A stretch of DNA of 64,000 bases from Pigmentiphaga kullae (GTDB lineage: Bacteria > Pseudomonadota > Gammaproteobacteria > Burkholderiales > Burkholderiaceae_B): contig NZ_SGXC01000002.1 of NCBI RefSeq assembly GCF_004216695.1, positions 496,001 through 560,000 of the forward strand. Direction: 5' to 3'. The position numbers were made by a program, and so were the translations under genes. Every line of letters begins with the position of its first letter. The stretch's first letter is position 1. Below, one piece after another: positions 1 through 64,000 of the stretch. The notes beneath the pieces are model-generated. The model had not been told where the DNA came from. It did no database searches and saw only the letters and a program-made list of their open reading frames with translations.

Positions 1-1
1 G

Positions 2-445
2 ATCATCGACTACACGACCGAACGGCCCCGCACCTTCTTCGAGGGTGGCGACCAGCCGGTGGCCCACGTGGACATGACCCAGCCCTACGGAGCCGCCATG
101 CGGCACGATCTGCTGGAGTCGGCGCGGACCTGCGGGATCGCCGTGGTCGACGGCGGGGTCTATGGCTGCACGCAGGGTCCGCGGCTGGAAACCGCCGCGG
201 AAATCCGCCGCATGGGTCGGGACGGCTGCGACATGGTCGGCATGACCGGCATGCCCGAGGCCGCCCTGGCGCGGGAGCTCGACCTGGACTATGCGGCCCT
301 GTGCCTCGTCACCAACGATGCCGCGGGCCAGCGCGCCAGCGCGGACGAGATCTCGATGCAGGGCATGCGCGTGGTGGTGGACGACAGCATGCAGAACGTC
401 CACCGCATCCTCGGCCAACTGGTGGGTGCCGACGGAACCGCCTGA
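2..445 (+). CDS. S-methyl-5'-thioinosine/purine nucleoside phosphorylase (MtnP family), 5' partial
   Basis: The reading frame is open from base 2, so the N-terminus lies left of the window and the real start is not visible. The visible 147 residues match the C-terminal half of the MTAP/PNP phosphorylase family, which splits methylthio-purine nucleosides with phosphate. Family marks seen are FFEGG, the GVYGCTQGPRLETAAEI substrate loop and VGMTGMPEAALAREL. Whether the substrate is methylthioinosine or methylthioadenosine cannot be told without the N-terminal part. The gene is convergent with the GST gene, with a repeat element between them. Confidence 0.85.
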   Translation: MIDYTTERPRTFFEGGDQPVAHVDMTQPYGAAMRHDLLESARTCGIAVVDGGVYGCTQGPRLETAAEIRRMGRDGCDMVGMTGMPEAALARELDLDYAALCLVTNDAAGQRASADEISMQGMRVVVDDSMQNVHRILGQLVGADGTA

Positions 446-461
446 TTCGTCAGTGATCCTG

Positions 462-611
462 GGCACCGCGGATCCGGCTTCGCCGGTCCGCCGGTGCCGC
501 CCACTGGGCCCGGCGCCGGGCCGCCCCAAGGCGGGCCCAGCCCCCGTCGGGGGGCCGCCGCGTAGCGGCTGGGGGCTCACGATTCAGGGCGCGCGTCAGC
601 GCGTAGGGGGG
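462..611 (-). repeat. gene-terminal repeat, copy A (expanded)
   Basis: On the - strand this starts five bases after the gst stop codon with CCCCCCTACGCGCTGACGCG and ends in the hairpin GGACCGGCGAAGCCGGATCC, whose flanks (GGCACCGGC/GCGGTGCC) also pair. It is longer than the other three copies because a further GC-rich dyad stretch lies in the middle. The whole 446-616 gap between the two convergent genes is this element; nothing else is visible in it. Confidence 0.7.
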
Positions 612-616
612 TCTAT

Positions 617-1219
617 TCACAAACCTTCGGCCTTGAGCGCCGCCTGCACGGCGGGGCGCTGCGCGATGCGTTCGCGGAAAGCCACGATGGCGGGCCAGCG
701 CGACAGGTCGTAGTTCAGGCGCCCGGCCCAGCCGGTGGTCACGAACAGGTAGATGTCGGCCACGGAAAACCCGCCGGGCATCAGGTATTCGCGCTGCGAC
801 AGCTCGCTTTGCACGTAGTCCAGGCGCGTGGCCAGGATCTGGCGGAACACGTCCTTGCCTTCCTCGCTCAGTGTGGGCTTGAACATGGGCGAGAAGCCCT
901 TGTGGATCTCGGTGGCGATGAACACCAGCCAGGTTTGCAGCGCGTAGCGCTCGGCGCTGTCGGGCGGGGGCGCCAGCTTGCTTGCCGGCACGAGGTCGGC
1001 GACGTATTGCAGCAGCACGGCCAACTCGGTCATCACCACCCCGGGGGACACTTCCAGCGCCGGCACGTAGCCCTTGGGGTTGACCTTGCGGAAGTCCTGG
1101 CCGGTCTCGGTGGTCTTGGCCCTGAGGTCGACTTTTTCCCAGGTGAAGTCGATGCCTGCTTCGCGCAAGGCGATGTGGGGGGCCTGGGAACAGGCGCCGG
1201 GGGAGTAGTAGAGCTTCAT
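617..1219 (-). CDS. glutathione S-transferase, beta-like
   Basis: The 200-residue length is typical of a cytosolic GST. The N-terminal thioredoxin-fold domain starts MKLYYSPGACSQAPH, with Cys10 at the position used by bacterial beta-class enzymes, and is followed by VNPKGYVPAL with the cis-proline and a TEL (glutathione gamma-glutamyl contact) motif. The C-terminal half is the all-helical domain. It probably conjugates or binds glutathione adducts in the cytoplasm; the substrate is unknown. It stands alone on the - strand, downstream of but 56 bp from glgP. Confidence 0.88.
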   Translation of the reverse strand: MKLYYSPGACSQAPHIALREAGIDFTWEKVDLRAKTTETGQDFRKVNPKGYVPALEVSPGVVMTELAVLLQYVADLVPASKLAPPPDSAERYALQTWLVFIATEIHKGFSPMFKPTLSEEGKDVFRQILATRLDYVQSELSQREYLMPGGFSVADIYLFVTTGWAGRLNYDLSRWPAIVAFRERIAQRPAVQAALKAEGL

Positions 1220-1274
1220 GGGGCCTCGATGAAAGGGGTGGGAAAGCGGCTATTCTCTCACTGCCCGCGCGCTT

Positions 1275-3806
1275 TTACCGCAGCGTATGCTCCATTTCGG
1301 CCTCGTCGTACAGGTCGACGGGCACCGGCTTCACGTGCCAGATCTGCTCGGCGTATTCGCGGATGCTGCGGTCCGACGAAAACTTGCCCGAGCGCGCGGT
1401 GTTGAGGATGGACATGCGCGTCCAGCTTTCGGTGTCGCGATAGGCCTGGCTGACGAGATCCTGGCATTCGATGTAGGACTGGTAGTCCGCCAGCAGCAGG
1501 TAGGGGTCGTGCCGCAGCAGGTCGTCGACCAGTGGCCGGAACAGTTCGGTGTCGCCGCGCGAGAAGAAGCCGCTCTGGATCAGGTCGAGGCAGGTGCGCA
1601 GTTCGCTGTGGCTGTGGTAGTAGTCGCCGGGATGGTAGCCCGCGGTCTTGATGTGGCGCACTTCCGCCGCGGTATGACCGAACAGGAAGAAGTTCTCGGC
1701 CCCGACCTGGTCGCGCAGCTCGATGTTGGCGCCGTCCATGGTGCCTATGGTCAGCGCGCCGTTCATCGCGAATTTCATGTTGCCGGTGCCCGAGGCTTCC
1801 TTGCCCGCCAGCGATATCTGCTCGGACAGTTCGGCGGCCGGATAGATGCACTGGCCCTGGGTGACGTTGAAGTTGGGGATGAACACCACCTTGAGCAGGT
1901 CGCGCACGTCGGGATCGTTGTTGACCACTTCGCCCACCGAGGTGATGAGCTTGATCATCAGCTTGGCCGTGTGATAGCCAGGCGCGGCCTTGCCGCCGAA
2001 AATGAAGGTACGGGGCAGGGGATCGCGCGCCCGGCCGGACTTCAGGCGGTGGTACAGGGTGACGATGTGCAGGACCGCCAGGTGCTGGCGCTTGTATTCG
2101 TGGATGCGCTTGACCAGCACGTCGAACATCGAGTCGGGATCGACCTTCACGCCCGTGCGGCGCAGGATCAGCGCGGCCAGGTCCACCTTATTGGCGCGCT
2201 TGACCGCGCGCCACTCCTGCCGGAAGGCGGCATCGTCGATGTAGTCTTCGATCAGGCGGATGCGGGGCAGGTCGGTCACCCAGCCGTCGCCGATGGCGCC
2301 GGTCACCAGCGAGGTCAGCCGCGGATTGCTCAGGACCAGCCAGCGGCGCGGCGTGACGCCGTTCGTGACATTGGTGAACTTCTCGGGCCACATCTCGTAG
2401 AAGTCCTTCAGCAGCCCGTGCTTGAGCAGGTCCGAGTGGAGTTCGGCCACGCCGTTGATGGCATGGCTGCCCACGCAGGCCAGATGCGCCATGCGCACGT
2501 AGCGCTCGCCGCTTTCGTCGATCAGCGACAGGCGGGAGATGCGGGATTCGTCCCCCAGGAAATGGATGCGCACGTCGTTCAGGAAGCGCGCGTTGATCTC
2601 GTAGATCAGTTCCAGGTGGCGCGGCAGGATGCGCTGGAACAGGTCCAGCGGCCAGCGCTCCAGCGCCTCGGGCAACAGCGTGTGGTTGGTGTACGAAAAG
2701 CTGCGCGTGGTGATGCCCCAGGCCTGGTCCCACGGCAGCAGGTGCTCGTCCACCAGCAGCCGCATCAGCTCGGCGATGGCGATGGCCGGGTGGGTGTCGT
2801 TGAGCTGGATGGCGAACTTCCTGTCGAAGTCGCCGATGGCGCCGCCCCGGGCCAGGTGGATGCGTATCATGTCCTGCAGCGAGCACGACACGAAGAAGTA
2901 CTGCTGCTCCAGCCGCAATTCCTTGCCCTGGGTGGTTTCGTCGTTGGGGTAGAGCACCTTGGTCAGGTTCTCGGAGGTCACCTTCTTGCTGACTGCGCCC
3001 AGGTAGTCGCCCCGGTTGAAGACCGAGAAATCGAAGGATTCGGTGGCTTCGGCCCGCCACAGGCGCAGTGTGTTGGTGGTGTTGACACGGTAGCCCGGAA
3101 TGGGCGAGTCGAACGGCACGCCCACCACGGTCTTCTCGGGGGCCCAGCGTACGCGCAGGTAGCCGGCATCGTCGGTGTACTGCTCGGTGTGGCCGCCAAG
3201 CTTGATCTCCACCGCCCATTCGGCGCGCTGGATTTCCCAGGGGTTGCCGTAGCGCAGCCACTTGTCGGTATTCTCGACCTGCCAGCCGTCGATGATGGTC
3301 TGGAAGAAGATGCCGTATTCGTAGCGGATGCCGTAGCCGAAAGCCGGGATCTGCCCGGTGGCCAGCGAATCCAGGAAGCAGGCGGCCAGGCGGCCCAGGC
3401 CGCCGTTGCCCAGGCCGGGCTCTTCTTCCTGGCGCAGGATCTCGCCGTAGTCCAGCTTCAGTTCGGCCAGGGCCTCGCGCACGCTGTCGGCGATGCCCAG
3501 GTTGATCAGGTGGTTGCCCAGGTGCGGGCCCATCAGGAATTCGGCCGACAGGTAGGCGACGGTGCGCGGCGCGGTCTGGTTGTACTGGGCCGTGCTGCTG
3601 ATCCAGCGCTGCAGGCTGCGATCGCGTATGGTGTGGGCCAGGGCCAGGTAGAGGTCGTTCTTGCCCGAGATCTTCGGAAACTTGCCTACCGTGTAGAACA
3701 GGTGGTCGAAGAAGGCGCGCTTCAGGCTTTCCTTGGAGAACGACGTGCGTTCGTCGTCGTCATCGGCCGTCAGGGGAACGGGTGCGGACACGTGCGGAGC
3801 TCCCAT
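1275..3806 (-). CDS. glgP: glycogen/maltodextrin phosphorylase
   Basis: The 843-residue protein is a GT35 phosphorylase that releases glucose-1-phosphate from alpha-1,4-glucans using pyridoxal phosphate. Marks seen are [18 protein letters not shown], the [11 protein letters not shown] segment and the C-terminal PLP-lysine motif [16 protein letters not shown] followed by [10 protein letters not shown] chose the ATG at 3806; a TTG nine codons further up is possible but has no better ribosome site. The N-terminus (acidic DDDDE stretch) is short, as in bacterial enzymes without the regulatory arm. No other glycogen gene is adjacent. Confidence 0.93.
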
Positions 3807-3899
3807 CTGTACGCCGCCCCAGGGGCGGGGCAACCCGGTTATTGTTGCTTTCGGGATCCGGACGGCGCAAGCCGCGTTTTCAATTGGTTAAGCATACGA

Positions 3900-3919
3900 C
3901 AGCCCCATGAAAGGGGCTG
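3900..3919 (-). terminator. hairpin downstream of glnD
   Basis: A perfect 7-bp stem CAGCCCC/GGGGCTG with a 6-base loop lies directly after the glnD stop. It has no T-run on the - strand side, so it may be a 3' processing or Rho-related hairpin rather than a classical intrinsic terminator. The glgP upstream region begins just beyond it. Confidence 0.45.
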
Positions 3920-3920
3920 G

Positions 3921-6533
3921 TCACTGCAAGGCTTCCAGCAGGTCCTGCTCGAACTGGATCTGGCTGCGTGCGTTGTTCAGCGTGTCGCCGTCGATCAGGA
4001 AGGTGTCCTCGACCCGTTCGCCCAGCGTCATGACCTTGGCGGTCTTGAGGTTGATGCCGTGCTTGACGAAGGTGCGCGCCAGCGCGTGCAGCAGGCCGGT
4101 CCGGTCGGAAGCCGTCACGCTCAGTATCCACGACTGCCCGCGTTCGTCGGGCCGCAGTTCGATCGCGGGCGTGATCGGGAACATGCGCGACTGGCGCGAC
4201 TGGCGGGGGCCGAGCGGAACGGTCTCGCCCGCCGAGGCCGGCCCGGCGGCGTGCGGCGCGGCCAGCCGCTGGGTCAGTTCGGGTTCGACCAGGCTTAGCA
4301 GCGAGCGCTGTTCGCTGGGCGTGCCCTGGGCCAGCACGATGAAGCTGTCCAGCGCCCAGCCGTGGCGGGTGGTGTGGATGCGGGCGTCCTGGATGCTGAG
4401 GTGCCGTTCGTCGAAGTAGCCGCAGATGCGGGCGAACAGGTCGGGCTGGTCCTTGACGTAGACCACGATCTGCAGGCCTTCGCCGATGGGCGCCAGGCGG
4501 GCGCGCACGATGGGCGTTTCGCTGTTGACTTTGTTGTACAGGTGCCGGGTCTGCCAGGCGATCTCGGGGGCCTCGTGGCGCAGGAAATAGGCCACGTCCA
4601 GCTGCTTCCACAGGGCCTCGTGGGCGTCCTCCGTCAGTCCCGCCAGCCGCAGCGCGCCCAGCGCCTCTTCCTTGCGGTTCTCCAGGATGGCGCGGGAGTC
4701 GGGGATCTCGCCGCCCAGCGCCCGCCGCGTCTTGACGAACAGGTCCTCGAGCAGCTTGCCTTTCCAGGCGTTCCAGACCTTGGGGCTGGTGCCGCGTATG
4801 TCGGCCACGGTCAGCAGGTAGAGCGCGGTCAGGTGCCGCGTGTCGCCCATCAGCGCGGCGAATTCCTGGATGACCTGCGGATCCGACAAGTCCTTCTTCT
4901 GCGCCACCGAGGACAGCGTCAGGTGCTGGCGCACCAGGAATTCCAGCAGCGCCGCGTCGTCCTTGGCCAGGCCGTGCTCGCGCGCGAACTTGCGCGCCTC
5001 GGCCGCGCCCAGCTCGGAATGGTCGCCGCCGCGGCCCTTGGCGATGTCGTGGAACAGGGCCGCCGCGTACAGGATCCAGTGGCCGTCGAAGTTCGCGATC
5101 AACTGGCTGCACAGCGGGTATTCGTGCGCATGCTCGGGCATCGTGAAGCGGCGCAGATTGCGCACCACCATCAGGATGTGCTGGTCCACGGTATAGGCGT
5201 GGAACAGGTCGTGCTGCATCTGGCCGACGATGCGGCGGAAGGGCAGCAGGTAGCGCGGCAGGATGCTCAGTTCGTTCATCCGGCGCAGTTCGTGCACGAT
5301 GCCGCGCTGCTGTTGCAGGATGGACAGGAACAGGTGGCGGTTGACCGGGTTGCGCCGGAACTGGGCGTCGATGCGCCGGCGCGCGTGCCAGATGGCGCGC
5401 AGCATGCGGGCCGACATGCCCTTGAGCGCGGGCTGCTGCTGCATGACCAGGAAGGCGCGCAGCAGCAGCGTCGGGTTGCGTTCGAACGCATCGTCCCGGT
5501 ACATGTCCAGCCGTTCGTGCAGGCTGCGGAAATCCTCGTCGATGGGCTGGGCTTCTTCCCCGGGGCGCGCGAACAGGCGTTCTTCCAGGTTCTGGACCAG
5601 GATGGTGTTGAGCTGGGTCACCAGCTTGGCCGCCCAGTAGTAGCGCTGCATCAGCATTTCGCTGGGGCGGCGGGCGCCGCCGGCCTCGATGCCGTATACC
5701 TTGGCCATGGCCGGCTGGATGTCGAATACCAGCCTGTCCTCGCGCCGGCCGGTCAGCAGGTGCAGTTCGATGCGCAGGCGCTTGAAGGCCTGCTCGGCGC
5801 GCCGCAGGTGGCGCGCCTCGTCGGCCGTCAGCAGCCCCGCGCGCGCCACCTGGGCCCAGGTCTTGCCGAAGCCGGCCGCCCGCGCCATCCACAGGATGAC
5901 CTGCAGGTCGCGCAGGCCGCCGGGCGATTCCTTGCAGTTGGGTTCCAGCGCGTACGGCGTGTAGTTGTACTTCGTGTGCCGCTGCTGCATCTCCAGCTGC
6001 TTGTCGTGGAAGAAGGCGCGCTTGTCCAGCCGGCCGCGCATCGCGGTCTCGAACTGGCGCATCAGCGTCCGGCTGCCGGCCAGGTAGCGGGCCTCCAGCA
6101 GGGCGGTTTCCACGGTGATGTCCCGGGCCGCCTCGGCCATGCATTCTTCCACCGTGCGTACGCTGTGGCCGGGCTCCAGCCCAATGTCCCACAGCGCCGT
6201 GATCAGCGCACCTATCCTGGCCTCGTCCTCGGCGCCGGGCGGCTGGCGCAGCAGCACCAGCACGTCCACGTCGGAATAGGGGTACAGCTCGCCCCGGCCG
6301 TAGCCGCCCACGGCCGCCAGCGTCGCGCCCTCGGGCAGGGGGTGGCGCTCGAGCAGCGCCACCAGCGTGCGGTCGACGATGCGCCGCAGCTCGGTCAGGA
6401 GCCCGTCGGCGCGCAGGTTTTCGCGGTAGGTGGCGATCGCGCGTTCGCGCGCCGCCCGCATGGCATTGCGCAGGCCCTGCAGTTCGTTCAGGGCGGGCGA
6501 GGTCAGCGTGGCGGCGGATAGGGGGGCGGACAT
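3921..6533 (-). CDS. glnD: bifunctional uridylyltransferase/uridylyl-removing enzyme (PII modifier)
   Basis: At 870 residues this fits GlnD, which adds UMP to PII proteins under nitrogen limitation and removes it when glutamine is high. The nucleotidyltransferase site is AAVGGYGRGELYPYSDVDVL near the N-terminus. The HD phosphohydrolase site is LFHDIAKGRGGDHSELG in the middle, and two C-terminal ACT repeats follow (AQGTPSEQ region and TASDRTGLLHALARTF). I chose the ATG at 6533, 14 bp after the map stop; the open frame above it is composition-driven. It is probably cotranscribed with map. Confidence 0.95.
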   Translation of the reverse strand: MSAPLSAATLTSPALNELQGLRNAMRAARERAIATYRENLRADGLLTELRRIVDRTLVALLERHPLPEGATLAAVGGYGRGELYPYSDVDVLVLLRQPPGAEDEARIGALITALWDIGLEPGHSVRTVEECMAEAARDITVETALLEARYLAGSRTLMRQFETAMRGRLDKRAFFHDKQLEMQQRHTKYNYTPYALEPNCKESPGGLRDLQVILWMARAAGFGKTWAQVARAGLLTADEARHLRRAEQAFKRLRIELHLLTGRREDRLVFDIQPAMAKVYGIEAGGARRPSEMLMQRYYWAAKLVTQLNTILVQNLEERLFARPGEEAQPIDEDFRSLHERLDMYRDDAFERNPTLLLRAFLVMQQQPALKGMSARMLRAIWHARRRIDAQFRRNPVNRHLFLSILQQQRGIVHELRRMNELSILPRYLLPFRRIVGQMQHDLFHAYTVDQHILMVVRNLRRFTMPEHAHEYPLCSQLIANFDGHWILYAAALFHDIAKGRGGDHSELGAAEARKFAREHGLAKDDAALLEFLVRQHLTLSSVAQKKDLSDPQVIQEFAALMGDTRHLTALYLLTVADIRGTSPKVWNAWKGKLLEDLFVKTRRALGGEIPDSRAILENRKEEALGALRLAGLTEDAHEALWKQLDVAYFLRHEAPEIAWQTRHLYNKVNSETPIVRARLAPIGEGLQIVVYVKDQPDLFARICGYFDERHLSIQDARIHTTRHGWALDSFIVLAQGTPSEQRSLLSLVEPELTQRLAAPHAAGPASAGETVPLGPRQSRQSRMFPITPAIELRPDERGQSWILSVTASDRTGLLHALARTFVKHGINLKTAKVMTLGERVEDTFLIDGDTLNNARSQIQFEQDLLEALQ

Positions 6534-6547
6534 GGGGGCGGGCGGAG

Positions 6548-7360
6548 TCAGGCGGCCTTGGCGGCGACGAAGCTGGGCGGGGCGGGCATGCCGGGCGAGA
6601 CGGTCAGGGTCTCGTAGCCGGTGTCCGTCACCACCACCGTGTGTTCCCACTGGGCCGACAGGCTGTGGTCGCGGGTCACGATGGTCCAGCCGTCGGCCAG
6701 TTCGCGGATTTCCCGGCGTCCGGCGTTGATCATGGGTTCCACCGTGAAGATCATGCCCGGCAGCAGTTCGAGGCCAGTGCCGGGCTTGCCGTAGTGCAGC
6801 ACCTGCGGGTCTTCGTGGAACACCTGGCCGATGCCGTGGCCGCAGAATTCCCGGACCACGCTGTAGCCATGGGCTTCGGCATGTTTCTGAATGGCGTGGC
6901 CGATGTCGCCCAGGTGGGCGCCGGGCCGGACCTGCTCGATGCCCAGCCACATGCACTCGTAGGTGACCTGCGCGAGGCGGCGGGCCAGGATGGACGGTTC
7001 GCCGGCGAAGAACATGCGGCTCGTATCGCCGTGCCAGCCCTCCTTGATGATGGTGACGTCGATGTTGAGCGAGTCGCCGTTCTTCAGGATCTTGTCGCCG
7101 GGGATGCCGTGACAGACCTGGTGGTTGACCGAGGTGCAGATCGCCCCGGTGAAGGGCGGGTAGCCAGGCGGCGCGTAGCCGATGGTGGCCGACTTCACCT
7201 TCAGTTCGTCGGTCATGTATTCCAGGCAGAGCCGGTCCAGTTCGCCGGTGGTCACGCCCGGCTTGACGTGGGGCGCGATGAAATCCAGTACGCTGGCCGC
7301 CGCCTGGCAGGCCTCGCGCATTTTTTCGATTTCCTCGGCCGACTTGATGGTGATGCTCAT
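6548..7360 (-). CDS. map: type I methionine aminopeptidase
   Basis: The 270-residue enzyme removes initiator methionine from new proteins, using two metal ions. It shows the five-ligand pattern in order: NIDVT with Asp, DTSRMF with Asp, FCGHGIG with His, FTVEPM with Glu and WEHTVVVTD with Glu. The start MSITIKS at 7360 has a GGAAG ribosome site; a start ten codons up would add an unrelated tail. It leads a map-glnD transcription unit divergent from rpsB, an arrangement seen in other betaproteobacteria. Confidence 0.95.
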   Translation of the reverse strand: MSITIKSAEEIEKMREACQAAASVLDFIAPHVKPGVTTGELDRLCLEYMTDELKVKSATIGYAPPGYPPFTGAICTSVNHQVCHGIPGDKILKNGDSLNIDVTIIKEGWHGDTSRMFFAGEPSILARRLAQVTYECMWLGIEQVRPGAHLGDIGHAIQKHAEAHGYSVVREFCGHGIGQVFHEDPQVLHYGKPGTGLELLPGMIFTVEPMINAGRREIRELADGWTIVTRDHSLSAQWEHTVVVTDTGYETLTVSPGMPAPPSFVAAKAA

Positions 7361-7511
7361 GATCTGCTTCCCGCGCTGTGTGCGCTCCATTATGGCCCCG
7401 GACCGCCCGTCGCGACCCCGCAGCCGCCCTGGAACGCCGCCTGAAGGGGCGTGGCGGGGCTTTCTTTGTAACAGAAAGCGACGAGGGCCAGGGCCGGGCC
7501 GGGCGGGTCGC

Positions 7512-7541
7512 TTGAGCAGGTGGTCCGGAAAATAGTAGAAT
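7512..7541 (+). promoter_or_regulatory. candidate rpsB promoter
   Basis: TTGAGC (7512-7517) and TAGAAT (7536-7541) are separated by 18 bp, in the 309-bp gap between the divergent map and rpsB. The transcript would have a leader of about 120 bases, long enough for the S2 autoregulatory structure known in proteobacteria, though I did not identify that structure. The rest of 7361-7669 shows no gene. Confidence 0.45.
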
Positions 7542-7669
7542 TATAGGCTTCCTGCGATTTCGGGAAGTTTTTCACCTCAACCGCGCGCCGTGTCATCCAG
7601 GGTGCCGGCCGGGCCAAGTGTGGCCTGGCGGGTGCTGATACGGTGCAAGACCCAACCCTCGGAGTCAAT

Positions 7670-8419
7670 ATGTCCGTTAGCATGCGCGAAATGCTGGAAG
7701 CCGGTGTCCACTTCGGCCACCAAACCCGCTTCTGGAACCCCAAGATGGCCCCCTATATCTTCGGCCATCGCAACAAGATCCACATCATCAACCTCGAGAA
7801 GACCCTGGCCCTGTACCAGGACGCTCTGAAGTTCGTGCGTCAACTGTCGGCCCGTGGCGGCACGATCCTGTTCGTCAGCACCAAGCGCGCCGCCCGCGAG
7901 ATCATCGCCGAGGAAGCGCAGCGCTGCGGCATGCCCTACGTCGACAGCCGCTGGCTGGGCGGCATGCTGACCAACTTCAAGACGGTCAAGACCTCGATCA
8001 AGCGCCTGAAGGACATGGAAGCCATGCAGGCCGAGGGTGCGACCGAGCGCATGAGCAAGAAGGAAGCGCTGATGTTCCAGCGCGAGCTCGAGAAGCTGAA
8101 CAAGTCCATCGGCGGCATCAAGGACATGAATGGCCTGCCGGACGCGATCTTCATCATCGACGTCGGGTATCACAAAATTACCGTCACTGAAGCCAAGGCG
8201 CTTAACATTCCGGTCGTCGCCGTGGTCGATACTAACCACTCGCCGGACGGCGTGGCCCACGTCATCCCGGGCAACGACGACTCGTCCAAGGCGATCGCCC
8301 TGTACGCCCGCGGCGTGGCCGATGCCGTGGCCGAAGGCCGCGAGCAGGCCCTGCAAGGCGTGGTCGATGCCGTGACCGAAGGCGGCGACGAGTTCGTGGA
8401 AGTCGAAGGCGAGGAATAA
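7670..8419 (+). CDS. rpsB: 30S ribosomal protein S2
   Basis: This is a 249-residue small-subunit protein. Its N-terminus [18 protein letters not shown] and the segment [14 protein letters not shown] are diagnostic. The start at 7670 follows GGAG; an open frame nine codons longer has no support. It is first in the translation and envelope block, followed by a gene-terminal repeat and an intrinsic terminator before tsf, so S2 and EF-Ts may be partly uncoupled here. Confidence 0.97.
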
Positions 8420-8422
8420 GCT

Positions 8423-8500
8423 CCCCCCCCTACGCGCTTGCGCGCGCCCCCCAGGGGGCGATGCGGGTGGACCGGCGGAGCCGGATCCACCGCATCCTGG
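8423..8500 (+). repeat. gene-terminal repeat, copy B
   Basis: It starts three bases after the rpsB stop with CCCCCCTACGCGCTTGCGCG, then CCCCCCAGGGGGCG, and ends in a hairpin (8461-8495) with core GGACCGGCGGAGCCGGATCC flanked by pairing arms ATGCGGGT/ACCGCAT. It has the same orientation relative to its gene as copies A, C and D. Confidence 0.75.
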
Positions 8501-8530
8501 GTCTGCGGGGTTGGGACCTAATGAATGCTT

Positions 8531-8556
8531 GAAGGGGCCTTGAGCCCCTTCTTTTT
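8531..8556 (+). terminator. intrinsic terminator between rpsB and tsf
   Basis: A perfect 8-bp stem GAAGGGGC/GCCCCTTC with a 5-base loop is followed by a run of five T. This is a classical Rho-independent terminator and probably sets the rpsB:tsf ratio by partial read-through. Confidence 0.8.
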
Positions 8557-8568
8557 AGTCAAACTAAT

Positions 8569-8591
8569 TTCCGCCCTTGTGGAGGGCGGAA
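8569..8591 (+). promoter_or_regulatory. hairpin in the tsf leader
   Basis: A perfect 9-bp inverted repeat TTCCGCCCT / AGGGCGGAA with a 5-base loop ends six bases before the AGGAG ribosome site of tsf. It has no T-run, so it is more likely a stabiliser or translational control element than a terminator. Function is inferred from position only. Confidence 0.5.
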
Positions 8592-8607
8592 GATGTCAGG
8601 AGTAATC

Positions 8608-9489
8608 ATGGCCGAAATTACCGCAGCAATGGTCAAGGAACTGCGCGAGAAGACCGACGCGCCCATGATGGAGTGCAAGAAGGCGTTGACCGAGGCCGGC
8701 GGCGATCTGGCCAAGGCCGAGGAAATCCTGCGCGTGAAGCTGGGCAGCAAGGCCAGCAAGGCCGCTGCCCGCGTGACCGCCGAAGGCCTGGTGGCCCTGT
8801 ATGTCTCGGCCGATGCCAAGACCGGCGTCGCCGTCGAAGTCAACAGCGAAACCGATTTCGTGGCCAAGAACGACGATTTCGTCCAGTTCGCCAACGATAT
8901 CGCCGAGTTGATCGCCAAGGCCAACCCGGCCGACGTCGCCGCCCTGTCCGAACTGGCGTTCCGTGACGGCACCGTGGAAAGCGTGCGCACCGCGCTGGTC
9001 GGCAAGATCGGCGAGAACATCTCCATCCGCCGCTTCACCCGCATCGCGACCGAGAACAAGCTGGCCCAGTACGTCCACGGCGGCCGTATCGGCGTGCTGG
9101 TCGAGTACTCCGGCGACGAAACGCTGGGCAAGGACATCGCCATGCACGTCGCGGCCACCAAGCCGAAGGCGCTGGACGCCTCGGGCGTGTCGCAGGACGA
9201 CATCCAGCGCGAGCGTTCGGTTGCCGAGCAGAAGGCCGCCGAATCGGGCAAGCCCGCCGACATCGTCGCCAAGATGGTCGAAGGTTCGGTCCAGAAGTTC
9301 CTGAAAGAGGTTACGCTGTTGTCGCAACCGTTCGTCAAGGACGACAAGCAGACCGTCCAGCAGGTGCTCAAGGCCAAGAACTCCGACGTGAAGCAGTTCG
9401 TGCTGTACGTCGTGGGCGAAGGCATCGAGAAGAAGGTCACCGACTTCGCCGCCGAAGTCGCTGCCCAGGCTGCTGCTGCAAAAAACTGA
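8608..9489 (+). CDS. tsf: translation elongation factor Ts
   Basis: The 293-residue protein exchanges GDP for GTP on EF-Tu. The N-terminal UBA-like segment contains [12 protein letters not shown], the family signature, and the core contains [13 protein letters not shown]. The start at 8608 has AGGAG seven bases upstream; an ATG five codons earlier is less well placed. It is followed by gene-terminal repeat copy C. Confidence 0.97.
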
Positions 9490-9568
9490 CCCCCCCTACG
9501 CGCTTACGCGCGCCCCCCGGGGGGCGGCCTCGAGGGACCGGCGGAGCCGGATCCCTCGTGCCTCGTCT
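9490..9568 (+). repeat. gene-terminal repeat, copy C
   Basis: It begins at the base after the tsf TGA with CCCCCCTACGCGCTTACGCG and CCCCCCGGGGGGCG. The hairpin (9531-9558) has the shared core GGACCGGCGGAGCCGGATCC and flanks CGAG/CTCG. The flank bases differ from copy B but still pair. Confidence 0.75.
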
Positions 9569-9676
9569 GGAGAGTGTGGGGTATGTTGTACCGATGTTGA
9601 TGTATACGCAGCGCAGTGGGGTTGGCCTCCTGCGGGCGGAGAAGGGCCGGATGTCGGCGATTGCGCGGGAGCATGT

Positions 9677-10420
9677 ATGACGGTGGAAATGAACGCATCT
9701 GGAACGAAAACGGGGGCGTACAAGCGCGTCCTGCTCAAGCTGTCGGGCGAAGCCCTGATGGGTGACGATGCGTTCGGTATCAACCGGGCGACCATCGGCC
9801 GCATGGTCGAGGAAATCGCCGAGGTGGCCGAGTCCGGCGTCGAGCTGGCGCTGGTCATCGGCGGCGGCAACATCTTCCGCGGCGTGGCGCCGGGCGCCCA
9901 GGGCATGGACCGCGCCACCGCCGACTACATGGGCATGATGGCCACCATCATGAACTCGCTGGCGCTGCAGGACGCGCTCAAGCGCCGCGGCGTCGATGCC
10001 CGCGTGCAGTCCGCGCTCACCATCGAGCAGGTGGTCGAGCCCTACATCCGCCCCAAGGCCCTGCGCTACCTGGAAGAGGGCAAGGTCGTGATCTTCGCGG
10101 CCGGCACGGGCAACCCGTTCTTCACCACCGATACGGCGGCCGCCTTGCGCGGCGCCGAGGTCGGTGCCGAAATCGTATTGAAGGCAACCAAGGTCGACGG
10201 CATCTATTCGGCCGATCCCAAGAAGGATCCCACGGCCACGCGCTACAGCCGCATCAGCTTCGACGAGGCCATCGTGCGCCGCCTGGAAGTGATGGATGCG
10301 ACGGCGTTCGCGCTGTGCCGCGACCAGAAGCTGCCGATCAAGGTTTTCTCGATCAACAAGCCTGGCGCCCTGAAGCGCGTCGTCGCGGGCGACGACGAAG
10401 GCACGCTGGTGCACGTTTGA
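9677..10420 (+). CDS. pyrH: uridylate kinase
   Basis: The 247-residue amino-acid-kinase-fold enzyme phosphorylates UMP to UDP. It shows the [12 protein letters not shown]-terminal motif, [10 protein letters not shown] and the [15 protein letters not shown] nucleotide-binding region. The start has GGGAG five bases upstream; a second Met four codons in is possible. It lies 28 bp before frr in the conserved tsf-pyrH-frr-uppS order. Confidence 0.96.
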
Positions 10421-10448
10421 TCGATTGTTCAGCATTTAGGAGACCGCA

Positions 10449-11009
10449 ATGAGCGCTTCCGACGTCAAGAAAAACGCCGAGACCAAGATGGGCAAGTCCA
10501 TCGACACCCTGAAGGGCAGTCTCGCGAAGATCCGTACGGGTCGTGCCCATGCCGGCATACTGGACCACGTCCAGGTCGAGTACTACGGCTCCATGGTTCC
10601 GCTGAGCCAGGTCGCCAACGTGAGCGTGCTCGATGCGCGCACCCTGAGCGTCCAGGCCTGGGAAAAGAAGATGGCGCAGGTGGTCGAGAAAGCCATCCGC
10701 GAATCCGACCTGGGGCTCAATCCCCAGTCCATGGGCGACCTGATCCGCGTGCCGATGCCGGCGCTGACCGAAGAGCGCCGCCGCGAGCTGACCAAGGTGG
10801 TCAAGGGCGAGGGCGAGGATGCCAAGGTCGCCGTGCGCAACCTGCGCCGCGACGCCAACGAGCAGCTCAAGCGCCTGGTCAAGGACAAGGAAATCTCCGA
10901 GGACGAAGAGCGCCGCGCCCAGGACGACGTCCAGAAGCTGACGGACCGTTTCGTCGCCGAGATCGACAAGGTGGTCACGCAGAAAGAAGCGGAGATCATG
11001 ACGGTTTGA
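10449..11009 (+). CDS. frr: ribosome recycling factor
   Basis: The 186-residue, highly charged, mostly helical protein splits post-termination ribosomes together with EF-G. Family segments [15 protein letters not shown] and [21 protein letters not shown] are present. The start has AGGAG upstream (ttaggagaccgc). It follows pyrH closely. Confidence 0.96.
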
Positions 11010-11045
11010 GTTCCGCCGTGCATATTCGGTCCCAGCGGAGCTGAC

Positions 11046-11825
11046 ATGGCCCTGAGCTCAACCCTCGGTGTTCCCCGTACCGACGCCGTGCCCAGGCATG
11101 TGGCGATCATCATGGACGGCAACGGCCGCTGGGCCACGCAGCGCTTCCTGCCCCGCGTGGCGGGCCACAAGAAGGGCGTGGATGCCGTCAGGGCGGTGGT
11201 GGAGGCCTGCGCCGCCCGCGGCGTCGAATACCTGACCCTGTTCGCCTTCAGTTCCGAGAACTGGCGCCGGCCGGCGGACGAAGTCACGCTGCTGATGCGG
11301 CTGTTCGTCCATGCTCTGGAGCGGGAAGTCGCCCGTCTGGCCCGCAACGGCATCAAGCTCAAGGTCGTGGGGGACATCAGCGCGTTCGAGCCCCGGCTGC
11401 GCGAACTGATCGCCGACGTAGAGGCCCGCACCAGCGGCAACGACCGCCTGACGCTGACCATCGCGGCCAACTACGGCGGACGCTGGGACATCCTGGAAGC
11501 CACGCGCCGCCTGCTGGCCGCGCGTCCGGACCTGGCCGCCCATCCCGAGCAGCTGGACGAGGCCATGCTGTCGCCGTATCTGTCGATGGCCTACGCGCCC
11601 GAGCCGGACCTGTTCATCCGCACCGGCGGCGAAAAGCGCATCTCCAACTTCCTGATCTGGCAACTGGCCTATACCGAGCTGTATTTCACCGATTGCTTCT
11701 GGCCCGATTTCGACGCCGAGCAACTGGACCTGGCGTGCAAGTCTTATCGCAGCCGCGAGCGCCGCTTCGGCCGTACCAGCGCCCAGTTGAAGGCGCCGGC
11801 GGACGTCTCCTCCAACGGCGGCTGA
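11046..11825 (+). CDS. uppS: undecaprenyl diphosphate synthase
   Basis: The 259-residue cis-prenyltransferase makes the C55 lipid carrier for peptidoglycan and LPS. The substrate motif [13 protein letters not shown] is near the N-terminus, SSENWRRP follows, and the C-terminal signature [15 protein letters not shown] is present. It ends four bases before cdsA, which implies coupled translation. Confidence 0.96.
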
Positions 11826-11829
11826 ACCC

Positions 11830-12681
11830 ATGCTCGGGCAACGCGTCGTCACCGCCATCGTCCTGCTGATCGTCCTGGTCGCCGTGCTGGCGGTGGCCGA
11901 TCCGCGGCCCTTCGAGATATTGATGGCCGTGTTCGTGGGCTGCGCGCTGTGGGAATGGTGGCGCCTGACGCTGTCGCCCCGCGGCGGCACCGGTCGCGCG
12001 CACCTGCCCGCCATCGCGGCGGGCGTGGTACTGGGCGCGGCGCTGATCGCCTGGCGCTGGAACAGCGGCGGCGCCGACCTGTCGGCCGGGCCCGCCGGCG
12101 GCTTCTGGCGCGGCCTGTGGATCGCCGTCTCGGCGGTCTGGCTGATCCTGCTGGTTCCCATGCTGTTGCGCGCCAGTCCCGACGCCGAGCCCCGCAACCC
12201 GTGGCTGACCGCGCTGGCGCCGTTCGCGCTGCTGGCCGCCTGGTCGGCCCTGACCGCGGCGTTCGGGCGCGGCGTGCCGTTCCTGCTGACCCTGATGGCG
12301 GTGGTCTGGATCGCCGACATCTCCGCCTATTTCGTCGGCCGCGCCCTGGGGCGCACCAAGCTGGCGCCGCACATCAGCCCGGGCAAGACCCGCGAGGGCG
12401 CGCTGGGCGGCATCGCCTGCGTGGTGGCCTTCGTGCTGGCCTGCGGTTTCTTTCCCGGTACCTTCGGCGCCGCCCTGGTCGCGCGCTGGGGATGGGCCGG
12501 GGCGCTGGTCCTGGCCGTGGTGCTGGCGGCGCTGTCCATAGCGGGAGACCTGTTCGAATCGCTGATCAAGCGGCGCGCCGGCATCAAGGATTCCAGCAGC
12601 CTGCTGCCGGGCCATGGCGGCGTGCTGGATCGCATCGATGCCCTGATTCCCGTCCTGCCGCTGGCCGTCCTGCTGTCATGA
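11830..12681 (+). CDS. cdsA: phosphatidate cytidylyltransferase (CDP-diglyceride synthase)
   Basis: The 283-residue inner-membrane protein has about eight hydrophobic segments and makes CDP-diacylglycerol for phospholipid synthesis. The C-terminal CDP-alcohol signature is split over [17 protein letters not shown] and [19 protein letters not shown]. It overlaps dxr by four bases (ATGA). Confidence 0.94.
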
Positions 12682-13892
12682 CCTTTCGCACCGTCACCAT
12701 ACTGGGCGCCACCGGCTCCATCGGCGCCAGCACGCTGGACGTGATCGCGCGCCATCCGCAGCGCTACCGCGTCCACGCCCTGAGCGCCCACAGCCGCATG
12801 GAACAGCTTGCCGCCCAGGCGGAGGCCAGCCAGGCCGCCGTCGTGGTGGTGCCGGACGACGCGGCGCGCCGGCGTTTCGTCGACGCCTGGCGGGGCAGGG
12901 CACGGCTGCCGGAGATCCGCATGGGCGCGCAGGCGCTGGCCGAGACCGCCGCGGACGAGGCCAGCGATACGGTCATGGCCGCCATCGTGGGCGCCGCCGG
13001 CCTGCCCTCGGCCCTGGCGGCCGCCAGCGCGGGCAAGCGGGTGCTGCTGGCCAACAAGGAGGCCCTGGTGGTGGCGGGGCGCCTGTTCATGGACGCGGTG
13101 CGCGACAACGGCGCCGAACTCCTGCCTATCGACAGCGAACACAATGCCATCTTCCAGTGTCTGCCGCATGGCGCCCATGCCTCGGGAGCCCAGGCGCCGG
13201 CGCCGGGCGTGCGCCGGCTGCTGCTGACGGCCTCCGGCGGCCCGTTCCGCACCCGTCCGCTGGACAGCCTGGCGGACGTGACGCCGGACCAGGCCTGCGC
13301 CCATCCCAATTGGTCCATGGGGCGCAAGATCTCGGTCGATTCCGCCACCATGCTGAACAAGGGGCTGGAAGTCATCGAGGCGCACTGGCTGTTCGCGATG
13401 CCGCCCGAGCGCATCGACGTCGTGGTGCACCCGCAAAGCGTGATCCATTCCATGGTCGAGTACGACGACGGCTCGGTGCTGGCGCAGCTCGGCCATCCCG
13501 ATATGCGCACGCCCATCGCGTACGGACTGGCGTTCCCCGAGCGCATCGCCACGGGCGTGGGGCCGCTGGACCTGGCCCGCCTGGGCCGGCTGGACTTCGA
13601 GGCTCCCGACCTGGCCCGTTTTCCGTGCCTGCGCCTGGCCTTCGAGGCGCTGCGCGGCGGGCAGGGCGCCTGCGTGGCCCTGAACGCCGCCAACGAGGTG
13701 GCGGTCGAGGCCTTCCTGCAAGGCGCGGCCTCCTACCCGGCAATCGCGGCTATCATCGAGACCGTGCTGGATGGCGGGTGGACGAGCGTGGCGGACAGGC
13801 TGGGCAGCCTGGACGGCCTGCTCGACCTGGATGGCGAGGCCCGCGCCCGGGCCCGCGAGGCCCTGGCCAGGGCCGCCGGGACGAGCCGCTAG
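12678..13892 (+). CDS. dxr: 1-deoxy-D-xylulose 5-phosphate reductoisomerase
   Basis: The 404-residue enzyme makes MEP, the second step of the non-mevalonate isoprenoid pathway that feeds UppS. The NADPH-binding motif [15 protein letters not shown] begins at residue 8, [12 protein letters not shown] and [13 protein letters not shown] follow, and the catalytic loop [20 protein letters not shown] is intact. The start overlaps the cdsA stop as ATGA. Confidence 0.96.
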
Positions 13893-14059
13893 GAGCCGCG
13901 CTTGCCGCGCCGCCTGGCTCTCCGCCGCCGGCCTTTGGCCGATAATCCTGTCATGTTCGCTTACCGAGATTCCCCGTGTATTTCCGGAGCCGGCGTGCAT
14001 TTCCGTGTTAAATCGTCGGTTCGGCGGCCCGGACAGGGCGTCGGAGCAAGGAGATTTCC

Positions 14060-15394
14060 ATGTTGTTGACGTTGGCGGCCTTCGCCGTCGCGCTGGGCGT
14101 GCTGGTGGTGATCCATGAATTGGGGCATTACCTCGTGGCCCGCGCATGCGGGGTGCGCATCCTGAGGTTCTCGGTGGGGTTCGGCAAGGTGCTGTGCAAG
14201 CGCACCGACCGCCACGGCACGGAATGGGCCCTGTCGGCGATCCCGCTGGGCGGCTATGTGAAGATGCTGGACGAGCGCGAGGGCGAGGTGCCCGCCGCCG
14301 AGCGTGGACGGGCGTTCAATGCCCAGCCGGTGGGCAAGCGCATCGCCATCGTCGCGGCCGGACCGGTGTTCAACCTGGTGCTGGCGGCGCTGCTGTACGC
14401 GGCGCTGAACATGGCCGGCGTCAAGGAGCCGGCCGCGGTACTGGGCGCTCCCGCGGCCGGCACGCCGGCCTTCGCGGCGGGCGTGCAGGCGGGCGACCGC
14501 ATCCTGGCCATCGACGGCGCCGAGGTGGGGACCTGGGGCGACGCGCGCTGGATGCTGCTCAAGAGCCTGACCGACAAGGGGCGTCCCGCCGTCGAGGTGC
14601 AGACGGCCGGCGGCGAGCGCCGGGTGCGTCCGGTCGATTTCTCCCAGGCGGCCCTTGGCCAGATGGAAGGCGACGTGCTGGGCCGCGAGGGCTTCGGCCT
14701 AGCCAGCCCGAAACCGGTGATCCGCGGCATCGTGCCCGAGAGCGCCGCCGCCCAGGCGGGCCTCCTGGCCGGCGACAAGGTGGTGGCGGCGGGCGACAGG
14801 AAGGATCCTTCGGCCACCGAACTGATCACGCTGATCCAGGCCCATGCCGGCCAGCCGCTGCGCCTGTCCGTGGTGCGCGACGGCGCGGCGCTGGCGATCG
14901 ACGTCCTGCCGCGCGAGGAACGCCTGGCGGACGGTACGCTGGTGGGCCGCATCGGCGCCCAGATCGGCGGCGACATCCAGCTCATCACCGTGCGCCACGG
15001 CCCGCTCCAGAGCCTGGCGATGGGCGCCCAGCGCACCGCCGAGGTGTCCTGGTTCTCGTTGCGGATGCTGGGCAAGATGCTGGTGGGGGACGTGGCGCTG
15101 AGCAACCTGAGCGGGCCGGTTACCATCGCCGACTACGCCGGCCAGACGGCCAGGATGGGGCTGGAAGCCTACATCGCCTTCCTGGCGCTGGTCAGCGTCA
15201 GCCTGGGCGTGCTCAATCTCCTGCCCATCCCCATGCTGGACGGGGGACACCTGCTGTATTATCTCGTCGAGATCATCCGGGGCAGTCCGCCGCCGGAACG
15301 CTGGATGGAAGTGGGGCAGCGCGCCGGGTTCGGCATCCTGATGGTGCTGATGGCCGTTGCCTTGTTCAACGACTTTACGCGACTGCTGACCTAG
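14060..15394 (+). CDS. rseP: RseP site-2 zinc metalloprotease
   Basis: The 444-residue polytopic intramembrane protease has the zinc motif HELGH at residues 19-23, two PDZ domains in the periplasmic part, and the C-terminal NLLPIPMLDGG segment with the third metal ligand. The family cleaves anti-sigma factor RseA and signal-peptide remnants. The start has AAGGAG. It lies directly upstream of bamA, in the conserved envelope-stress neighbourhood. Confidence 0.95.
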   Translation: MLLTLAAFAVALGVLVVIHELGHYLVARACGVRILRFSVGFGKVLCKRTDRHGTEWALSAIPLGGYVKMLDEREGEVPAAERGRAFNAQPVGKRIAIVAAGPVFNLVLAALLYAALNMAGVKEPAAVLGAPAAGTPAFAAGVQAGDRILAIDGAEVGTWGDARWMLLKSLTDKGRPAVEVQTAGGERRVRPVDFSQAALGQMEGDVLGREGFGLASPKPVIRGIVPESAAAQAGLLAGDKVVAAGDRKDPSATELITLIQAHAGQPLRLSVVRDGAALAIDVLPREERLADGTLVGRIGAQIGGDIQLITVRHGPLQSLAMGAQRTAEVSWFSLRMLGKMLVGDVALSNLSGPVTIADYAGQTARMGLEAYIAFLALVSVSLGVLNLLPIPMLDGGHLLYYLVEIIRGSPPPERWMEVGQRAGFGILMVLMAVALFNDFTRLLT

Positions 15395-15514
15395 AACCCA
15401 TGCGCGCCGCCTTGCCCGCCGCCCCCGTGGACCGTGCCTCGACCGCCCGGGCCGGATCGAGCCGCACGCCGCGCTTTCGCATATCACTCAATTAAGAAAA
15501 CTCCGGGATTACGC

Positions 15515-17809
15515 ATGACCAATCGCACCCGGCGCATGCCGCGTCTGCTGTCCATTTTGCTGGCCATGGCGGTCACCCCCCTGGCCTACGCCTTCGATCC
15601 CTTCGTTGTCCGCGACATCCGGGTGGAAGGCATCCAGCGCACCGAGGCCGGCACGGTCTTCGGGTACCTGCCGGTCAAGGTGGGCGAGCGCTTCACCGAA
15701 GAGCAGGCCACGCAGGCGGTGCGGGCGCTGTACGGCACGGGCTTCTTCCGCGACGTGCGGATCGAGGTCGAGAACGACGTGGTGGTGGTCATCGTCGACG
15801 AACGCCCCGCGATCGCCGCGATCTCCTTCAACGGCATGCGTGAATTCGAGTCCGCCAACGTACTCAAGTCGCTGGCCGAAGTGGGCTTCGCCGAGGCCCG
15901 CATCTTCGACCGCGCCTTGCTCGACCGCGCCGTGCAGGAACTCAAGCGCCAGTACCTGGCGCGCGGCAAGTACTCGGTCGAGATCGTGCCGACGATCACG
16001 CCGCTCGAACGCAACCGCGTCGGCATCACCTTCGACATCTTCGAAGGCGACGTGGCGCGCATCGCGGGCATCAAGATCATCGGCGCCAAGGCCATCCGCG
16101 AAAGCGAGCTGCTGGACCTGCTGCAGCTCACCACGCCGGGCTGGCTGACCTGGTACACCAAGGCCGACCAGTATTCCCGCCAGAAGCTGCAGGGCGACAT
16201 CGAAACCCTGCGCTCCTACTACATGAACCGCGGCTACCTCGAATTCAACGTCGATTCGCCGCAGGTCACGATCTCGCCCGACCGCAAGGACATCTTCATC
16301 ACCCTGTCCATCACGGAAGGCGACAAATACTCGGTCAGCGACGTCAAGCTGGCGGGCGACCTGCTGGGCCTGGACGAAGACCTCAACAAGCTGATCACGG
16401 TCAAGCCCGGCGAGACCTTCTCGGCCGAGAAGGTCAACGCCTCCAGCAAGGCCATCACCGACTACCTGGGCAAGCTGGGCTACGCCTTCAGCAACGTCAA
16501 TGCCACGCCCCAGGTCGACCGCGAGAAGAAGACCGCGGCCATCACCTTCTTCGTCGATCCCAACCGTCGCGTGTACGTGCGCCGCGTGAACATCGGCGGC
16601 AACACCCGCACCCGCGACGTCGTGATCCGCCGCGAGATGCGCCAGCTCGAGAGCGCCTGGTACGACGCCGGCAAGATCCAGCTGTCGCGCGACCGCATCG
16701 ACCGCCTGGGCTATTTCCAGAACATCAACATCGAGACGCCGCCGGTGCCGGGCACGCCCGACCAGATCGACGTCAACGTGAACGTGCAGGAAAAGCCCAC
16801 CGGCATGATCAACCTGGGCGCGGGCTTCAGCAGTACCGACAAGGTGGTGCTGTCGGCGGGTATCAGCCAGGACAACATCTTCGGCAGCGGCACCACCGCC
16901 GGCCTGGAACTGAACACCGGCAAGACCTACCGCACGATCGCGATCAGCCAGACCAACCCATACTTCACGCAGGATGGCATCAGCCGGTCGACCAGCCTCT
17001 ACTACCGTACGCTGCGTCCGCTGTCGATCAACACCGGCGACTACCGCATCAAGACCATGGGGGCGAGCCTGACGTTCGGCGTGCCCTTCACGGAAACCCA
17101 GCGCGTGTTCTTCGGCACCGCGCTGGAAGCCAACGACATCGACACCTACGACAGCAGCCCGCAGCGCTTCATCGACTACGTCAACACCTTCGGTGCGCGC
17201 AGCAACGCCGTCATCTTCTCGGTGGGCTGGAGCAACGACCGGCGCGACAGCGCGCTGGCGCCCACGCGCGGCACGTACCAGCGCGCCGCCGGCGAAACCT
17301 CGCTGTTCGGCGACCTGCGCTACTACAAGGCCAGCTACCAGCACCAGTACTACTGGCCCATCACGCGCAGCATGACGCTGGCGCTGAACGGCCAGGTCGA
17401 CTACGGCAAGGGCTTCGGCGGCCGGCCGTACCCGCTGCTCAAGAACGTGTACGCCGGCGGTATCGGGTCGGTGCGCGGCTACGACGGCGGTTCGCTGGGC
17501 CCGCGCGACAGCAAGAACGGCGACAGCCTGGGCGGCGCCAAGCGGGTCATCGCCAATGCCGAGCTGCTGCTGCCGTTCCCCGGCACGCAGCAGGACCGCA
17601 CGCTGCGCTGGTTCCTGTTCGCCGATGCGGGTAACGTCTACGCCGACGAGGAGAACATCAACCTGGGCCAGTTGCGGTACTCGGCCGGTATCGGCCTGAG
17701 CTGGCAGTCGCCCATCGGTCCGCTGAAGATTTCCTTCGGCAAGGCGCTCAACGCCAAGCCGCAGGACCGGACCCAGAGCTTCCAGTTCCAGATCGGCACG
17801 GGGTTCTGA
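15515..17809 (+). CDS. bamA: outer membrane protein assembly factor BamA
   Basis: The 764-residue precursor has a signal peptide ending near LAYA, five POTRA repeats and a 16-strand barrel. The barrel lock motif is VRGY (IGSVRGYDGG), and the last residue is Phe, as in outer-membrane proteins. It inserts beta-barrel proteins into the outer membrane. I chose MTNRTRRM at 15515 because the open frame above it lacks a signal-like N-terminus. Confidence 0.97.
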   Translation: MTNRTRRMPRLLSILLAMAVTPLAYAFDPFVVRDIRVEGIQRTEAGTVFGYLPVKVGERFTEEQATQAVRALYGTGFFRDVRIEVENDVVVVIVDERPAIAAISFNGMREFESANVLKSLAEVGFAEARIFDRALLDRAVQELKRQYLARGKYSVEIVPTITPLERNRVGITFDIFEGDVARIAGIKIIGAKAIRESELLDLLQLTTPGWLTWYTKADQYSRQKLQGDIETLRSYYMNRGYLEFNVDSPQVTISPDRKDIFITLSITEGDKYSVSDVKLAGDLLGLDEDLNKLITVKPGETFSAEKVNASSKAITDYLGKLGYAFSNVNATPQVDREKKTAAITFFVDPNRRVYVRRVNIGGNTRTRDVVIRREMRQLESAWYDAGKIQLSRDRIDRLGYFQNINIETPPVPGTPDQIDVNVNVQEKPTGMINLGAGFSSTDKVVLSAGISQDNIFGSGTTAGLELNTGKTYRTIAISQTNPYFTQDGISRSTSLYYRTLRPLSINTGDYRIKTMGASLTFGVPFTETQRVFFGTALEANDIDTYDSSPQRFIDYVNTFGARSNAVIFSVGWSNDRRDSALAPTRGTYQRAAGETSLFGDLRYYKASYQHQYYWPITRSMTLALNGQVDYGKGFGGRPYPLLKNVYAGGIGSVRGYDGGSLGPRDSKNGDSLGGAKRVIANAELLLPFPGTQQDRTLRWFLFADAGNVYADEENINLGQLRYSAGIGLSWQSPIGPLKISFGKALNAKPQDRTQSFQFQIGTGF

Positions 17810-17821
17810 CGACGCGAGCCA

Positions 17822-17862
17822 GGCGGGCGGCCGCAAGGCCTATGCCCGCCCGGGAATTTTTC
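17822..17862 (+). terminator. terminator-like hairpin after bamA
   Basis: GGCGGGC and GCCCGCC pair across 15 bases and are followed by GGGAATTTTT. A second strong GC dyad (CCGGGC GCTT GCCCGG) lies 30 bp on. Together they suggest that skp may have its own promoter in 17860-17957, although no clear one is visible. Confidence 0.5.
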
Positions 17863-17957
17863 TGCTACAACCAATTACCAGGGCCCGGCCCCGGGCGCTT
17901 GCCCGGCCCGGCGCCATTAGTGGCAAAATACACGACTACCTTCCTAGCGAGAATTAA

Positions 17958-18530
17958 ATGATCCGCATGTTTTCGACATCTGCTACCAGTCTGACCGCGT
18001 CCTCTGCAGTCAAGGGTGCCGGCCGGGTGCTGGCGGCTCTGGTGCTTTCTAGTGCCGCTGTCGGCGCGGCTCATGCCCAGGCATCCCAGGCCCCGGTCAA
18101 GATCGGCTTCGTCAATACCGAGCGGATCTTCCGCGACGCCGCGCCGGCCAAGGCCGCCCAGGCCAAGATCGAAGCCGACTTCAAGAAGCGCGATGCCGAG
18201 CTGCAAGACATGGCCAATCGCCTGCGCACCCAGTCCGAGCAGCTGGACAAGGACAGCGCCGTGCTGTCCGAGTCCGACCGGACCCGCCGCCAGCGCGACC
18301 TGAGCGACCTCGACAAGGACTTCCAGCGCAAGCGCCGCGAGTTCCAGGAGGACCTGAACCAGCGCCGCAACGAGGAGCTCTCGCAGATCCTCGAGCGCGC
18401 CAACCGCGTGATCAAGCAGATCGCCGAGCAGGAAAACTACGACCTGATCTTCCAGGAAGCCGTCGTGGTCAGCCCGCGCGTCGACATCACCGACAAGGTC
18501 CTGAAGGCCCTGAACAGCGGCGCCAAATAA
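17958..18530 (+). CDS. skp: periplasmic chaperone Skp/OmpH
   Basis: The 190-residue protein has an unusually long N-region before a signal peptide ending at AHAQA. The core [10 protein letters not shown] is followed by a long charged coiled coil rich in Arg, Glu and Gln, as in Skp tentacles. It escorts unfolded outer-membrane proteins to BamA and is in the expected place between bamA and lpxD. Confidence 0.92.
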
Positions 18531-18573
18531 TTGCGCCGCTCTCGCATGTTCCTGTCGTCCGCGCGAGCTTCGC

Positions 18574-19695
18574 ATGCCCATCCTGCTTGACACGACCAAG
18601 GCGCCGGTACTGCAAAGGCTGCTCGACGAAACCGATACCACCGGGTTGACGTGGTCGATCGAGCCGGGGGGCGCGCAAGCGCTTCCCAGCGCCGAAGTCG
18701 TGGTCGCGGGCATCGCGAATCTCGAGCATGCGGGCCCCCAGGAACTGAGTTTCGTCGCCAATCCCCGTTACCAGTCGCAACTGATCGATGCCCAGGCAGC
18801 GGTCGTGCTGGTCACGGCCGAGGTGGCGCAGGCCTATCGCGACAGTCTCGCGCAGGCCGGCCGCGCCGACCAGGCGCTGCCGCTGGTGGTCTGCAATTCG
18901 CCCTATCTGCTGTTTGCGCGGATAGGGCAGTGGTTCGACCGGCAGTTGCATTCCCAGCCCGCCGGCGCCATTCATCCGTCGGCAGTCGTCGCACCCGGCG
19001 CCATCGTCGATCCCAGCGCCCACGTGGGGCCGCTCGCGGTCATCGAGGCCGGTGTCGAGATCGGGCCGCGCGCCCGTATCGGCGCGGGCTGCGTGGTGGG
19101 CGAGGGCTGTCGCATCGGCGCCGATACGGTGCTGCATCCGCGTGTCACGCTGTACCGGGGGGTCAGCATGGGCGCGCGTTGTGTCATCCTTTCCGGCGCG
19201 GTCATCGGCGACGACGGCTTCGGCTTCGCGCCGGATCCGTCGCGGGCCAAGGGCGCCTGGACCAAGATCCCGCAGTTCGGCGGCGTGCGCATCGGCGACG
19301 ACGTCGAGGTCGGCGCCAATACCACCATCGACCGCGGCGCGCTGGACGATACCGTCATCGGCAACGGCGTCAAGATCGACAACCAGATCATGATCGGCCA
19401 CAACTGCCGCATCGGCGACCACACCGCGATGGCCGCCTGCGTAGGCATCGCCGGATCGACCACCATCGGCCAGCGCTGCTCCATCGGCGGGGCCGCGATG
19501 ATAGGGGGCCACCTGAAGATCGGCGACGACGTCTTCATCTCGGCGGCCACCCCGGTGCACAGCAACATCGACAAGCCGGGGCAGTACACTGGTTTCTTCC
19601 CGATGACCGAGCACGCCCAGTGGGAGCGCAACGCCGTCGCTGTCAGGCACCTGGCCACGATGGCCAAGCGTATCAAGGCGCTGGAAAAGAAGTAA
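18574..19695 (+). CDS. lpxD: UDP-3-O-(3-hydroxyacyl)glucosamine N-acyltransferase
   Basis: The 373-residue enzyme performs the third step of lipid A synthesis. An N-terminal uridine-binding domain is followed by a left-handed beta helix of hexapeptide repeats. The catalytic His segment [15 protein letters not shown] is present, with a C-terminal helical extension ([18 protein letters not shown]). A GC hairpin without a T-run (19698-19724) separates it from fabZ. Confidence 0.95.
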
Positions 19696-19747
19696 AAGGC
19701 GGGCGGGCGCCGCAGCGGCCCGCCGCGCATCAAATACTGGAATCTGT

Positions 19748-20194
19748 ATGGAAATGGACATCAAGGGGATACTCGACCATTTGCCGCATCGCTATCCGAT
19801 GCTGCTCATCGATCGGGTCATCGACGTCAAGCCCGGGGAATCCATCCTCGCGATCAAGAACGTGTCGATCAACGAACCGTTCTTCACCGGCCATTTCCCC
19901 CATCACCCCGTCATGCCGGGCGTGCTGATCCTGGAAGCCATGGCCCAGGCGGCCGCCATCACGTCGTTTACCGCGGCCGGCAAGAAGCCCGACGACAACA
20001 CGGTGTACTACTTCGTCGGCATCGACGGCGCCCGCTTCAAGCGGCCCGTGGTCCCGGGCGACCAGCTGCGCCTGGAAGTCAACGTCGAACGTTCGTCGCG
20101 CGGCATCTGGAAGTACAACGGCAAGGCGCTGGTGGACGGGCAGGTCGCGGCCGAGGCCGACCTGATGTGCACCATGCGCATCCTTGAACCCTGA
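19748..20194 (+). CDS. fabZ: 3-hydroxyacyl-ACP dehydratase FabZ
   Basis: The 148-residue hotdog-fold dehydratase of fatty acid synthesis also controls the share of hydroxyacyl-ACP that goes to lipid [12 protein letters not shown], the active-site [12 protein letters not shown] with its catalytic His, and the Glu in ILEAMAQAA are all present. It sits between lpxD and lpxA, as in other proteobacteria. Confidence 0.96.
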
Positions 20195-20206
20195 CGGAAA
20201 TTTTTC

Positions 20207-20995
20207 GTGGCGAGGATACATCCCACCGCACTCGTCGACCCGGCCGCGCAGCTGGACGACAGCGTGACGATAGGCCCGTTCAGCATGATCGGGCCGAACG
20301 TGCGCATAGGCGCCGATACCGAGGTCGGTCCGCATTGCGTCATCGACGGCCATACGACGATAGGGCGGGGCAACCGTTTCTTTCCGTCGTGCTCGGTCGG
20401 CGCCGAGCCGCAGGACAAGAAGTACGCCGGCGAGCCGACCCGCCTCGAGATCGGCGACCGCAACACCATACGCGAGTGCTGCACCCTGAACACCGGCACG
20501 GTGCAGGACGCCGGCGCGACGCGCCTGGGCAATGACAACTGGATCATGGCCTACGTGCACGTGGCGCACGACTGCCAGCTGGGCAGCCACATCATCCTGG
20601 CCAACGGCACGCAGCTGGCCGGTCACGTGCACATCGGCGACCACGTCTTCCTGGGCGGCATGACCGGCGTGCACCAGTTCGTCAAGATCGGCGCGCATGC
20701 CATGACCAGCGTCCATTCGACGCTGCTGCAGGATCTGCCGCCGTTCGTCACGTCCTCGGGCAGCCCGGCACGTGCCGTGGGCATCAACGTCGAGGGCCTG
20801 AAGCGGCGCGGCTTCACGCCGGCGCAGATATCCGGCCTGCGGGCGGCCTACAAGACGCTGTACCGCCAGAACCTGACGCTGGACGAGGCGCGCACGGCGC
20901 TGCAGGCCAAGCGCGCCGAGGATCCCGAGCTCGACGCCCCGCTGTCCACCTTGCTGGCCTTCCTCGATACCGCCACCCGCGGTATCGTGCGCTGA
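20207..20995 (+). CDS. lpxA: UDP-N-acetylglucosamine acyltransferase
   Basis: The 262-residue hexapeptide-repeat trimeric enzyme adds the first acyl chain of lipid A. The catalytic His is in AYVHVAHDCQLG. The reading begins at GTG 20207; no ATG start precedes the conserved ARIHPTALVDPAA segment. It lies 11 bp before lpxB, so the two are cotranslated. Confidence 0.95.
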   Translation: MARIHPTALVDPAAQLDDSVTIGPFSMIGPNVRIGADTEVGPHCVIDGHTTIGRGNRFFPSCSVGAEPQDKKYAGEPTRLEIGDRNTIRECCTLNTGTVQDAGATRLGNDNWIMAYVHVAHDCQLGSHIILANGTQLAGHVHIGDHVFLGGMTGVHQFVKIGAHAMTSVHSTLLQDLPPFVTSSGSPARAVGINVEGLKRRGFTPAQISGLRAAYKTLYRQNLTLDEARTALQAKRAEDPELDAPLSTLLAFLDTATRGIVR

Positions 20996-21006
20996 CGGAG
21001 GCCGGC

Positions 21007-22161
21007 GTGCCGGACGAGGGCAAGACGTCCATCGGCATGGTGGCGGGAGAGCCTTCGGGCGATCTGCTGGCGGCCACGGTGGTCGAGGCCCTGCGCGAAC
21101 GGGCGCCGCAGCTGGCCCTGGCGGGCATAGGCGGCCCCAGGATGCAGGCCCAGGGCTTCGATGCCTGGTATCCCATGCACAAACTGGCCGTGAACGGCTA
21201 CGCCGACGTGCTGATGCACCTGCCGGAACTGCTCAACATCCGCCGCACCCTGCGCGAGCGCTGGCTGGCCGAACGGCCGGCGGCCTTCGTCGGGGTCGAT
21301 GCGCCTGATTTCAATTTCGGCCTGGAACACGCCCTGCGCGAAGGCGGCATCCCCACCGTGCATTTCATCGGCCCCTCGCTGTGGGCCTGGCGGGGCGAGC
21401 GCATCAACAAGATCCGCCAAGCCGTCTCCCACATGCTGGTGGTGTTCCCGTTCGAAGAACAGATCTACCGCGACGCCGGCGTTCCCGTGACCTACGTGGG
21501 CCATCCGCTGGCGCGCCTCGTCGACCGCGTACCCGACCGCGCCGCAGCCAGGGCCCGCCACGGCATGGCCGCCGATGCGCGGGTACTGGCGCTGATGCCC
21601 GGCAGCCGGGCCGGAGAAGTGCGACACCTTGCCCCGCGCTTCCTGGCCGCCGCCAAGCTGCTGCAGGCGCGCGATCCGGGCCTGCAACTGTGGGCGCCCA
21701 TGGCCAATGCCGAGCGCGAGCGCGAGTTCCTGGCGCATGCCGCCGCCGTGGGCGGGCTGGCCAACCTGCACACCGTCATAGGCGGCACGCACGACATCCT
21801 GGCCGCCTGCAATGCGGTCCTGGTCGCCAGCGGCACCGCCACGCTGGAAGCGGCCCTGTTCAAGCGCCCCATGGTCATTTCCTACGTGCTGCCCCGGCTG
21901 TCGTGGTGGATCATGCGGCGCCAGGCCTATCTGCCCTGGGTAGGGCTGCCCAACGTGCTGTGCCGCGACACCGTCGTGCCCGAACTGCTGCAGGACGAGG
22001 CCACGCCGCGCGCACTGGCCGACGCGGCCTGGAAGGCGCTGACCGACGAGGCCGCCATTCGCCGGCTGGAAGAACGCTTTACCGCCTTGCATGACGACCT
22101 GGTGCGCGATACGCCCGCCCTGGCCAGCCAGGCGATCCTGGAGGTGGCCGGCCATGGCTGA
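21007..22161 (+). CDS. lpxB: lipid-A-disaccharide synthase
   Basis: The 384-residue GT19 glycosyltransferase joins UDP-diacylglucosamine and lipid [14 protein letters not shown] at the N-terminus and [17 protein letters not shown] in the middle are diagnostic. It starts with GTG after a GGAGG ribosome site. Its end overlaps rnhB by 8 bp. Confidence 0.95.
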
Positions 22162-22930
22162 GAAGGGCTGGGTGCAGACCGAACTGGGCTGGACCGCGGT
22201 GGAGTCGCCTGGCGCGGACCTGCTGTCGGCCTTCGATGCCGAGACGCTGCTGACCCTGCGCGTGGCGGGCGTGGACGAAGCGGGCCGGGGGCCCTTGGCC
22301 GGACCGGTGTACGCGGCGGCCGTCATCCTGGACCCGGCTCGTCCGGTCGAGGGCCTGAACGATTCCAAGATGCTGAGCGAGCGCGCGCGCGACGAACTCG
22401 CTCCCCTGATCCAGGAGCGCGCGCTGGCCTGGTGCGTGGCCAGCGTCAGCGTGGCCGAGATCGACACGCTGAACATCCTGAACGCCACCATGCTGGCCAT
22501 GCGGCGGGCCGTCGAAGGGCTGGGCTGCGCGCCCGACCTGGTGCAGGTGGACGGCAACCGCGCGCCGGCGCTGGCCTGCCGCGTGCAGACCGTGATCGGC
22601 GGCGATGCGCAGGTGCAGGCGATCTCGGCCGCATCCATCCTGGCCAAGACCGCGCGCGATGCCGAACTGGTCCGGCTGCACGCCAGCTATCCCATGTACG
22701 GCTTCGACCGCCACAAGGGCTACGGCACGCCCGACCACCTGCGCTGCCTGCTGGAGCACGGCCCGTGCCCGGAACACCGCCGCAGTTTCGAACCCGTTCG
22801 CCGGGCCCTGGGCATCCCCGAGCCGGAAACGCTGGTTGCCCAGGTGATGGACAGCCTGCTGCCTTGGGACGACCTGCCCGAACCCGAGGCGCCGGCTCCG
22901 CGCCGCCGCCGTGCCAAACCGCGCGCCTAG
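22154..22930 (+). CDS. rnhB: ribonuclease HII
   Basis: The 258-residue enzyme removes RNA, including single ribonucleotides, from DNA duplexes. [14 protein letters not shown] carries the first catalytic Asp-Glu pair, VDGNRAP the third acid, and HKGYGTPDH follows. The start inside the end of lpxB (ATGGCTGA overlap) fits the gene order lpxA-lpxB-rnhB. A short basic Pro/Arg tail ends the protein. Confidence 0.95.
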
Positions 22931-22960
22931 CCGCGCGGACCGCCGCCTGGAACACCGATC

Positions 22961-23755
22961 ATGAAACGCATCGCCTCGCGCGACAATCCTCTATTCAAGT
23001 CGCTGCGCAAGCTGACGCAGGCCTCCCAGGCGCGGCGCGAGGCGGGCCTGTCCGTGCTGGAAGGCGTGCACCTGTGCCAGGCCTACCTGCAATGGCGGGG
23101 CCTGCCACGGCATGCGGTCTTCGATGCCCGGCGGCTGGAAGGCGATCGGGGCAGCGCCGAAGTCATGGCCTTGCGCGACGAGATACCCGCCGACCGCCAG
23201 GTCTGGCTGGACGGCAACCTGATCGATGACCTGGAGCACGTGCAGGCTGGTCAGGGCGTGGTGTTCGTGGTCGAGACCCCGGCGCCGCCGCTGCCCGAGC
23301 GCGTGGCGGAGAGCTGCGTGCTGCTCGATCGGGTCCAGGACCCCGGCAACGTCGGCTCCATCCTGCGTACCTGCGCGGCGGCCGGCGTGCGCCATGTCTT
23401 CCTGTCGGACGAGACCGCCTTCGCCTGGTCGCCCAAGGTGCTGCGCTCGGGGCAGGGGGCGCATTTCTCGCTCACCATCCATGAACGGGTCGATTTGCCG
23501 GCCCTGCTGCCGCGCCTGGACCTGCCGCTGGTGGCGACCACGCTGGAAGATGCCGTCGGCCTGTACCGGGCCGAGCTGCCGCGGCAGTGCGCCTGGGTCT
23601 TCGGCAACGAAGGGCAGGGCGTGCGCGCCGAGCTGCAGGCCGCCGCCGCGCTGCGGGTGCGCATCCCGCAAGAGCCCGCGGCCGAATCGCTGAACGTGGG
23701 GGCGGCGGTGGCGGTGTGCCTGTTCGAGCACCGGCGCCGCTTCGCGCCGGACTAA
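22961..23755 (+). CDS. TrmH/SpoU-family RNA 2'-O-methyltransferase
   Basis: The 264-residue SPOUT methyltransferase has an N-terminal substrate-binding domain. The three SpoU motifs are LLDRVQDPGNVGSILRT, WVFGNEGQGV and IPQEPAAESLNVGAAVAV, which form the SAM-binding knot. The target (rRNA or tRNA) cannot be assigned by sequence reading. It is the last gene of the + strand block and converges on the catabolic operon with only four bases between stops. Confidence 0.88.
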   Translation: MKRIASRDNPLFKSLRKLTQASQARREAGLSVLEGVHLCQAYLQWRGLPRHAVFDARRLEGDRGSAEVMALRDEIPADRQVWLDGNLIDDLEHVQAGQGVVFVVETPAPPLPERVAESCVLLDRVQDPGNVGSILRTCAAAGVRHVFLSDETAFAWSPKVLRSGQGAHFSLTIHERVDLPALLPRLDLPLVATTLEDAVGLYRAELPRQCAWVFGNEGQGVRAELQAAAALRVRIPQEPAAESLNVGAAVAVCLFEHRRRFAPD

Positions 23756-23759
23756 CTCC

Positions 23760-24173
23760 TCAGGCGGCGTACACCGATTCGAAGGACTTGAACCCCTTCA
23801 CCTCGATGGGGTTGCCGAACGGGTCGGTGAAGAACATGGTCCATTGCTCGCCGGGCTGGCCCTGGAAGCGGACCTGCGGCTCCAGCACGAACTCCGTGTC
23901 GGCCTCCCGCAGGCGCCGCGCCAGCGCCTGCCAGTCCTCCAGCAGCAGAATCACGCCCAGGTGCGGCATGGGCACGAGCTTGTCGCCCACGTGGCCCGTG
24001 CGTTCGGTCTTGAACGGCGTGCCCAGGTGCAGCGAGATCTGGTGGCCGAAGAAGTCGAAGTCGACCCAGGTGTCGGTACTGCGGCCCTCGGCGCAGCCCA
24101 GGACGTCGCCATAGAAGCGGCGCGCCTGGTCCAGGTCGGTGACGTTGTAGGCCAGGTGGAAGATCGATTGCAT
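23760..24173 (-). CDS. VOC (glyoxalase/dioxygenase) superfamily protein
   Basis: The 137-residue protein has two beta-alpha-beta-beta-beta modules. The metal-ligand positions read FHLAYNV (His), VDFDFFGHQISLH (His) and VKGFKSFE near the end (Glu). It might be a lyase, isomerase or dioxygenase; nothing in the sequence decides. It is the last gene of the eight-gene - strand catabolic operon. Confidence 0.75.
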   Translation of the reverse strand: MQSIFHLAYNVTDLDQARRFYGDVLGCAEGRSTDTWVDFDFFGHQISLHLGTPFKTERTGHVGDKLVPMPHLGVILLLEDWQALARRLREADTEFVLEPQVRFQGQPGEQWTMFFTDPFGNPIEVKGFKSFESVYAA

Positions 24174-24204
24174 GATGGCGGTCGGTGGATGAAAGGTGAC
24201 GGGG

Positions 24205-25197
24205 TCAGGCCGGTACGGGCAGGCGCCGGGTGTCCCAGACCTGCGGGTTGACGAGGTGGGCCGGCCGGCGCGCGGCCAGGACCTCGATGATCTGGTCGGC
24301 GCACTGTTCGGCGGCGGCGCGCAGGGCCTCGTCCGTGCTGCCGGCAGTGTGGGGCGTCAGCAGTGCGTTGTCCAGTCCGCACAGGGGATGCGTGGCGGGC
24401 AGGGGCTCCTGCTCGAAGACGTCCAGCGCGGCGCCGGCGATGCGCTGCTCGCGCAGTGCGCAGGCCAGCGCGTCGCTGTCGATCAGGTCGGCGCGCGCGG
24501 TGTTGACCAGGATGGCCGTCGGTTTCATGCGCGCCAGCGCACGGGCGTCGATCATGTGCCGCGTGTCCGCCCGGGAGGGCCGGTGCAGGGACACCACGTC
24601 AGACCGTGCCAGCAGTTCGTCCAGAGCCGGGCAGGGCTGCGCGCCCTGGGCGGTGATCTCGCCGGCGGGCACGGCCGGCGAATAAACGATGACCCGCATG
24701 CCCAGGCCATGCAGGGCGATGGCGGCGGTCAGCCGGCCGATGGTGCCGAAGCCGACGATGCCCAGGGTCTTGCCGTGCAGCTCCTGCAGGCCGGGCCGGT
24801 AGCGGTAGTCCCAGTCGCCGGCGCGCACCGCGTGGTCGCAGGCGGCCAGCCGCTTGCCCATCGCCAGCATCTGCATGATGGCGTGCTCGGCCACCGAGCG
24901 GGCATTCGCGGTGGGGGTGTAGACGATGGGAATCGACAGCGCGGTGGCGCGCGCCACGTCGATCTTGTTGGTGCCTATGCCATGGTTGGCGATCACGGCC
25001 AGTTGCGTGCCGGCCTCGACGGCGGCGGTATCCAGGCCGGCGTTGCGCGTGATCACGGCCTGGCACGGAGCGATCTCGCGGGCCACGGCGGCCATGTCGG
25101 CCGAGCTGGCCATGCGGGCCTCGATACCGGCGGCCTGCAGGCGGGCGATGCCGGCGGGGTGGATGGGCTGGACGACCAGGCAGACGGGTGGGTTCAT
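24205..25197 (-). CDS. D-isomer-specific 2-hydroxyacid dehydrogenase
   Basis: The 330-residue NAD-dependent enzyme reduces or oxidises a 2-hydroxy/keto acid. The Rossmann motif is GIVGFGTIGRLTAA, NTARADLID carries the catalytic-region Arg, and LLTPHTAGST carries the catalytic His. The closest general type is phosphoglycerate dehydrogenase-like. It sits 21 bp from the M20 hydrolase in the operon and probably handles a 2-hydroxy acid made by its neighbours. Confidence 0.85.
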   Translation of the reverse strand: MNPPVCLVVQPIHPAGIARLQAAGIEARMASSADMAAVAREIAPCQAVITRNAGLDTAAVEAGTQLAVIANHGIGTNKIDVARATALSIPIVYTPTANARSVAEHAIMQMLAMGKRLAACDHAVRAGDWDYRYRPGLQELHGKTLGIVGFGTIGRLTAAIALHGLGMRVIVYSPAVPAGEITAQGAQPCPALDELLARSDVVSLHRPSRADTRHMIDARALARMKPTAILVNTARADLIDSDALACALREQRIAGAALDVFEQEPLPATHPLCGLDNALLTPHTAGSTDEALRAAAEQCADQIIEVLAARRPAHLVNPQVWDTRRLPVPA

Positions 25198-25218
25198 CGT
25201 GTTCCTAGGAAAAGAAAA

Positions 25219-26469
25219 TCAGGGAGTGGCCAGGACGTCGGCCAGCAGGCGCGTGCCCAGCGCGAAATCGTCCATGTCCATGTGTTCGTCGGGGTTGTGC
25301 GAGCCGTGGTCGTTGCGCACGAACACCATGCCGGTGGGCACGCCGCGCTGGGCGAACACCGCCGCGTCGTGCCCCGCGCCGCTGGCCATGCGGCGCGCGG
25401 CGATGCCGTGGCGGGCCGCGGCGGCTGCCAGCGCCTCCTGGACGCCTGCGTCCATCAGCGCGGGCTCCGAGCCGGTCCTGGGGCCCAACTCGATGCGCGT
25501 ACCGGTCGCTTGCGCCAGCCGGCGCGCATGGGCGTCCAGCAGGGCGTCGACCTCGTCCAGCATCGCGCGGTCCTGGCTGCGCACGTCCACGCACAGGTCC
25601 ACCTCGCCGGCCACCTTGCTGAACGCGTGCTGGGCGGGATCGGTGGAGAACTTGCCGAAGGTCACGACCAGATCGCGGCCCTGCGCTTCCAGCCGCTCCC
25701 AGTCGTCGTCGAGGGCCGCCACCAGCAGGGCGGCGGCGCGCACGGCATCGCGCCGGCCGGCGCGCGGCACGGCGCCGGAATGCGCATAGCTGCCCAGGAC
25801 GCGCGCGTCGCGGTAGCGCAGGCTGCCTCGTATGCCGGTGACGATGCCCACTGGCAGCGCCTCGTCCACCAGCACCGGGCCTTGCTCGATGTGCAGCTCG
25901 ACGAAGCGGGCGATGCGCGCGGGGTCCAGCCAGGCGGCGCCGAACGCGGCGGGGTCGCCGCCGCATTCGGCCAGGTGCTCGGCCAGCGGGCGGCCGGTGT
26001 CGGCGCGCCGCAGTTGCAGCGCGTCGCGGCCGACCAGTCCGAAGGCGGCCTTGCTGCCCAGGTAGGAATAGGGAAACCAGGTGCTTTCCTCGGCGCGCAC
26101 GGCCATCACCGTCACGTCCGCCGGCGGCACGAATCCGGCCGCCCGCCAGCCCGCCAGCACCGCCAGCCCGGCCACCACGCCGGCAGCGCCGTCGTAGTTG
26201 CCGCCGGCCGGCACCGAATCCAGGTGCGACCCCGTCATGACGCGGGGTGCCCGCCGGTCGCGGCCGGGCAGCGTCAGGTACAGGTTCAGCGCGGCGTCGT
26301 GCGCGATCTCCAGGTCCAGCGCGCGGGCAAGGCGCTCGGCCTCGTCGTGCGCGCGCTGTTCCCCCAGACCGTAGGCATCGCGCGTGATGCCCACGCCGTC
26401 GTGGCCGTCGCGCCGCAGTTGCGCGAACAGCGCCGCGGCCAGCGCGAGGTCGGGCGGCGGGACGTTCAT
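25219..26469 (-). CDS. M20-family amidohydrolase (allantoate amidohydrolase/N-carbamoyl-amino-acid hydrolase type)
   Basis: The 416-residue zinc enzyme shows GSHLDSVPAGGNYDGAAGV with two metal ligands, then RAEESTWFP with the catalytic Glu pair, and a C-terminal SGAGHDAAVFA with the last ligand. The start MNVPPPDLA at 26469 overlaps the upstream stop by four bases (ATGA). The family hydrolyses C-N bonds of carbamoyl or ureido acids, so the operon may take apart an amide or ureido compound. The substrate is inferred, not seen. Confidence 0.85.
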   Translation of the reverse strand: MNVPPPDLALAAALFAQLRRDGHDGVGITRDAYGLGEQRAHDEAERLARALDLEIAHDAALNLYLTLPGRDRRAPRVMTGSHLDSVPAGGNYDGAAGVVAGLAVLAGWRAAGFVPPADVTVMAVRAEESTWFPYSYLGSKAAFGLVGRDALQLRRADTGRPLAEHLAECGGDPAAFGAAWLDPARIARFVELHIEQGPVLVDEALPVGIVTGIRGSLRYRDARVLGSYAHSGAVPRAGRRDAVRAAALLVAALDDDWERLEAQGRDLVVTFGKFSTDPAQHAFSKVAGEVDLCVDVRSQDRAMLDEVDALLDAHARRLAQATGTRIELGPRTGSEPALMDAGVQEALAAAAARHGIAARRMASGAGHDAAVFAQRGVPTGMVFVRNDHGSHNPDEHMDMDDFALGTRLLADVLATP

Positions 26470-27254
26470 CGCGCGGACGGCAGCGCGTAGCTGGATTCGT
26501 CGATGGGATCGAGCTGGTGCTCGAGCAGCGTGCCGTGGCCGCTGATGGACGTGCGCAGGCCCAGCAGGCGCAGGCAGGCCCAGAAGCACGCCTGGTTGCT
26601 GGTCACGACCGGCTTGCCCAGCTCGCGCTCGATCTCGGCGATGACGTCGAAGGTGGCGAGGTTGGTGCACGAGATGAAGATGGCGTCGGCGTCGGGCCGG
26701 TCGATCGCGCGGGCCAGCCGGAACACCATCTCGGGCGGCACGCGGCCGATGCCGCGGCGTTCCTCCTGGGTCTCGCCCAGGCGCAGGCCTTGCAGCGTCA
26801 GCACGTCGAAGCCGTAGTCGCGCAGGAATTTGTCCTCGCTTTCGTTGACGAAATCGACGTAGGGGGTGCCCACCGCGATCTTGCGGGCGCCCAGCGCGCG
26901 CAGCGCGGCCACGACGGCGCCGGCGGTGGCGATGGCGGGCGTGCCGGTGCGCTGGCTCATGTTGCGGATCAACTCCGGCAACGGGCAGATGATCGAGCCC
27001 GAGGTGCAGCCGTAGGCCACCACGTCGACCTCGGCGGTGGCCAGTTCGTCGGCGGCGCCGTTCACCGCCTCGGCCATCTTGTAGTAGGACTCCTCGGTGG
27101 CGGGGCCCAGCAGCATGGCGCGGGCGGTGTGGATGGTGACGCCCTCGGGCGCGAGGCGCCAGAACTCGGGTTCGTTGACGGTATTGGTGGACGGCACGAT
27201 CAGGCCGATCTTGGCCTTCCAGCCGTAGGGGCTATACATGGCGACTGCTTTCAT
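26466..27254 (-). CDS. maleate isomerase/arylmalonate decarboxylase/Asp-Glu racemase family enzyme
   Basis: The 262-residue protein has the two-cysteine active site of this superfamily: VAYGCTSGS in the first half and FISCTNLAT in the second. It opens with KIGLIVPSTNTVNEPEF, typical of the maleate cis-trans isomerase branch. AGGAG lies eight bases before the start. It probably isomerises or racemises a dicarboxylic acid within the operon's pathway. Confidence 0.8.
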   Translation of the reverse strand: MKAVAMYSPYGWKAKIGLIVPSTNTVNEPEFWRLAPEGVTIHTARAMLLGPATEESYYKMAEAVNGAADELATAEVDVVAYGCTSGSIICPLPELIRNMSQRTGTPAIATAGAVVAALRALGARKIAVGTPYVDFVNESEDKFLRDYGFDVLTLQGLRLGETQEERRGIGRVPPEMVFRLARAIDRPDADAIFISCTNLATFDVIAEIERELGKPVVTSNQACFWACLRLLGLRTSISGHGTLLEHQLDPIDESSYALPSAR

Positions 27255-27287
27255 CGAAGACTCCTGGTCTATGAAGGAATGGGAGAA

Positions 27288-28070
27288 TCAGCGGCCCGCC
27301 GCGCGCTTGAGTTCCTGCGCGGCCGAGCTGAAGGTGTTGAACAGCGCCGCGGCGTCGTTGGCATAGGGCATCCACCGGATGCCGCGGCCTATCCATTCGG
27401 CGGCGCTGGCCGGGTCCTGGCAGCTGAAGCCCCAGGGCACGTCGTGGCGCTGGCAGGTGGCGATGACGTGCTCGGTGGCCTCGACCATGCGCGCATGCTT
27501 CATGTCGCCGGGCACGCCCAGCGCCTGCGACAGGTCGTCGGGGCCGATCATGACGGCGTCCAGCCCCGGCACGCGGCAGATGGCGTCCAGGTTGTCCAGG
27601 CCGCGCTGCGACTCCATCATGGCCACCGTCAGCGTGTGCTCGTTCATGGCCTGGATCTGCTCCAGCGGCCGGGTCAGCCGGACGTAGTCGGTGTGCGGGC
27701 CGCGCATGTTCAGGATGCGTTCGCCGCGCGGGTGGTACTTGGTGGCGCGCAGGATGGATTCGAGCTGTTCGGCCGTCTCCACGTTGGGCAGCAATAGGCC
27801 CATGGCGCCGGCGTCCAGCGGCCGCGTATAGTCGTGCGGCTGCATGCCGGCCGGCCGCACGATGGGCACGATGCCGGCTTCGCGCGCGACCAGGCACAGC
27901 GTGCCGACCTCGGCGATGGTGAAGTCGCTGTGCTCCATCTCGATCAGCACGAAGTCCAGGCCCGTCACGGCCAGCAGCTTCATGAAGCGCGGGTGGTGCA
28001 CCAGCGTGGCCCAGGTGCCGAAGGCCGGCTTGCCGGCCTGCCAGAGCGCTTTCAGCGGATTGGTGCGCAT
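27288..28070 (-). CDS. HpcH/HpaI-family class II aldolase
   Basis: The 260-residue TIM-barrel protein has the family marks LDFVLIEMEHSDF, IVRPAG, MMESQRGLDNLDAI (with metal-binding Glu) and AVMIGPDDLSQALG (with metal-binding Asp). It would cleave or form 2-keto-4-hydroxy acids or citrate-like acids, giving pyruvate. It lies 10 bp after the creatininase-like gene in the operon. Confidence 0.85.
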   Translation of the reverse strand: MRTNPLKALWQAGKPAFGTWATLVHHPRFMKLLAVTGLDFVLIEMEHSDFTIAEVGTLCLVAREAGIVPIVRPAGMQPHDYTRPLDAGAMGLLLPNVETAEQLESILRATKYHPRGERILNMRGPHTDYVRLTRPLEQIQAMNEHTLTVAMMESQRGLDNLDAICRVPGLDAVMIGPDDLSQALGVPGDMKHARMVEATEHVIATCQRHDVPWGFSCQDPASAAEWIGRGIRWMPYANDAAALFNTFSSAAQELKRAAGR

Positions 28071-28080
28071 GGGCCGCTCC

Positions 28081-28860
28081 CTATGCCTGGAACGACATCT
28101 GGCTGAACTTCCTGGCCGCCTCGGCCAGGTAGTCCACCGCGGCGTTCCAGACCTGGTGCCCCTGCTCGGCGGTGGCGCCGGTCGGGTCGCCCTGGGTGCC
28201 GATGGGCGCGTAGTCGCTGATGTCGCTGAACACCGAGAAGCTGGACTTGCCCAGGCTGACCTTGCCGCTGGATACCGTCTTGACGCCGTCCACGAAGGGG
28301 CGCAGCGATTCGGTGGCCTGCGCGCGGTCCATGAAAACCAGTTCGGGGCACTTGGCCAGCGCCACCGAGGTCACCATTTCCGAGGCGTGGCCCGAGGGCG
28401 ACTTCCTGGTCTTGAACTCCACGCCGCCCACGTCGCGCATCACCGTGAAGACGTCGATGGTGCCGCCCACCGCGCCATGGCGCCGGCGCAGGTTGCGACA
28501 CACGCTTTCGATGGGGCCGAGCGAGCCGGCATGGATGTTGACGAACATGAAGTGGCGAAAGCCCTGGCCGGCCAGGCCGTCGCACATCTCGTCCAGGTAG
28601 CGTTCCAGCGTGGCCATGGACACCGACAGCGTGCCGGGATAGTCCAGGAACATGGCCGAGTAGTTGACCGGAATGATGGGCGTCACGGCAAAGCCGGTCA
28701 GCGCGCCGACCTCGGTGGCGATCATCTCGCACAGCCGCAGTTCCGCGCCCGTGGCCAGGTGCGAGCCGTATTGCTCGGTGGCGCCCACCGGGACCAGCAG
28801 GGTGTCGTGATTCTTCAGGTAGGCGCGGATGTCCGCGTAGGTGCTGTGGTCGGTTCTCAT
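28081..28860 (-). CDS. creatininase-family hydrolase with altered metal ligands
   Basis: The 259-residue length matches creatinine amidohydrolase-type proteins. The canonical start of the active site reads EQHG with a downstream TD. Here it is GATEQYGSHLATGAE: Glu29 is kept, but Tyr31 replaces the usual His and Glu40 replaces the usual Asp. FVNIHAGSLG and SGHASEMVTS keep the later His and Glu. The fold is clear; the reaction is not, and one metal site may be weak or lost. It is the first enzyme gene after the two transport receptors. Confidence 0.75.
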   Translation of the reverse strand: MRTDHSTYADIRAYLKNHDTLLVPVGATEQYGSHLATGAELRLCEMIATEVGALTGFAVTPIIPVNYSAMFLDYPGTLSVSMATLERYLDEMCDGLAGQGFRHFMFVNIHAGSLGPIESVCRNLRRRHGAVGGTIDVFTVMRDVGGVEFKTRKSPSGHASEMVTSVALAKCPELVFMDRAQATESLRPFVDGVKTVSSGKVSLGKSSFSVFSDISDYAPIGTQGDPTGATAEQGHQVWNAAVDYLAEAARKFSQMSFQA

Positions 28861-28912
28861 GAAGCGTTCGTCTCGTTCAGGATGGCGGAATCCCGCCGTT
28901 GGGGTGAAGGTG

Positions 28913-29869
28913 TCATTGGTTCCAGGGCTTGGTCTTCCACAGCTCGCGCAGCGACGCGTCCAGCCGCCGCAGGCTGCTCAGGTATTCCTGCGGCGGCAGG
29001 TAGCGCACGGGCAGGAAGGATTTCTGCGCGCGGTCCAGGAACACCGGGTCGGCGGCGCAGGTGCGGATGGCGTCGGACAGCGTCTTGACCACCTCGCGCG
29101 GCATGCCCTTGGGGCCGGCGAAGCCGCGCATGGAGCCCGCCACGATGTCGTAGCCGGCTTCCTTGAAGGTGGGCAGCTCGGCGGCCACGGACGAGCGGGC
29201 GTCGCTCATCACGCCCAGGACGCGCCAGGGCGAGCCGTTGCGGAAACTCACGGCCTCGTCCACGTTGGCCATGGTGGTGTCGATCACCTTGCCCAGCAGC
29301 GCGGTGCGCGCGGGCGCCGCGCCCTGGAACGGCACCGGGGTCAGTTCGATGCCGGCCGACTGCTCCAGCAGCAACAGCGCGATGTGCCCGGCCGAGCCCA
29401 CGCCCTGCGTGCCCACGGTGATGGCGCCCGGCTTTGCCTTGGCCGCGCGTACCAGGTCCTGGATGGTTTGGATGCCGCTGTCGGCGTGCACGCTGATCGT
29501 GCCCGGCGCATCGGCCACGGCGCCCAGGAAGTCGAAGCTGGCGACGGTATAGCGCGTCTGGCGCTCGATCGGGATGCTGACCACGCCGGGCGTGTTGACG
29601 ATGCCCAGGGTGTAGCCGTCGGGCGCGGCCGTGGCCAGGGCCGACAGGCCAATGTCGCCGCTCGCGCCGGGGCGGTTGGTGACGACGATGGAGGCACCCT
29701 TGATCTGGCCTTCCATGCATTGGGCGACAGTGCGCGCGGTCAGGTCGGTGCCGGCGCCCGCGCTGAACGGCACGATCATGGTGATGGGGCGGTCGGGGTA
29801 GGCGGCGTGCGCGGCGCGGGCGCCGGCCAGCGCGAAGGCAATGGCGAGGAAACGGAGGGCGGTTTTCAT
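28913..29869 (-). CDS. Bug-type tripartite tricarboxylate transporter substrate-binding protein (1)
   Basis: The 318-residue precursor has a signal peptide ending ARAAHA, then YPDRPITMIVPFSAGAGTD, the conserved Bug ligand loop, and ends PWNQ. These periplasmic receptors bind carboxylates or amides and are greatly expanded in Bordetella relatives. No TctA/TctB membrane genes are near, so it must use a distant permease or act as a sensor. It is a close paralogue of the next upstream gene. The start at the signal peptide is preferred over a 118-codon longer open frame. Confidence 0.88.
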   Translation of the reverse strand: MKTALRFLAIAFALAGARAAHAAYPDRPITMIVPFSAGAGTDLTARTVAQCMEGQIKGASIVVTNRPGASGDIGLSALATAAPDGYTLGIVNTPGVVSIPIERQTRYTVASFDFLGAVADAPGTISVHADSGIQTIQDLVRAAKAKPGAITVGTQGVGSAGHIALLLLEQSAGIELTPVPFQGAAPARTALLGKVIDTTMANVDEAVSFRNGSPWRVLGVMSDARSSVAAELPTFKEAGYDIVAGSMRGFAGPKGMPREVVKTLSDAIRTCAADPVFLDRAQKSFLPVRYLPPQEYLSSLRRLDASLRELWKTKPWNQ

Positions 29870-29907
29870 GGAGGCGGTCCGGTGCGTGGAAAACGAGGGG
29901 GGCGGCA

Positions 29908-30858
29908 TCATTGGTTCCAGGGCGAGGCCGCCCACAGTTTCTCGAACCGGCCCTGCATGCCCGTCAGCAGGAGCGCATAGTCGTCGCGCGGCAGGTAGCG
30001 GACGTTCTGCTCGGCCCCCTTGGCCGCCTGGCGGAACTCGGGGTCGTTGATGGCCTTGTCCACCAGCGCGGACAGCGCCTTGAGCGTTTCCGGCGGCGTG
30101 CCGCGCGGCGCGCCCAGTCCGCGTAGCGAACCGCTTTCGATGGGATAGCCGGCCTCGGCGAAGGTGGGCAGGTCCGCCGCCATGGGGGAGCGGCCGGGCG
30201 CCATCTGGCCCAGGATGCGCCACTGCTTGCCCTTGGAAAAACCCAGGGCCTCGCCCAGGTTGGCGGTGGCGATGTCGATGTGGCCGCCCAGCAGGGCCGT
30301 GGCGACGTCCGCCGTGCCCTTGAAGGGCACGTGCCGCAGCCGTATGCCGGCGGCCTGTTCCAGCAGCAGCATGGAAATGTGGCCGGCCGAGCCCACGCCC
30401 GCCGTGCCGTAGGTCAGCGTGCCGGGCGCCTTGCGGGCCGCTTCCACCAGGTCCTGGACGCCGCGCAGGGGGCTGTCGCCGCGCACGCTCAGGGTACCGG
30501 GGTCGTCCACGATGTTGGCTACCACGTCGAAGCTGGACAGGCTGAACTGCGCCCGGCGTTCGATGGGAATGGTCAGTACGTTGGGCGTATTGAGGATGGA
30601 CAGCGTGTAGCCGTCGGGCGCCGCATTGGCGACCGAGGCCATGCCGATCTCGCCGCCGGCGCCGGCGCGGTTCACTACCACCACGCTGCGGCCCGCGTGC
30701 TTCTCCATGGTGCGCGCCAGGAGGCGGGCGGTCAGATCGGTGCCGGCGCCCGCCGAAAAGGGCACCACGATGGTGATCGGCCGGTCCGGGTAGGCATGGG
30801 CCGGCAGGGCAATTGCCAGGGCCAGCGCGGCGGCCGCTAGAAAGGAGGGGATCTTCAT
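29908..30858 (-). CDS. Bug-type tripartite tricarboxylate transporter substrate-binding protein (2)
   Basis: The 316-residue precursor has a signal peptide ending ALPAHA and then YPDRPITIVVPFSAGAGTD. It shares its C-terminal PWNQ and most motifs with the next gene, indicating tandem duplication. It is the first gene of the eight-gene operon 30858-23760, and its upstream region is shared with the divergent LysR regulator. The gap of 38 bp to the second receptor supports cotranscription. Confidence 0.88.
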   Translation of the reverse strand: MKIPSFLAAAALALAIALPAHAYPDRPITIVVPFSAGAGTDLTARLLARTMEKHAGRSVVVVNRAGAGGEIGMASVANAAPDGYTLSILNTPNVLTIPIERRAQFSLSSFDVVANIVDDPGTLSVRGDSPLRGVQDLVEAARKAPGTLTYGTAGVGSAGHISMLLLEQAAGIRLRHVPFKGTADVATALLGGHIDIATANLGEALGFSKGKQWRILGQMAPGRSPMAADLPTFAEAGYPIESGSLRGLGAPRGTPPETLKALSALVDKAINDPEFRQAAKGAEQNVRYLPRDDYALLLTGMQGRFEKLWAASPWNQ

Positions 30859-31108
30859 ACCTGCTGTTCCATTCAAGAGAGAGGGGTGGCGTACGCGGGA
30901 TTGCGTGCCGTCTCCTGGGTTATCAAGCAAGTGCTGTGCCATGAAGTTGGTTGAAATTGAATGAATTTAAGTTTATTTGTCTTGTGTTGTTGATTTTTAG
31001 ATGAAGTTAATCCCACTGCGAGCGGCCAGTGTCAGGCAAGCATGAGGTGGGAGAGGAATGCCAAGGCAGGCATCCGATGGCACCCATGGTATAAACAAAA
31101 ATCCTTAA

Positions 31109-31130
31109 ACGAAAACGCTTTGTTTTTCGT
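31109..31130. promoter_or_regulatory. inverted repeat in the LysR/catabolic operon intergenic region
   Basis: ACGAAAA (31109-31115) and TTTTCGT (31124-31130) form a perfect 7-bp arm dyad with an 8-bp centre, 38 bp before the LysR start. The 310-bp divergent region (30859-31168) is otherwise AT-rich with no gene. The placement suits a LysR-type operator, but the centre is not the textbook T-N11-A, so the assignment is tentative. Confidence 0.35.
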
Positions 31131-31168
31131 CTGAGGTCAAATTTTTTCGATTAATTGGAGGTGGGGGC

Positions 31169-32089
31169 GTGCTACGCGAACTGAAGACGTTTCTCGCGGT
31201 CGTGCGCTGGGGAACCTTTGCCGCCGCCGGGTCCCGCATCGGCCTGACGCAGTCGGCCGTCAGCGCCCAGATGCAGCGGCTGGAAGAGGCACTGGGCGCG
31301 CCGCTGTTCACCCGCACCGGGCGTTCGGCCACGCTGAACGAGGCGGGCGAGGAAGCGGTGGAGATGGCCCGCCAGATCGTCGGCCTGTTCGACGAACTGG
31401 CGGTGCGGGTGACCAGCCGCGAGCTGCGCGGCACGGTCAGGATGGGGGCGATCCAGACCGCCCAGGTGGGCATGCTGCCGGGGGCGCTGGGCATCCTGCG
31501 GGACCGGCATCCCCTGGTGTCGGTGCGGCTGGTGCACGGCTCGTCGCTGTTTCTGATCGGCCAGGTCGACAGCGGCGAGCTGGACGCCGCGCTGATGATC
31601 GCGCCGCCTTTCATGCTGCCGCGGGAACTGCTGTGGCAGCCGCTGGTGCGCGAACCCTTCGTCCTGGCGGTGCCGGGCGAGGTCCCGGGCGACGATTGGC
31701 GCCAGTTGCTGGCCACTCATCCCTTCATCCGCTACGACCGGGCCTCGTTCGGCGGCAGGGGGGTCGAGCATTTCCTGCGCCGGCACGACCTGCAGGTCGA
31801 GGCGATGCTGGACATCGAGGACGTGGATGCCATGGTGGCGATGGTGGCGGCCGGGCTGGGCGTGTCGCTGGTGCCGGTTACGCGCAGGAACTGCCTGCCG
31901 CCGGGCGTGCGGGCGGTCTCGCTGGGCGACGACATCTTCCACCGCGAACTGGGCTTGGTCATGCCCCGCGAGCCCAGGCGGCGCGAACTGCTGAATGTGT
32001 TGCGGGAGTGCCTGGAGGTCGCCGCCCGACCCCACGCGGCCGAGAGCGAGGCGCTGGCGCGCCCGCCCGCCGCTTCTTCCCGGTCTTAG
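31169..32089 (+). CDS. LysR-family transcriptional regulator
   Basis: The 306-residue protein has an N-terminal winged helix ([20 protein letters not shown]) and a periplasmic-binding-like effector domain. It starts with GTG after GGAGG. It is divergent from the catabolic operon and most probably activates it in response to a pathway compound. Its last four bases overlap the end of the convergent ppsR. Confidence 0.9.
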
Positions 32090-32934
32090 TAGAACCGGCC
32101 TTCCAGCCCGATCTTCTGCAGCACCGTGGTCGAGATTTCCTCTATCGACTTGGTGGTGGTCGACAGCCAGCGGATGCTTTCGCGGCGCATCAGCTTCTCG
32201 GCCTCGGCCACCTCGTAGCGGCACTGTTCCAGCGACGCGTAGCGGCTGTCGGGCCGGCGCTCGTTGCGCACCTCGGCCAGGCGTTCGGGCTGGATGGTCA
32301 GCCCGAACAGCTTGGCCCGGTGCGGCAGGATGGCCGAGGGCAGGGCGCCGCGCTCGAAATCGTCGGGAATCAGCGGCACATTGGCGGCCTTGATCCCGTA
32401 CTGCATGGCCAGATAGAGGCTGGTGGGCGTCTTGCCGCAGCGCGACACCCCCACCAGGATCACGTCGGCCTGCTCCAGGCCCTTGATGAACTGCCCGTCG
32501 TCGTGCGCCAGGCTGAAGTTGATGGCCTCGATCCGGCTCTGGTACTGCTTGGTGTTGGCCATGTTGTGCGAGCGGCCGATCGAATGGCTGGATTTGATGT
32601 TCAGTTCCTGCTCGATGGGCTCGACGAAGGTCGAGAACAGGTCCAGGAACAGGCCGTTGGCCTGGCGTACGCGGGTGTTGATCTCGGAATTGACCAGGGT
32701 GCTGAAGACGATGGGGCGCTGTCCGTCCGCGGTGAAGGCGGCGTCGATCCGGGCCGCTACGTCGGCCGCTTTATCCACCGAATCGATGAAAGGGAGCCTG
32801 ATATGGCGGAAGCGGGCGTTCTCGAACTGAGCCAGGACCGAGTGGGCGAAGGTCTCGGCGGTAATGCCGGTGCCGTCGGAGACCACGAATACGGTGCGCA
32901 GGTACGAATTCGCGGCGGGAGCGGATTGAGGCAT
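32086..32934 (-). CDS. ppsR: PEP synthase regulatory protein (bifunctional kinase/pyrophosphorylase, DUF299)
   Basis: The 282-residue protein inactivates PEP synthase by ADP-dependent phosphorylation and reactivates it by phosphorolysis. It shows [14 protein letters not shown] at the N-terminus and the P-loop [16 protein letters not shown] in the middle. I chose [10 protein letters not shown] at 32934; the longer frame upstream is antisense to a promoter region. It is divergent from its target gene ppsA, which supports the assignment. Confidence 0.94.
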
Positions 32935-33163
32935 GGATATCTCGCAAAAACAGGGTTTCCGGGGATGGGAAAGGCAAACGAAGCAACCGATGTGCAGAAA
33001 GCCTGGCGGCCGGCGTACAATCCTGGGATTACCCCGGTTACGCATGGCGCGCGCCCCAGGCTTTAGGAGCCGGGCCGCGGCGGAGGCGGGTTTGGCCAGC
33101 ACACCACGCCCGGCGCGTGTGCTCGCCAAACAAGCTTTCTTGCCATTGTAATAGGGGACTTTC

Positions 33164-35527
33164 ATGTCTTATGTTGTGCCGTTCGAGCAACTCCGGATGA
33201 CGGATGTTGACTCGGTAGGAGGAAAGAACGCCTCACTTGGAGAGATGATCAGCCAGCTCACCGGCGCCGGCGTCCGCGTGCCCGGGGGTTTTGCCACGAC
33301 GGCAGAGGCTTTCCGCGATTTCCTGAAGGATTCGGGTCTGGATACCCGGATCAACGATCGCCTGTCTTCCCTGAATCCGGAAGACGTGCGCGCGCTTGCC
33401 GAAACCGGCGCGGAAATCCGGCAATGGATCGTCGACGCTCCTTTCTCGGCCAAGTTCGAGAAGGACATCCGTGAATCGTTCGCCAAGCTCGACGCCGACG
33501 GCAAGGGCTCGTTCGCCGTCCGTTCGTCCGCCACCGCCGAAGACCTGCCCGATGCCTCGTTCGCCGGCCAGCAGGAAACCTTCCTGAACGTGGTCGGCAT
33601 CGACGACGTGCTGGACAAGATCCGCCACGTGTTCGCGTCGCTGTACAACGACCGCGCCATCTCGTATCGCGTGCACAAGGGCTTCGCCCATGCCGACGTG
33701 GCCCTGTCCGCCGGCATCCAGCGCATGGTCCGCTCCGACACCGGCGCGGCCGGCGTCATGTTCACCATCGACACCGAATCGGGCTTCCCCGACGTCGTCT
33801 TCATCACCTCGTCCTACGGCCTGGGCGAAACGGTGGTGCAGGGCGCGGTCAACCCCGACGAGTTCTACGTCTTCAAGCCCACGCTGGCCGCCGGCAAGTA
33901 TCCCATCGTCAGCCGCCGCATCGGCTCCAAGCTGATCAAGATGGAATTCGACCCGGCCCGCACCGAAGGCCGCGCCGTGCGCACGGTCGACGTCGCGCCC
34001 GAGCTGCGCAACCGCTTCTCGCTGTCCGACGAAGACGTCATCGAGCTGGCGCGCTACGCCGTCATCATCGAGAAACACTACGGCCGTCCCATGGACATCG
34101 AGTGGGGCCGCGACGGCAACGACGGCAAGATCTACATCCTGCAAGCCCGCCCGGAAACCGTGAAGTCGCAGCAGTCCGGCAACGACGTGCAGCAGCGCTA
34201 CCGCCTGAAGGCCACCGGCAACGTGCTGGTCACCGGCCGCGCCATCGGCCAGAAGATCGGCTCGGGCCCCGTGCGCCTGGTGGGCGACATCGCCGACATG
34301 GACAAGGTCCAGCCCGGCGACGTGCTGGTCACCGACATGACCGATCCCAACTGGGAGCCGGTCATGAAGCGCGCCTCGGCCATCGTCACCAACCGTGGCG
34401 GCCGTACCTGCCACGCGGCCATCATCGCGCGTGAACTGGGCATCCCGGCGGTCGTCGGCAGCGGCGACGCCACCGACGTCCTGAAGGACGGCGCCATGGT
34501 CACCGTGTCCTGCGCCGAAGGCGACGAGGGCCGGATCTACGACGGCCTGCTGGAAACCGAGGTCGAGGAAGTCCGCCGCGGGGAAATGCCTCCCATCGAC
34601 GTCAAGATCATGATGAACGTGGGCAACCCGCAGCTCGCCTACGACTTCGCGCAGATCCCGAACGGCGGCGTGGGCCTGGCCCGCCTGGAATTCATCATCA
34701 ACAACAACATCGGCATCCACCCCAAGGCCATCCTCGACTATCCGAATGTCGACGGCGACCTGAAGAAGGCGGTGGAGTCGGTGGCCCGGGGCTACGCCAG
34801 CCCGCGCGCGTTCTTCGTCGACAAGCTGGCCGAAGGCATCGCCACGATCGCCGCGGCCTTCTACCCCAAGTCCGTCATCGTGCGCATGTCCGACTTCAAG
34901 TCGAACGAATACCGCAAGCTGATCGGCGGCTCGCGCTACGAGCCCGAGGAAGAGAACCCCATGCTGGGCTTCCGCGGCGCGTCGCGCTACATCGCCGACG
35001 AGTTCGCCGAGTGCTTCCGCATGGAATGCGAGGCGCTGCGCCGCGTGCGCCAGGACATGGGCCTGACCAACGTCGAGATCATGGTTCCCTTCGTGCGCAC
35101 GCTCAAGCAGGCAGAGCGCGTAGTGGGCCTCTTGGCCGACAACCAGCTCAAGCGCGGCGAAAACGGCCTGCGCCTGATCATGATGTGCGAAGTGCCGTCC
35201 AACGCGGTGCTGGCCGAGCAGTTCCTCGAGCACTTCGACGGCTTCTCGATCGGTTCGAACGACCTGACCCAGCTCACCCTGGGCCTGGACCGCGACTCGG
35301 GCCTGGAACTGCTGGCCGCCGACTTCGACGAACGCGACCCGGCCGTGCAGGCGCTGCTGCAGCGTGCCATCGAGGCTTGCCTGAAGGCTGACAAGTACGT
35401 CGGCATCTGCGGCCAGGGGCCTTCCGACCATCCCGATTTCGCGGTGTGGCTGAAGAACCAGGGCATCAAGTCGATCTCGCTGAATCCGGATACCGTGGTC
35501 GACACCTGGAAGAAGCTCGCTGAATAG
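33164..35527 (+). CDS. ppsA: phosphoenolpyruvate synthase
   Basis: The 787-residue enzyme makes PEP from pyruvate and ATP for gluconeogenesis. The N-terminal ATP-grasp domain starts [11 protein letters not shown]. The mobile phosphohistidine domain has [15 protein letters not shown] with the catalytic His. The C-terminal PEP-binding barrel ends with [10 protein letters not shown] and the GICGQGPSD catalytic Cys. The 229-bp gap to ppsR holds a possible -10 TACAAT near 33017. Gene-terminal repeat copy D follows the stop. Confidence 0.96.
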
Positions 35528-35530
35528 GGT

Positions 35531-35610
35531 CCCCCCTATGCGCTGACTTGCCCCCCCGGGGGGGGGGCGGCACTGGTGGACCGGCGGAGCCGGATCCACT
35601 GTGCCCCAGG
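35531..35610 (+). repeat. gene-terminal repeat, copy D
   Basis: It starts three bases after the ppsA stop with CCCCCCTATGCGCTGACTTG, then a C7G10 dyad, then a hairpin (35569-35605) with the shared core GGACCGGCGGAGCCGGATCC and pairing flanks GGCACTGGT/ACTGTGCC. The C/G dyad has expanded relative to copies B and C. Confidence 0.75.
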
Positions 35611-35617
35611 CGTTCTT

Positions 35618-36517
35618 TTATTTGCCGATGTCGCGGCGCGCGTTCCTGCAAATTGCGTCGACAAGTGTCTGATGGAGCGCGGCCGGCAAGTCGTGGCCCA
35701 TGCCCTCGATCAGTAGAAATTCCGAGCCGGGGATGGACGCCGCCGTATCCTCGCCGCAGGCCGGCGGGATCAATGCATCGTCGCTGCCATGTACCACCAG
35801 GGTCGGGACACGGATACGGGCAAGCCGTGGCCGTATATCCCCCGTGGCGGCGATCGCGGCGATCTGCCGTCCGAAACCGGCCGGATCGTAGGCGCGGCGG
35901 GACTCTTCCAGAATCATGGCGCGGTGCGCTTCCCGATCGATGGGGAAGCGGGTGCCGCCGATGCGGTTCGCAAACGCGAGGCCATGCGCGACGAATCCCT
36001 CTTCATCGTCAACGGCGTGGGGCGCCCGCCTGGTCAGCATCGCCATGATGTCGGCCGCCGCCGAAGGCAGACCGGGGTTGCCCGTGCTGGACATGATGGA
36101 AGCCAGCGACGACACGCGCTGCGGGTGATCACCGGCCATCAGTTGCGCGATCATGCCGCCCATCGAACGCCCGACGACGTGTGCGCGCTCGATGGACAGG
36201 GCGTCCAGCAGGCCGATGGCGTCTGCCGCCATGTCATCGAGGGTGTAAGGCACGTCCGGCTTCCGGCCCGCCGCGATGGCCGTTGCCAAGGCCGCGAAAT
36301 CCGGAGTGGGTGAGTTCGTGAAATGCTTCGACAGACCCGCATCCCGGTTGTCGAAGCGGATGACGCGAAAACCCTTTGCCACAAGGCTTAGGCAGAAGGG
36401 ATCCGTCCAGCGGATCATGTAAGTACCAAGACCCGAGATCAGCAGGATGGTGTCGTCGTCTTCGTCACCCAGGCTGTCGTAGCAGACGGTGATGCCGTTG
36501 GCTCGCAGGGACTTCAT
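35618..36517 (-). CDS. alpha/beta-hydrolase
   Basis: The 299-residue serine hydrolase has the nucleophile elbow VVGRSMGGMIAQ, Asp in VHGSDDALIP and His in EGMGHDLP. The oxyanion region is ISGLGTYM. The family includes esterases, lactonases and carrier-protein hydrolases; the substrate is unknown. Translation is coupled to the upstream gene through an ATGA overlap, and both are behind a promoter with two palindromic operators. Confidence 0.85.
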   Translation of the reverse strand: MKSLRANGITVCYDSLGDEDDDTILLISGLGTYMIRWTDPFCLSLVAKGFRVIRFDNRDAGLSKHFTNSPTPDFAALATAIAAGRKPDVPYTLDDMAADAIGLLDALSIERAHVVGRSMGGMIAQLMAGDHPQRVSSLASIMSSTGNPGLPSAAADIMAMLTRRAPHAVDDEEGFVAHGLAFANRIGGTRFPIDREAHRAMILEESRRAYDPAGFGRQIAAIAATGDIRPRLARIRVPTLVVHGSDDALIPPACGEDTAASIPGSEFLLIEGMGHDLPAALHQTLVDAICRNARRDIGK

Positions 36518-36966
36518 TTGCTTGAACTCGTTTTCTCGATCTGCGTCAACGGAAGGAGCCGGGCGTCTTCGATCGCCGCCGTTCTATGGCCCATGCCCGC
36601 CAGATACTCCGCATTGTTCGCGAAATCCAGGAATGACTCGGCGCTGCTTTGTCTGACCATCATGGCCAGGTCCCAGCGTTCGTTTTCCGGGCCGATCAGG
36701 AGCGGGCCGCCAGTGCCGAGGAACAGCAGGTCCCCACCGCTTGCGTGCAGGAGCGGCAGTGTGTGGTGGATATAGCGATCGAACGCCTGCGCGCCGCTGA
36801 TGGGCTCTTTCGGCGCCAGTTCCGGGTTCGCGGCGTAGTCGGCAATCTCGCGAAAGCGCAGCAGGTTCAACATGACGACGTTGCCCTGCATTTTCCTCAT
36901 GATGAATGCGCGGCCGGATTGCTGCGTGGGTTCCAGGTAGCGAGGGGATGGGGTGGACGATGCCAT
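36514..36966 (-). CDS. DUF1330-like dimeric alpha-beta barrel protein
   Basis: The 150-residue protein has segments GNVVMLNLLRFREIADYA and FDRYIHHTLPLLHASGG, which resemble the ferredoxin-like dimeric barrel proteins often found beside hydrolases. No catalytic residue can be named. It is the first gene of a two-gene operon with the alpha/beta-hydrolase and lies directly under the paired operator. Its function is unknown. Confidence 0.65.
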   Translation of the reverse strand: MASSTPSPRYLEPTQQSGRAFIMRKMQGNVVMLNLLRFREIADYAANPELAPKEPISGAQAFDRYIHHTLPLLHASGGDLLFLGTGGPLLIGPENERWDLAMMVRQSSAESFLDFANNAEYLAGMGHRTAAIEDARLLPLTQIEKTSSSK

Positions 36967-37007
36967 TTTCGAGATTTTCCTGTTGGGCTTGGCGTGAGCG
37001 TTTGCAA

Positions 37008-37050
37008 ATTTTATCCGGGTAAAATTTGATCGTCAATATTACCCGGGTAA
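37008..37050 (-). promoter_or_regulatory. promoter with two TTACCCGGGTAA-type operators
   Basis: On the - strand, TTGACG (37031-37036) and TAAAAT (37008-37013) are 17 bp apart, a near-ideal sigma-70 promoter for the hydrolase operon. The perfect palindrome TTACCCGGGTAA (37039-37050) lies just upstream of the -35. A one-mismatch copy TTATCCGGGTAA (37011-37022) covers the spacer and -10 edge. Two sites 28 bp apart on a strong promoter are typical of repression by a TetR-type dimer; the repressor gene is not in this window. Confidence 0.75.
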
Positions 37051-37071
37051 ATATTTGCAGGCACCGCCAGA

Positions 37072-39000
37072 TCAGCCCACGGCTGCCTCGTAGGTCCAAC
37101 TGCCTATGGTCAGCGTTTCCTTGCCTCCGGCGGTGGCGAAGTGCAGCTCGTACAGGTCGCGGCCGGCGTTGGCGGGGATCTTGACCGTCATGCCGGCGCG
37201 GTCGGCGGCCAGCGGGGCCAGGAGTTGGTATTCAGGCGAGCCGTCGTCGTAGCTGCTGTTGCGCACCAGGATGTAGCCCGGCAGTTCGGGCAGGCTGCCC
37301 AGCGTGGCGTAGGGGGTGCCGTTCAGGGTGGATGGAACGGTCGCCGGGGATTCGTTGGTGACCGTCCAGGTCTTGCCCAGCCGCGCCTGCCAGGCGGCAC
37401 CCAGCGGCGCCAGCGGAAGCAGTTGCTGGCCCACGGGCAGGGTGGTCTCGTTGTAGCCGGCGCCGAACAGGGGGCCGCGCAGCATCAGGTAGCGATAGCG
37501 ATAGGGCTGGCCGTTCGCGTCGATACCGGACACGACTTCGAAGCGGTAGCTGATGGGGGCATCGCCACCCCACCACCAGCCGTCGCTGCGATAGCTGTAT
37601 CGGGCGCCGCCGTTCATCGGTTGCCAGGCAGTGCCGTTCCAGGACGACAGCGAGAAGCTGCCGTCCTGGTTGGCGGTGACCCGCGTGGGCTGGTTGTAGT
37701 TGGCGTAGACGCCCACAGCGTCGGTCAGCCCGGGCGATGCCGCCACGGGCGGCGCGGTATGGGCGACCAGCGGCGGCAGGGCGCGTATCGTGCCGTCCTC
37801 GACCAGGGCGCGCAGCAGTACGCCTTCGGCCAGCGCGCCGGCGCGATAGGTGTCGGGGCGTTGTGCGTTGCCCGTGTTGCCGGTCACCATCAGGGCCAAC
37901 CGCTGGTCCGGGAGGACGTAGAAGTCGCTCGAGAAAAACGCCGTGCCGCCGTTCTTCTGCCACGCCTGGACGCCGGCCGCGGCCAGGGCGGGATGCCGCA
38001 CGCTGTCCCAGCCCAGCCCCCATACCCATTCCGGCGAAGGATTGATGGTCAGGCCCCGGGTCTGGTCGGTGCCCATCTGCGCGATGCCGTCGGCCGACAC
38101 GATGCGCCGCGATTGGTAGGTGCCCCGTTCGAGGAACAGGCGCGCCAGCTTCATCATGTCGCCCGGCGTGGCGGTCAGGCCGCCGGTGGCCAGCGGGCTG
38201 ACGAACTCTTGGGGGTACTGCCTGCCGCCCGCATATGGCAGCGCGAACGAACCGCCCGTCGGTTTCTTCGTCAGGAAACCGGAGTCGGCCATGCCCAGGG
38301 GAGTCAGCACGTTGGCCTGGATGAAGGATGTGTAGTCCTGCTTCGCAAGGGCCGCCACCACCCGTTCGATCATCGTGAAGCCGTCGTTGCAATAGACCGC
38401 CAGTTCGCCGGGCAGATGCTTCAGGTGCTCGTCGGCCAGGGCCGCTTCGGCGTTGACCGCGTAGCCCGGCATGGGCTCGAAGGCGAAGGCGTTGCGCATG
38501 CTGGTGCCGGGTAGGCCCGAGGAGTGCGAAAGCAGGTGCCGGGTCGTGATCCGGGCGTACTCGGGCGACAGCATGGTGAAGTCGGGCAGGTAGCGCGCCA
38601 CCGGTGCATCGAGGTCCAGCAGTCCGCGGTCCCGCAGGATCATGGCGGCCAGCGCCGCCAGTACCTTGCTGACCGAACCGATGTTGAAGCGCGTCTGGAT
38701 GCCGGCTGCGACGTTGTCCTCTACCGAAGCGCGGCCGAAGGCCTGCTGCCAGACCACGGTGTCGTTCTTGAGCAGGGCGATCGAGACCGCGGCCACGTTG
38801 TCGGGATCGCCGGACAGGGCGCGCGCGATTTCCTGGCGGCCCCATTCGATGGTCTGCGCGTAGGCGGCGGGCGTCGGGCCGTCGCCCCCACCGCAGCCGG
38901 GCAGGACCGCGGCCAGCATGCCGGCCCCGCCATAACCCAGGAATTGCCGTCGGCTGGCGGATGAAGGACAGGCGGGCCTGGGGGCGGGCGGTATGCGCAT
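37072..39000 (-). CDS. serine beta-lactamase-like hydrolase, Tat-type lipoprotein
   Basis: The 642-residue protein has a twin-arginine signal (ASRRQFLGYGGAG) that ends in a lipobox-like LPGC. The class C/ D-Ala-D-Ala carboxypeptidase-type domain has SVSK (Ser and Lys nucleophile pair) and YCN (YxN motif). A C-terminal beta-rich extension of about 200 residues follows and is of unknown role. GGAGG lies just before the ATG at 39000. It is probably an exported esterase or peptidase rather than an antibiotic-resistance enzyme. Confidence 0.85.
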   Translation of the reverse strand: MRIPPAPRPACPSSASRRQFLGYGGAGMLAAVLPGCGGGDGPTPAAYAQTIEWGRQEIARALSGDPDNVAAVSIALLKNDTVVWQQAFGRASVEDNVAAGIQTRFNIGSVSKVLAALAAMILRDRGLLDLDAPVARYLPDFTMLSPEYARITTRHLLSHSSGLPGTSMRNAFAFEPMPGYAVNAEAALADEHLKHLPGELAVYCNDGFTMIERVVAALAKQDYTSFIQANVLTPLGMADSGFLTKKPTGGSFALPYAGGRQYPQEFVSPLATGGLTATPGDMMKLARLFLERGTYQSRRIVSADGIAQMGTDQTRGLTINPSPEWVWGLGWDSVRHPALAAAGVQAWQKNGGTAFFSSDFYVLPDQRLALMVTGNTGNAQRPDTYRAGALAEGVLLRALVEDGTIRALPPLVAHTAPPVAASPGLTDAVGVYANYNQPTRVTANQDGSFSLSSWNGTAWQPMNGGARYSYRSDGWWWGGDAPISYRFEVVSGIDANGQPYRYRYLMLRGPLFGAGYNETTLPVGQQLLPLAPLGAAWQARLGKTWTVTNESPATVPSTLNGTPYATLGSLPELPGYILVRNSSYDDGSPEYQLLAPLAADRAGMTVKIPANAGRDLYELHFATAGGKETLTIGSWTYEAAVG

Positions 39001-39146
39001 GGTGGTTCCTCCGGTTGCCGGGGGGCATGGCCGGGCGGCATTTCCCCCAGGCAGGCATAATAGAGGCAGATACGTCACTGCGGCACGTTTCGCGCCGCAC
39101 GGCCGAGCCGGCGGGCCGCGTCCGCTCTCGCTCGAAGGAGGCAACT

Positions 39147-39575
39147 ATGAATCCCGCCTGGGTATGGTTCGGTCTGATGGCCCTGGCCCTGATCGGCGAA
39201 GTCATGACCGGCACCTTCTATCTGCTCATGGTCGCCGTTGGCTTCGCCGTGGCCGGCATCGCGGCCTGGCTGGGCGTGGACATCGCCTGGCAGCTGGTGC
39301 TGTGCGCGGCGGCGGTGGTGTTGTGCACGCTGCTGCTCAAGCGCCTGAACGTGCTGAAGAAGCGCGGTTCGCCGCCGTCTTCCAACGCCAACGTCAACAT
39401 GGACATCGGCCAGACTGTGAAGGTCGAGGCCTGGAACGAAGATCGCACCGCGCGGGTCTGGTATCGTGGGGCGCACTGGCAGGCCGAGCTCGCGCCCGGG
39501 GCCGAGCCGGTCGCCGGGCAGTTCGTGATCACCGAGATGCGCGGCAACAGCCTCGTTCTTTCGCCCACTCGCTAA
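39147..39575 (+). CDS. NfeD-family membrane protein
   Basis: The 142-residue protein has two or three N-terminal membrane segments and a C-terminal OB-fold domain (MDIGQTVKVEAWNEDRTARV, then YRGAHWQAEL). AAGGAG lies before the ATG at 39147. NfeD proteins pair with SPFH-family partners, and the next gene is one. The two probably form a membrane microdomain or quality-control complex. Confidence 0.88.
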   Translation: MNPAWVWFGLMALALIGEVMTGTFYLLMVAVGFAVAGIAAWLGVDIAWQLVLCAAAVVLCTLLLKRLNVLKKRGSPPSSNANVNMDIGQTVKVEAWNEDRTARVWYRGAHWQAELAPGAEPVAGQFVITEMRGNSLVLSPTR

Positions 39576-39625
39576 GGCCGTTGCGGACGGCCTTCCCGTC
39601 TCTGGCAATACCACAAGGAAGCACC

Positions 39626-40555
39626 ATGAGCGCATCCACCATCGTCCTGCTGGTCATTGTTTTCCTGGCCATCCTCATCGTCGTCAAGGCCATCGCCATC
39701 GTTCCGCAGCAGCATGCGTGGGTGGTCGAGCGCCTGGGCAAGTTCGACCGCGTGCTCTCGCCCGGCGCCGGCTTCGTGATCCCGTTCATCGAACGCGTGG
39801 CCTACAAGCATTCGCTCAAGGAAATCCCGCTGGACGTGCCCAGCCAGGTGTGCATCACGCGCGACAACACGCAATTGCAGGTGGACGGCATCCTGTACTT
39901 CCAGGTTACCGATGCGATGCGTGCCTCGTACGGTTCGTCCAACTACATCGTCGCCATCACCCAGCTGGCCCAGACCACGCTGCGCTCGGTCATCGGCAAG
40001 CTGGAGCTGGACAAGACCTTCGAGGAACGCGAGCAGATCAACAGCAGCATCGTCAGCGCGCTGGACGAGGCCGCGCTGAACTGGGGCGTGAAAGTGCTGC
40101 GCTACGAAATCAAGGACCTGACGCCGCCGGCCGAGATCCTGCGCGCCATGCAGGCCCAGATCACCGCCGAGCGCGAGAAGCGGGCCCTGATCGCCGCCTC
40201 CGAAGGCCGCCGCCAGGAACAGATCAACATCGCCACCGGCGAGCGCGAGGCCGCCATCGCCCGTTCCGAGGGCGAAAAGCAGGCCCAGATCAACCAGGCC
40301 CAGGGCGAGGCCAACGCCGTCGTCACCGTGGCCGACGCCACCGCCAAGGCCATCATCCAGGTGGCCGAGGCCATCAAGCACCCCGGCGGCATGGAAGCGG
40401 TCAATCTCAAAGTGGCCGAGCGTTACGTCGATGCCTTCGGCAACCTTGCCAAGACCAACAACACCCTGATCGTGCCCGCCAACGTCAGCGACATCAGCGG
40501 CCTGATCGCTTCGGCGCTGACCGTGGTCAAGGGCACGCAGGCCGGGCAGGGCTGA
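39626..40555 (+). CDS. SPFH/band 7 (stomatin-like, QmcA type) membrane protein
   Basis: The 309-residue protein has one N-terminal membrane anchor, the SPFH domain (VPQQHAWVVERLGKFDRVL, then SPGAGFVIPFIERVAYKHSL) and a long charged coiled coil (AAIARSEGEKQAQINQAQGE). It assembles as large ring oligomers in the family. It follows nfeD by 50 bp with AAGGAA before the start. Confidence 0.9.
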   Translation: MSASTIVLLVIVFLAILIVVKAIAIVPQQHAWVVERLGKFDRVLSPGAGFVIPFIERVAYKHSLKEIPLDVPSQVCITRDNTQLQVDGILYFQVTDAMRASYGSSNYIVAITQLAQTTLRSVIGKLELDKTFEEREQINSSIVSALDEAALNWGVKVLRYEIKDLTPPAEILRAMQAQITAEREKRALIAASEGRRQEQINIATGEREAAIARSEGEKQAQINQAQGEANAVVTVADATAKAIIQVAEAIKHPGGMEAVNLKVAERYVDAFGNLAKTNNTLIVPANVSDISGLIASALTVVKGTQAGQG

Positions 40556-40567
40556 ACGCCGCAGCCT

Positions 40568-42889
40568 TCAGCCCGAGGGCAGCTCCAGCACGGCCTTGGC
40601 CAGGATGTTGCGCTGGATCTCGTTGCTGCCGGCGAAGATCTTCGCGCCCAGCGCGTTGAACAGCGGTGCCACCACGTGCAGGTCGATCTCGTCGGTGACG
40701 GCGTGGTCGCGCACCGCGCCGTATTCGCCGGCGGCCTCGATCAGCAGCAGGGCCAGCCGCTCGTAGGTCTCGGTGGACCAGATCTTCAGGACCGATACGG
40801 TGGGCGGGATGGCCGCCCCGCGCTTGGCCAGTTCGGCAAAGCAGCCGTACGCCGCCCCCAGGTCCAGCGTGTCGAGCTGCAGGGCCGTATGGCGCGCGAC
40901 GAAGGCGGGATCGTCGAACAGGCCACGCTGGCGCGCCAGTTTCTCCACCTGCCGCAGCGTGTGCTGGGAATGCTTGGGGCTGCCGGTGAACAGGCGCTCG
41001 AAGCCCAACAGCGCCTTGGCCACCGTCCAACCTTCGTTCAGGCCGCCCACCAGGTTCTCGCGCGGCACCCGCACATTGTCGAAGAACACCTCGCAGAACT
41101 CCCGTTCGTCGGCGATGTTGCGGATGGGGCGCACGGTGATGCCGGGCGTCTTCAGGTCCACCAGCAGGAAGCTGATGCCGGCCTGCTTTTTCACCGTTTT
41201 GTCGGTGCGCACGAGCATGAACATGTGCGTGCCGTCCGAGCCCCAGGTCGTCCAGGTCTTCTGGCCGTTGACGACGAAATGGTCGCCGTCGGGCACGGCT
41301 TCCGTGCGCACGGCGGCAAGATCCGAGCCGGCGTTGGGTTCCGAATAGCCCTGGATCCAGACGTGCTCGCCCTTCAGGATGGCCGGCAGGAAGCGGGCGC
41401 GCTGTTCCTGGGTGCCGAAGCGCATCAGGATGGGGCCCACCATGTTCAGCCCCTGGTCGGGCGGCCGCGCGACGCCGTAGGCCTCGGCCTCCTCGATGTA
41501 GGCGATCAGCTTGTCCGGCGGCAAGCCCATGCCGCCATGCTCGCGCGGCCAGGCCGGTGCCAGCCAGCCCAGGCGGGCCAGCGTCAGGTACCAGTCGCGC
41601 GTCTCGGCCCAGGTCTGCCGGTAGGGCATGTGGCGCCGGTCCTGCGGGTAATGGGCGTCGAACAGCGCGCGCACCAGGCGGCGGAACTCGGCTTCGGGCA
41701 TGGCCTCCCAGTCCGCGTCGGCGGGGAACGCGGTGATGGGCGCGGGCGACGGGGCGGCTTCGTGGTGATCCGCCTGCGGCGCGGCCAGCGCCGCGTAGCG
41801 CATGCGGTGCGCCTCGGCGTTGCCCAGGTGCGCGGACAGCGCCATCGCGCGGCGGAAATACAGGCCGATGTCGTATTCATGGGTGGTGCCGATGGCCCCG
41901 TGCAGCTGGATCGCCATGCGGGTCATCTCCAACGCCGCGTGGGCGCATCGGGCCTTGGCCCGGCTGGCCAGGCGCGCCAGTCGGGTGGCGGGGATATCCG
42001 GTGCCGCCTGCGCCAGCACCTCGCGCAGGCAGGCCTCGGCCAGCTCCACCTGTATCAGCCCATCGACCAGGCGGTGCTGCAAGGCCTGGAAGCTGCCGAT
42101 GGGGCGGCCGAACTGTTCCCGCGTCGCCAGATAGTCGCGCGTCAGTTCCAGCGCCCGCCGCGCGATGCCCGCCAGTTCCGCGCTCTGGGCGAGGCGCGCC
42201 GCGTCGTTGGCGCGCGCCAGGGCCTCGATGGCCGTCGGGCCGGTGGCCAGCACGTGCTCCGCGTCCAGGACCGAGCCGTCCAGCTCCAGGTCGGCCTGCG
42301 CGCTGCCATCCACCTGGCGCCGGGTGGCGGGGGCGCGAGCCAGCCGCTCGCGGGGCAGCCACAGCAGGGCGACTTCGCCGTCCAGCGTGGCCGTCAGCAG
42401 CCAGCCGTCCACGCCGGCGCCGGGCTGGGCGAAGCGCTTGCGGCCGGCCAGCCGCAGCCCCATGGTCTCGCGCGTGGCGTGCGCGCCGGGCTGGGCGTCC
42501 GGATCGAGCTGGCCGGCGTGTTCCTGCCATGCCACGCCCATCAGCAGGTCGCCCGACATCGCCTTCTCCAGTAACGCCGCGCGCAGCGGCGTGGCGGGCA
42601 CGCCGGCCAGCAGCGCCATCGTATGCGCGCCCGCCGCGGCCAGCGGTTCGGGCAGCAGATGGCGGCCGGCTTCCTGGGCGATCGCGCACAGTTCGGGCAG
42701 ACCCAGGCCCAGTCCGCCGTCGGCCTCGGCCACGAGCACCGCCAGCCAGCCGAGTTTCGCGATGCGCCGCCATTCGGCGCGGTCGTGGCCGCCCGCGCTG
42801 TCGTCCAGCGCGCGCATGCGCTGCCGCTGGTCGGCCGCGCCCAGGTAGCCGGCGGCGCTGTCGCGAAATTCCCGCAGAGTGTCGTCCAT
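40568..42889 (-). CDS. acyl-CoA dehydrogenase, two-domain fusion
   Basis: The 773-residue protein is about twice the usual 380. Residues 1 to about 370 look like a divergent acyl-CoA dehydrogenase (LAVLVAEADGGLGLGLPELC, then YLATREQFGRPIGSFQALQH). Residues from about 385 form a second, better conserved one (GYSEPNAGSDLAAVRTEAV, GSNEIQRNILAKAVLELP). Such fusions probably work as internal pseudo-dimers with one active half. It is cotranscribed with two CoA-transferases, which suggests import of an acid as its CoA ester followed by FAD-dependent desaturation. Confidence 0.87.
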   Translation of the reverse strand: MDDTLREFRDSAAGYLGAADQRQRMRALDDSAGGHDRAEWRRIAKLGWLAVLVAEADGGLGLGLPELCAIAQEAGRHLLPEPLAAAGAHTMALLAGVPATPLRAALLEKAMSGDLLMGVAWQEHAGQLDPDAQPGAHATRETMGLRLAGRKRFAQPGAGVDGWLLTATLDGEVALLWLPRERLARAPATRRQVDGSAQADLELDGSVLDAEHVLATGPTAIEALARANDAARLAQSAELAGIARRALELTRDYLATREQFGRPIGSFQALQHRLVDGLIQVELAEACLREVLAQAAPDIPATRLARLASRAKARCAHAALEMTRMAIQLHGAIGTTHEYDIGLYFRRAMALSAHLGNAEAHRMRYAALAAPQADHHEAAPSPAPITAFPADADWEAMPEAEFRRLVRALFDAHYPQDRRHMPYRQTWAETRDWYLTLARLGWLAPAWPREHGGMGLPPDKLIAYIEEAEAYGVARPPDQGLNMVGPILMRFGTQEQRARFLPAILKGEHVWIQGYSEPNAGSDLAAVRTEAVPDGDHFVVNGQKTWTTWGSDGTHMFMLVRTDKTVKKQAGISFLLVDLKTPGITVRPIRNIADEREFCEVFFDNVRVPRENLVGGLNEGWTVAKALLGFERLFTGSPKHSQHTLRQVEKLARQRGLFDDPAFVARHTALQLDTLDLGAAYGCFAELAKRGAAIPPTVSVLKIWSTETYERLALLLIEAAGEYGAVRDHAVTDEIDLHVVAPLFNALGAKIFAGSNEIQRNILAKAVLELPSG

Positions 42890-42913
42890 GAAAGTCCCCG
42901 GGGGCGTGCCCCG

Positions 42914-44125
42914 TCAAAGAATGCCTTGCTCGCGCAGCGCGCGCAGCCGTTCAACCGGCACTTGCAGCAGTTGCGCGCAGATTTCCTCGGTGTGCTCGCC
43001 CAGCGCCGGCGGTGGGCGCCGGTATTCGACCGGAGTTTCCGACAGGCGCACGGGATTGGCCACCAGGGGCAGGGTGCCGGTGGGCGTGAAGGGCAGGTGC
43101 GTGACCACCTGGCGGTGCCGCACCTGCGGATCGTCGAAGGCCTGCCGGAAGTCCTGGATGGGCGCGCAGGGCACGCCGGCCCGGTCCAGCACATCCAGCC
43201 AGTGGGCGCGCGGGTGCGCGCGCAGCGCCTCTTGCAGCAGGGGCACCAGCGTGTCCTGGTGCCGCATGCGCCGGAGATTGGCGGCGTAGCGCGCATCGTC
43301 CGCCAGCCCGGGCAGGCCCAGCGCGGCGGCCAGCCGGCGGAACTGGTCGTCGTTGCCGCACATCACCACCACCGGCTGGTCCGCGCAGTCGAAGGCCTGG
43401 TAGGGCACCATGAAATGCGAGCGCGTGCCGATGCGCGCCGGCTGTTCGCCCGACAGCAGATAGCCCATCGCGACGTGCGAGGCGGCGGCCAACTGGCAGT
43501 CCAGCAGCGCGATGTCGATGTGCTGGCCTTCGCACAGGCCCGCCTGGCGCGCGTGCAGCGCCGACAGGATGCCGATCACCGCATGGTAGGCGGCGGTGAT
43601 GTCCGACACCGAATAGCCCACGCGCTGCGGCGGCCCGTCGGGGTCGCCCGTCATGCTCATGATGCCGCTCATGGCCTGGAACACCAGGTCGTAGCCCGGC
43701 TGGCGGGCGCGCGGCCCGTCCTGGCCGAAGCCGGTGATCGAGCAATAGATCAGGCGCGGATTGGCCGCGCGCAGCGACGCGTAGTCCAGCCCGTGGCGGC
43801 CCAGGTCGCCGGCCTTGAAGTTCTCGATGAAGACGTCGCTTTGCCGTGCCAGGTCGCGCACCAGCGCCTGCCCCTCGGGCCTGGCGAGGTCGATGGCGAT
43901 GGATCGCTTGCCGCGGTTCATCGCCAGGAAGGACGAGGTCCAGTCCTGCGGTCTGCCTTCGGCGTCCCGCAGCGGCGAGCCTTGGTGGCGGGCCTCGTCG
44001 CCCACGCCCGGCCGTTCGACCTTGATCACGTCCGCCCCCAGGTCGGCCAGCATCTGGGTCGCGAACGGGCCGGAGAACACCCGGCTCAGGTCCAGCACGC
44101 GGATGCCGTGCAGCGGCGCGGTCAT
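42914..44125 (-). CDS. CaiB/BaiF family CoA-transferase (1)
   Basis: The 403-residue class III CoA-transferase has GIRVLDLSRVFSGPFATQML at the N-terminus, VIKVERPG, and FLAMNRGKRSIAIDL with the region before the catalytic Asp (FIENFKAGDLGRHGLDY). It moves CoA between carboxylic acids. It is a close paralogue of the next upstream gene, with an ATGA overlap between them, and ends 24 bp before the acyl-CoA dehydrogenase start. Confidence 0.9.
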   Translation of the reverse strand: MTAPLHGIRVLDLSRVFSGPFATQMLADLGADVIKVERPGVGDEARHQGSPLRDAEGRPQDWTSSFLAMNRGKRSIAIDLARPEGQALVRDLARQSDVFIENFKAGDLGRHGLDYASLRAANPRLIYCSITGFGQDGPRARQPGYDLVFQAMSGIMSMTGDPDGPPQRVGYSVSDITAAYHAVIGILSALHARQAGLCEGQHIDIALLDCQLAAASHVAMGYLLSGEQPARIGTRSHFMVPYQAFDCADQPVVVMCGNDDQFRRLAAALGLPGLADDARYAANLRRMRHQDTLVPLLQEALRAHPRAHWLDVLDRAGVPCAPIQDFRQAFDDPQVRHRQVVTHLPFTPTGTLPLVANPVRLSETPVEYRRPPPALGEHTEEICAQLLQVPVERLRALREQGIL

Positions 44126-45354
44126 GGGGCGGCCTGGATGATGCGGTCGCGCCGCAGGGCCTCCAGCTCGGCCGTCTCCAGGCCCAGCACCTCGCGCAGC
44201 ACTTCGTCCGTGTGCTGGCCCAGGCCGGGCGGGGCGCGCCGGTATTGGACCGGCGTTTCCGAGAAACGGACCGGATTGGCCACCTGGGGAATATCGCGCC
44301 CCGCGGCCGTGGGCATGCGCCGCAGCATTTCCCGATGGCGTATCTGCGGATCGTCGAACACCTGCGCGAAGTCGTTGATGGGGCCGCAGGGCACGCCGGC
44401 GGCATCGAAGGCCGCGCGCAATCGCGCCACGGGATGCCGGACGATGGCCTGTTCCAGCAGCGGCACCAGCTCCAGCCGGTGCCGGGCCCGCATGGGATTG
44501 GTGGCATAGCGCGGATCGTCCGGCAGCCCGGGCAGTTCCAGCACCTCGCACATGGCGGCGAACTGCGTGTCGTTGCCCACCGCGACCACGATCTGGCCGT
44601 CGGCGCAGTCGAACGACTGCCAGGGGCAGGTGATGGGCGAGGCATTGCCCAGCCGCGCCGGCTGCCGCCCCGACACCAGGTACATCATGGCCACGTGCGA
44701 AATCGACGCCACCTGGGCGTCCAGCAGGGCCAGGTCGATGTGCTGCCCCGTGCCGGACACCACGTCGCGGTGGCGCAGCGCCGCCAGGATGGCGCTGACC
44801 GCGTAGAAGCCGGCGGTGATGTCCCCCACCGAATAGCCCACGCGCAGCGGCCCGCCGCCGGGCTCGCCGTCGGCATGGCCGGTGATGCTCATCAGTCCGC
44901 TCATGGACTGGAACAGCGGGTCGTAGCCCGGCAGGTGGCTATAGGGACCGGTCTGCCCGAATCCGCTGATCGAGCAATACACCAGCCTGGGGTTCAGCGC
45001 CGCCAGCGACGCGTGGTCCAGCCCGTAGCGGGCCAGGTCGCCGGCCTTGAAGTTCTCGATCAGGATGTCCGAGCGCATGGCCAGCTCGCGCACCAGCGCC
45101 TGTCCGGCCGGCCTGGACAGGTCGATGGCCACCGAGCGCTTGCCCCGGTTCATGGACATGAACGACGAGGTTTCGCCCACCTCGCCGCCGTCCTCGCCGC
45201 GCGCCCGCAGCCCCTGGTGGCGCACGTCGTCGCCGCGCCCGGGGCGTTCCACCTTGATTACGTCGGCCCCGAAATCGGCCAGCATCTGCGCGGCCCAGGG
45301 GCCCGAGAACACCCGGCTCAGGTCCAGGACCTTCACGCCCGCCAGGCTGCTCAT
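44122..45354 (-). CDS. CaiB/BaiF family CoA-transferase (2)
   Basis: The 410-residue class III CoA-transferase has GVKVLDLSRVFSGPWAAQML and MSMNRGKRSVAIDLSRPAGQ. It is paralogous to the following gene, and the two may form a heterodimer such as succinyl-CoA-dependent enzymes use; this is inference. It is the first full gene of the three-gene operon, preceded by a tiny overlapping reading frame. Confidence 0.9.
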   Translation of the reverse strand: MSSLAGVKVLDLSRVFSGPWAAQMLADFGADVIKVERPGRGDDVRHQGLRARGEDGGEVGETSSFMSMNRGKRSVAIDLSRPAGQALVRELAMRSDILIENFKAGDLARYGLDHASLAALNPRLVYCSISGFGQTGPYSHLPGYDPLFQSMSGLMSITGHADGEPGGGPLRVGYSVGDITAGFYAVSAILAALRHRDVVSGTGQHIDLALLDAQVASISHVAMMYLVSGRQPARLGNASPITCPWQSFDCADGQIVVAVGNDTQFAAMCEVLELPGLPDDPRYATNPMRARHRLELVPLLEQAIVRHPVARLRAAFDAAGVPCGPINDFAQVFDDPQIRHREMLRRMPTAAGRDIPQVANPVRFSETPVQYRRAPPGLGQHTDEVLREVLGLETAELEALRRDRIIQAAP

Positions 45355-45422
45355 GGCCGGCTCGCGCCGTGGGTGGACAGGTAGGGGATGTCAGGAGGGC
45401 AGGGGGCGGTGCGGCGCGGCAT
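45351..45422 (-). CDS. possible 23-residue leader peptide upstream of the CoA-transferase operon
   Basis: A 24-codon frame (MPRRTAPCPPDIPYLSTHGASRP) has a good ribosome site (CCAGGAGACGCCCC) and ends in an ATGA overlap with the CoA-transferase start. It could couple translation or act as a regulatory upstream frame. No homology can be claimed, and chance is not excluded. The remaining gap to smpB (45423-45557) holds no other gene. Confidence 0.35.
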   Translation of the reverse strand: MPRRTAPCPPDIPYLSTHGASRP

Positions 45423-45557
45423 GGGGCGTCTCCTGGCCGGATCCGGGTCCGGTCTCGTGCGGTGGATGGCTGGCACGAGTATAGGTAGCCGCCGCGCGGC
45501 TGTTCATCACCGCGGCGCCAAAGCTGATATGCCTAGGGCGTGCACCCGCTAAAGGAG

Positions 45558-46019
45558 TCAGGAGGCGCGCTTGCGCGTATCGTGCTTCATGATCTGCGCC
45601 TTCTCGCGCAGCCAGTCGCGTTCGCGCTCGGTGTCGCGCTTGTCGAACTGCTTCTTGCCCCGCGCCAGCCCGAATTCCAGCTTGATCAGCGAGTTCTTGA
45701 AATGCAGGTTCAGCGGCACCAGCGCGAAGCCGCGCTGTTCCACCTTGCCGATCAGCTTGTTGATTTCCTCGGCCTTGAGCAGCAGCTTGCGCGTGCGGGT
45801 GGCGTCGGGATGGACGTGGGTGGAGGCTGTTTCCAGGGGGCTGACGTGCATGCCCAGCAGGTAGAGTTCGGCATCGCGGACGATGACGTAGCTTTCCTTG
45901 AGCTGCACGCGCCCGGCACGGATGGCCTTCACCTCCCAGCCTTCGAGCACCAGGCCGGCCTCGAAACGCTCGTCGATGAAGTAGTCGTGGAATGCCTTGC
46001 GGTTCTCAATGATGCTCAT
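45558..46019 (-). CDS. smpB: SsrA-binding protein
   Basis: The 153-residue RNA-binding protein brings tmRNA to stalled ribosomes. [20 protein letters not shown] and [18 protein letters not shown] are family segments, and the basic C-terminal tail ([19 protein letters not shown]) is intact. The tmRNA gene is not in the window. It is divergent from ratA, the usual arrangement in proteobacteria. Confidence 0.96.
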
Positions 46020-46076
46020 TCGTCACGCCGTTAAAATGATTCATTCTAGCAATTTGCCCAATCGGATCGTCTACGC

Positions 46077-46508
46077 ATGCATAAAGTGCAACGTTCGGTG
46101 TTGGTCCCCTATAGCGCCGCCCAGATGTTCGACCTGGTGGCCAAGGTCGAGGACTACCCCAAATTCATGCCCTGGTGCGGCGGAACCGAGGTGCACGAAC
46201 GGGACGAGAACGGCGTGCGCGCTTCGGTCGTGATCCAGTTCGCCGGCCTGCGCCAGCGTTTCACCACCCGCAACACCCACCATTACCCCGACCGCATCCA
46301 GCTGGATCTGGTCGATGGACCGTTTTCGATGCTCGAAGGGGTCTGGGAGTTCCAGCCCCTGGCCGACGATGCCTGCAAGGTGGTCTTCACCATGCAATAC
46401 CAGTTTTCCAGCCGTGCGCTGGAGGCCCTGGTCGGCCCCGTGTTCAATCGTATCGCCACCAGCTTCATCGACGCCTTCACCCAGCGGGCCGAAGCCTGTT
46501 ATGGATAG
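46077..46508 (+). CDS. ratA: RatA-like START-domain protein (coenzyme Q-binding Coq10 family)
   Basis: The 143-residue START/polyketide-cyclase fold protein has QRSVLVPYSAAQMFDLVAKV and DYPKFMPWCGG, both diagnostic. In E. coli it is reported to block 70S assembly, while relatives help ubiquinone handling, so the role here is open. It overlaps rnfH by 8 bp. Confidence 0.92.
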   Translation: MHKVQRSVLVPYSAAQMFDLVAKVEDYPKFMPWCGGTEVHERDENGVRASVVIQFAGLRQRFTTRNTHHYPDRIQLDLVDGPFSMLEGVWEFQPLADDACKVVFTMQYQFSSRALEALVGPVFNRIATSFIDAFTQRAEACYG

Positions 46509-46839
46509 CCCGGCGGGGCAGGGCGGCACCGTGGCCGTCAGCGTCTGTTATGCGGATGCCACGGAAACCTGGCTGCGGGAACTCGTCCTGCCCCAGGGGG
46601 CGACCCTGGCCGACGCCATCCGCGCCAGCGGCTTTCGCCTGGCCTACCCGGGCGTGGATCCCGCCCGGGCCGGTACCGGCGTCCACGGCCGCCGCCGGCC
46701 GCTGGACCACGTGCTGCACGACCATGACCGGGTCGAAATCTACCGCCCGCTGGTCTTCGACCCCAAGGAATCCCGCCGCCGGCGGGCCGCCCACAAGGCG
46801 GCTTCGGCCGGCGCCAAGGGGCGCGGACGGGCCCGCTAA
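46501..46839 (+). CDS. rnfH: RnfH family ubiquitin-like protein (UPF0125)
   Basis: The 112-residue protein has a beta-grasp core (VSVCYADATETWLRELVLPQ, then DRVEIYRPLVFDPKESRRRR) and a basic Ala/Lys/Arg tail. It is the customary partner of ratA and is translationally overlapped with it. The molecular role is unknown. Confidence 0.9.
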   Translation: MDSPAGQGGTVAVSVCYADATETWLRELVLPQGATLADAIRASGFRLAYPGVDPARAGTGVHGRRRPLDHVLHDHDRVEIYRPLVFDPKESRRRRAAHKAASAGAKGRGRAR

Positions 46840-46889
46840 GCGCAGCCTGCGGGCAAACCGTGGGTTTTCCCGCATATAAACCCTCTTGA

Positions 46890-48422
<1,533 letters not shown>

Positions 48423-48425
48423 AGC

Positions 48426-50054
48426 GTGCACGACCGCATCCTGATTCTCGACTTCGGCTCGCAAGTCACCCAACTCATCGCCCGCCGCGTGCGCGAAGCG
48501 CAGGTCTACTGCGAAATCCATCCCTACGACGTGTCGGACGACTTCGTCCGCGGCGAACTCGCCAAGGGCCTGAAGGGCGTCATCCTGTCCGGCAGCCACG
48601 CCTCGGCCTACGACGAAGCCTCCATGCGCGCCCCCCAGGCCGTGTTCGAATCCGGCGTGCCCGTGCTCGGCATCTGCTACGGCATGCAGACCATGGCCAT
48701 GCAACTGGGCGGCAAGGTCAGCTTCAGCGATCACCGCGAATTCGGCTACGCCGAAGTCCGCGCCCATGGCCATACCCCCTTCCTGAACGGCATCCAGGAC
48801 TTCGCCACCCCCGAAGGCCACGGCATGCTCAAGGTCTGGATGAGCCACGGCGACAAGGTCACCGAACTGCCCCCCGGCTTCAAGCTCATGGCCTCCACCG
48901 CCTCGTGTCCCATCGCCGGCATGGCCGACGTCGACCGCGGCTACTACGCCGTCCAGTTCCACCCCGAAGTCACCCACACCGTCCAGGGCCAGGCCCTGCT
49001 GGCGCGCTTCGTGCACGACATCTGCGGCTGCGGCGACGACTGGAACATGCCCGACTACGTCAGCGAAGCCGTCGAGGCCATCCGCAAACAGGTCGGCAGC
49101 GATGAGGTGATCCTGGGCCTGTCCGGCGGCGTCGATTCTTCCGTTGCCGCCGCCCTGATCCACAAGGCCATCGGCGACCAGCTCACCTGCGTGTTCGTCG
49201 ACCACGGCCTGCTGCGCCTGAACGAAGGCGAACAGGTCATGAAGACCTTCGCCGAGAACATGGGCCTGAAGATCATCCACGTCGATGCCACGGATGACTT
49301 CATGGGCAAGCTGGCCGGCGAAACGGATCCCGAGGCCAAGCGCAAGATCATCGGCAAGGAATTCGTCGAAGTCTTCCAGCGCGAGTCCGGCAAGCTCAAG
49401 AGCGCGAAGTGGCTGGCGCAGGGGACCATCTACCCCGACGTGATCGAATCGGCCGGCGCCAAGACCGGCAAGGCCGTCACCATCAAGTCGCACCACAACG
49501 TGGGTGGCCTGCCCGATACCTTGCACCTGAAGCTGCTCGAGCCGCTGCGCGAACTGTTCAAGGACGAAGTGCGCAAGCTGGGTATCGCGCTGGGCCTGCC
49601 GCATGGCATGGTCTACCGGCACCCGTTCCCTGGCCCCGGCTTGGGCGTGAGGATCCTGGGCGAGGTGAAGAAGGAATACGCCGACCTGCTGCGCCGCGCG
49701 GATGCGATCTTCATCGAAGAACTGCGGGGCACGCGGGCGACCGAACAGGATGCCGCCGCGGGCCTGTGCGCGGCGGAAGAGGTCGGGAAGAACTGGTACG
49801 ACCTGACCAGCCAGGCGTTTGCCGTGTTCCTGCCCGTGAAGTCCGTGGGCGTGATGGGGGACGGGCGGACGTACGACTACGTCGTCGCGCTACGCGCGGT
49901 GCAGACCACCGACTTCATGACGGCGCATTGGGCGCATTTGCCTTATGCGTTGTTGGGGAGGACTTCGAACCGGATTATCAACGAGGTTCGGGGGTTGAAT
50001 CGGGTGGTTTATGACGTGTCGGGGAAGCCGCCGGCGACGATTGAGTGGGAGTGA
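48426..50054 (+). CDS. guaA: GMP synthase (glutamine-hydrolysing)
   Basis: The 542-residue enzyme converts XMP to GMP. The N-terminal class I amidotransferase has [11 protein letters not shown] with the catalytic Cys. The PP-loop ATPase motif is [15 protein letters not shown], and the C-terminal dimer domain ends PPATIEWE. It begins with GTG. Its final codons (GAG TGG GAG TGA) are the apparent integration site of the downstream islands, and the C-terminus is intact. Confidence 0.97.
50042..50054 (+). repeat. att-like direct repeat, copy 1 (guaA 3' end)
   Basis: TGAGTGGGAGTGA forms the last coding bases and stop of guaA. The same 13 bases recur at 52720 and (12 of 13) at 60204, always the same way round. 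The 3' end of guaA is a known target of some tyrosine integrases. This is the inferred attL of island 1. Confidence 0.75.
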
Positions 50055-50123
50055 GGGTGTTTTATAAGTTATTGATTTAAATGTTAAAATTTAATTTCAA
50101 TAACTATGTCTTCCACATCATCA

Positions 50124-50141
50124 ATGGTTTTTTTCATGGTA
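50124..50141 (+). repeat. integrase arm-like repeat, copy 1
   Basis: ATGGTTTTTTTCATGGTA lies 82 bp right of the att core. It resembles the 18-bp repeats at 52641 and 60125 (consensus ATGGTWTTTTTCRTGGYA). It is followed by a GGTAC/GTACC dyad, another feature seen at recombination sites. Confidence 0.5.
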
Positions 50142-50253
50142 CGTGTAGGGTGTACCAAGGGAAAAACGCCGATACCATGCATTGGGGCACAATCCCAACA
50201 TGGTATCGAGACCCGCCTTAGCATTGGCTTCGTTTTTCACGGCGCGCGATGGT

Positions 50254-51324
50254 TCAATCCATCACTTCTTGCTGTGTCCATTTCGTTCGAACGTCTTGCG
50301 CCACGTTATCCATGGTGGGCATGAGTGCAGATCGGGAAATATTCTCACGGCGAAGAATCTCTATTAAGTCGGCTAAATGCTCGTGTGCCAATCTAAGCTT
50401 CCTAAGTACCGTGATGGCCGGGTTGGCCTCAGAAACAAACTCCGCAATGCCAGGTCGTTTACCACCTGATTTCATAAAATAAATGCCAGACCTGCTAATG
50501 GTCGTGAACAGCCCAGCCTGAGCAGCTAAGAACGGGTTGTCGCGAGTAGATGGCCTGACGACTGCGATGGTGGGATCAAATCGTGGGGCGCCATTTGGTG
50601 CATTGGGGAAGCTGACTCCTTCGACAGAAACTCTCTGTGCATGGCTCTTGTGCAATGCCCAAACGACCAGATGTGCTCCAGCGTTTGCAACCCGCAATGG
50701 CTCAACGGCAAAGAATGCGGCGGCCATCGGATCTCGTGTCCAGTCAAGAAGACGCGTAGGTATCCCATGATGCTGTGCGAGAGCCAAGGCAGCCGGCAAA
50801 TCTGAGAAGCGCAAGAATTCGTCGCCAAATATCGGATTGTGAGGATCCGCCAACCAATCTGGATTGGTAGTTGGATCCGGTCCGAGATTTGTCATCGGTA
50901 CCGGCATTCCCAGTTCATCACACCTGCTGATGAAGTCCCACACTGGCAAATACTCGGCAGTGGTTTGGATTGTTAGGAACCTACTAAGCTCGGCATCGCG
51001 TGGGCCAAATGCAGCGGAACCGGACCAGTAGTTGGGATGCCAAAACCAGTTGAGATTTTGCGTCGGCTGCACAGCGTCAAAGCGGCGCGTCGCTTCAGTA
51101 ATACTGTTGTTCAAGATGGTATTCGACGGGCGCCAAGCCGAAGGTAATAACTGCCATTCCTCGTATGCGTGGCCCCGAAAAACCCACGGGCAAGATGCAC
51201 CTTCCCACCAATGGGAATTGGATGGACGAAGAGCGTCAATAAATTCCTGAGCCGTTGCTGCCACCGCTACTTCGATGCCTCCAGAGGCATTTGTCCAATC
51301 AATAGCCAACTCAATTCTCTCCAA
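50254..51324 (-). CDS. FRG-domain protein
   Basis: The 356-residue protein has the FRG hallmark in two blocks: PWVFRGHAYEEWQLLPSAWR, and LAQHHGIPTRLLDWTRDPMA followed by AAFFA. The domain is named for its Phe-Arg-Gly and is common in defence islands and toxin-like proteins; its chemistry is not settled. A later NPFLAAQAGLFTTI segment is also typical. It has no signal peptide or membrane segment. It lies downstream of the PIN/antitoxin pair on the same strand with a 63-bp gap. Confidence 0.8.
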   Translation of the reverse strand: MERIELAIDWTNASGGIEVAVAATAQEFIDALRPSNSHWWEGASCPWVFRGHAYEEWQLLPSAWRPSNTILNNSITEATRRFDAVQPTQNLNWFWHPNYWSGSAAFGPRDAELSRFLTIQTTAEYLPVWDFISRCDELGMPVPMTNLGPDPTTNPDWLADPHNPIFGDEFLRFSDLPAALALAQHHGIPTRLLDWTRDPMAAAFFAVEPLRVANAGAHLVVWALHKSHAQRVSVEGVSFPNAPNGAPRFDPTIAVVRPSTRDNPFLAAQAGLFTTISRSGIYFMKSGGKRPGIAEFVSEANPAITVLRKLRLAHEHLADLIEILRRENISRSALMPTMDNVAQDVRTKWTQQEVMD

Positions 51325-51387
51325 TTTGGCAGGTTTCCCATTCTTCGGCTACGGCAGGCGCCTGATGGGCCGCGTTGAGCTGCGATG

Positions 51388-51963
51388 TTAGAGAATGGAA
51401 CAATAGGTCGCTAAGGCTTTGGTCGTCTGAACCAGTCCTTGCCGAAATAGGATCTCCAGATAGCGATCGACGTCGATAGGCGGATTCTTGAGTTGCGCCC
51501 GCTGTCGCTGCGCGGCGGCTACCACCGCTGCTGCATCAAGGTCAAAGAGATTCTCCACAAACTCGTCGGGATGTTGAGATTCAACTCCGTAGGAAGCGAG
51601 CACGTCCGCTGGAAAATCCAGTTGATTGAAGGTCACGATCACGTTGGCACCGCAGCGGATGGCCGTAGCGAGAACATGGCGATCGTCGGGGTCGGGCAGA
51701 GTCAACCCTGCAATGAGATCTTCATACCCATCTACCAAACCATCGGGGATTGCGCGATCCATCAGGTCTGAAGTGCGATCCACCTGTACACGTGTCAGAT
51801 CAGGCCTGTTGAGTAGCAAATTGCGTTTCCACTCCTCATGAATGTCGCGACTCCAGCGAGCACGGAACCGTCCCGACAACCCTAGCCACATCAGAAAGTC
51901 GCGCAGCGGCGCGGGATAGAGAACACAGGCATCGAAGATGACAGTGAAGGGGGAGTGCCTCAT
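51388..51963 (-). CDS. PIN-domain ribonuclease toxin
   Basis: The 191-residue PIN_3-type protein has the N-terminal acid in VIFDACVLYPAPLRDFLMWL (Asp11) and the C-terminal acidic block LPDPDDRHVLATAI followed by TFNQLDFP. Such proteins cut RNA with a metal ion. The start overlaps the upstream antitoxin stop by four bases, the usual toxin-antitoxin order of antitoxin first. Confidence 0.85.
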   Translation of the reverse strand: MRHSPFTVIFDACVLYPAPLRDFLMWLGLSGRFRARWSRDIHEEWKRNLLLNRPDLTRVQVDRTSDLMDRAIPDGLVDGYEDLIAGLTLPDPDDRHVLATAIRCGANVIVTFNQLDFPADVLASYGVESQHPDEFVENLFDLDAAAVVAAAQRQRAQLKNPPIDVDRYLEILFRQGLVQTTKALATYCSIL

Positions 51964-52403
51964 TCGTACCCCATGCCTGATTCCTGAGCTTGGCGGGCGA
52001 GTTCGGCCATGGCTTCTTCGCTAGCACGATCGCGTGCATCCTTGTACTGCATCAGGTCCGCGAACCGCACTCGGCGATGCTTCCCCGTTCGATGGAACGG
52101 CAGCACGCCATCCTCCAGCAGCTTGACCAGATGAGGGCGGGAGACGTTGAGCATGTCCGCAGCTTCCTGGGTCGTCAGCTCCGTATGGACGGGTACGACT
52201 CTTACGGCATTGCCACCAGCCAACTCGGCCAGGATATCGACCAGCAAACGCAGCGCGGAGGTAGGCAACTCCACCTGATGGGCCTGGTTCCGGTCATCGA
52301 AGATCTGGATGTGTTGTGTTTCGAAGCGCGTTGCCAAGTAGGCCGCCAAGGCGCGTTGACCTTGCACGGCTGCCTGGACCTCCCGTTCGGCGGGCAGCGT
52401 CAT
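51960..52403 (-). CDS. excisionase-type HTH antitoxin
   Basis: The 147-residue protein has a MerR/excisionase-like DNA-binding segment (LTTQEAADMLNVSRPHLVKL, then PFHRTGKHRRVRFADLMQYK) in the C-terminal half. The arrangement with a PIN toxin is a known toxin-antitoxin type. It probably represses its own promoter through direct repeats upstream (52475-52501). Confidence 0.82.
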   Translation of the reverse strand: MTLPAEREVQAAVQGQRALAAYLATRFETQHIQIFDDRNQAHQVELPTSALRLLVDILAELAGGNAVRVVPVHTELTTQEAADMLNVSRPHLVKLLEDGVLPFHRTGKHRRVRFADLMQYKDARDRASEEAMAELARQAQESGMGYE

Positions 52404-52474
52404 CTTGGTTGGGGCAGTGGTGGTTATGGCTAGTTCCTGGGCTGTGAAGCAATCTCAAAGTCTAGCATATTCGA

Positions 52475-52501
52475 AATAAACGAAAAACGCAATAAACGAA
52501 A
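52475..52501 (-). promoter_or_regulatory. direct repeats upstream of the PIN antitoxin
   Basis: AATAAACGAAA occurs twice, at 52475-52485 and 52491-52501, 16 bp apart, about 70-95 bp before the antitoxin start. They flank the likely promoter region and are good candidates for the antitoxin operator. The rest of 52404-52640 shows nothing else. Confidence 0.5.
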
Positions 52502-52640
52502 GAGGGATGGGAGATGACGAGGGCCGGATCTCTGTTGTCCTGCTGCGTGGAGCAAGTTCTTTTGACTCAATGACGTCTGAAGAAGATAAATCGACACCGC
52601 TGCGCGTTTGCGTCACTGATGAGCGAGCCGGTGGTTCGCC

Positions 52641-52658
52641 ATGGTATTTTTCGTGGCA
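52641..52658 (+). repeat. integrase arm-like repeat, copy 2
   Basis: ATGGTATTTTTCGTGGCA lies 80 bp left of the GAGTGG core of att copy 2. The same repeat sits at exactly the same distance from att copy 3, and the stretch between aligns without gaps. Confidence 0.65.
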
Positions 52659-52719
52659 TTGGCGGATCTGTCTGTTTCAATACTCTGATTTAAAACAGCT
52701 TTTTCTTCCTATTGATAAC

Positions 52720-52732
52720 TGAGTGGGAGTGA
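52720..52732 (+). repeat. att-like direct repeat, copy 2
   Basis: TGAGTGGGAGTGA is identical to the guaA end over 13 bases. It lies in non-coding DNA at the junction of the two islands. The following bases (GTCTGGCATCGACTGGCAC) resemble those after copy 3. Confidence 0.75.
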
Positions 52733-52851
52733 TTCCACGTCTGGCATCGACTGGCACTGAGCGGGCTTTTTTTGTAACTTCGTTCGGCACCATCAGGCAA
52801 TCTTTGGCATCGCCAAGCACCGCCAGAAATGGCGATGCTGGCCAGCTCGTT

Positions 52852-53046
52852 CTATGCTGGCGTGTCCAGCCCTTCCTTGGCGTCCAACAACGGCCAGAGA
52901 AACAACCTGCTCAGGCTGTGCGTATCGTTTAGCAAGGCGGCAAGCGGCCTGCCCATCGCCTCATCAGCCAACCACCAGCGCAGCAGCTCGCCGGTCTCGT
53001 CGCGGGCTTCCAGTCGCCCACCCTCAAACATCCAGATAGCAGTCAT
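52852..53046 (-). CDS. small hypothetical protein in island 2
   Basis: A 64-residue frame starting MTAIWMFEGGRLEARDE has GAGG nine bases upstream. The composition looks protein-like (LLRWWLADEAMGRPLAALL), but I do not recognise the family. It lies downstream of two antitoxin-like remnants on the same strand and may be part of the same worn module. Confidence 0.35.
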   Translation of the reverse strand: MTAIWMFEGGRLEARDETGELLRWWLADEAMGRPLAALLNDTHSLSRLFLWPLLDAKEGLDTPA

Positions 53047-53093
53047 CGTGCTTGCCTCATTTCCGGGGAAAAGTCCCGAGGGAAACGGTACCG

Positions 53094-53252
53094 TCACGAC
53101 GCGATGCTGTGCATGGTTCGCGCACGTGCTGCGACTTCGCGGACGTGTTCGATATAGGCGGGGTCGGCCGTCGCCTCGGCGTCGGCCAGGAATGTGGCTA
53201 CGGCTTCAGCAGTGGTCAGGTCTTCGGCCGGGTCAAAGGGCGTAAGGGGTTC
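53094..53252 (-). pseudogene. fragment of an HTH addiction-module antidote (HigA/HI1420-like)
   Basis: A frame without any start codon reads PFDPAEDLTTAEAVATFLAD and DPAYIEHVREVAARARTM, a good match to the N-terminal half of the antidote family. It stops just where the helix-turn-helix should begin. It starts right at the stop codon of the next upstream frame, so a frameshift or deletion fused and cut two modules. Confidence 0.45.
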
Positions 53253-53431
53253 TAGGCCCGCATCGACGCGGCGGCCAGCTCGACAGCTTGGGCGACGTCA
53301 GTCAGCCGGGCGCGCACTTGGTCTGCATTAACGGCGCGGCCTGCGGCGGCCTTCAACGCATCGTAGGCAGGGCCGATTTGTTCATGCAGCCAACGCGCCA
53401 TGTCCACTTTCCCTGTTTCCTCTTTGCCCAT
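53252..53431 (-). CDS. small antitoxin-like protein (C-terminal RHH-antitoxin motif)
   Basis: A 59-residue frame contains WLHEQIGPAYDALKAAAGRA and VNADQVRARL, resembling the C-terminal toxin-binding tail of ParD-like antitoxins. The DNA-binding half seems missing, and no toxin gene follows, so it is probably a remnant. It has GTAAGG before its ATG. The gap 53432-53722 to the operon holds no gene I can recognise. Confidence 0.4.
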   Translation of the reverse strand: MGKEETGKVDMARWLHEQIGPAYDALKAAAGRAVNADQVRARLTDVAQAVELAAASMRA

Positions 53432-53722
53432 CGCACACCTTACGCTGATATTGCTCAGCCCGCCTCATCCAGATGAGGCCACAGGCTACTACGTTGCCTG
53501 CTTTCCCTGGGAAGAGAGACGCGACCACCTTCTTGGCGTAACCATCTGCGTAAAGCAGGCCTTGCAATCGAACTGGTGCCGCGAGCCTGCCGCAACGCGT
53601 GGCACCGGCCGAATCTATGGCTTCGCGCACATGAGATTCGGGGTTCATTCGAGGGGGTCAGATGGTAAACTTGGCCAAACTTTGGAAGACTTCGCCGCGC
53701 GACACCAAGCGGGCCGCCTGAA

Positions 53723-53923
53723 ATGAACCAACCCGATAGCGAAATTCTCACGCTGGATGAAGTGGCAGTCTACCTCAAGGCAGGGAAGAAGACCGTGTAC
53801 CGGCTAGCCCAGCAGGGGGAGATACCGGGATTCAAGCTGGGCGGCACCTGGCGGTTTCGTCGCAGCGAGTTGGATCGCTGGATTGCCGCGCAGATAGCCG
53901 AGAAAACGCAGGACAAGACATGA
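53723..53923 (+). CDS. excisionase-family HTH DNA-binding protein
   Basis: The 66-residue winged-helix protein ILTLDEVAVYLKAGKKTVYR, then GEIPGFKLGGTWRFRRSELD, has an intact HTH_17 fold. It is the first gene of the defence-like operon and is linked to the methyltransferase through a 21-codon overlapping frame. It is probably the operon's regulator, playing the role of a restriction-modification C-protein, rather than an excisionase, since no integrase is present. Confidence 0.8.
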   Translation: MNQPDSEILTLDEVAVYLKAGKKTVYRLAQQGEIPGFKLGGTWRFRRSELDRWIAAQIAEKTQDKT

Positions 53924-53985
53924 GCGCTCCGCAAAACGATAGCAACTTGGCGGCCACGCCCCTAAGGGGGGCTGCACGCCCATGA
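53920..53985 (+). CDS. 21-residue linking reading frame
   Basis: The frame starts in ATGA overlap with the HTH stop and ends in ATGA overlap with the methyltransferase start (MSAPQNDSNLAATPLRGAARP). It has no visible domain. The double overlap suggests that it carries ribosomes from the regulator to the methyltransferase gene, so translation is coupled across the gap. Confidence 0.45.
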   Translation: MSAPQNDSNLAATPLRGAARP

Positions 53986-56750
53986 ATGCCGTAGAAATCG
54001 AACAAGCCGTCACCGACCTCGCGGAGCAGCCCTTTGACCCCGCAGAGTTCCCCTACGCCTTCCTGGAAGCCTTTGGCAACAAGGCGACGACCATCAAGCG
54101 CCTGCGCGCGGGGGCGTCGAACAAGTCCGATCTCGGTGGTGTTCTCCAGACTAGCAACATCCACATTTTGACCTGCGACACTGGGCGGGTGACGCAGACG
54201 CTGGCCGCTCTTAAGGCCAGCCCGGCTACGGCCAAGGCCAAGGCGAAGTTCATCCTCGCCACGGACGGGGCGGACTTTGAGGCCGAAGACCTGACCAGCG
54301 GCGAGACCGTCGCCTGTGCCTTCAGGGATTTTCCCGACCATTTCGGCTTCTTCCTGCCGCTGGCGGGCATCAGCACTGTCCGCCAGATCAGTGAGAACGC
54401 CTTCGACATCCGGGCCACCAGCCGCCTGAACCGTCTGTATGTCGAACTGCTGAAGGACAACCCGGAATGGGGCACGGCGGAGCATCGCCACGACATGAAC
54501 AAGCTCATGGCGCGGCTGATCTTCTGCTTCTTCGCCGAGGACACCGATATCTTTGGCGGCAGGGGCAAGTTCACCGAGACCGTCGCGCGGATGAGTGCGG
54601 GGGATTCGACCAATACGCACGAGGTCGTCGCCACGCTGTTCCGCACCATGAACACCAAGCGTGAGGATCGGGCGGCCGCTGGGCTGCCTCGGTGGGCCAA
54701 TATCGACGATTTCCCCTATGTCAACGGGCAGTTGTTCTCAGGCGGCGACGAAGTCCCGCGATTCAGCAAGATTGCACGGTCCTATCTGCTTCACGTCGGT
54801 GGGCTGGACTGGACCAAAATCAACCCGGACATCTTCGGGTCGATGATCCAGGCCGTCGCTGAGGACGAGGAGCGTGGCGAGCTGGGGATGCACTACACCA
54901 GTGTTCCCAACATCCTGAAGGTGCTGAACCCGCTGTTTCTCGACGACCTGCGTGCAAAGCTGGAAGAAGCGGGCGACAACCCGCGCACCTTGCTCAACCT
55001 GCGCAAGCGCATCGCCCGCATTCGCGTGTTCGATCCGGCCTGCGGTTCGGGCAACTTCCTGGTCATCGCCTACAAGGAAATGCGCGCGATCGAGGCTGAG
55101 ATCAATAAGCGGCGCGGTGAGCCAGATCGCGCATCTGGTATCCCGTTGACGAACTTCCGCGGGATCGAACTGCGAGATTTTCCGGCGGAGATAGCGCGGC
55201 TCTCGTTGGTCATCGCCGAATATCAGTGCGACGTGCTGTATCGCGGCCAGAAGCTGGCCCTTGCCGAGTTCCTGCCCTTGCGGAACGAGAACTGGATCAC
55301 TTGCGGCAATGCGCTCTGGCTCGATTGGTTAAACGTGTGTCCATCAATTGGGACCGGCGTGAAACTGCAATCGAGAGACTTCTTTGAGACGCCGCTCGAT
55401 CAGGCCGAAATCGATTTCGAGAACGAGGGCGGCGAGATCTACATCTGTGGTAACCCGCCGTACAAAGGAAGCCAAGATCAAACCGACCAGCAGAAGTCAG
55501 ACTTGGCCCATGTTTTTGCAGGGGAGAATATCAACTCTGGAGTAGCTGACTACGTTTTGGGGTGGTTTGCTAAGGCGGCAAATTTTGTTCGCAGGTATCG
55601 CGCTAAGTTTGCTTTTGTAGCAACCAATAGCATTCACCAAGGTAGGCAAGTCGCCAGAATTTGGCCTGCGCTACTCGGTAACGATTTGAGAATTTTTTTC
55701 GCAGAGCCGTCGTTCAAGTGGTCGAACTTGGCCTCGAAGAAAGCCGTAGTTACGGTATCCATCATTGGGATTTCTTCATTACCCGAGAAATGCCGAGTAA
55801 TCTCAGACGGATTAGCCAGGGACGTGGATCAAATTGGACCTTACATGGTCCCTGGCCCGACGGTCTTCGTCGACGAGCGACGCACAGCTTTGTCCGATGT
55901 GTCACCCATGTCGTTCGGCAGCATGCCCAATGACGGCGGGGCTCTGCTGATGAACTATAGCGAATACAAGGAACTTATCACTGACCGCAGGACACTGCCG
56001 TTCGTTCGATCCGCAGCAGGCACGCGAGAATTCATCAATGGTGTCCCGAGATACTGCGTTTGGGTGAGTGACGATCAGTACGAGAAGGCAAATGAGATCC
56101 CTGCGCTCGCATTTCGCTTTAACCGCGTGAGAACAGCACGGGAGCAAAGCAAGAGACCAGCAACGAACTCACTAAGTCGATTTCCGTATCGCTTTGGAGA
56201 GATTCGCCAGACCGGTGACGAGTCGGTCATCATCGTTTCAAAAACAGCTTCCGAAAACCGCGATTACATTCCCGCATCGTTGCTAGAGCGAGGTGGTATC
56301 GTCACTGAGGCGTTTGGGCTCTTCAATGCACCGCTTTGGAACTTGGCGATTGTCGTGTCCCGCCTTCACACAGTCTGGGCCAAGACGGTGTGCGGCAGGA
56401 TGAAGAGTGACCCCCGGTACTCAAATACCCTTGGTTGGAACACCTTCCCGGTTCCAGCGCTGACAGAAAAAAATAGGACGGACCTTACGCGCTGCGCCGA
56501 GGATATTCTGCTGGCGCGGGAGCATCATTTTCCAGCTACTATAGCCGACCTTTACGACCCCGACGCAATGCCCGCCGACCTGCGCGCCGCGCATGAGCGC
56601 AATGACGAAGTGCTGGAACGCATCTACATCGGCCGCCGCTTCAAGAACGACACCGAGCGGCTGGAAAGGCTGTTCGATCTTTATACCAAGATGACCGCTT
56701 TGGCTGCACCGGCCAAGGGCAAGAAACGCAGAGCGGGAGCCAACGCATGA
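53982..56750 (+). CDS. MmeI-like N6-adenine DNA methyltransferase lacking the nuclease motif
   Basis: The 922-residue protein has the architecture of MmeI-type enzymes. An N-terminal domain is followed by a helical linker, the methyltransferase core with FDPACGSGNFL (SAM motif I, residues 350-360) and NPPY (motif IV, residues 491-494), then a target-recognition region and a C-terminal helical part. Where nuclease-active relatives have an E-x-K, this protein reads NIHILTCDTGRV, so it should modify but not cut. The recognition region (about 55480-56500) is much more AT-rich than its flanks. It overlaps the helicase by four bases. Confidence 0.85.
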   Translation: MNAVEIEQAVTDLAEQPFDPAEFPYAFLEAFGNKATTIKRLRAGASNKSDLGGVLQTSNIHILTCDTGRVTQTLAALKASPATAKAKAKFILATDGADFEAEDLTSGETVACAFRDFPDHFGFFLPLAGISTVRQISENAFDIRATSRLNRLYVELLKDNPEWGTAEHRHDMNKLMARLIFCFFAEDTDIFGGRGKFTETVARMSAGDSTNTHEVVATLFRTMNTKREDRAAAGLPRWANIDDFPYVNGQLFSGGDEVPRFSKIARSYLLHVGGLDWTKINPDIFGSMIQAVAEDEERGELGMHYTSVPNILKVLNPLFLDDLRAKLEEAGDNPRTLLNLRKRIARIRVFDPACGSGNFLVIAYKEMRAIEAEINKRRGEPDRASGIPLTNFRGIELRDFPAEIARLSLVIAEYQCDVLYRGQKLALAEFLPLRNENWITCGNALWLDWLNVCPSIGTGVKLQSRDFFETPLDQAEIDFENEGGEIYICGNPPYKGSQDQTDQQKSDLAHVFAGENINSGVADYVLGWFAKAANFVRRYRAKFAFVATNSIHQGRQVARIWPALLGNDLRIFFAEPSFKWSNLASKKAVVTVSIIGISSLPEKCRVISDGLARDVDQIGPYMVPGPTVFVDERRTALSDVSPMSFGSMPNDGGALLMNYSEYKELITDRRTLPFVRSAAGTREFINGVPRYCVWVSDDQYEKANEIPALAFRFNRVRTAREQSKRPATNSLSRFPYRFGEIRQTGDESVIIVSKTASENRDYIPASLLERGGIVTEAFGLFNAPLWNLAIVVSRLHTVWAKTVCGRMKSDPRYSNTLGWNTFPVPALTEKNRTDLTRCAEDILLAREHHFPATIADLYDPDAMPADLRAAHERNDEVLERIYIGRRFKNDTERLERLFDLYTKMTALAAPAKGKKRRAGANA

Positions 56751-58801
56751 GCGACAAGATCAAGTCCGTACCGTCCGTCTCCGTCTCCTATGCGCGTAAC
56801 GGTGTATCGACCAAAGCCAATTCCCTCGGGATGCGGCCCATGCAGGAACGCGCTTACGAGAAGCGAGGTGAGCAATATCTGCTTATCAAGTCGCCACCAG
56901 CATCGGGGAAGAGTCGGGCACTGATGTTCGTGGCACTCGACAAGCTCAAGAATCAGGGCCTCAAGCAGGCCATCATCGTCGTGCCCGAGAAGTCCATCGG
57001 AGCCAGCTTCAACGACGAGCCGCTGTCGAAGTACGGCTTCTGGGCTGATTGGCGCGTCGAGCCAAAGTGGAACTTGTGCAATGCGCCAGGCAACGACAAT
57101 GGCGGTAAGGTCAAGTCCCTCGGCGTGTTCCTCGAAGGCGACGACAAGGTGCTGGTCTGCACCCACGCCACTTTCCGCTTTGCGATCGATGCCTATGGCG
57201 TCGAGGCGTTCGACGACCGTCTGATCGCCGTCGATGAGTTTCATCACGTTTCGGCCAACCCCGATAATAAACTGGGCACACACCTAGGCCAGTTCATCGC
57301 ACGGGGCAAGACTCACATCGTCGCAATGACCGGCTCCTACTTCCGGGGCGACGCTGAGGCCGTCCTCGCTCCGCAAGACGAGTCGAAGTTCGATACCGTT
57401 ACGTACACCTACTACGAACAGCTCAACGGCTACGAGTATCTTAAGCAACTCGACATCGGCTACTTCTTCTACAGCGGCCCCTACGTCGATGACATCCTCA
57501 ATGTCCTTGACCCTGCCGAGAAGACCATTATCCACATCCCCAACGTCAATTCGCGCGAGAGCACGAAGGACAAGATGCGCGAGGTGGAGCACATCATCGA
57601 GGCGCTGGGGGAGTGGCAGGGCATCGATGCCGCCACAGGGTTCCAACTCGTCAAGCGCCCGGATGGCCGCGTATTGCGCATCGCTGATCTGGTCGATGAC
57701 GATGCCTCAAAGCGTGACCGGGTGTCCGCCGCGCTTAAAGACCCGGTGCAGAAGAACAACCGCGACCATGTGGACATCATCATCGCGCTGGGTATGGCGA
57801 AGGAAGGCTTCGACTGGATTTGGTGCGAACACGCGCTGACCGTGGGCTACCGTGCCAGCTTGACCGAAATCGTTCAGATCATTGGTCGTGCCACCCGCGA
57901 TGCACCTGGAAAGATTCGCGCGAGGTTCACCAATCTGATCGCCGAGCCGGATGCGACCGAGGAAGCGGTCACAGAGGCCATCAACGATACGTTGAAGGCC
58001 ATCGCGGCGAGTCTGCTGATGGAGCAGGTTCTCGCTCCGCGTTTCGAGTTCAAGCCCAAGAATCCCGACAGCGGCCCGACGCCAGGCTTTACCTATGGCG
58101 AGGGTGGCTATGACCCAGACCGCTGCAACATCGGCGTCAATGAGCAGACAGGGGCGTACCAGATCGAGATCAAGGGCCTCGCCGAACCCAAGAGCAAAGA
58201 GGCAGCGCGCATCTGCCAAGAAGACTTGAACGAGGTCATCGCTGCGTTTGTACAGGACAAGCCCACCATCGAGCGCGGCCTGTTCGATGAGGAGCTGGTG
58301 CCCGAGGAGCTGACGCAGGTTCGCATGGGCAAGATCATCAAGGACAAGTATCCCGAGCTTGACGCTGAAGATCAGGAGGCCGTGCGCCAGCACGCCATCG
58401 CCGCCCTCAACCTCACGCAGCAGGCCAAGCGGCTTGTCACCGACGGCGAGAGAGAGGGGGGGGGCAACACCGCCCTGATCGACGGTGTGCGCCGCTTTGC
58501 AATGGACGTGCGCGAGCTGGACATCGATCTCATCGACCGTATCAACCCCTTCGGCGAAGCCTACGCCATCCTTGCCAAGACCATGAGCGAGGACAGCTTG
58601 AAGCAGGTCGCGGTGGCCATCTCAGCCAAGCGCACCTCGATCACGCCTGAAGATGCCAAAGTGATTGCCAAGCGTGCGGTGGAGTTCAAACGCGAGCGTG
58701 GGCGGGCGCCATCGGTGACCTCCCTGGACGCCTGGGAAAAGCACCTTGCCGAAGGTGCGGCCGCCTTCATGCGCTTCAGGGCGGAGGGGCGCTATGAGTA
58801 A
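56747..58801 (+). CDS. SF2 DEAD/DEAH-like helicase of the defence-like operon
   Basis: The 684-residue protein has all core helicase motifs: RPMQERAYE (Q-like), Walker A SPPASGKS (residues 49-56), DEFH box (163-166), MTGSYF (motif III) and QIIGRATR (motif VI, 377-384). It resembles the ATP-driven translocases of type I/III restriction systems. A G9 tract near codon 570-573 sits inside the frame. The C-terminus has a KRERGRAPSVTSLDAWEKHL motif that recurs in the next protein. It is coupled to both neighbours by overlaps. Confidence 0.85.
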   Translation: MSDKIKSVPSVSVSYARNGVSTKANSLGMRPMQERAYEKRGEQYLLIKSPPASGKSRALMFVALDKLKNQGLKQAIIVVPEKSIGASFNDEPLSKYGFWADWRVEPKWNLCNAPGNDNGGKVKSLGVFLEGDDKVLVCTHATFRFAIDAYGVEAFDDRLIAVDEFHHVSANPDNKLGTHLGQFIARGKTHIVAMTGSYFRGDAEAVLAPQDESKFDTVTYTYYEQLNGYEYLKQLDIGYFFYSGPYVDDILNVLDPAEKTIIHIPNVNSRESTKDKMREVEHIIEALGEWQGIDAATGFQLVKRPDGRVLRIADLVDDDASKRDRVSAALKDPVQKNNRDHVDIIIALGMAKEGFDWIWCEHALTVGYRASLTEIVQIIGRATRDAPGKIRARFTNLIAEPDATEEAVTEAINDTLKAIAASLLMEQVLAPRFEFKPKNPDSGPTPGFTYGEGGYDPDRCNIGVNEQTGAYQIEIKGLAEPKSKEAARICQEDLNEVIAAFVQDKPTIERGLFDEELVPEELTQVRMGKIIKDKYPELDAEDQEAVRQHAIAALNLTQQAKRLVTDGEREGGGNTALIDGVRRFAMDVRELDIDLIDRINPFGEAYAILAKTMSEDSLKQVAVAISAKRTSITPEDAKVIAKRAVEFKRERGRAPSVTSLDAWEKHLAEGAAAFMRFRAEGRYE
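58456..58464 (+). repeat. G9 homopolymer inside the helicase gene
   Basis: Nine consecutive G encode Glu-Gly-Gly-Gly after an AGAGAGAG run. Gain or loss of one G would shift the frame for the last 110 codons. Such tracts drive phase variation in Bordetella and other bacteria. In this copy the frame is open. Confidence 0.85.
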
Positions 58802-59984
58802 CTCCGATCTTGACGACCTGGCGGCGGAGCTTGCCGAGTTCGCTCCGCCTGAGAAGAAAAATGGACGTCCAGCCAGCGAGGAGCGTGTCATCGCTGGCTT
58901 CGAGGAAATCCAACGCTTCGTAGAGCAGCACGGGCGTGCGCCGCAGCATGGCGAAGACCGCGACATATTCGAGCGCCTATATGCCGTGCGGCTCGACCGT
59001 CTACGCGCGCTCCCGGATTGCCGCGCCTTGCTTGAGCAGCTAGACCAGCAGGGCTTGCTTGCTGGGGCGCCGACCATCACCGCTTCGGCGGACGCAACTA
59101 TCGACATCGATGGCCTGGCCGCCGAGCTGGCTGACATTCCCCATGCGGACGACATCACGGTCCTGCGCCATGTCCGCACCAGCGTCGAAAAGCGCGCTGC
59201 TGAGGAGATTGAGCATCGCGAAAAATGCGACGACTTTGATCGCTATGAACACCTGTTCAAGGCGATAAAGCAGGACCTCAAGAGTGGTGTTCGCAACACC
59301 AGGAGCTTTCTGAGCCAGGCAAAGGCAATGGAAGCTATCCAGCAGGGGGCCTACTACATCCTCAATGGGCAGATCGCGTATATCGCCGAGGTTGGCGAGG
59401 ACTTCACCACGCAATACGATCGACGTGACAGTCGACTGCGGGTGATCTTCGACAACGGAACCGAAAGCAAGATACTCTTGCGGTCGTTCCAGCGCGCGCT
59501 CCATCGTGATGAGGCCGCGCGCGTTATCAGCGACCCGGATGCGGGGCCTCTATTCAATGACAGCTTAGAAGAAGGCGACATCCAGAGCGGCACGATCTAC
59601 GTCCTGCGCTCGCTGTCGGATCACCCCTACATCGCGCAGCACCGCGACCTCATCCATAAGGTGGGTGTTACCGGCGGCAGGGTGGAGGCGCGCATCGCCA
59701 ACGCCGAACACGACTCCACCTACCTATTGGCGAAGGTCGAAGTGGTGGCGACCTACAAGCTCGCAGGCATCAACCGCACCCGGATGGAGAACCTGTTCCA
59801 TAGGCTGTTCGCGCCTGCACGGTTGAACATCACTATCAATGACCGCTTCGGCCATCCTGTGCAGCCCGAGGAGTGGTTTCTCGTTCCGCTGTTCGTCATC
59901 GACGAAGCCGTGGCGCGCATCAAGGATGGCAGCATCACCGGGTACATCTACGATCCAAGTGCAGCGAAGCTGGTGAAGGCATAG
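58794..59984 (+). CDS. GIY-YIG nuclease (T5orf172/MUG113-like)
   Basis: The 396-residue protein has an N-terminal EIQRFVEQHGRAPQHGEDRD module like the helicase C-terminus, then a middle region. The C-terminal nuclease domain reads GTIYVLRSLS, HKVGVTGGRVEARIANAEHD and PEEWFLVP, a divergent GIY-YIG core with the catalytic Arg and Glu in place. The start at 58794 overlaps the helicase stop by 8 bp, after GGAGGGG. It is the likely cutting subunit of the operon. An alternative start 16 codons up is unlikely. Confidence 0.82.
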   Translation: MSNSDLDDLAAELAEFAPPEKKNGRPASEERVIAGFEEIQRFVEQHGRAPQHGEDRDIFERLYAVRLDRLRALPDCRALLEQLDQQGLLAGAPTITASADATIDIDGLAAELADIPHADDITVLRHVRTSVEKRAAEEIEHREKCDDFDRYEHLFKAIKQDLKSGVRNTRSFLSQAKAMEAIQQGAYYILNGQIAYIAEVGEDFTTQYDRRDSRLRVIFDNGTESKILLRSFQRALHRDEAARVISDPDAGPLFNDSLEEGDIQSGTIYVLRSLSDHPYIAQHRDLIHKVGVTGGRVEARIANAEHDSTYLLAKVEVVATYKLAGINRTRMENLFHRLFAPARLNITINDRFGHPVQPEEWFLVPLFVIDEAVARIKDGSITGYIYDPSAAKLVKA

Positions 59985-60124
59985 GACAGCCCATAGGCAT
60001 GAATAGCCCTGGACGCGTGCCAGGATGAGCGCCAGGAAAGCAGTATGACGAAGCGGCATTCGCCGGCGGGCTGGCCCACACCGCAAGTCTGACGATGCCG
60101 ACTCAAGCCCTTCTTTGGTGTTGG

Positions 60125-60142
60125 ATGGTATTTTTCATGGCA
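60125..60142 (+). repeat. integrase arm-like repeat, copy 3
   Basis: ATGGTATTTTTCATGGCA lies 80 bp left of att copy 3, the same spacing as copy 2. Bases 59985-60203 contain no gene; they are the right end of island 2. Confidence 0.65.
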
Positions 60143-60203
60143 TCCACAATTTGTTTATTCTCAAATTATTGTTTTTAAACGTCTCTTTCTTGCAAATGAT
60201 AAT

Positions 60204-60216
60204 CGAGTGGGAGTGA
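60204..60216 (+). repeat. att-like direct repeat, copy 3
   Basis: CGAGTGGGAGTGA matches the guaA end in 12 of 13 bases. It marks the right border of island 2. The next bases (TCCGGCATAAACCGGTACC) contain a CCGG dyad and resemble those after copy 2. Confidence 0.75.
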
Positions 60217-60320
60217 AATCGGGTCCGGCATAAACCGGTACCAGATAGCACGAAACCATCCCTAAGCCCGTGTAACTACGGTTTTTTATTCTCGGCGCCG
60301 GTTTCACGGAGAAATCAGCC

Positions 60321-61037
60321 TTGAACATGTCTTTTCCCTGGCTAGGGCTGGTAGGCGCAATCTCGCTGCTCCTGCTCCTATTCGGATCCAACCTTCTTCG
60401 CAGTGATAAAGCTGTCTCGCGATGGCGGGACCTGACTTGGCTGTCATGGGCAGGAGTAACGGCCTACCTTATCCATAACGTCGAGGAATACGGGATCGAC
60501 GTGTTCGGCCGGACGTACGCGTTTCCAACGTCGATGTGCCAGCTGTTTGGCTTCCAGGACGCTGCACATTGTCCCGCACCTCCGGCATTCTTCACCGCGG
60601 TCAATGTGCCGATGTTCTGGTTTGCCGCGCCGGTCGCCGCCTTGCTCAGCCGGCGTCATCCCTTGGTCGGTCTCGCACTCTACGGCGTGATGTCGGTGAA
60701 CGTTGTCGCGCATGTCATCGGCGGCATCGTCGCCGGGTCGATCTACAACCCTGGCTGGTTGACAGCGATTTTGCTGTTCCTGCCGCTGGCGGCATGGGTG
60801 GTTCGAACCCTCTTCGGAAGGGGCGGTTTTCGCTATGGCGCATGGGCGTTCCTGACAGGGTGGGGGATCGCTCTGCACCTCATTTTGGCGGGCTCGCTTG
60901 TCCCGCTCATGAAAGGCTGGATAAGCACGTCTACTCCTGCGATTGTCATGCAGGTGGTCAACGCCGGACTTCTTATCGCCGTACCTTGGTTGGCCGAACG
61001 CTGGCGTGGGGGCGTCCTGATCCGACCTGCGGGCTGA
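60321..61037 (+). CDS. HXXEE-domain membrane protein
   Basis: The protein of about 238 residues has six or more membrane segments and the name-giving motif in LIHNVEEYG (His, Glu, Glu). The family is uncharacterised; the motif may bind metal. A TTG start at 60321 has GGAG 9 bases upstream, while the ATG two codons on has poorer spacing. It lies directly right of att copy 3, so it may belong to the old chromosome or to a third element. Confidence 0.75.
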   Translation: MNMSFPWLGLVGAISLLLLLFGSNLLRSDKAVSRWRDLTWLSWAGVTAYLIHNVEEYGIDVFGRTYAFPTSMCQLFGFQDAAHCPAPPAFFTAVNVPMFWFAAPVAALLSRRHPLVGLALYGVMSVNVVAHVIGGIVAGSIYNPGWLTAILLFLPLAAWVVRTLFGRGGFRYGAWAFLTGWGIALHLILAGSLVPLMKGWISTSTPAIVMQVVNAGLLIAVPWLAERWRGGVLIRPAG

Positions 61038-61150
61038 TCGGTTAGTTGGGCCAGCATCTTCTGAGAATGTCTCGGATCAGCTTCTCGAAGTCCGAATAGC
61101 CTTGCTCTTTTCCACCGAAAGACTTGCTCTATCCCCAGTGCAATAGGTCC

Positions 61151-61582
61151 CTAGCCACCCCAGCCCGTAAGATTGCCTGGCGCTCTGCGCTGTCTCAATC
61201 TTCCCGCCGCAGCAACCTTGAGCAGGCGCTGGAAGGTCGGACATTGCGCATGGTTGGCCGCAGGGCATTCCGCAGCATGGCGCAAGCCTTCGCTCATGGC
61301 GCGTAGTCGTTTGATGGTCGCATTGATTTCGTCGGCTTTGGCCGACAAGACTTTCCTATCGACCTTTGGCGCCCCGGCGGGGGAGAGCATGGCGCCGATT
61401 TCGTCCAACGACAGGCCGCCGGCCTGCCCCAGCGCGATCAGCGCCAACTGATCCAGCACGTCGGGCGCGAAGCGCCGGCGTTCGCCGGCGGGGCTGGTCG
61501 CGGTGATCAATCCTTTTTTCTCGTAGAACCGCAATGTCGAGGAAGGTACGCCGGTGCGCCGGGCGACTTCTGAAATGTCCAC
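61151..61582 (-). CDS. MerR-family transcriptional regulator
   Basis: The 143-residue protein has the MerR winged helix (MDISEVARRTGVPSSTLRFY), a coiled-coil dimer helix, and a C-terminal HAAECPAANHAQCPTFQRLL with two Cys that could sense metal or redox state. It is divergent from DUF2938 across a MerR-type promoter and most likely controls it. Confidence 0.88.
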   Translation of the reverse strand: MDISEVARRTGVPSSTLRFYEKKGLITATSPAGERRRFAPDVLDQLALIALGQAGGLSLDEIGAMLSPAGAPKVDRKVLSAKADEINATIKRLRAMSEGLRHAAECPAANHAQCPTFQRLLKVAAAGRLRQRRAPGNLTGWGG

Positions 61583-61592
61583 GCTGCACCCC

Positions 61593-61623
61593 TTGACTTG
61601 AAGTTGACTTCAACTTCTATCAT
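61593..61623 (+). promoter_or_regulatory. MerR-type promoter with 19-bp spacer
   Basis: TTGACT (61593-61598) and TATCAT (61618-61623) are 19 bp apart, the over-long spacer that MerR proteins untwist. The perfect dyad AAGTTGACTTCAACTT (61601-61616) fills the spacer. This fixes the DUF2938 start downstream of about 61630. Confidence 0.85.
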
Positions 61624-61663
61624 GCCTTGGAACGACGGTTTCATCAATCGAAAAGGAATGGCC

Positions 61664-62158
61664 ATGGTATCGACGGGCGAAGCAGCAAGGGTGGTTCTGG
61701 TCGGGATCGGCGCGACAATCGTGCTGGATGTCTGGTCCATGATCCTGAAGGGCTTGGGTATTCCCACGCTGGACTACGCGTTGGTTGGCAGGTGGGCGGG
61801 ACATCTGTGCCGGGGCAGGTTCGCACATGCCAGCATAGCGAAGACCGAGTCCATACCCGGCGAATCGCCGCTGGGATGGGCGATTCATTACGCCGTGGGC
61901 ATCGTGTTCGCGGCATTGCTGGTGGGCATTTGCGGTACGGCGTGGCTGCACGATCCCGCGTGGCTGCCCGCCCTGGCTGTGGGGGTAGCAACGGTCATGG
62001 TTCCCTGGTTCGTCATGCAGCCGGCTATGGGCGCGGGCGTTGCTTCATCCCACACGCCCACGCCGATGAAGAACCGCATGCGCAACCTGGCAACGCATGC
62101 GGTATTCGGCTGCGGTCTTTACGTGTCGGCGGCCTTGCTCAAGCTGGTGTGGGCATGA
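61664..62158 (+). CDS. DUF2938 membrane protein
   Basis: The protein of about 164 residues has four hydrophobic segments (GIGATIVLDVWSMILKGLGI, then YAVGIVFAALLVGI). Two earlier in-frame ATGs, at 61598 and 61622, fall inside the MerR promoter. The ATG at 61664, with AAGGA seven bases upstream, is therefore preferred. The family is uncharacterised and is often found beside MerR regulators. Confidence 0.75.
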   Translation: MVSTGEAARVVLVGIGATIVLDVWSMILKGLGIPTLDYALVGRWAGHLCRGRFAHASIAKTESIPGESPLGWAIHYAVGIVFAALLVGICGTAWLHDPAWLPALAVGVATVMVPWFVMQPAMGAGVASSHTPTPMKNRMRNLATHAVFGCGLYVSAALLKLVWA

Positions 62159-62171
62159 GCTGGGTGTTCCG

Positions 62172-63149
62172 CTATTTCATCCCGAACCAGGCCGGATCCG
62201 CCGCTAAGGCCACCGCTCCAATCAACGACACAACCGTCGCCAGCAGCACCGGCCCGTCAAACGACTCCAGCTCCGGATTCAGCACCCGTGCAAACCACAC
62301 CCGCATGACGAGCGACGTCCGCTGTATGGGTATCACGACCGACGCCGGCGCGATGGCAAGGGCCATGTAGACAAAGATCTGCGAGGCCGCGGCGGTCGCG
62401 CCCGCGACCGAATACCATCCGAGCGTAGGGCGCGACATGGTCAGCGACCGGCTCAGGCCACCCTGGCAGATGACGAGGGCCACCACGCCCACGGTCGCGG
62501 CGGTATAGGCCACGGCGGCGCCGGCCAGCCCTCCAGCCATCCCGTTCCCCTCCACCATGGCCTGCCGGACCAGGATGGGGCTGGAGCCATACGCCAGCGC
62601 CGAGAGGGTGGCGAACAGGTAGCCTTCGCCCAGTTTGGGTTGGAAGCCGCTGGCGGCGGATTTCGTCTCGACCTGGGTCGACTCAACGGACGCGCGCTTG
62701 AACGGGCGGAAGGATGCCGGCGCATGGGCTCGCGCGGCCAGCATAGGCGCGGCCATGATCAGCACGATGCCGACGATGTGCAGCGGGGTCAGCCGCTCGC
62801 CCAGAAGGACGATGGCCAGCACCAGCGTGATCAGCACGCTGGTCTGCTGCACGGGCCCGACCAGTACGGTACCCATGGCGCGCGTCGCGCGGTAGTTGCA
62901 ATAGCGGCCGAAGCCGAAGTGCAGCAGGCCGGCAGCGGAGAAGAGCAACGTCGAGCGCAGCGGAAACGTTTGCAGGTGGCCGGTTCCCCCAACCGCCAGC
63001 ACCGCGATCCAGACCATTACCGTGCCAAGCAGCAACGTGACGACCATGGCCTGTGACAGCGTTCCGGCGACGACCCCGCGGCGTAGCGTGGCGTTGTTCG
63101 CGGCGAAGGTGAAGGCCGCGAGAAGCGCGAGGACGGTCGGCAGGATCAT
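62172..63149 (-). CDS. EamA/DMT-family transporter
   Basis: The 325-residue protein has ten predicted membrane segments in two EamA repeats (ALLAAFTFAANNATLRRG in the first; LFATLSALAYGSSPILVRQA in the second). The drug/metabolite transporter family exports or imports small metabolites; the substrate is unknown. Its start overlaps the stop of the upstream diguanylate cyclase gene (ATGA). Confidence 0.85.
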   Translation of the reverse strand: MILPTVLALLAAFTFAANNATLRRGVVAGTLSQAMVVTLLLGTVMVWIAVLAVGGTGHLQTFPLRSTLLFSAAGLLHFGFGRYCNYRATRAMGTVLVGPVQQTSVLITLVLAIVLLGERLTPLHIVGIVLIMAAPMLAARAHAPASFRPFKRASVESTQVETKSAASGFQPKLGEGYLFATLSALAYGSSPILVRQAMVEGNGMAGGLAGAAVAYTAATVGVVALVICQGGLSRSLTMSRPTLGWYSVAGATAAASQIFVYMALAIAPASVVIPIQRTSLVMRVWFARVLNPELESFDGPVLLATVVSLIGAVALAADPAWFGMK

Positions 63150-64000
63150 GCCGTGCGCTGGGTCCGCCGTGCCTGTTTATCGGCATACATGAGCTGGTCG
63201 GCTACCTTGAGCACGGCTTGCAGCGAGCTGACGGAGGGGTCGACGCTGGCGATGCCGAAGCTGGCGCCGGGGTAGTCGAAGCTGCATTCGGTGAAGGTAT
63301 AGGTGCCGGTCAGCAGCGGCGCGAGCCGGTTGCGCATGGCCTCGGCCGGGCCGTTCGGGTCGTCGGGCTGGGGCGGGTCGACCAGGCCGATGACGACGAA
63401 TTCGTCGCCGCCCAGCCGGCCCAGCATGTCGCTTTTGCGCAGGCCGGCGGACATGCGTTGGCCGACCTCGATCAGGAATTTGTCGCCGACCACGTGTCCG
63501 TAGGTGTCATTGATGGCCTTGAAACCATCCAGGTCGATGAAGGCGACGAGCACCCACATCCGGGTTTCTTTGGCCAGGGTGAACAGGCGGTCCAGTTCGG
63601 CCAGGACGGCGCGGCGGTTGGGCAGGCCGGTCAGGGCGTCGTAGTTGGCCGCGTATTGTTCTTCCTGGCGGCGCATCACCATTTGTCCGGCCGCCTGGCC
63701 GGACAGCAGGATCAGGACCAGGCCGACCATGGCCACCAGGCCGGCGGTGTAAAGGTGCTGCGTGCGCATGGGCGCGACGTGGTCGAGCGTGGCCAGGGTG
63801 ATCAACTGGTATTGGGGATTGGTCAGCGGCTGGCGCCGGATCAGGTAGGGCTTGTCGTCGATCAGCCATTGGCCGGCATCGGGGCCGGCGTTGGCGATCG
63901 GATGCGCGTTCATGGGTTCGCCGGGTTCTTCGCCGCCGTCGGGCGGCAACACGGTGCCGGGGGGCAGGAGCGCGGCCAGGTTGCGCAGCATGAAAGACTC
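63146..64000 (-). CDS. membrane diguanylate cyclase (GGDEF), 5' partial
   Basis: The frame is open to the right window edge. Visible are the end of a periplasmic sensor region (WLIDDKPYLIRRQPLTN), one membrane segment (LYTAGLVAMVGLVLILLSG) and a complete GGDEF domain with DALTGLPNRRAV, GRLGGDEFVVI and the inhibitory I-site RKSD five residues before it. It should make c-di-GMP under product inhibition. The N-terminus and signal are outside the window. Confidence 0.9.
   Translation of the reverse strand, partial: ESFMLRNLAALLPPGTVLPPDGGEEPGEPMNAHPIANAGPDAGQWLIDDKPYLIRRQPLTNPQYQLITLATLDHVAPMRTQHLYTAGLVAMVGLVLILLSGQAAGQMVMRRQEEQYAANYDALTGLPNRRAVLAELDRLFTLAKETRMWVLVAFIDLDGFKAINDTYGHVVGDKFLIEVGQRMSAGLRKSDMLGRLGGDEFVVIGLVDPPQPDDPNGPAEAMRNRLAPLLTGTYTFTECSFDYPGASFGIASVDPSVSSLQAVLKVADQLMYADKQARRTQRTA

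Follow-up and report, generated by a model that had tools for sequence, protein, structure and literature searches.

An operon of Pigmentiphaga kullae lying in the window (the whole stretch of 64,000 nucleotides analysed here) is the DnmA-YeeB-YeeC cluster, as in dnmA/yeeA-yeeB-yeeC of Bacillus subtilis, and judging from its sequence it probably encodes an ATP-driven restriction-modification system, whose methyltransferase would supply target recognition and which forms the cargo of a mobile unit targeting guaA (Table 1). The assignment was made by domains and gene order. While the three-gene cluster itself was known already, our analysis adds a target-recognition domain (TRD) that appears largely decoupled from the rest of the operon, a middle part of YeeC exchanged as a block, the integrase-less guaA unit and a recurrent slot for accessory genes at the methyltransferase-helicase junction.

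We propose that the TRD would let the methyltransferase recognise a short asymmetric site, and that self DNA would be marked by adenine methylation. At an unmarked site the methyltransferase would load YeeB, which would travel along the DNA with ATP, and YeeC would then cut or nick. The methyltransferase would stand within the attack complex, as in Type I systems, so its loss would mean no attack and the cell would not be killed. Exchange of the TRD segment would change the specificity, and the YeeC middle may be a further exchangeable module on which selection acts separately, perhaps for evasion of phage inhibitors or for sensing another feature of DNA or protein.

Table 1. Features of the operon and of the unit that carries it (positions in the window)
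Feature	Position	Strand	Basis or remark
Attachment core 1, GAGTGGGAGTGA	50043-50054	+	3' end of guaA
Attachment core 2, left edge of the operon-carrying unit	52719-52730	+	
Integrase-less mobile unit with the operon, 7,484 bp, between GAGTGGGAGTGA cores	52731-60214	+	core spacing
HTH gene, excisionase-type, MAD1-like, accessory	53723-53923	+	ORF, translation, profile matches
MmeI-family DNA methyltransferase without nuclease motif, DnmA/YeeA type	53982-56750	+	domains, motifs
Exchanged specificity segment of the methyltransferase	55440-56400	+	residues ~487-807, NPPY motif through TRD end
SF2 helicase/translocase, YeeB type	56747-58801	+	domains, motifs
T5orf172/MUG113-type GIY-YIG protein, YeeC type	58794-59984	+	start set at 58794, domains
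Hypervariable YeeC middle, exchanged as block	59241-59579	+	residues 150-262
Right-end motif	60125-60143	+	~75 nt short of the distal core; also found ahead of core 2
Attachment core 3, right edge of the unit	60203-60214	+	

The original prediction had described four same-strand genes with overlapping or bridged junctions, among them a methyltransferase with SAM and NPPY motifs and no nuclease motif, a helicase with the core motifs and a last gene of GIY-YIG type, and this anatomy was borne out. The methyltransferase and helicase genes overlap by 4 bp, the YeeC gene overlaps the helicase gene by 8 bp, and an ORF of 21 amino acids (53920-53985) bridges the 58-bp gap between the HTH and methyltransferase genes. 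For YeeC a TTG start is listed at 58746 (ORF 58746-59984); we consider it less likely than the ATG also present at 58794, which was used in our alignment. The methyltransferase matches all five MmeI domains (MmeI_Mtase 356.7, TRD 236.8, N 125.6, helical 83.9 and C 65.5 bits) and has DPACGSG at residue 351 and NPPY at 491. DPACG and NP are kept in all 102 aligned methyltransferases, and the last residue of motif IV is Tyr or Phe in 101 of them; within residues 1-170, no [D/E]-x-K pair is shared by 70% or more of the 102. Family membership suggests that a DnmA-type enzyme modifies adenine.

The helicase matches DEAD (27.9, cut-off 26) and ResIII (23.3, cut-off 22.5), and its motifs GKS, DEFHH, MTGSYF and QIIGRATRD fall in columns invariant or nearly so over 33 aligned sequences. 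YeeC scores 49.2 bits with MUG113 (cut-off 22.3) and 43.9 with T5orf172 (cut-off 20). Its gene was not among the matches to the plain GIY-YIG family, PF01541, which hit two other places of the genome (E up to 0.001). G266, Y269, K289, G291, R300 and E332 are invariant in 71 YeeC sequences, the window's one among them. Neither helicase nor YeeC has a convincing sequence relative among solved structures, so that translocation and cutting are read from motifs, and for the helicase C-terminus and the YeeC middle, nothing above chance level came from Pfam (E up to 10) or from searches of solved structures. In PHROGs (E up to 0.001) YeeC was unmatched, and the rest of the operon found only general methyltransferase and helicase families. 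The HTH gene, with an HTH_17 match of 68.6 bits, occurs in 8 of 136 helicase-selected loci, the window's own included, and is probably a regulator of the operon.

A conserved co-occurrence of the three genes, which the original prediction had set as a check, is evident beyond chance: all three stand in order at 122 of the 136 loci, in records named Pseudomonadota, Bacillota, Actinomycetota, Cyanobacteriota, Acidobacteria and others. Helicases of four Bacillota loci (L113, L126, L132, L139) are 80-82% identical to that of the window; the 80 loci retained include no B. subtilis record. The helicase is matched by 264 of 72,556 plasmid records, 154 of which cover 80% or more of the protein, and partially by 3 of 50,697 phage records. 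This is thus a widespread cluster, often found on plasmids. Of its proteins, the 2023 PADLOC library nevertheless detects the methyltransferase only (type IIG, 877 bits); neither PADLOC nor NCBIfam matches the helicase or YeeC strongly. The claim of an unclassified defence system accordingly stands as far as these model libraries go, but not for the literature, where the cluster is published (PMC7261158, PMC9973331). In 368 neighbourhoods of dnmA homologues the yeeB and yeeC families are the commonest neighbours (PMC9973331). According to PMC7261158, Morgan et al. 2009 had grouped DnmA with nuclease-less MmeI homologues beside yeeB/yeeC, and a Type I-like system had been suggested for the set. 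The main text of PMC11797060 does not contain yeeB, the accessible portion of PMC8432527 does not mention yeeB/yeeC, and the available text of PMC13076061 and PMC12707154 mentions DnmA and not yeeB/yeeC.

The function of the cluster is contested. The authors of the B. subtilis work concluded that the operon is a relic, with an active orphan methyltransferase influencing gene expression, while its helicase and nuclease have ceased to restrict (PMC9973331, PMC7261158). In B. subtilis, deletions left transformation and the plating of three tested phages unchanged (PMC7261158, PMC9973331), and the DnmA site is not under-represented in phage genomes (PMC9973331), so members of the family can be inactive. 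For the operon studied here we consider the relic explanation unlikely, since all three of its frames are open, as at 94 of 101 other loci with full coverage, the helicase and GIY-type residues are invariant, and the proteins reach full profile length (684 residues against 687 family-profile positions for the helicase, 396 against 396 for YeeC), whereas B. subtilis YeeB and YeeC are without C-terminal stretches found in Vibrio crassostreae (PMC9973331). Deletion of dnmA or yeeB in V. crassostreae increases sensitivity to some phages, as related second-hand in PMC9973331, which we count in favour of restriction.

A BREX-like exclusion, where methylation would be the self mark and the helicase with YeeC would stop phage replication without cutting, seems to us improbable too. 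The methyltransferase is weakly PglX-like (far below NCBIfam cut-offs), and type I BREX defence requires DNA binding by the methyltransferase BrxX/PglX, as the abstract of PMC11842806 states; against it, PglZ and BrxC are absent from the proteins scanned (four by PADLOC, 10 by Pfam and NCBIfam), and YeeC keeps its GIY-type residues. Still harder to accept is a type II-like arrangement with YeeC as an autonomous nuclease and a methyltransferase that only protects. It would agree with a separate methyltransferase and nuclease sharing one operon. Such a nuclease, however, needs a matching specificity, and pairs of operons with TRD identity of 0.85-0.91 have YeeC middles at 0.42-0.50; deletion of dnmA in B. 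subtilis causes no growth defect (PMC7261158); and at 5 of 101 fully covered loci the methyltransferase is broken while helicase and nuclease frames stay open, though some breaks may be sequencing errors. The helicase alone is broken at none of the 101, and this pattern fits an attack that needs the methyltransferase, although the excess of broken methyltransferases relative to gene length is weak (p=0.077).

The restriction-modification reading also agrees with the variation of the operon. The exchanged segment of the methyltransferase shares 42-60% DNA identity with four close relatives, and the median TRD identity is 42% between operons whose helicases are 90-95% identical; it is flat at 0.42-0.43 across all helicase bins from 0.65 to 0.95. 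Helicase and TRD identities correlate at 0.31, as expected for a specificity domain under diversifying exchange, against 0.85-0.95 for helicase and other methyltransferase parts. The window's TRD, with a best match of 0.49 among 100 aligned operons and less than 60% in all 287 matching plasmid records, is by sequence a type of its own, so its target is probably not GACGAG. For a methyltransferase piece of Ligilactobacillus (L076), phase variation by inversion was considered and rejected: eight imperfect inverted pairs (71-88% complementary) were seen, none convincing at both piece ends.

Between near-identical operons the TRD segment and the YeeC middle form two deep troughs of DNA identity, and the middle appears to change mostly independently of the TRD. 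That it partners the TRD on the nuclease side, both switching together, is largely refuted and hardly credible, since despite the shared troughs and two suggestive pairs (L029-L089: TRD 0.78, middle 0.86, helicase 0.82; L113-L126: 0.79, 0.87, 0.91), covariation is contradicted by a partial Mantel test given the helicase (r=0.066, p=0.072) and by within-bin Spearman coefficients (-0.07 to 0.07 in helicase bins above 0.75, 0.19 in the 0.65-0.75 bin). We would tentatively suggest, as a possible but rather doubtful extension, that YeeC, rather than a plain nuclease, is an attack subunit built of modules, in which the middle would be a second module of recognition or immunity evasion with a selection of its own. 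There would then be two largely independent locks, the TRD for the target site and the middle for something else, such as escape from phage inhibitors or the detection of a phage protein or DNA state, with specificity cassettes shuffled in mobile guaA units, some of them integrase-less and riding the integrases of resident islands. Our literature search found no earlier account of the variable middle; it covered subscription journals thinly, and such absence is weak evidence.

The predicted island at guaA is confirmed by a sibling genome (G007), which has a natural empty site for the whole 50055-60214 stretch. Phage_integrase has 10 matches in the genome, none of them in the two units of the window (50055-60214); in two relatives the operon lies on guaA islands that do have an integrase. 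This insertion class is already known as the GIsul2 type. As described in the accessible part of PMC9376610, such islands have the core GAGTGGGA at the guaA 3' end, and the integrase of the island mobilises a unit that is bounded by att sites and has no integrase itself. Relative to that description, the unit studied here likewise has GAGTGGGA cores at both ends, one of them in guaA; it differs in having a restriction operon as cargo and no integrase of its own. No guaA unit with DnmA-YeeB-YeeC cargo was found in the literature, a weakly informative absence given the thin coverage of subscription journals.

Taken as a whole, the proposal of a methylation-linked, ATP-driven defence operon fits the anatomy and the sequence evidence and is partly supported. 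The modular pattern makes the contested function testable through natural pairs of operons that are unlike chiefly in the TRD, or chiefly in the YeeC middle.

The MADS (methylation-associated defence system) gene set comprises mad1 to mad8. Profile scans reject membership in it: the HTH protein alone reaches a curated cut-off (MAD1, 82.4 against 80), the methyltransferase matches mad2 at only 28.6 bits, and neither the helicase nor YeeC hits any mad model (E up to 0.01). The operon is likewise unlike BREX, DISARM and type I systems, as the original prediction had said. Similarity to DISARM is limited to the methyltransferase (DrmMI, 96.5 bits), with no DrmA/DrmB among the four operon proteins. 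With Type I systems (HsdRMS) the proposed logic is alike, as the modification part would recognise the site, a motor would use ATP and the cut would follow movement; there is no HsdS/HsdR match in the 10 proteins, and here motor and nuclease are separate proteins and the TRD is fused to the methyltransferase. MmeI (Type IIL/IIG, PDB 5hr4) aligns with residues 88 to 921 in two stretches (425 bits) and has the five Pfam domains in common; residues 1-87 lie outside the alignment, the N-terminal part alone has no MmeI match, and the single-chain union of methyltransferase and PD-ExK nuclease is not seen here. The closest likeness is to the cluster of B. subtilis and V. crassostreae (PMC7261158, PMC9973331), with the same order of an MmeI-family methyltransferase without N-terminal PD-ExK, an SF2 helicase next to it and a T5orf172/GIY-YIG protein after the helicase, to which the operon described here adds, in comparison with B. 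subtilis, an upstream HTH gene and the guaA unit.

According to our analysis, the operon is best read as an ATP-driven restriction system that depends on its methyltransferase and can exchange its specificity. Marking, movement along DNA and cutting are predicted from the domains of its proteins; sequence comparison shows its gene order, conservation, module exchange and mobile unit. ORF listing and translations placed the four reading frames where the original prediction had them (see table): the methyltransferase (DnmA/YeeA type) and helicase (YeeB type) genes overlap by 4 bp, the helicase and GIY-YIG (YeeC type) genes by 8 bp if the latter starts at the ATG at 58794, and the 58-bp gap 3' of the HTH gene is bridged by a 21-aa ORF. 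Pfam recognised HTH_17 in the HTH gene, all five MmeI domains in the methyltransferase, DEAD and ResIII in the helicase, each barely above cut-off, and MUG113 and T5orf172 in the YeeC-type protein, which we place in the T5orf172/MUG113 branch because its gene was not among the genome's matches to the plain GIY-YIG family PF01541. The methyltransferase, predicted to possess SAM and NPPY motifs and to lack a nuclease E-x-K, indeed carries DPACGSG at residue 351 and NPPY at 491; a search of its residues 1-170 across 102 aligned sequences gave no conserved [D/E]-x-K.

Features of the guaA region and the operon in window coordinates
Feature	Position	Strand
guaA end	50054	
Core copies	50043, 52719, 60203	
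First putative unit	50055-52730	
Second putative unit	52731-60214	
HTH gene	53723-53923	+
Methyltransferase gene	53982-56750	+
Helicase gene	56747-58801	+
GIY-YIG (YeeC-type) gene	58794-59984	+
YeeC middle (residues 150-262)	59241-59579	+

The conserved co-occurrence of the three genes, which had been proposed as a check, was found in one direction, starting from the helicase only. Among 136 loci selected by the helicase alone (20 related-genome regions, the window's own L044, 27 viral-contig loci, eight plasmid regions and 80 genome contigs retained as the best of 523 relatives; not de-replicated, some near-identical), 122 have the three genes on the same strand in the order methyltransferase, helicase, GIY-YIG; the script recognised 121 of these, and the remaining one, L103, holds all three but missed the distance rule. 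As to the other 14, ten end upstream before a methyltransferase is visible, L087 is cut short on the downstream side, and the helicases of L042, L043 and L072 are partial. Counting the window's own genome, the helicase was found in 16 of 150 related genomes and, at the level of the order, in 29 of 399. The HTH gene is accessory to the operon, being found in 8/136 loci. A YeeC query matched 224 plasmid records, 47 of them from Klebsiella, against 13 Klebsiella records for the helicase, and YeeC-like genes may thus also exist outside the operon without its helicase. The listed genes of the 7,677-bp Pediococcus pentosaceus plasmid pP76 (L077) are only the methyltransferase, helicase and GIY-YIG nuclease, in a gene table that is incomplete.

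Setting aside 34 contig-end loci from the 135 besides the window's, we scored reading frames in 101 and found all three open in 94. The methyltransferase alone is broken in five (L041, L076, L081, L109, L128); of the other two, L078 has a YeeC of 333 aa, slightly below the 340 cut, and L042 is a remnant. This excess of the methyltransferase among breaks (5/6) gives p=0.077 against gene length, and part of the breaks may be sequencing errors. In Ligilactobacillus salivarius (L076:3262-5985) an internal piece of the methyltransferase gene lies on the opposite strand, and a search for inverted repeats flanking it gave none that were clear; in Paraburkholderia (L081:2322-6004) the gene is split at an annotated IS5 transposase, with helicase and nuclease open.

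Exchange of modules is evident between the window and its relative L024, whose helicases are 96% identical and whose target-recognition domains (TRDs) are 42% identical; in YeeC, residues 1-100 and the GIY-YIG end are each 93% identical and the middle 49-54%. Windowed DNA identity against L024, L025, L083 and L084 falls into two troughs, at methyltransferase residues ~487-800 and YeeC residues ~150-265, with G+C of 0.52-0.54 and 0.55, respectively, versus 0.58-0.64 in adjoining 400-bp windows, a modest fall in both, one helicase window likewise having 0.56. In an all-against-all comparison of 101 operons including the window's (methyltransferase at least 850, helicase at least 640, YeeC at least 340 residues), whose pairs are not independent because they share operons, median TRD identity stays at 0.42-0.43 across all helicase bins from 0.65 to 0.95, and among 19 pairs with helicase identity above 0.95 the TRD is below 0.5 in 16 and ~1.00 in three. 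Helicase identity correlates with that of the TRD at 0.31 and with that of the YeeC middle at 0.68, against 0.83-0.95 for every other part. At helicase identity 0.90-0.95 the YeeC middle is bimodal, at least 0.8 in 29/39 pairs and below 0.6 in ten, which come from few operons (the window in five, L027 in three, two others). The window's middle reaches only 0.39-0.41 with its six nearest relatives, 0.62 at best in the set and 61.6% with its best plasmid match.

It could be supposed that the YeeC middle covaries with the TRD, and a few pairs (L029-L089, L113-L126) are alike in both; we reject this, as TRDs 0.85-0.91 identical accompany middles of 0.42-0.50, and a shared middle is often paired with unrelated TRDs. 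Given the helicase, the partial Mantel correlation of the TRD is r=0.066 (p=0.072) with the YeeC middle and r=0.15 (p=0.002), weak and non-zero, with the YeeC C-terminus. Spearman values for TRD and middle per helicase bin, excluding pairs with methyltransferase domain identity of at least 0.99, are 0.07, -0.07, 0.01 and 0.00, and 0.19 in bin 0.65-0.75. Taken together, the weak partial Mantel and near-zero Spearman values and the discordant pairs suggest that both modules change mostly independently.

The stop-to-stop distance from methyltransferase to helicase is above 500 bp in 46/124 loci. Gaps of 300-5,000 bp in 55 loci hold 74 ORFs, of which 64 were scanned (the rest being eight of 61-122 aa, the 400-aa ORF of L030, and L067, which duplicates L066): the nuclease families RhuM and YhcG/DUF1016 were found eight times each, Schlafen AlbA_2 four, PIN three and BrnT twice, along with one AbiEii, one AbiJ, further singles and the PADLOC candidate families PDC-S02, S05 and S23. 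These recurrent genes occur in L026, L029, L066, L088, L101, L108, L110, L138 and others.

The 12-mer core GAGTGGGAGTGA occurs three times at and beyond the guaA end, and only once in sibling G007, where guaA abuts sequence 91% identical to the window from 60202 on; G007 has the site in its natural unoccupied form, lacking all 10,160 bp of the stretch, which we read as two putative tandem units. Among 12 cores outside guaA, up to one mismatch allowed, seven are preceded at exactly 75 nt by ATT[T/G]TT[C/T][A/G]TGG, namely the window's two and, 3' of the operon, a single one in each of G015, G002, L084, G026 and G030; of the five without it, four have a mismatch and one (G001) is exact. Scanning 135 loci, their flanks being limited, for the exact core gave guaA-type linkage in eight (L024, L025, L026, L031, L084, L086, L090, L124). 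In ten sibling genomes (G001-G010; L203-L212) the first ~30 bases after guaA differ, by eye, and the site therefore looks like an insertion hot spot in the genus. The first window unit encodes, on the - strand, an FRG-domain protein, an RSP_2648-like PIN protein (132 bits, below the NCBIfam cut-off of 170) and an excisionase-type HTH, and is probably a toxin-antitoxin or defence cassette. Genome-wide location of Phage_integrase matches put none in either window unit. In G015 and G026 the operon lies on guaA islands with an integrase immediately after guaA. The 9.7-kb element of Tahibacter (L084) looks like a second integrase-less case, with no integrase-like frame seen and all six integrase matches of the genome off its coordinates. 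According to PMC9376610, the integrase of GIsul2 uses this core and mobilises an att-bounded unit without integrase; the window's units share the core and, like that unit, have no integrase, and by analogy mobilisation of the operon's unit in trans, GIsul2 fashion, may be suggested.

The operon had been taken for a candidate unclassified system, and of its four proteins PADLOC gives a strong name to the methyltransferase only (REase_MTase_IIG, 877 bits; top helicase match 16.8 bits; GIY-YIG protein without match at E up to 0.01), but a plasmid relative is annotated 'YeeB', and passages of PMC7261158 and PMC9973331 already describe this set as the dnmA(yeeA)-yeeB-yeeC cluster. In the former, Morgan et al. 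2009 are credited with grouping DnmA of B. subtilis with nuclease-less MmeI homologues flanked by yeeB/yeeC, and a Type I-like system is said to have been suggested; in the latter, yeeB and yeeC families are the most frequent neighbours, at downstream positions 1 and 2, in 368 dnmA-homologue neighbourhoods. PMC9973331 also reports phages unaffected in B. subtilis and cites Vibrio crassostreae, where deletions of yeeB and dnmA increase sensitivity to some phages. The window operon is a new member of this published kind of system, to which we add the guaA unit and the modularity of YeeC.
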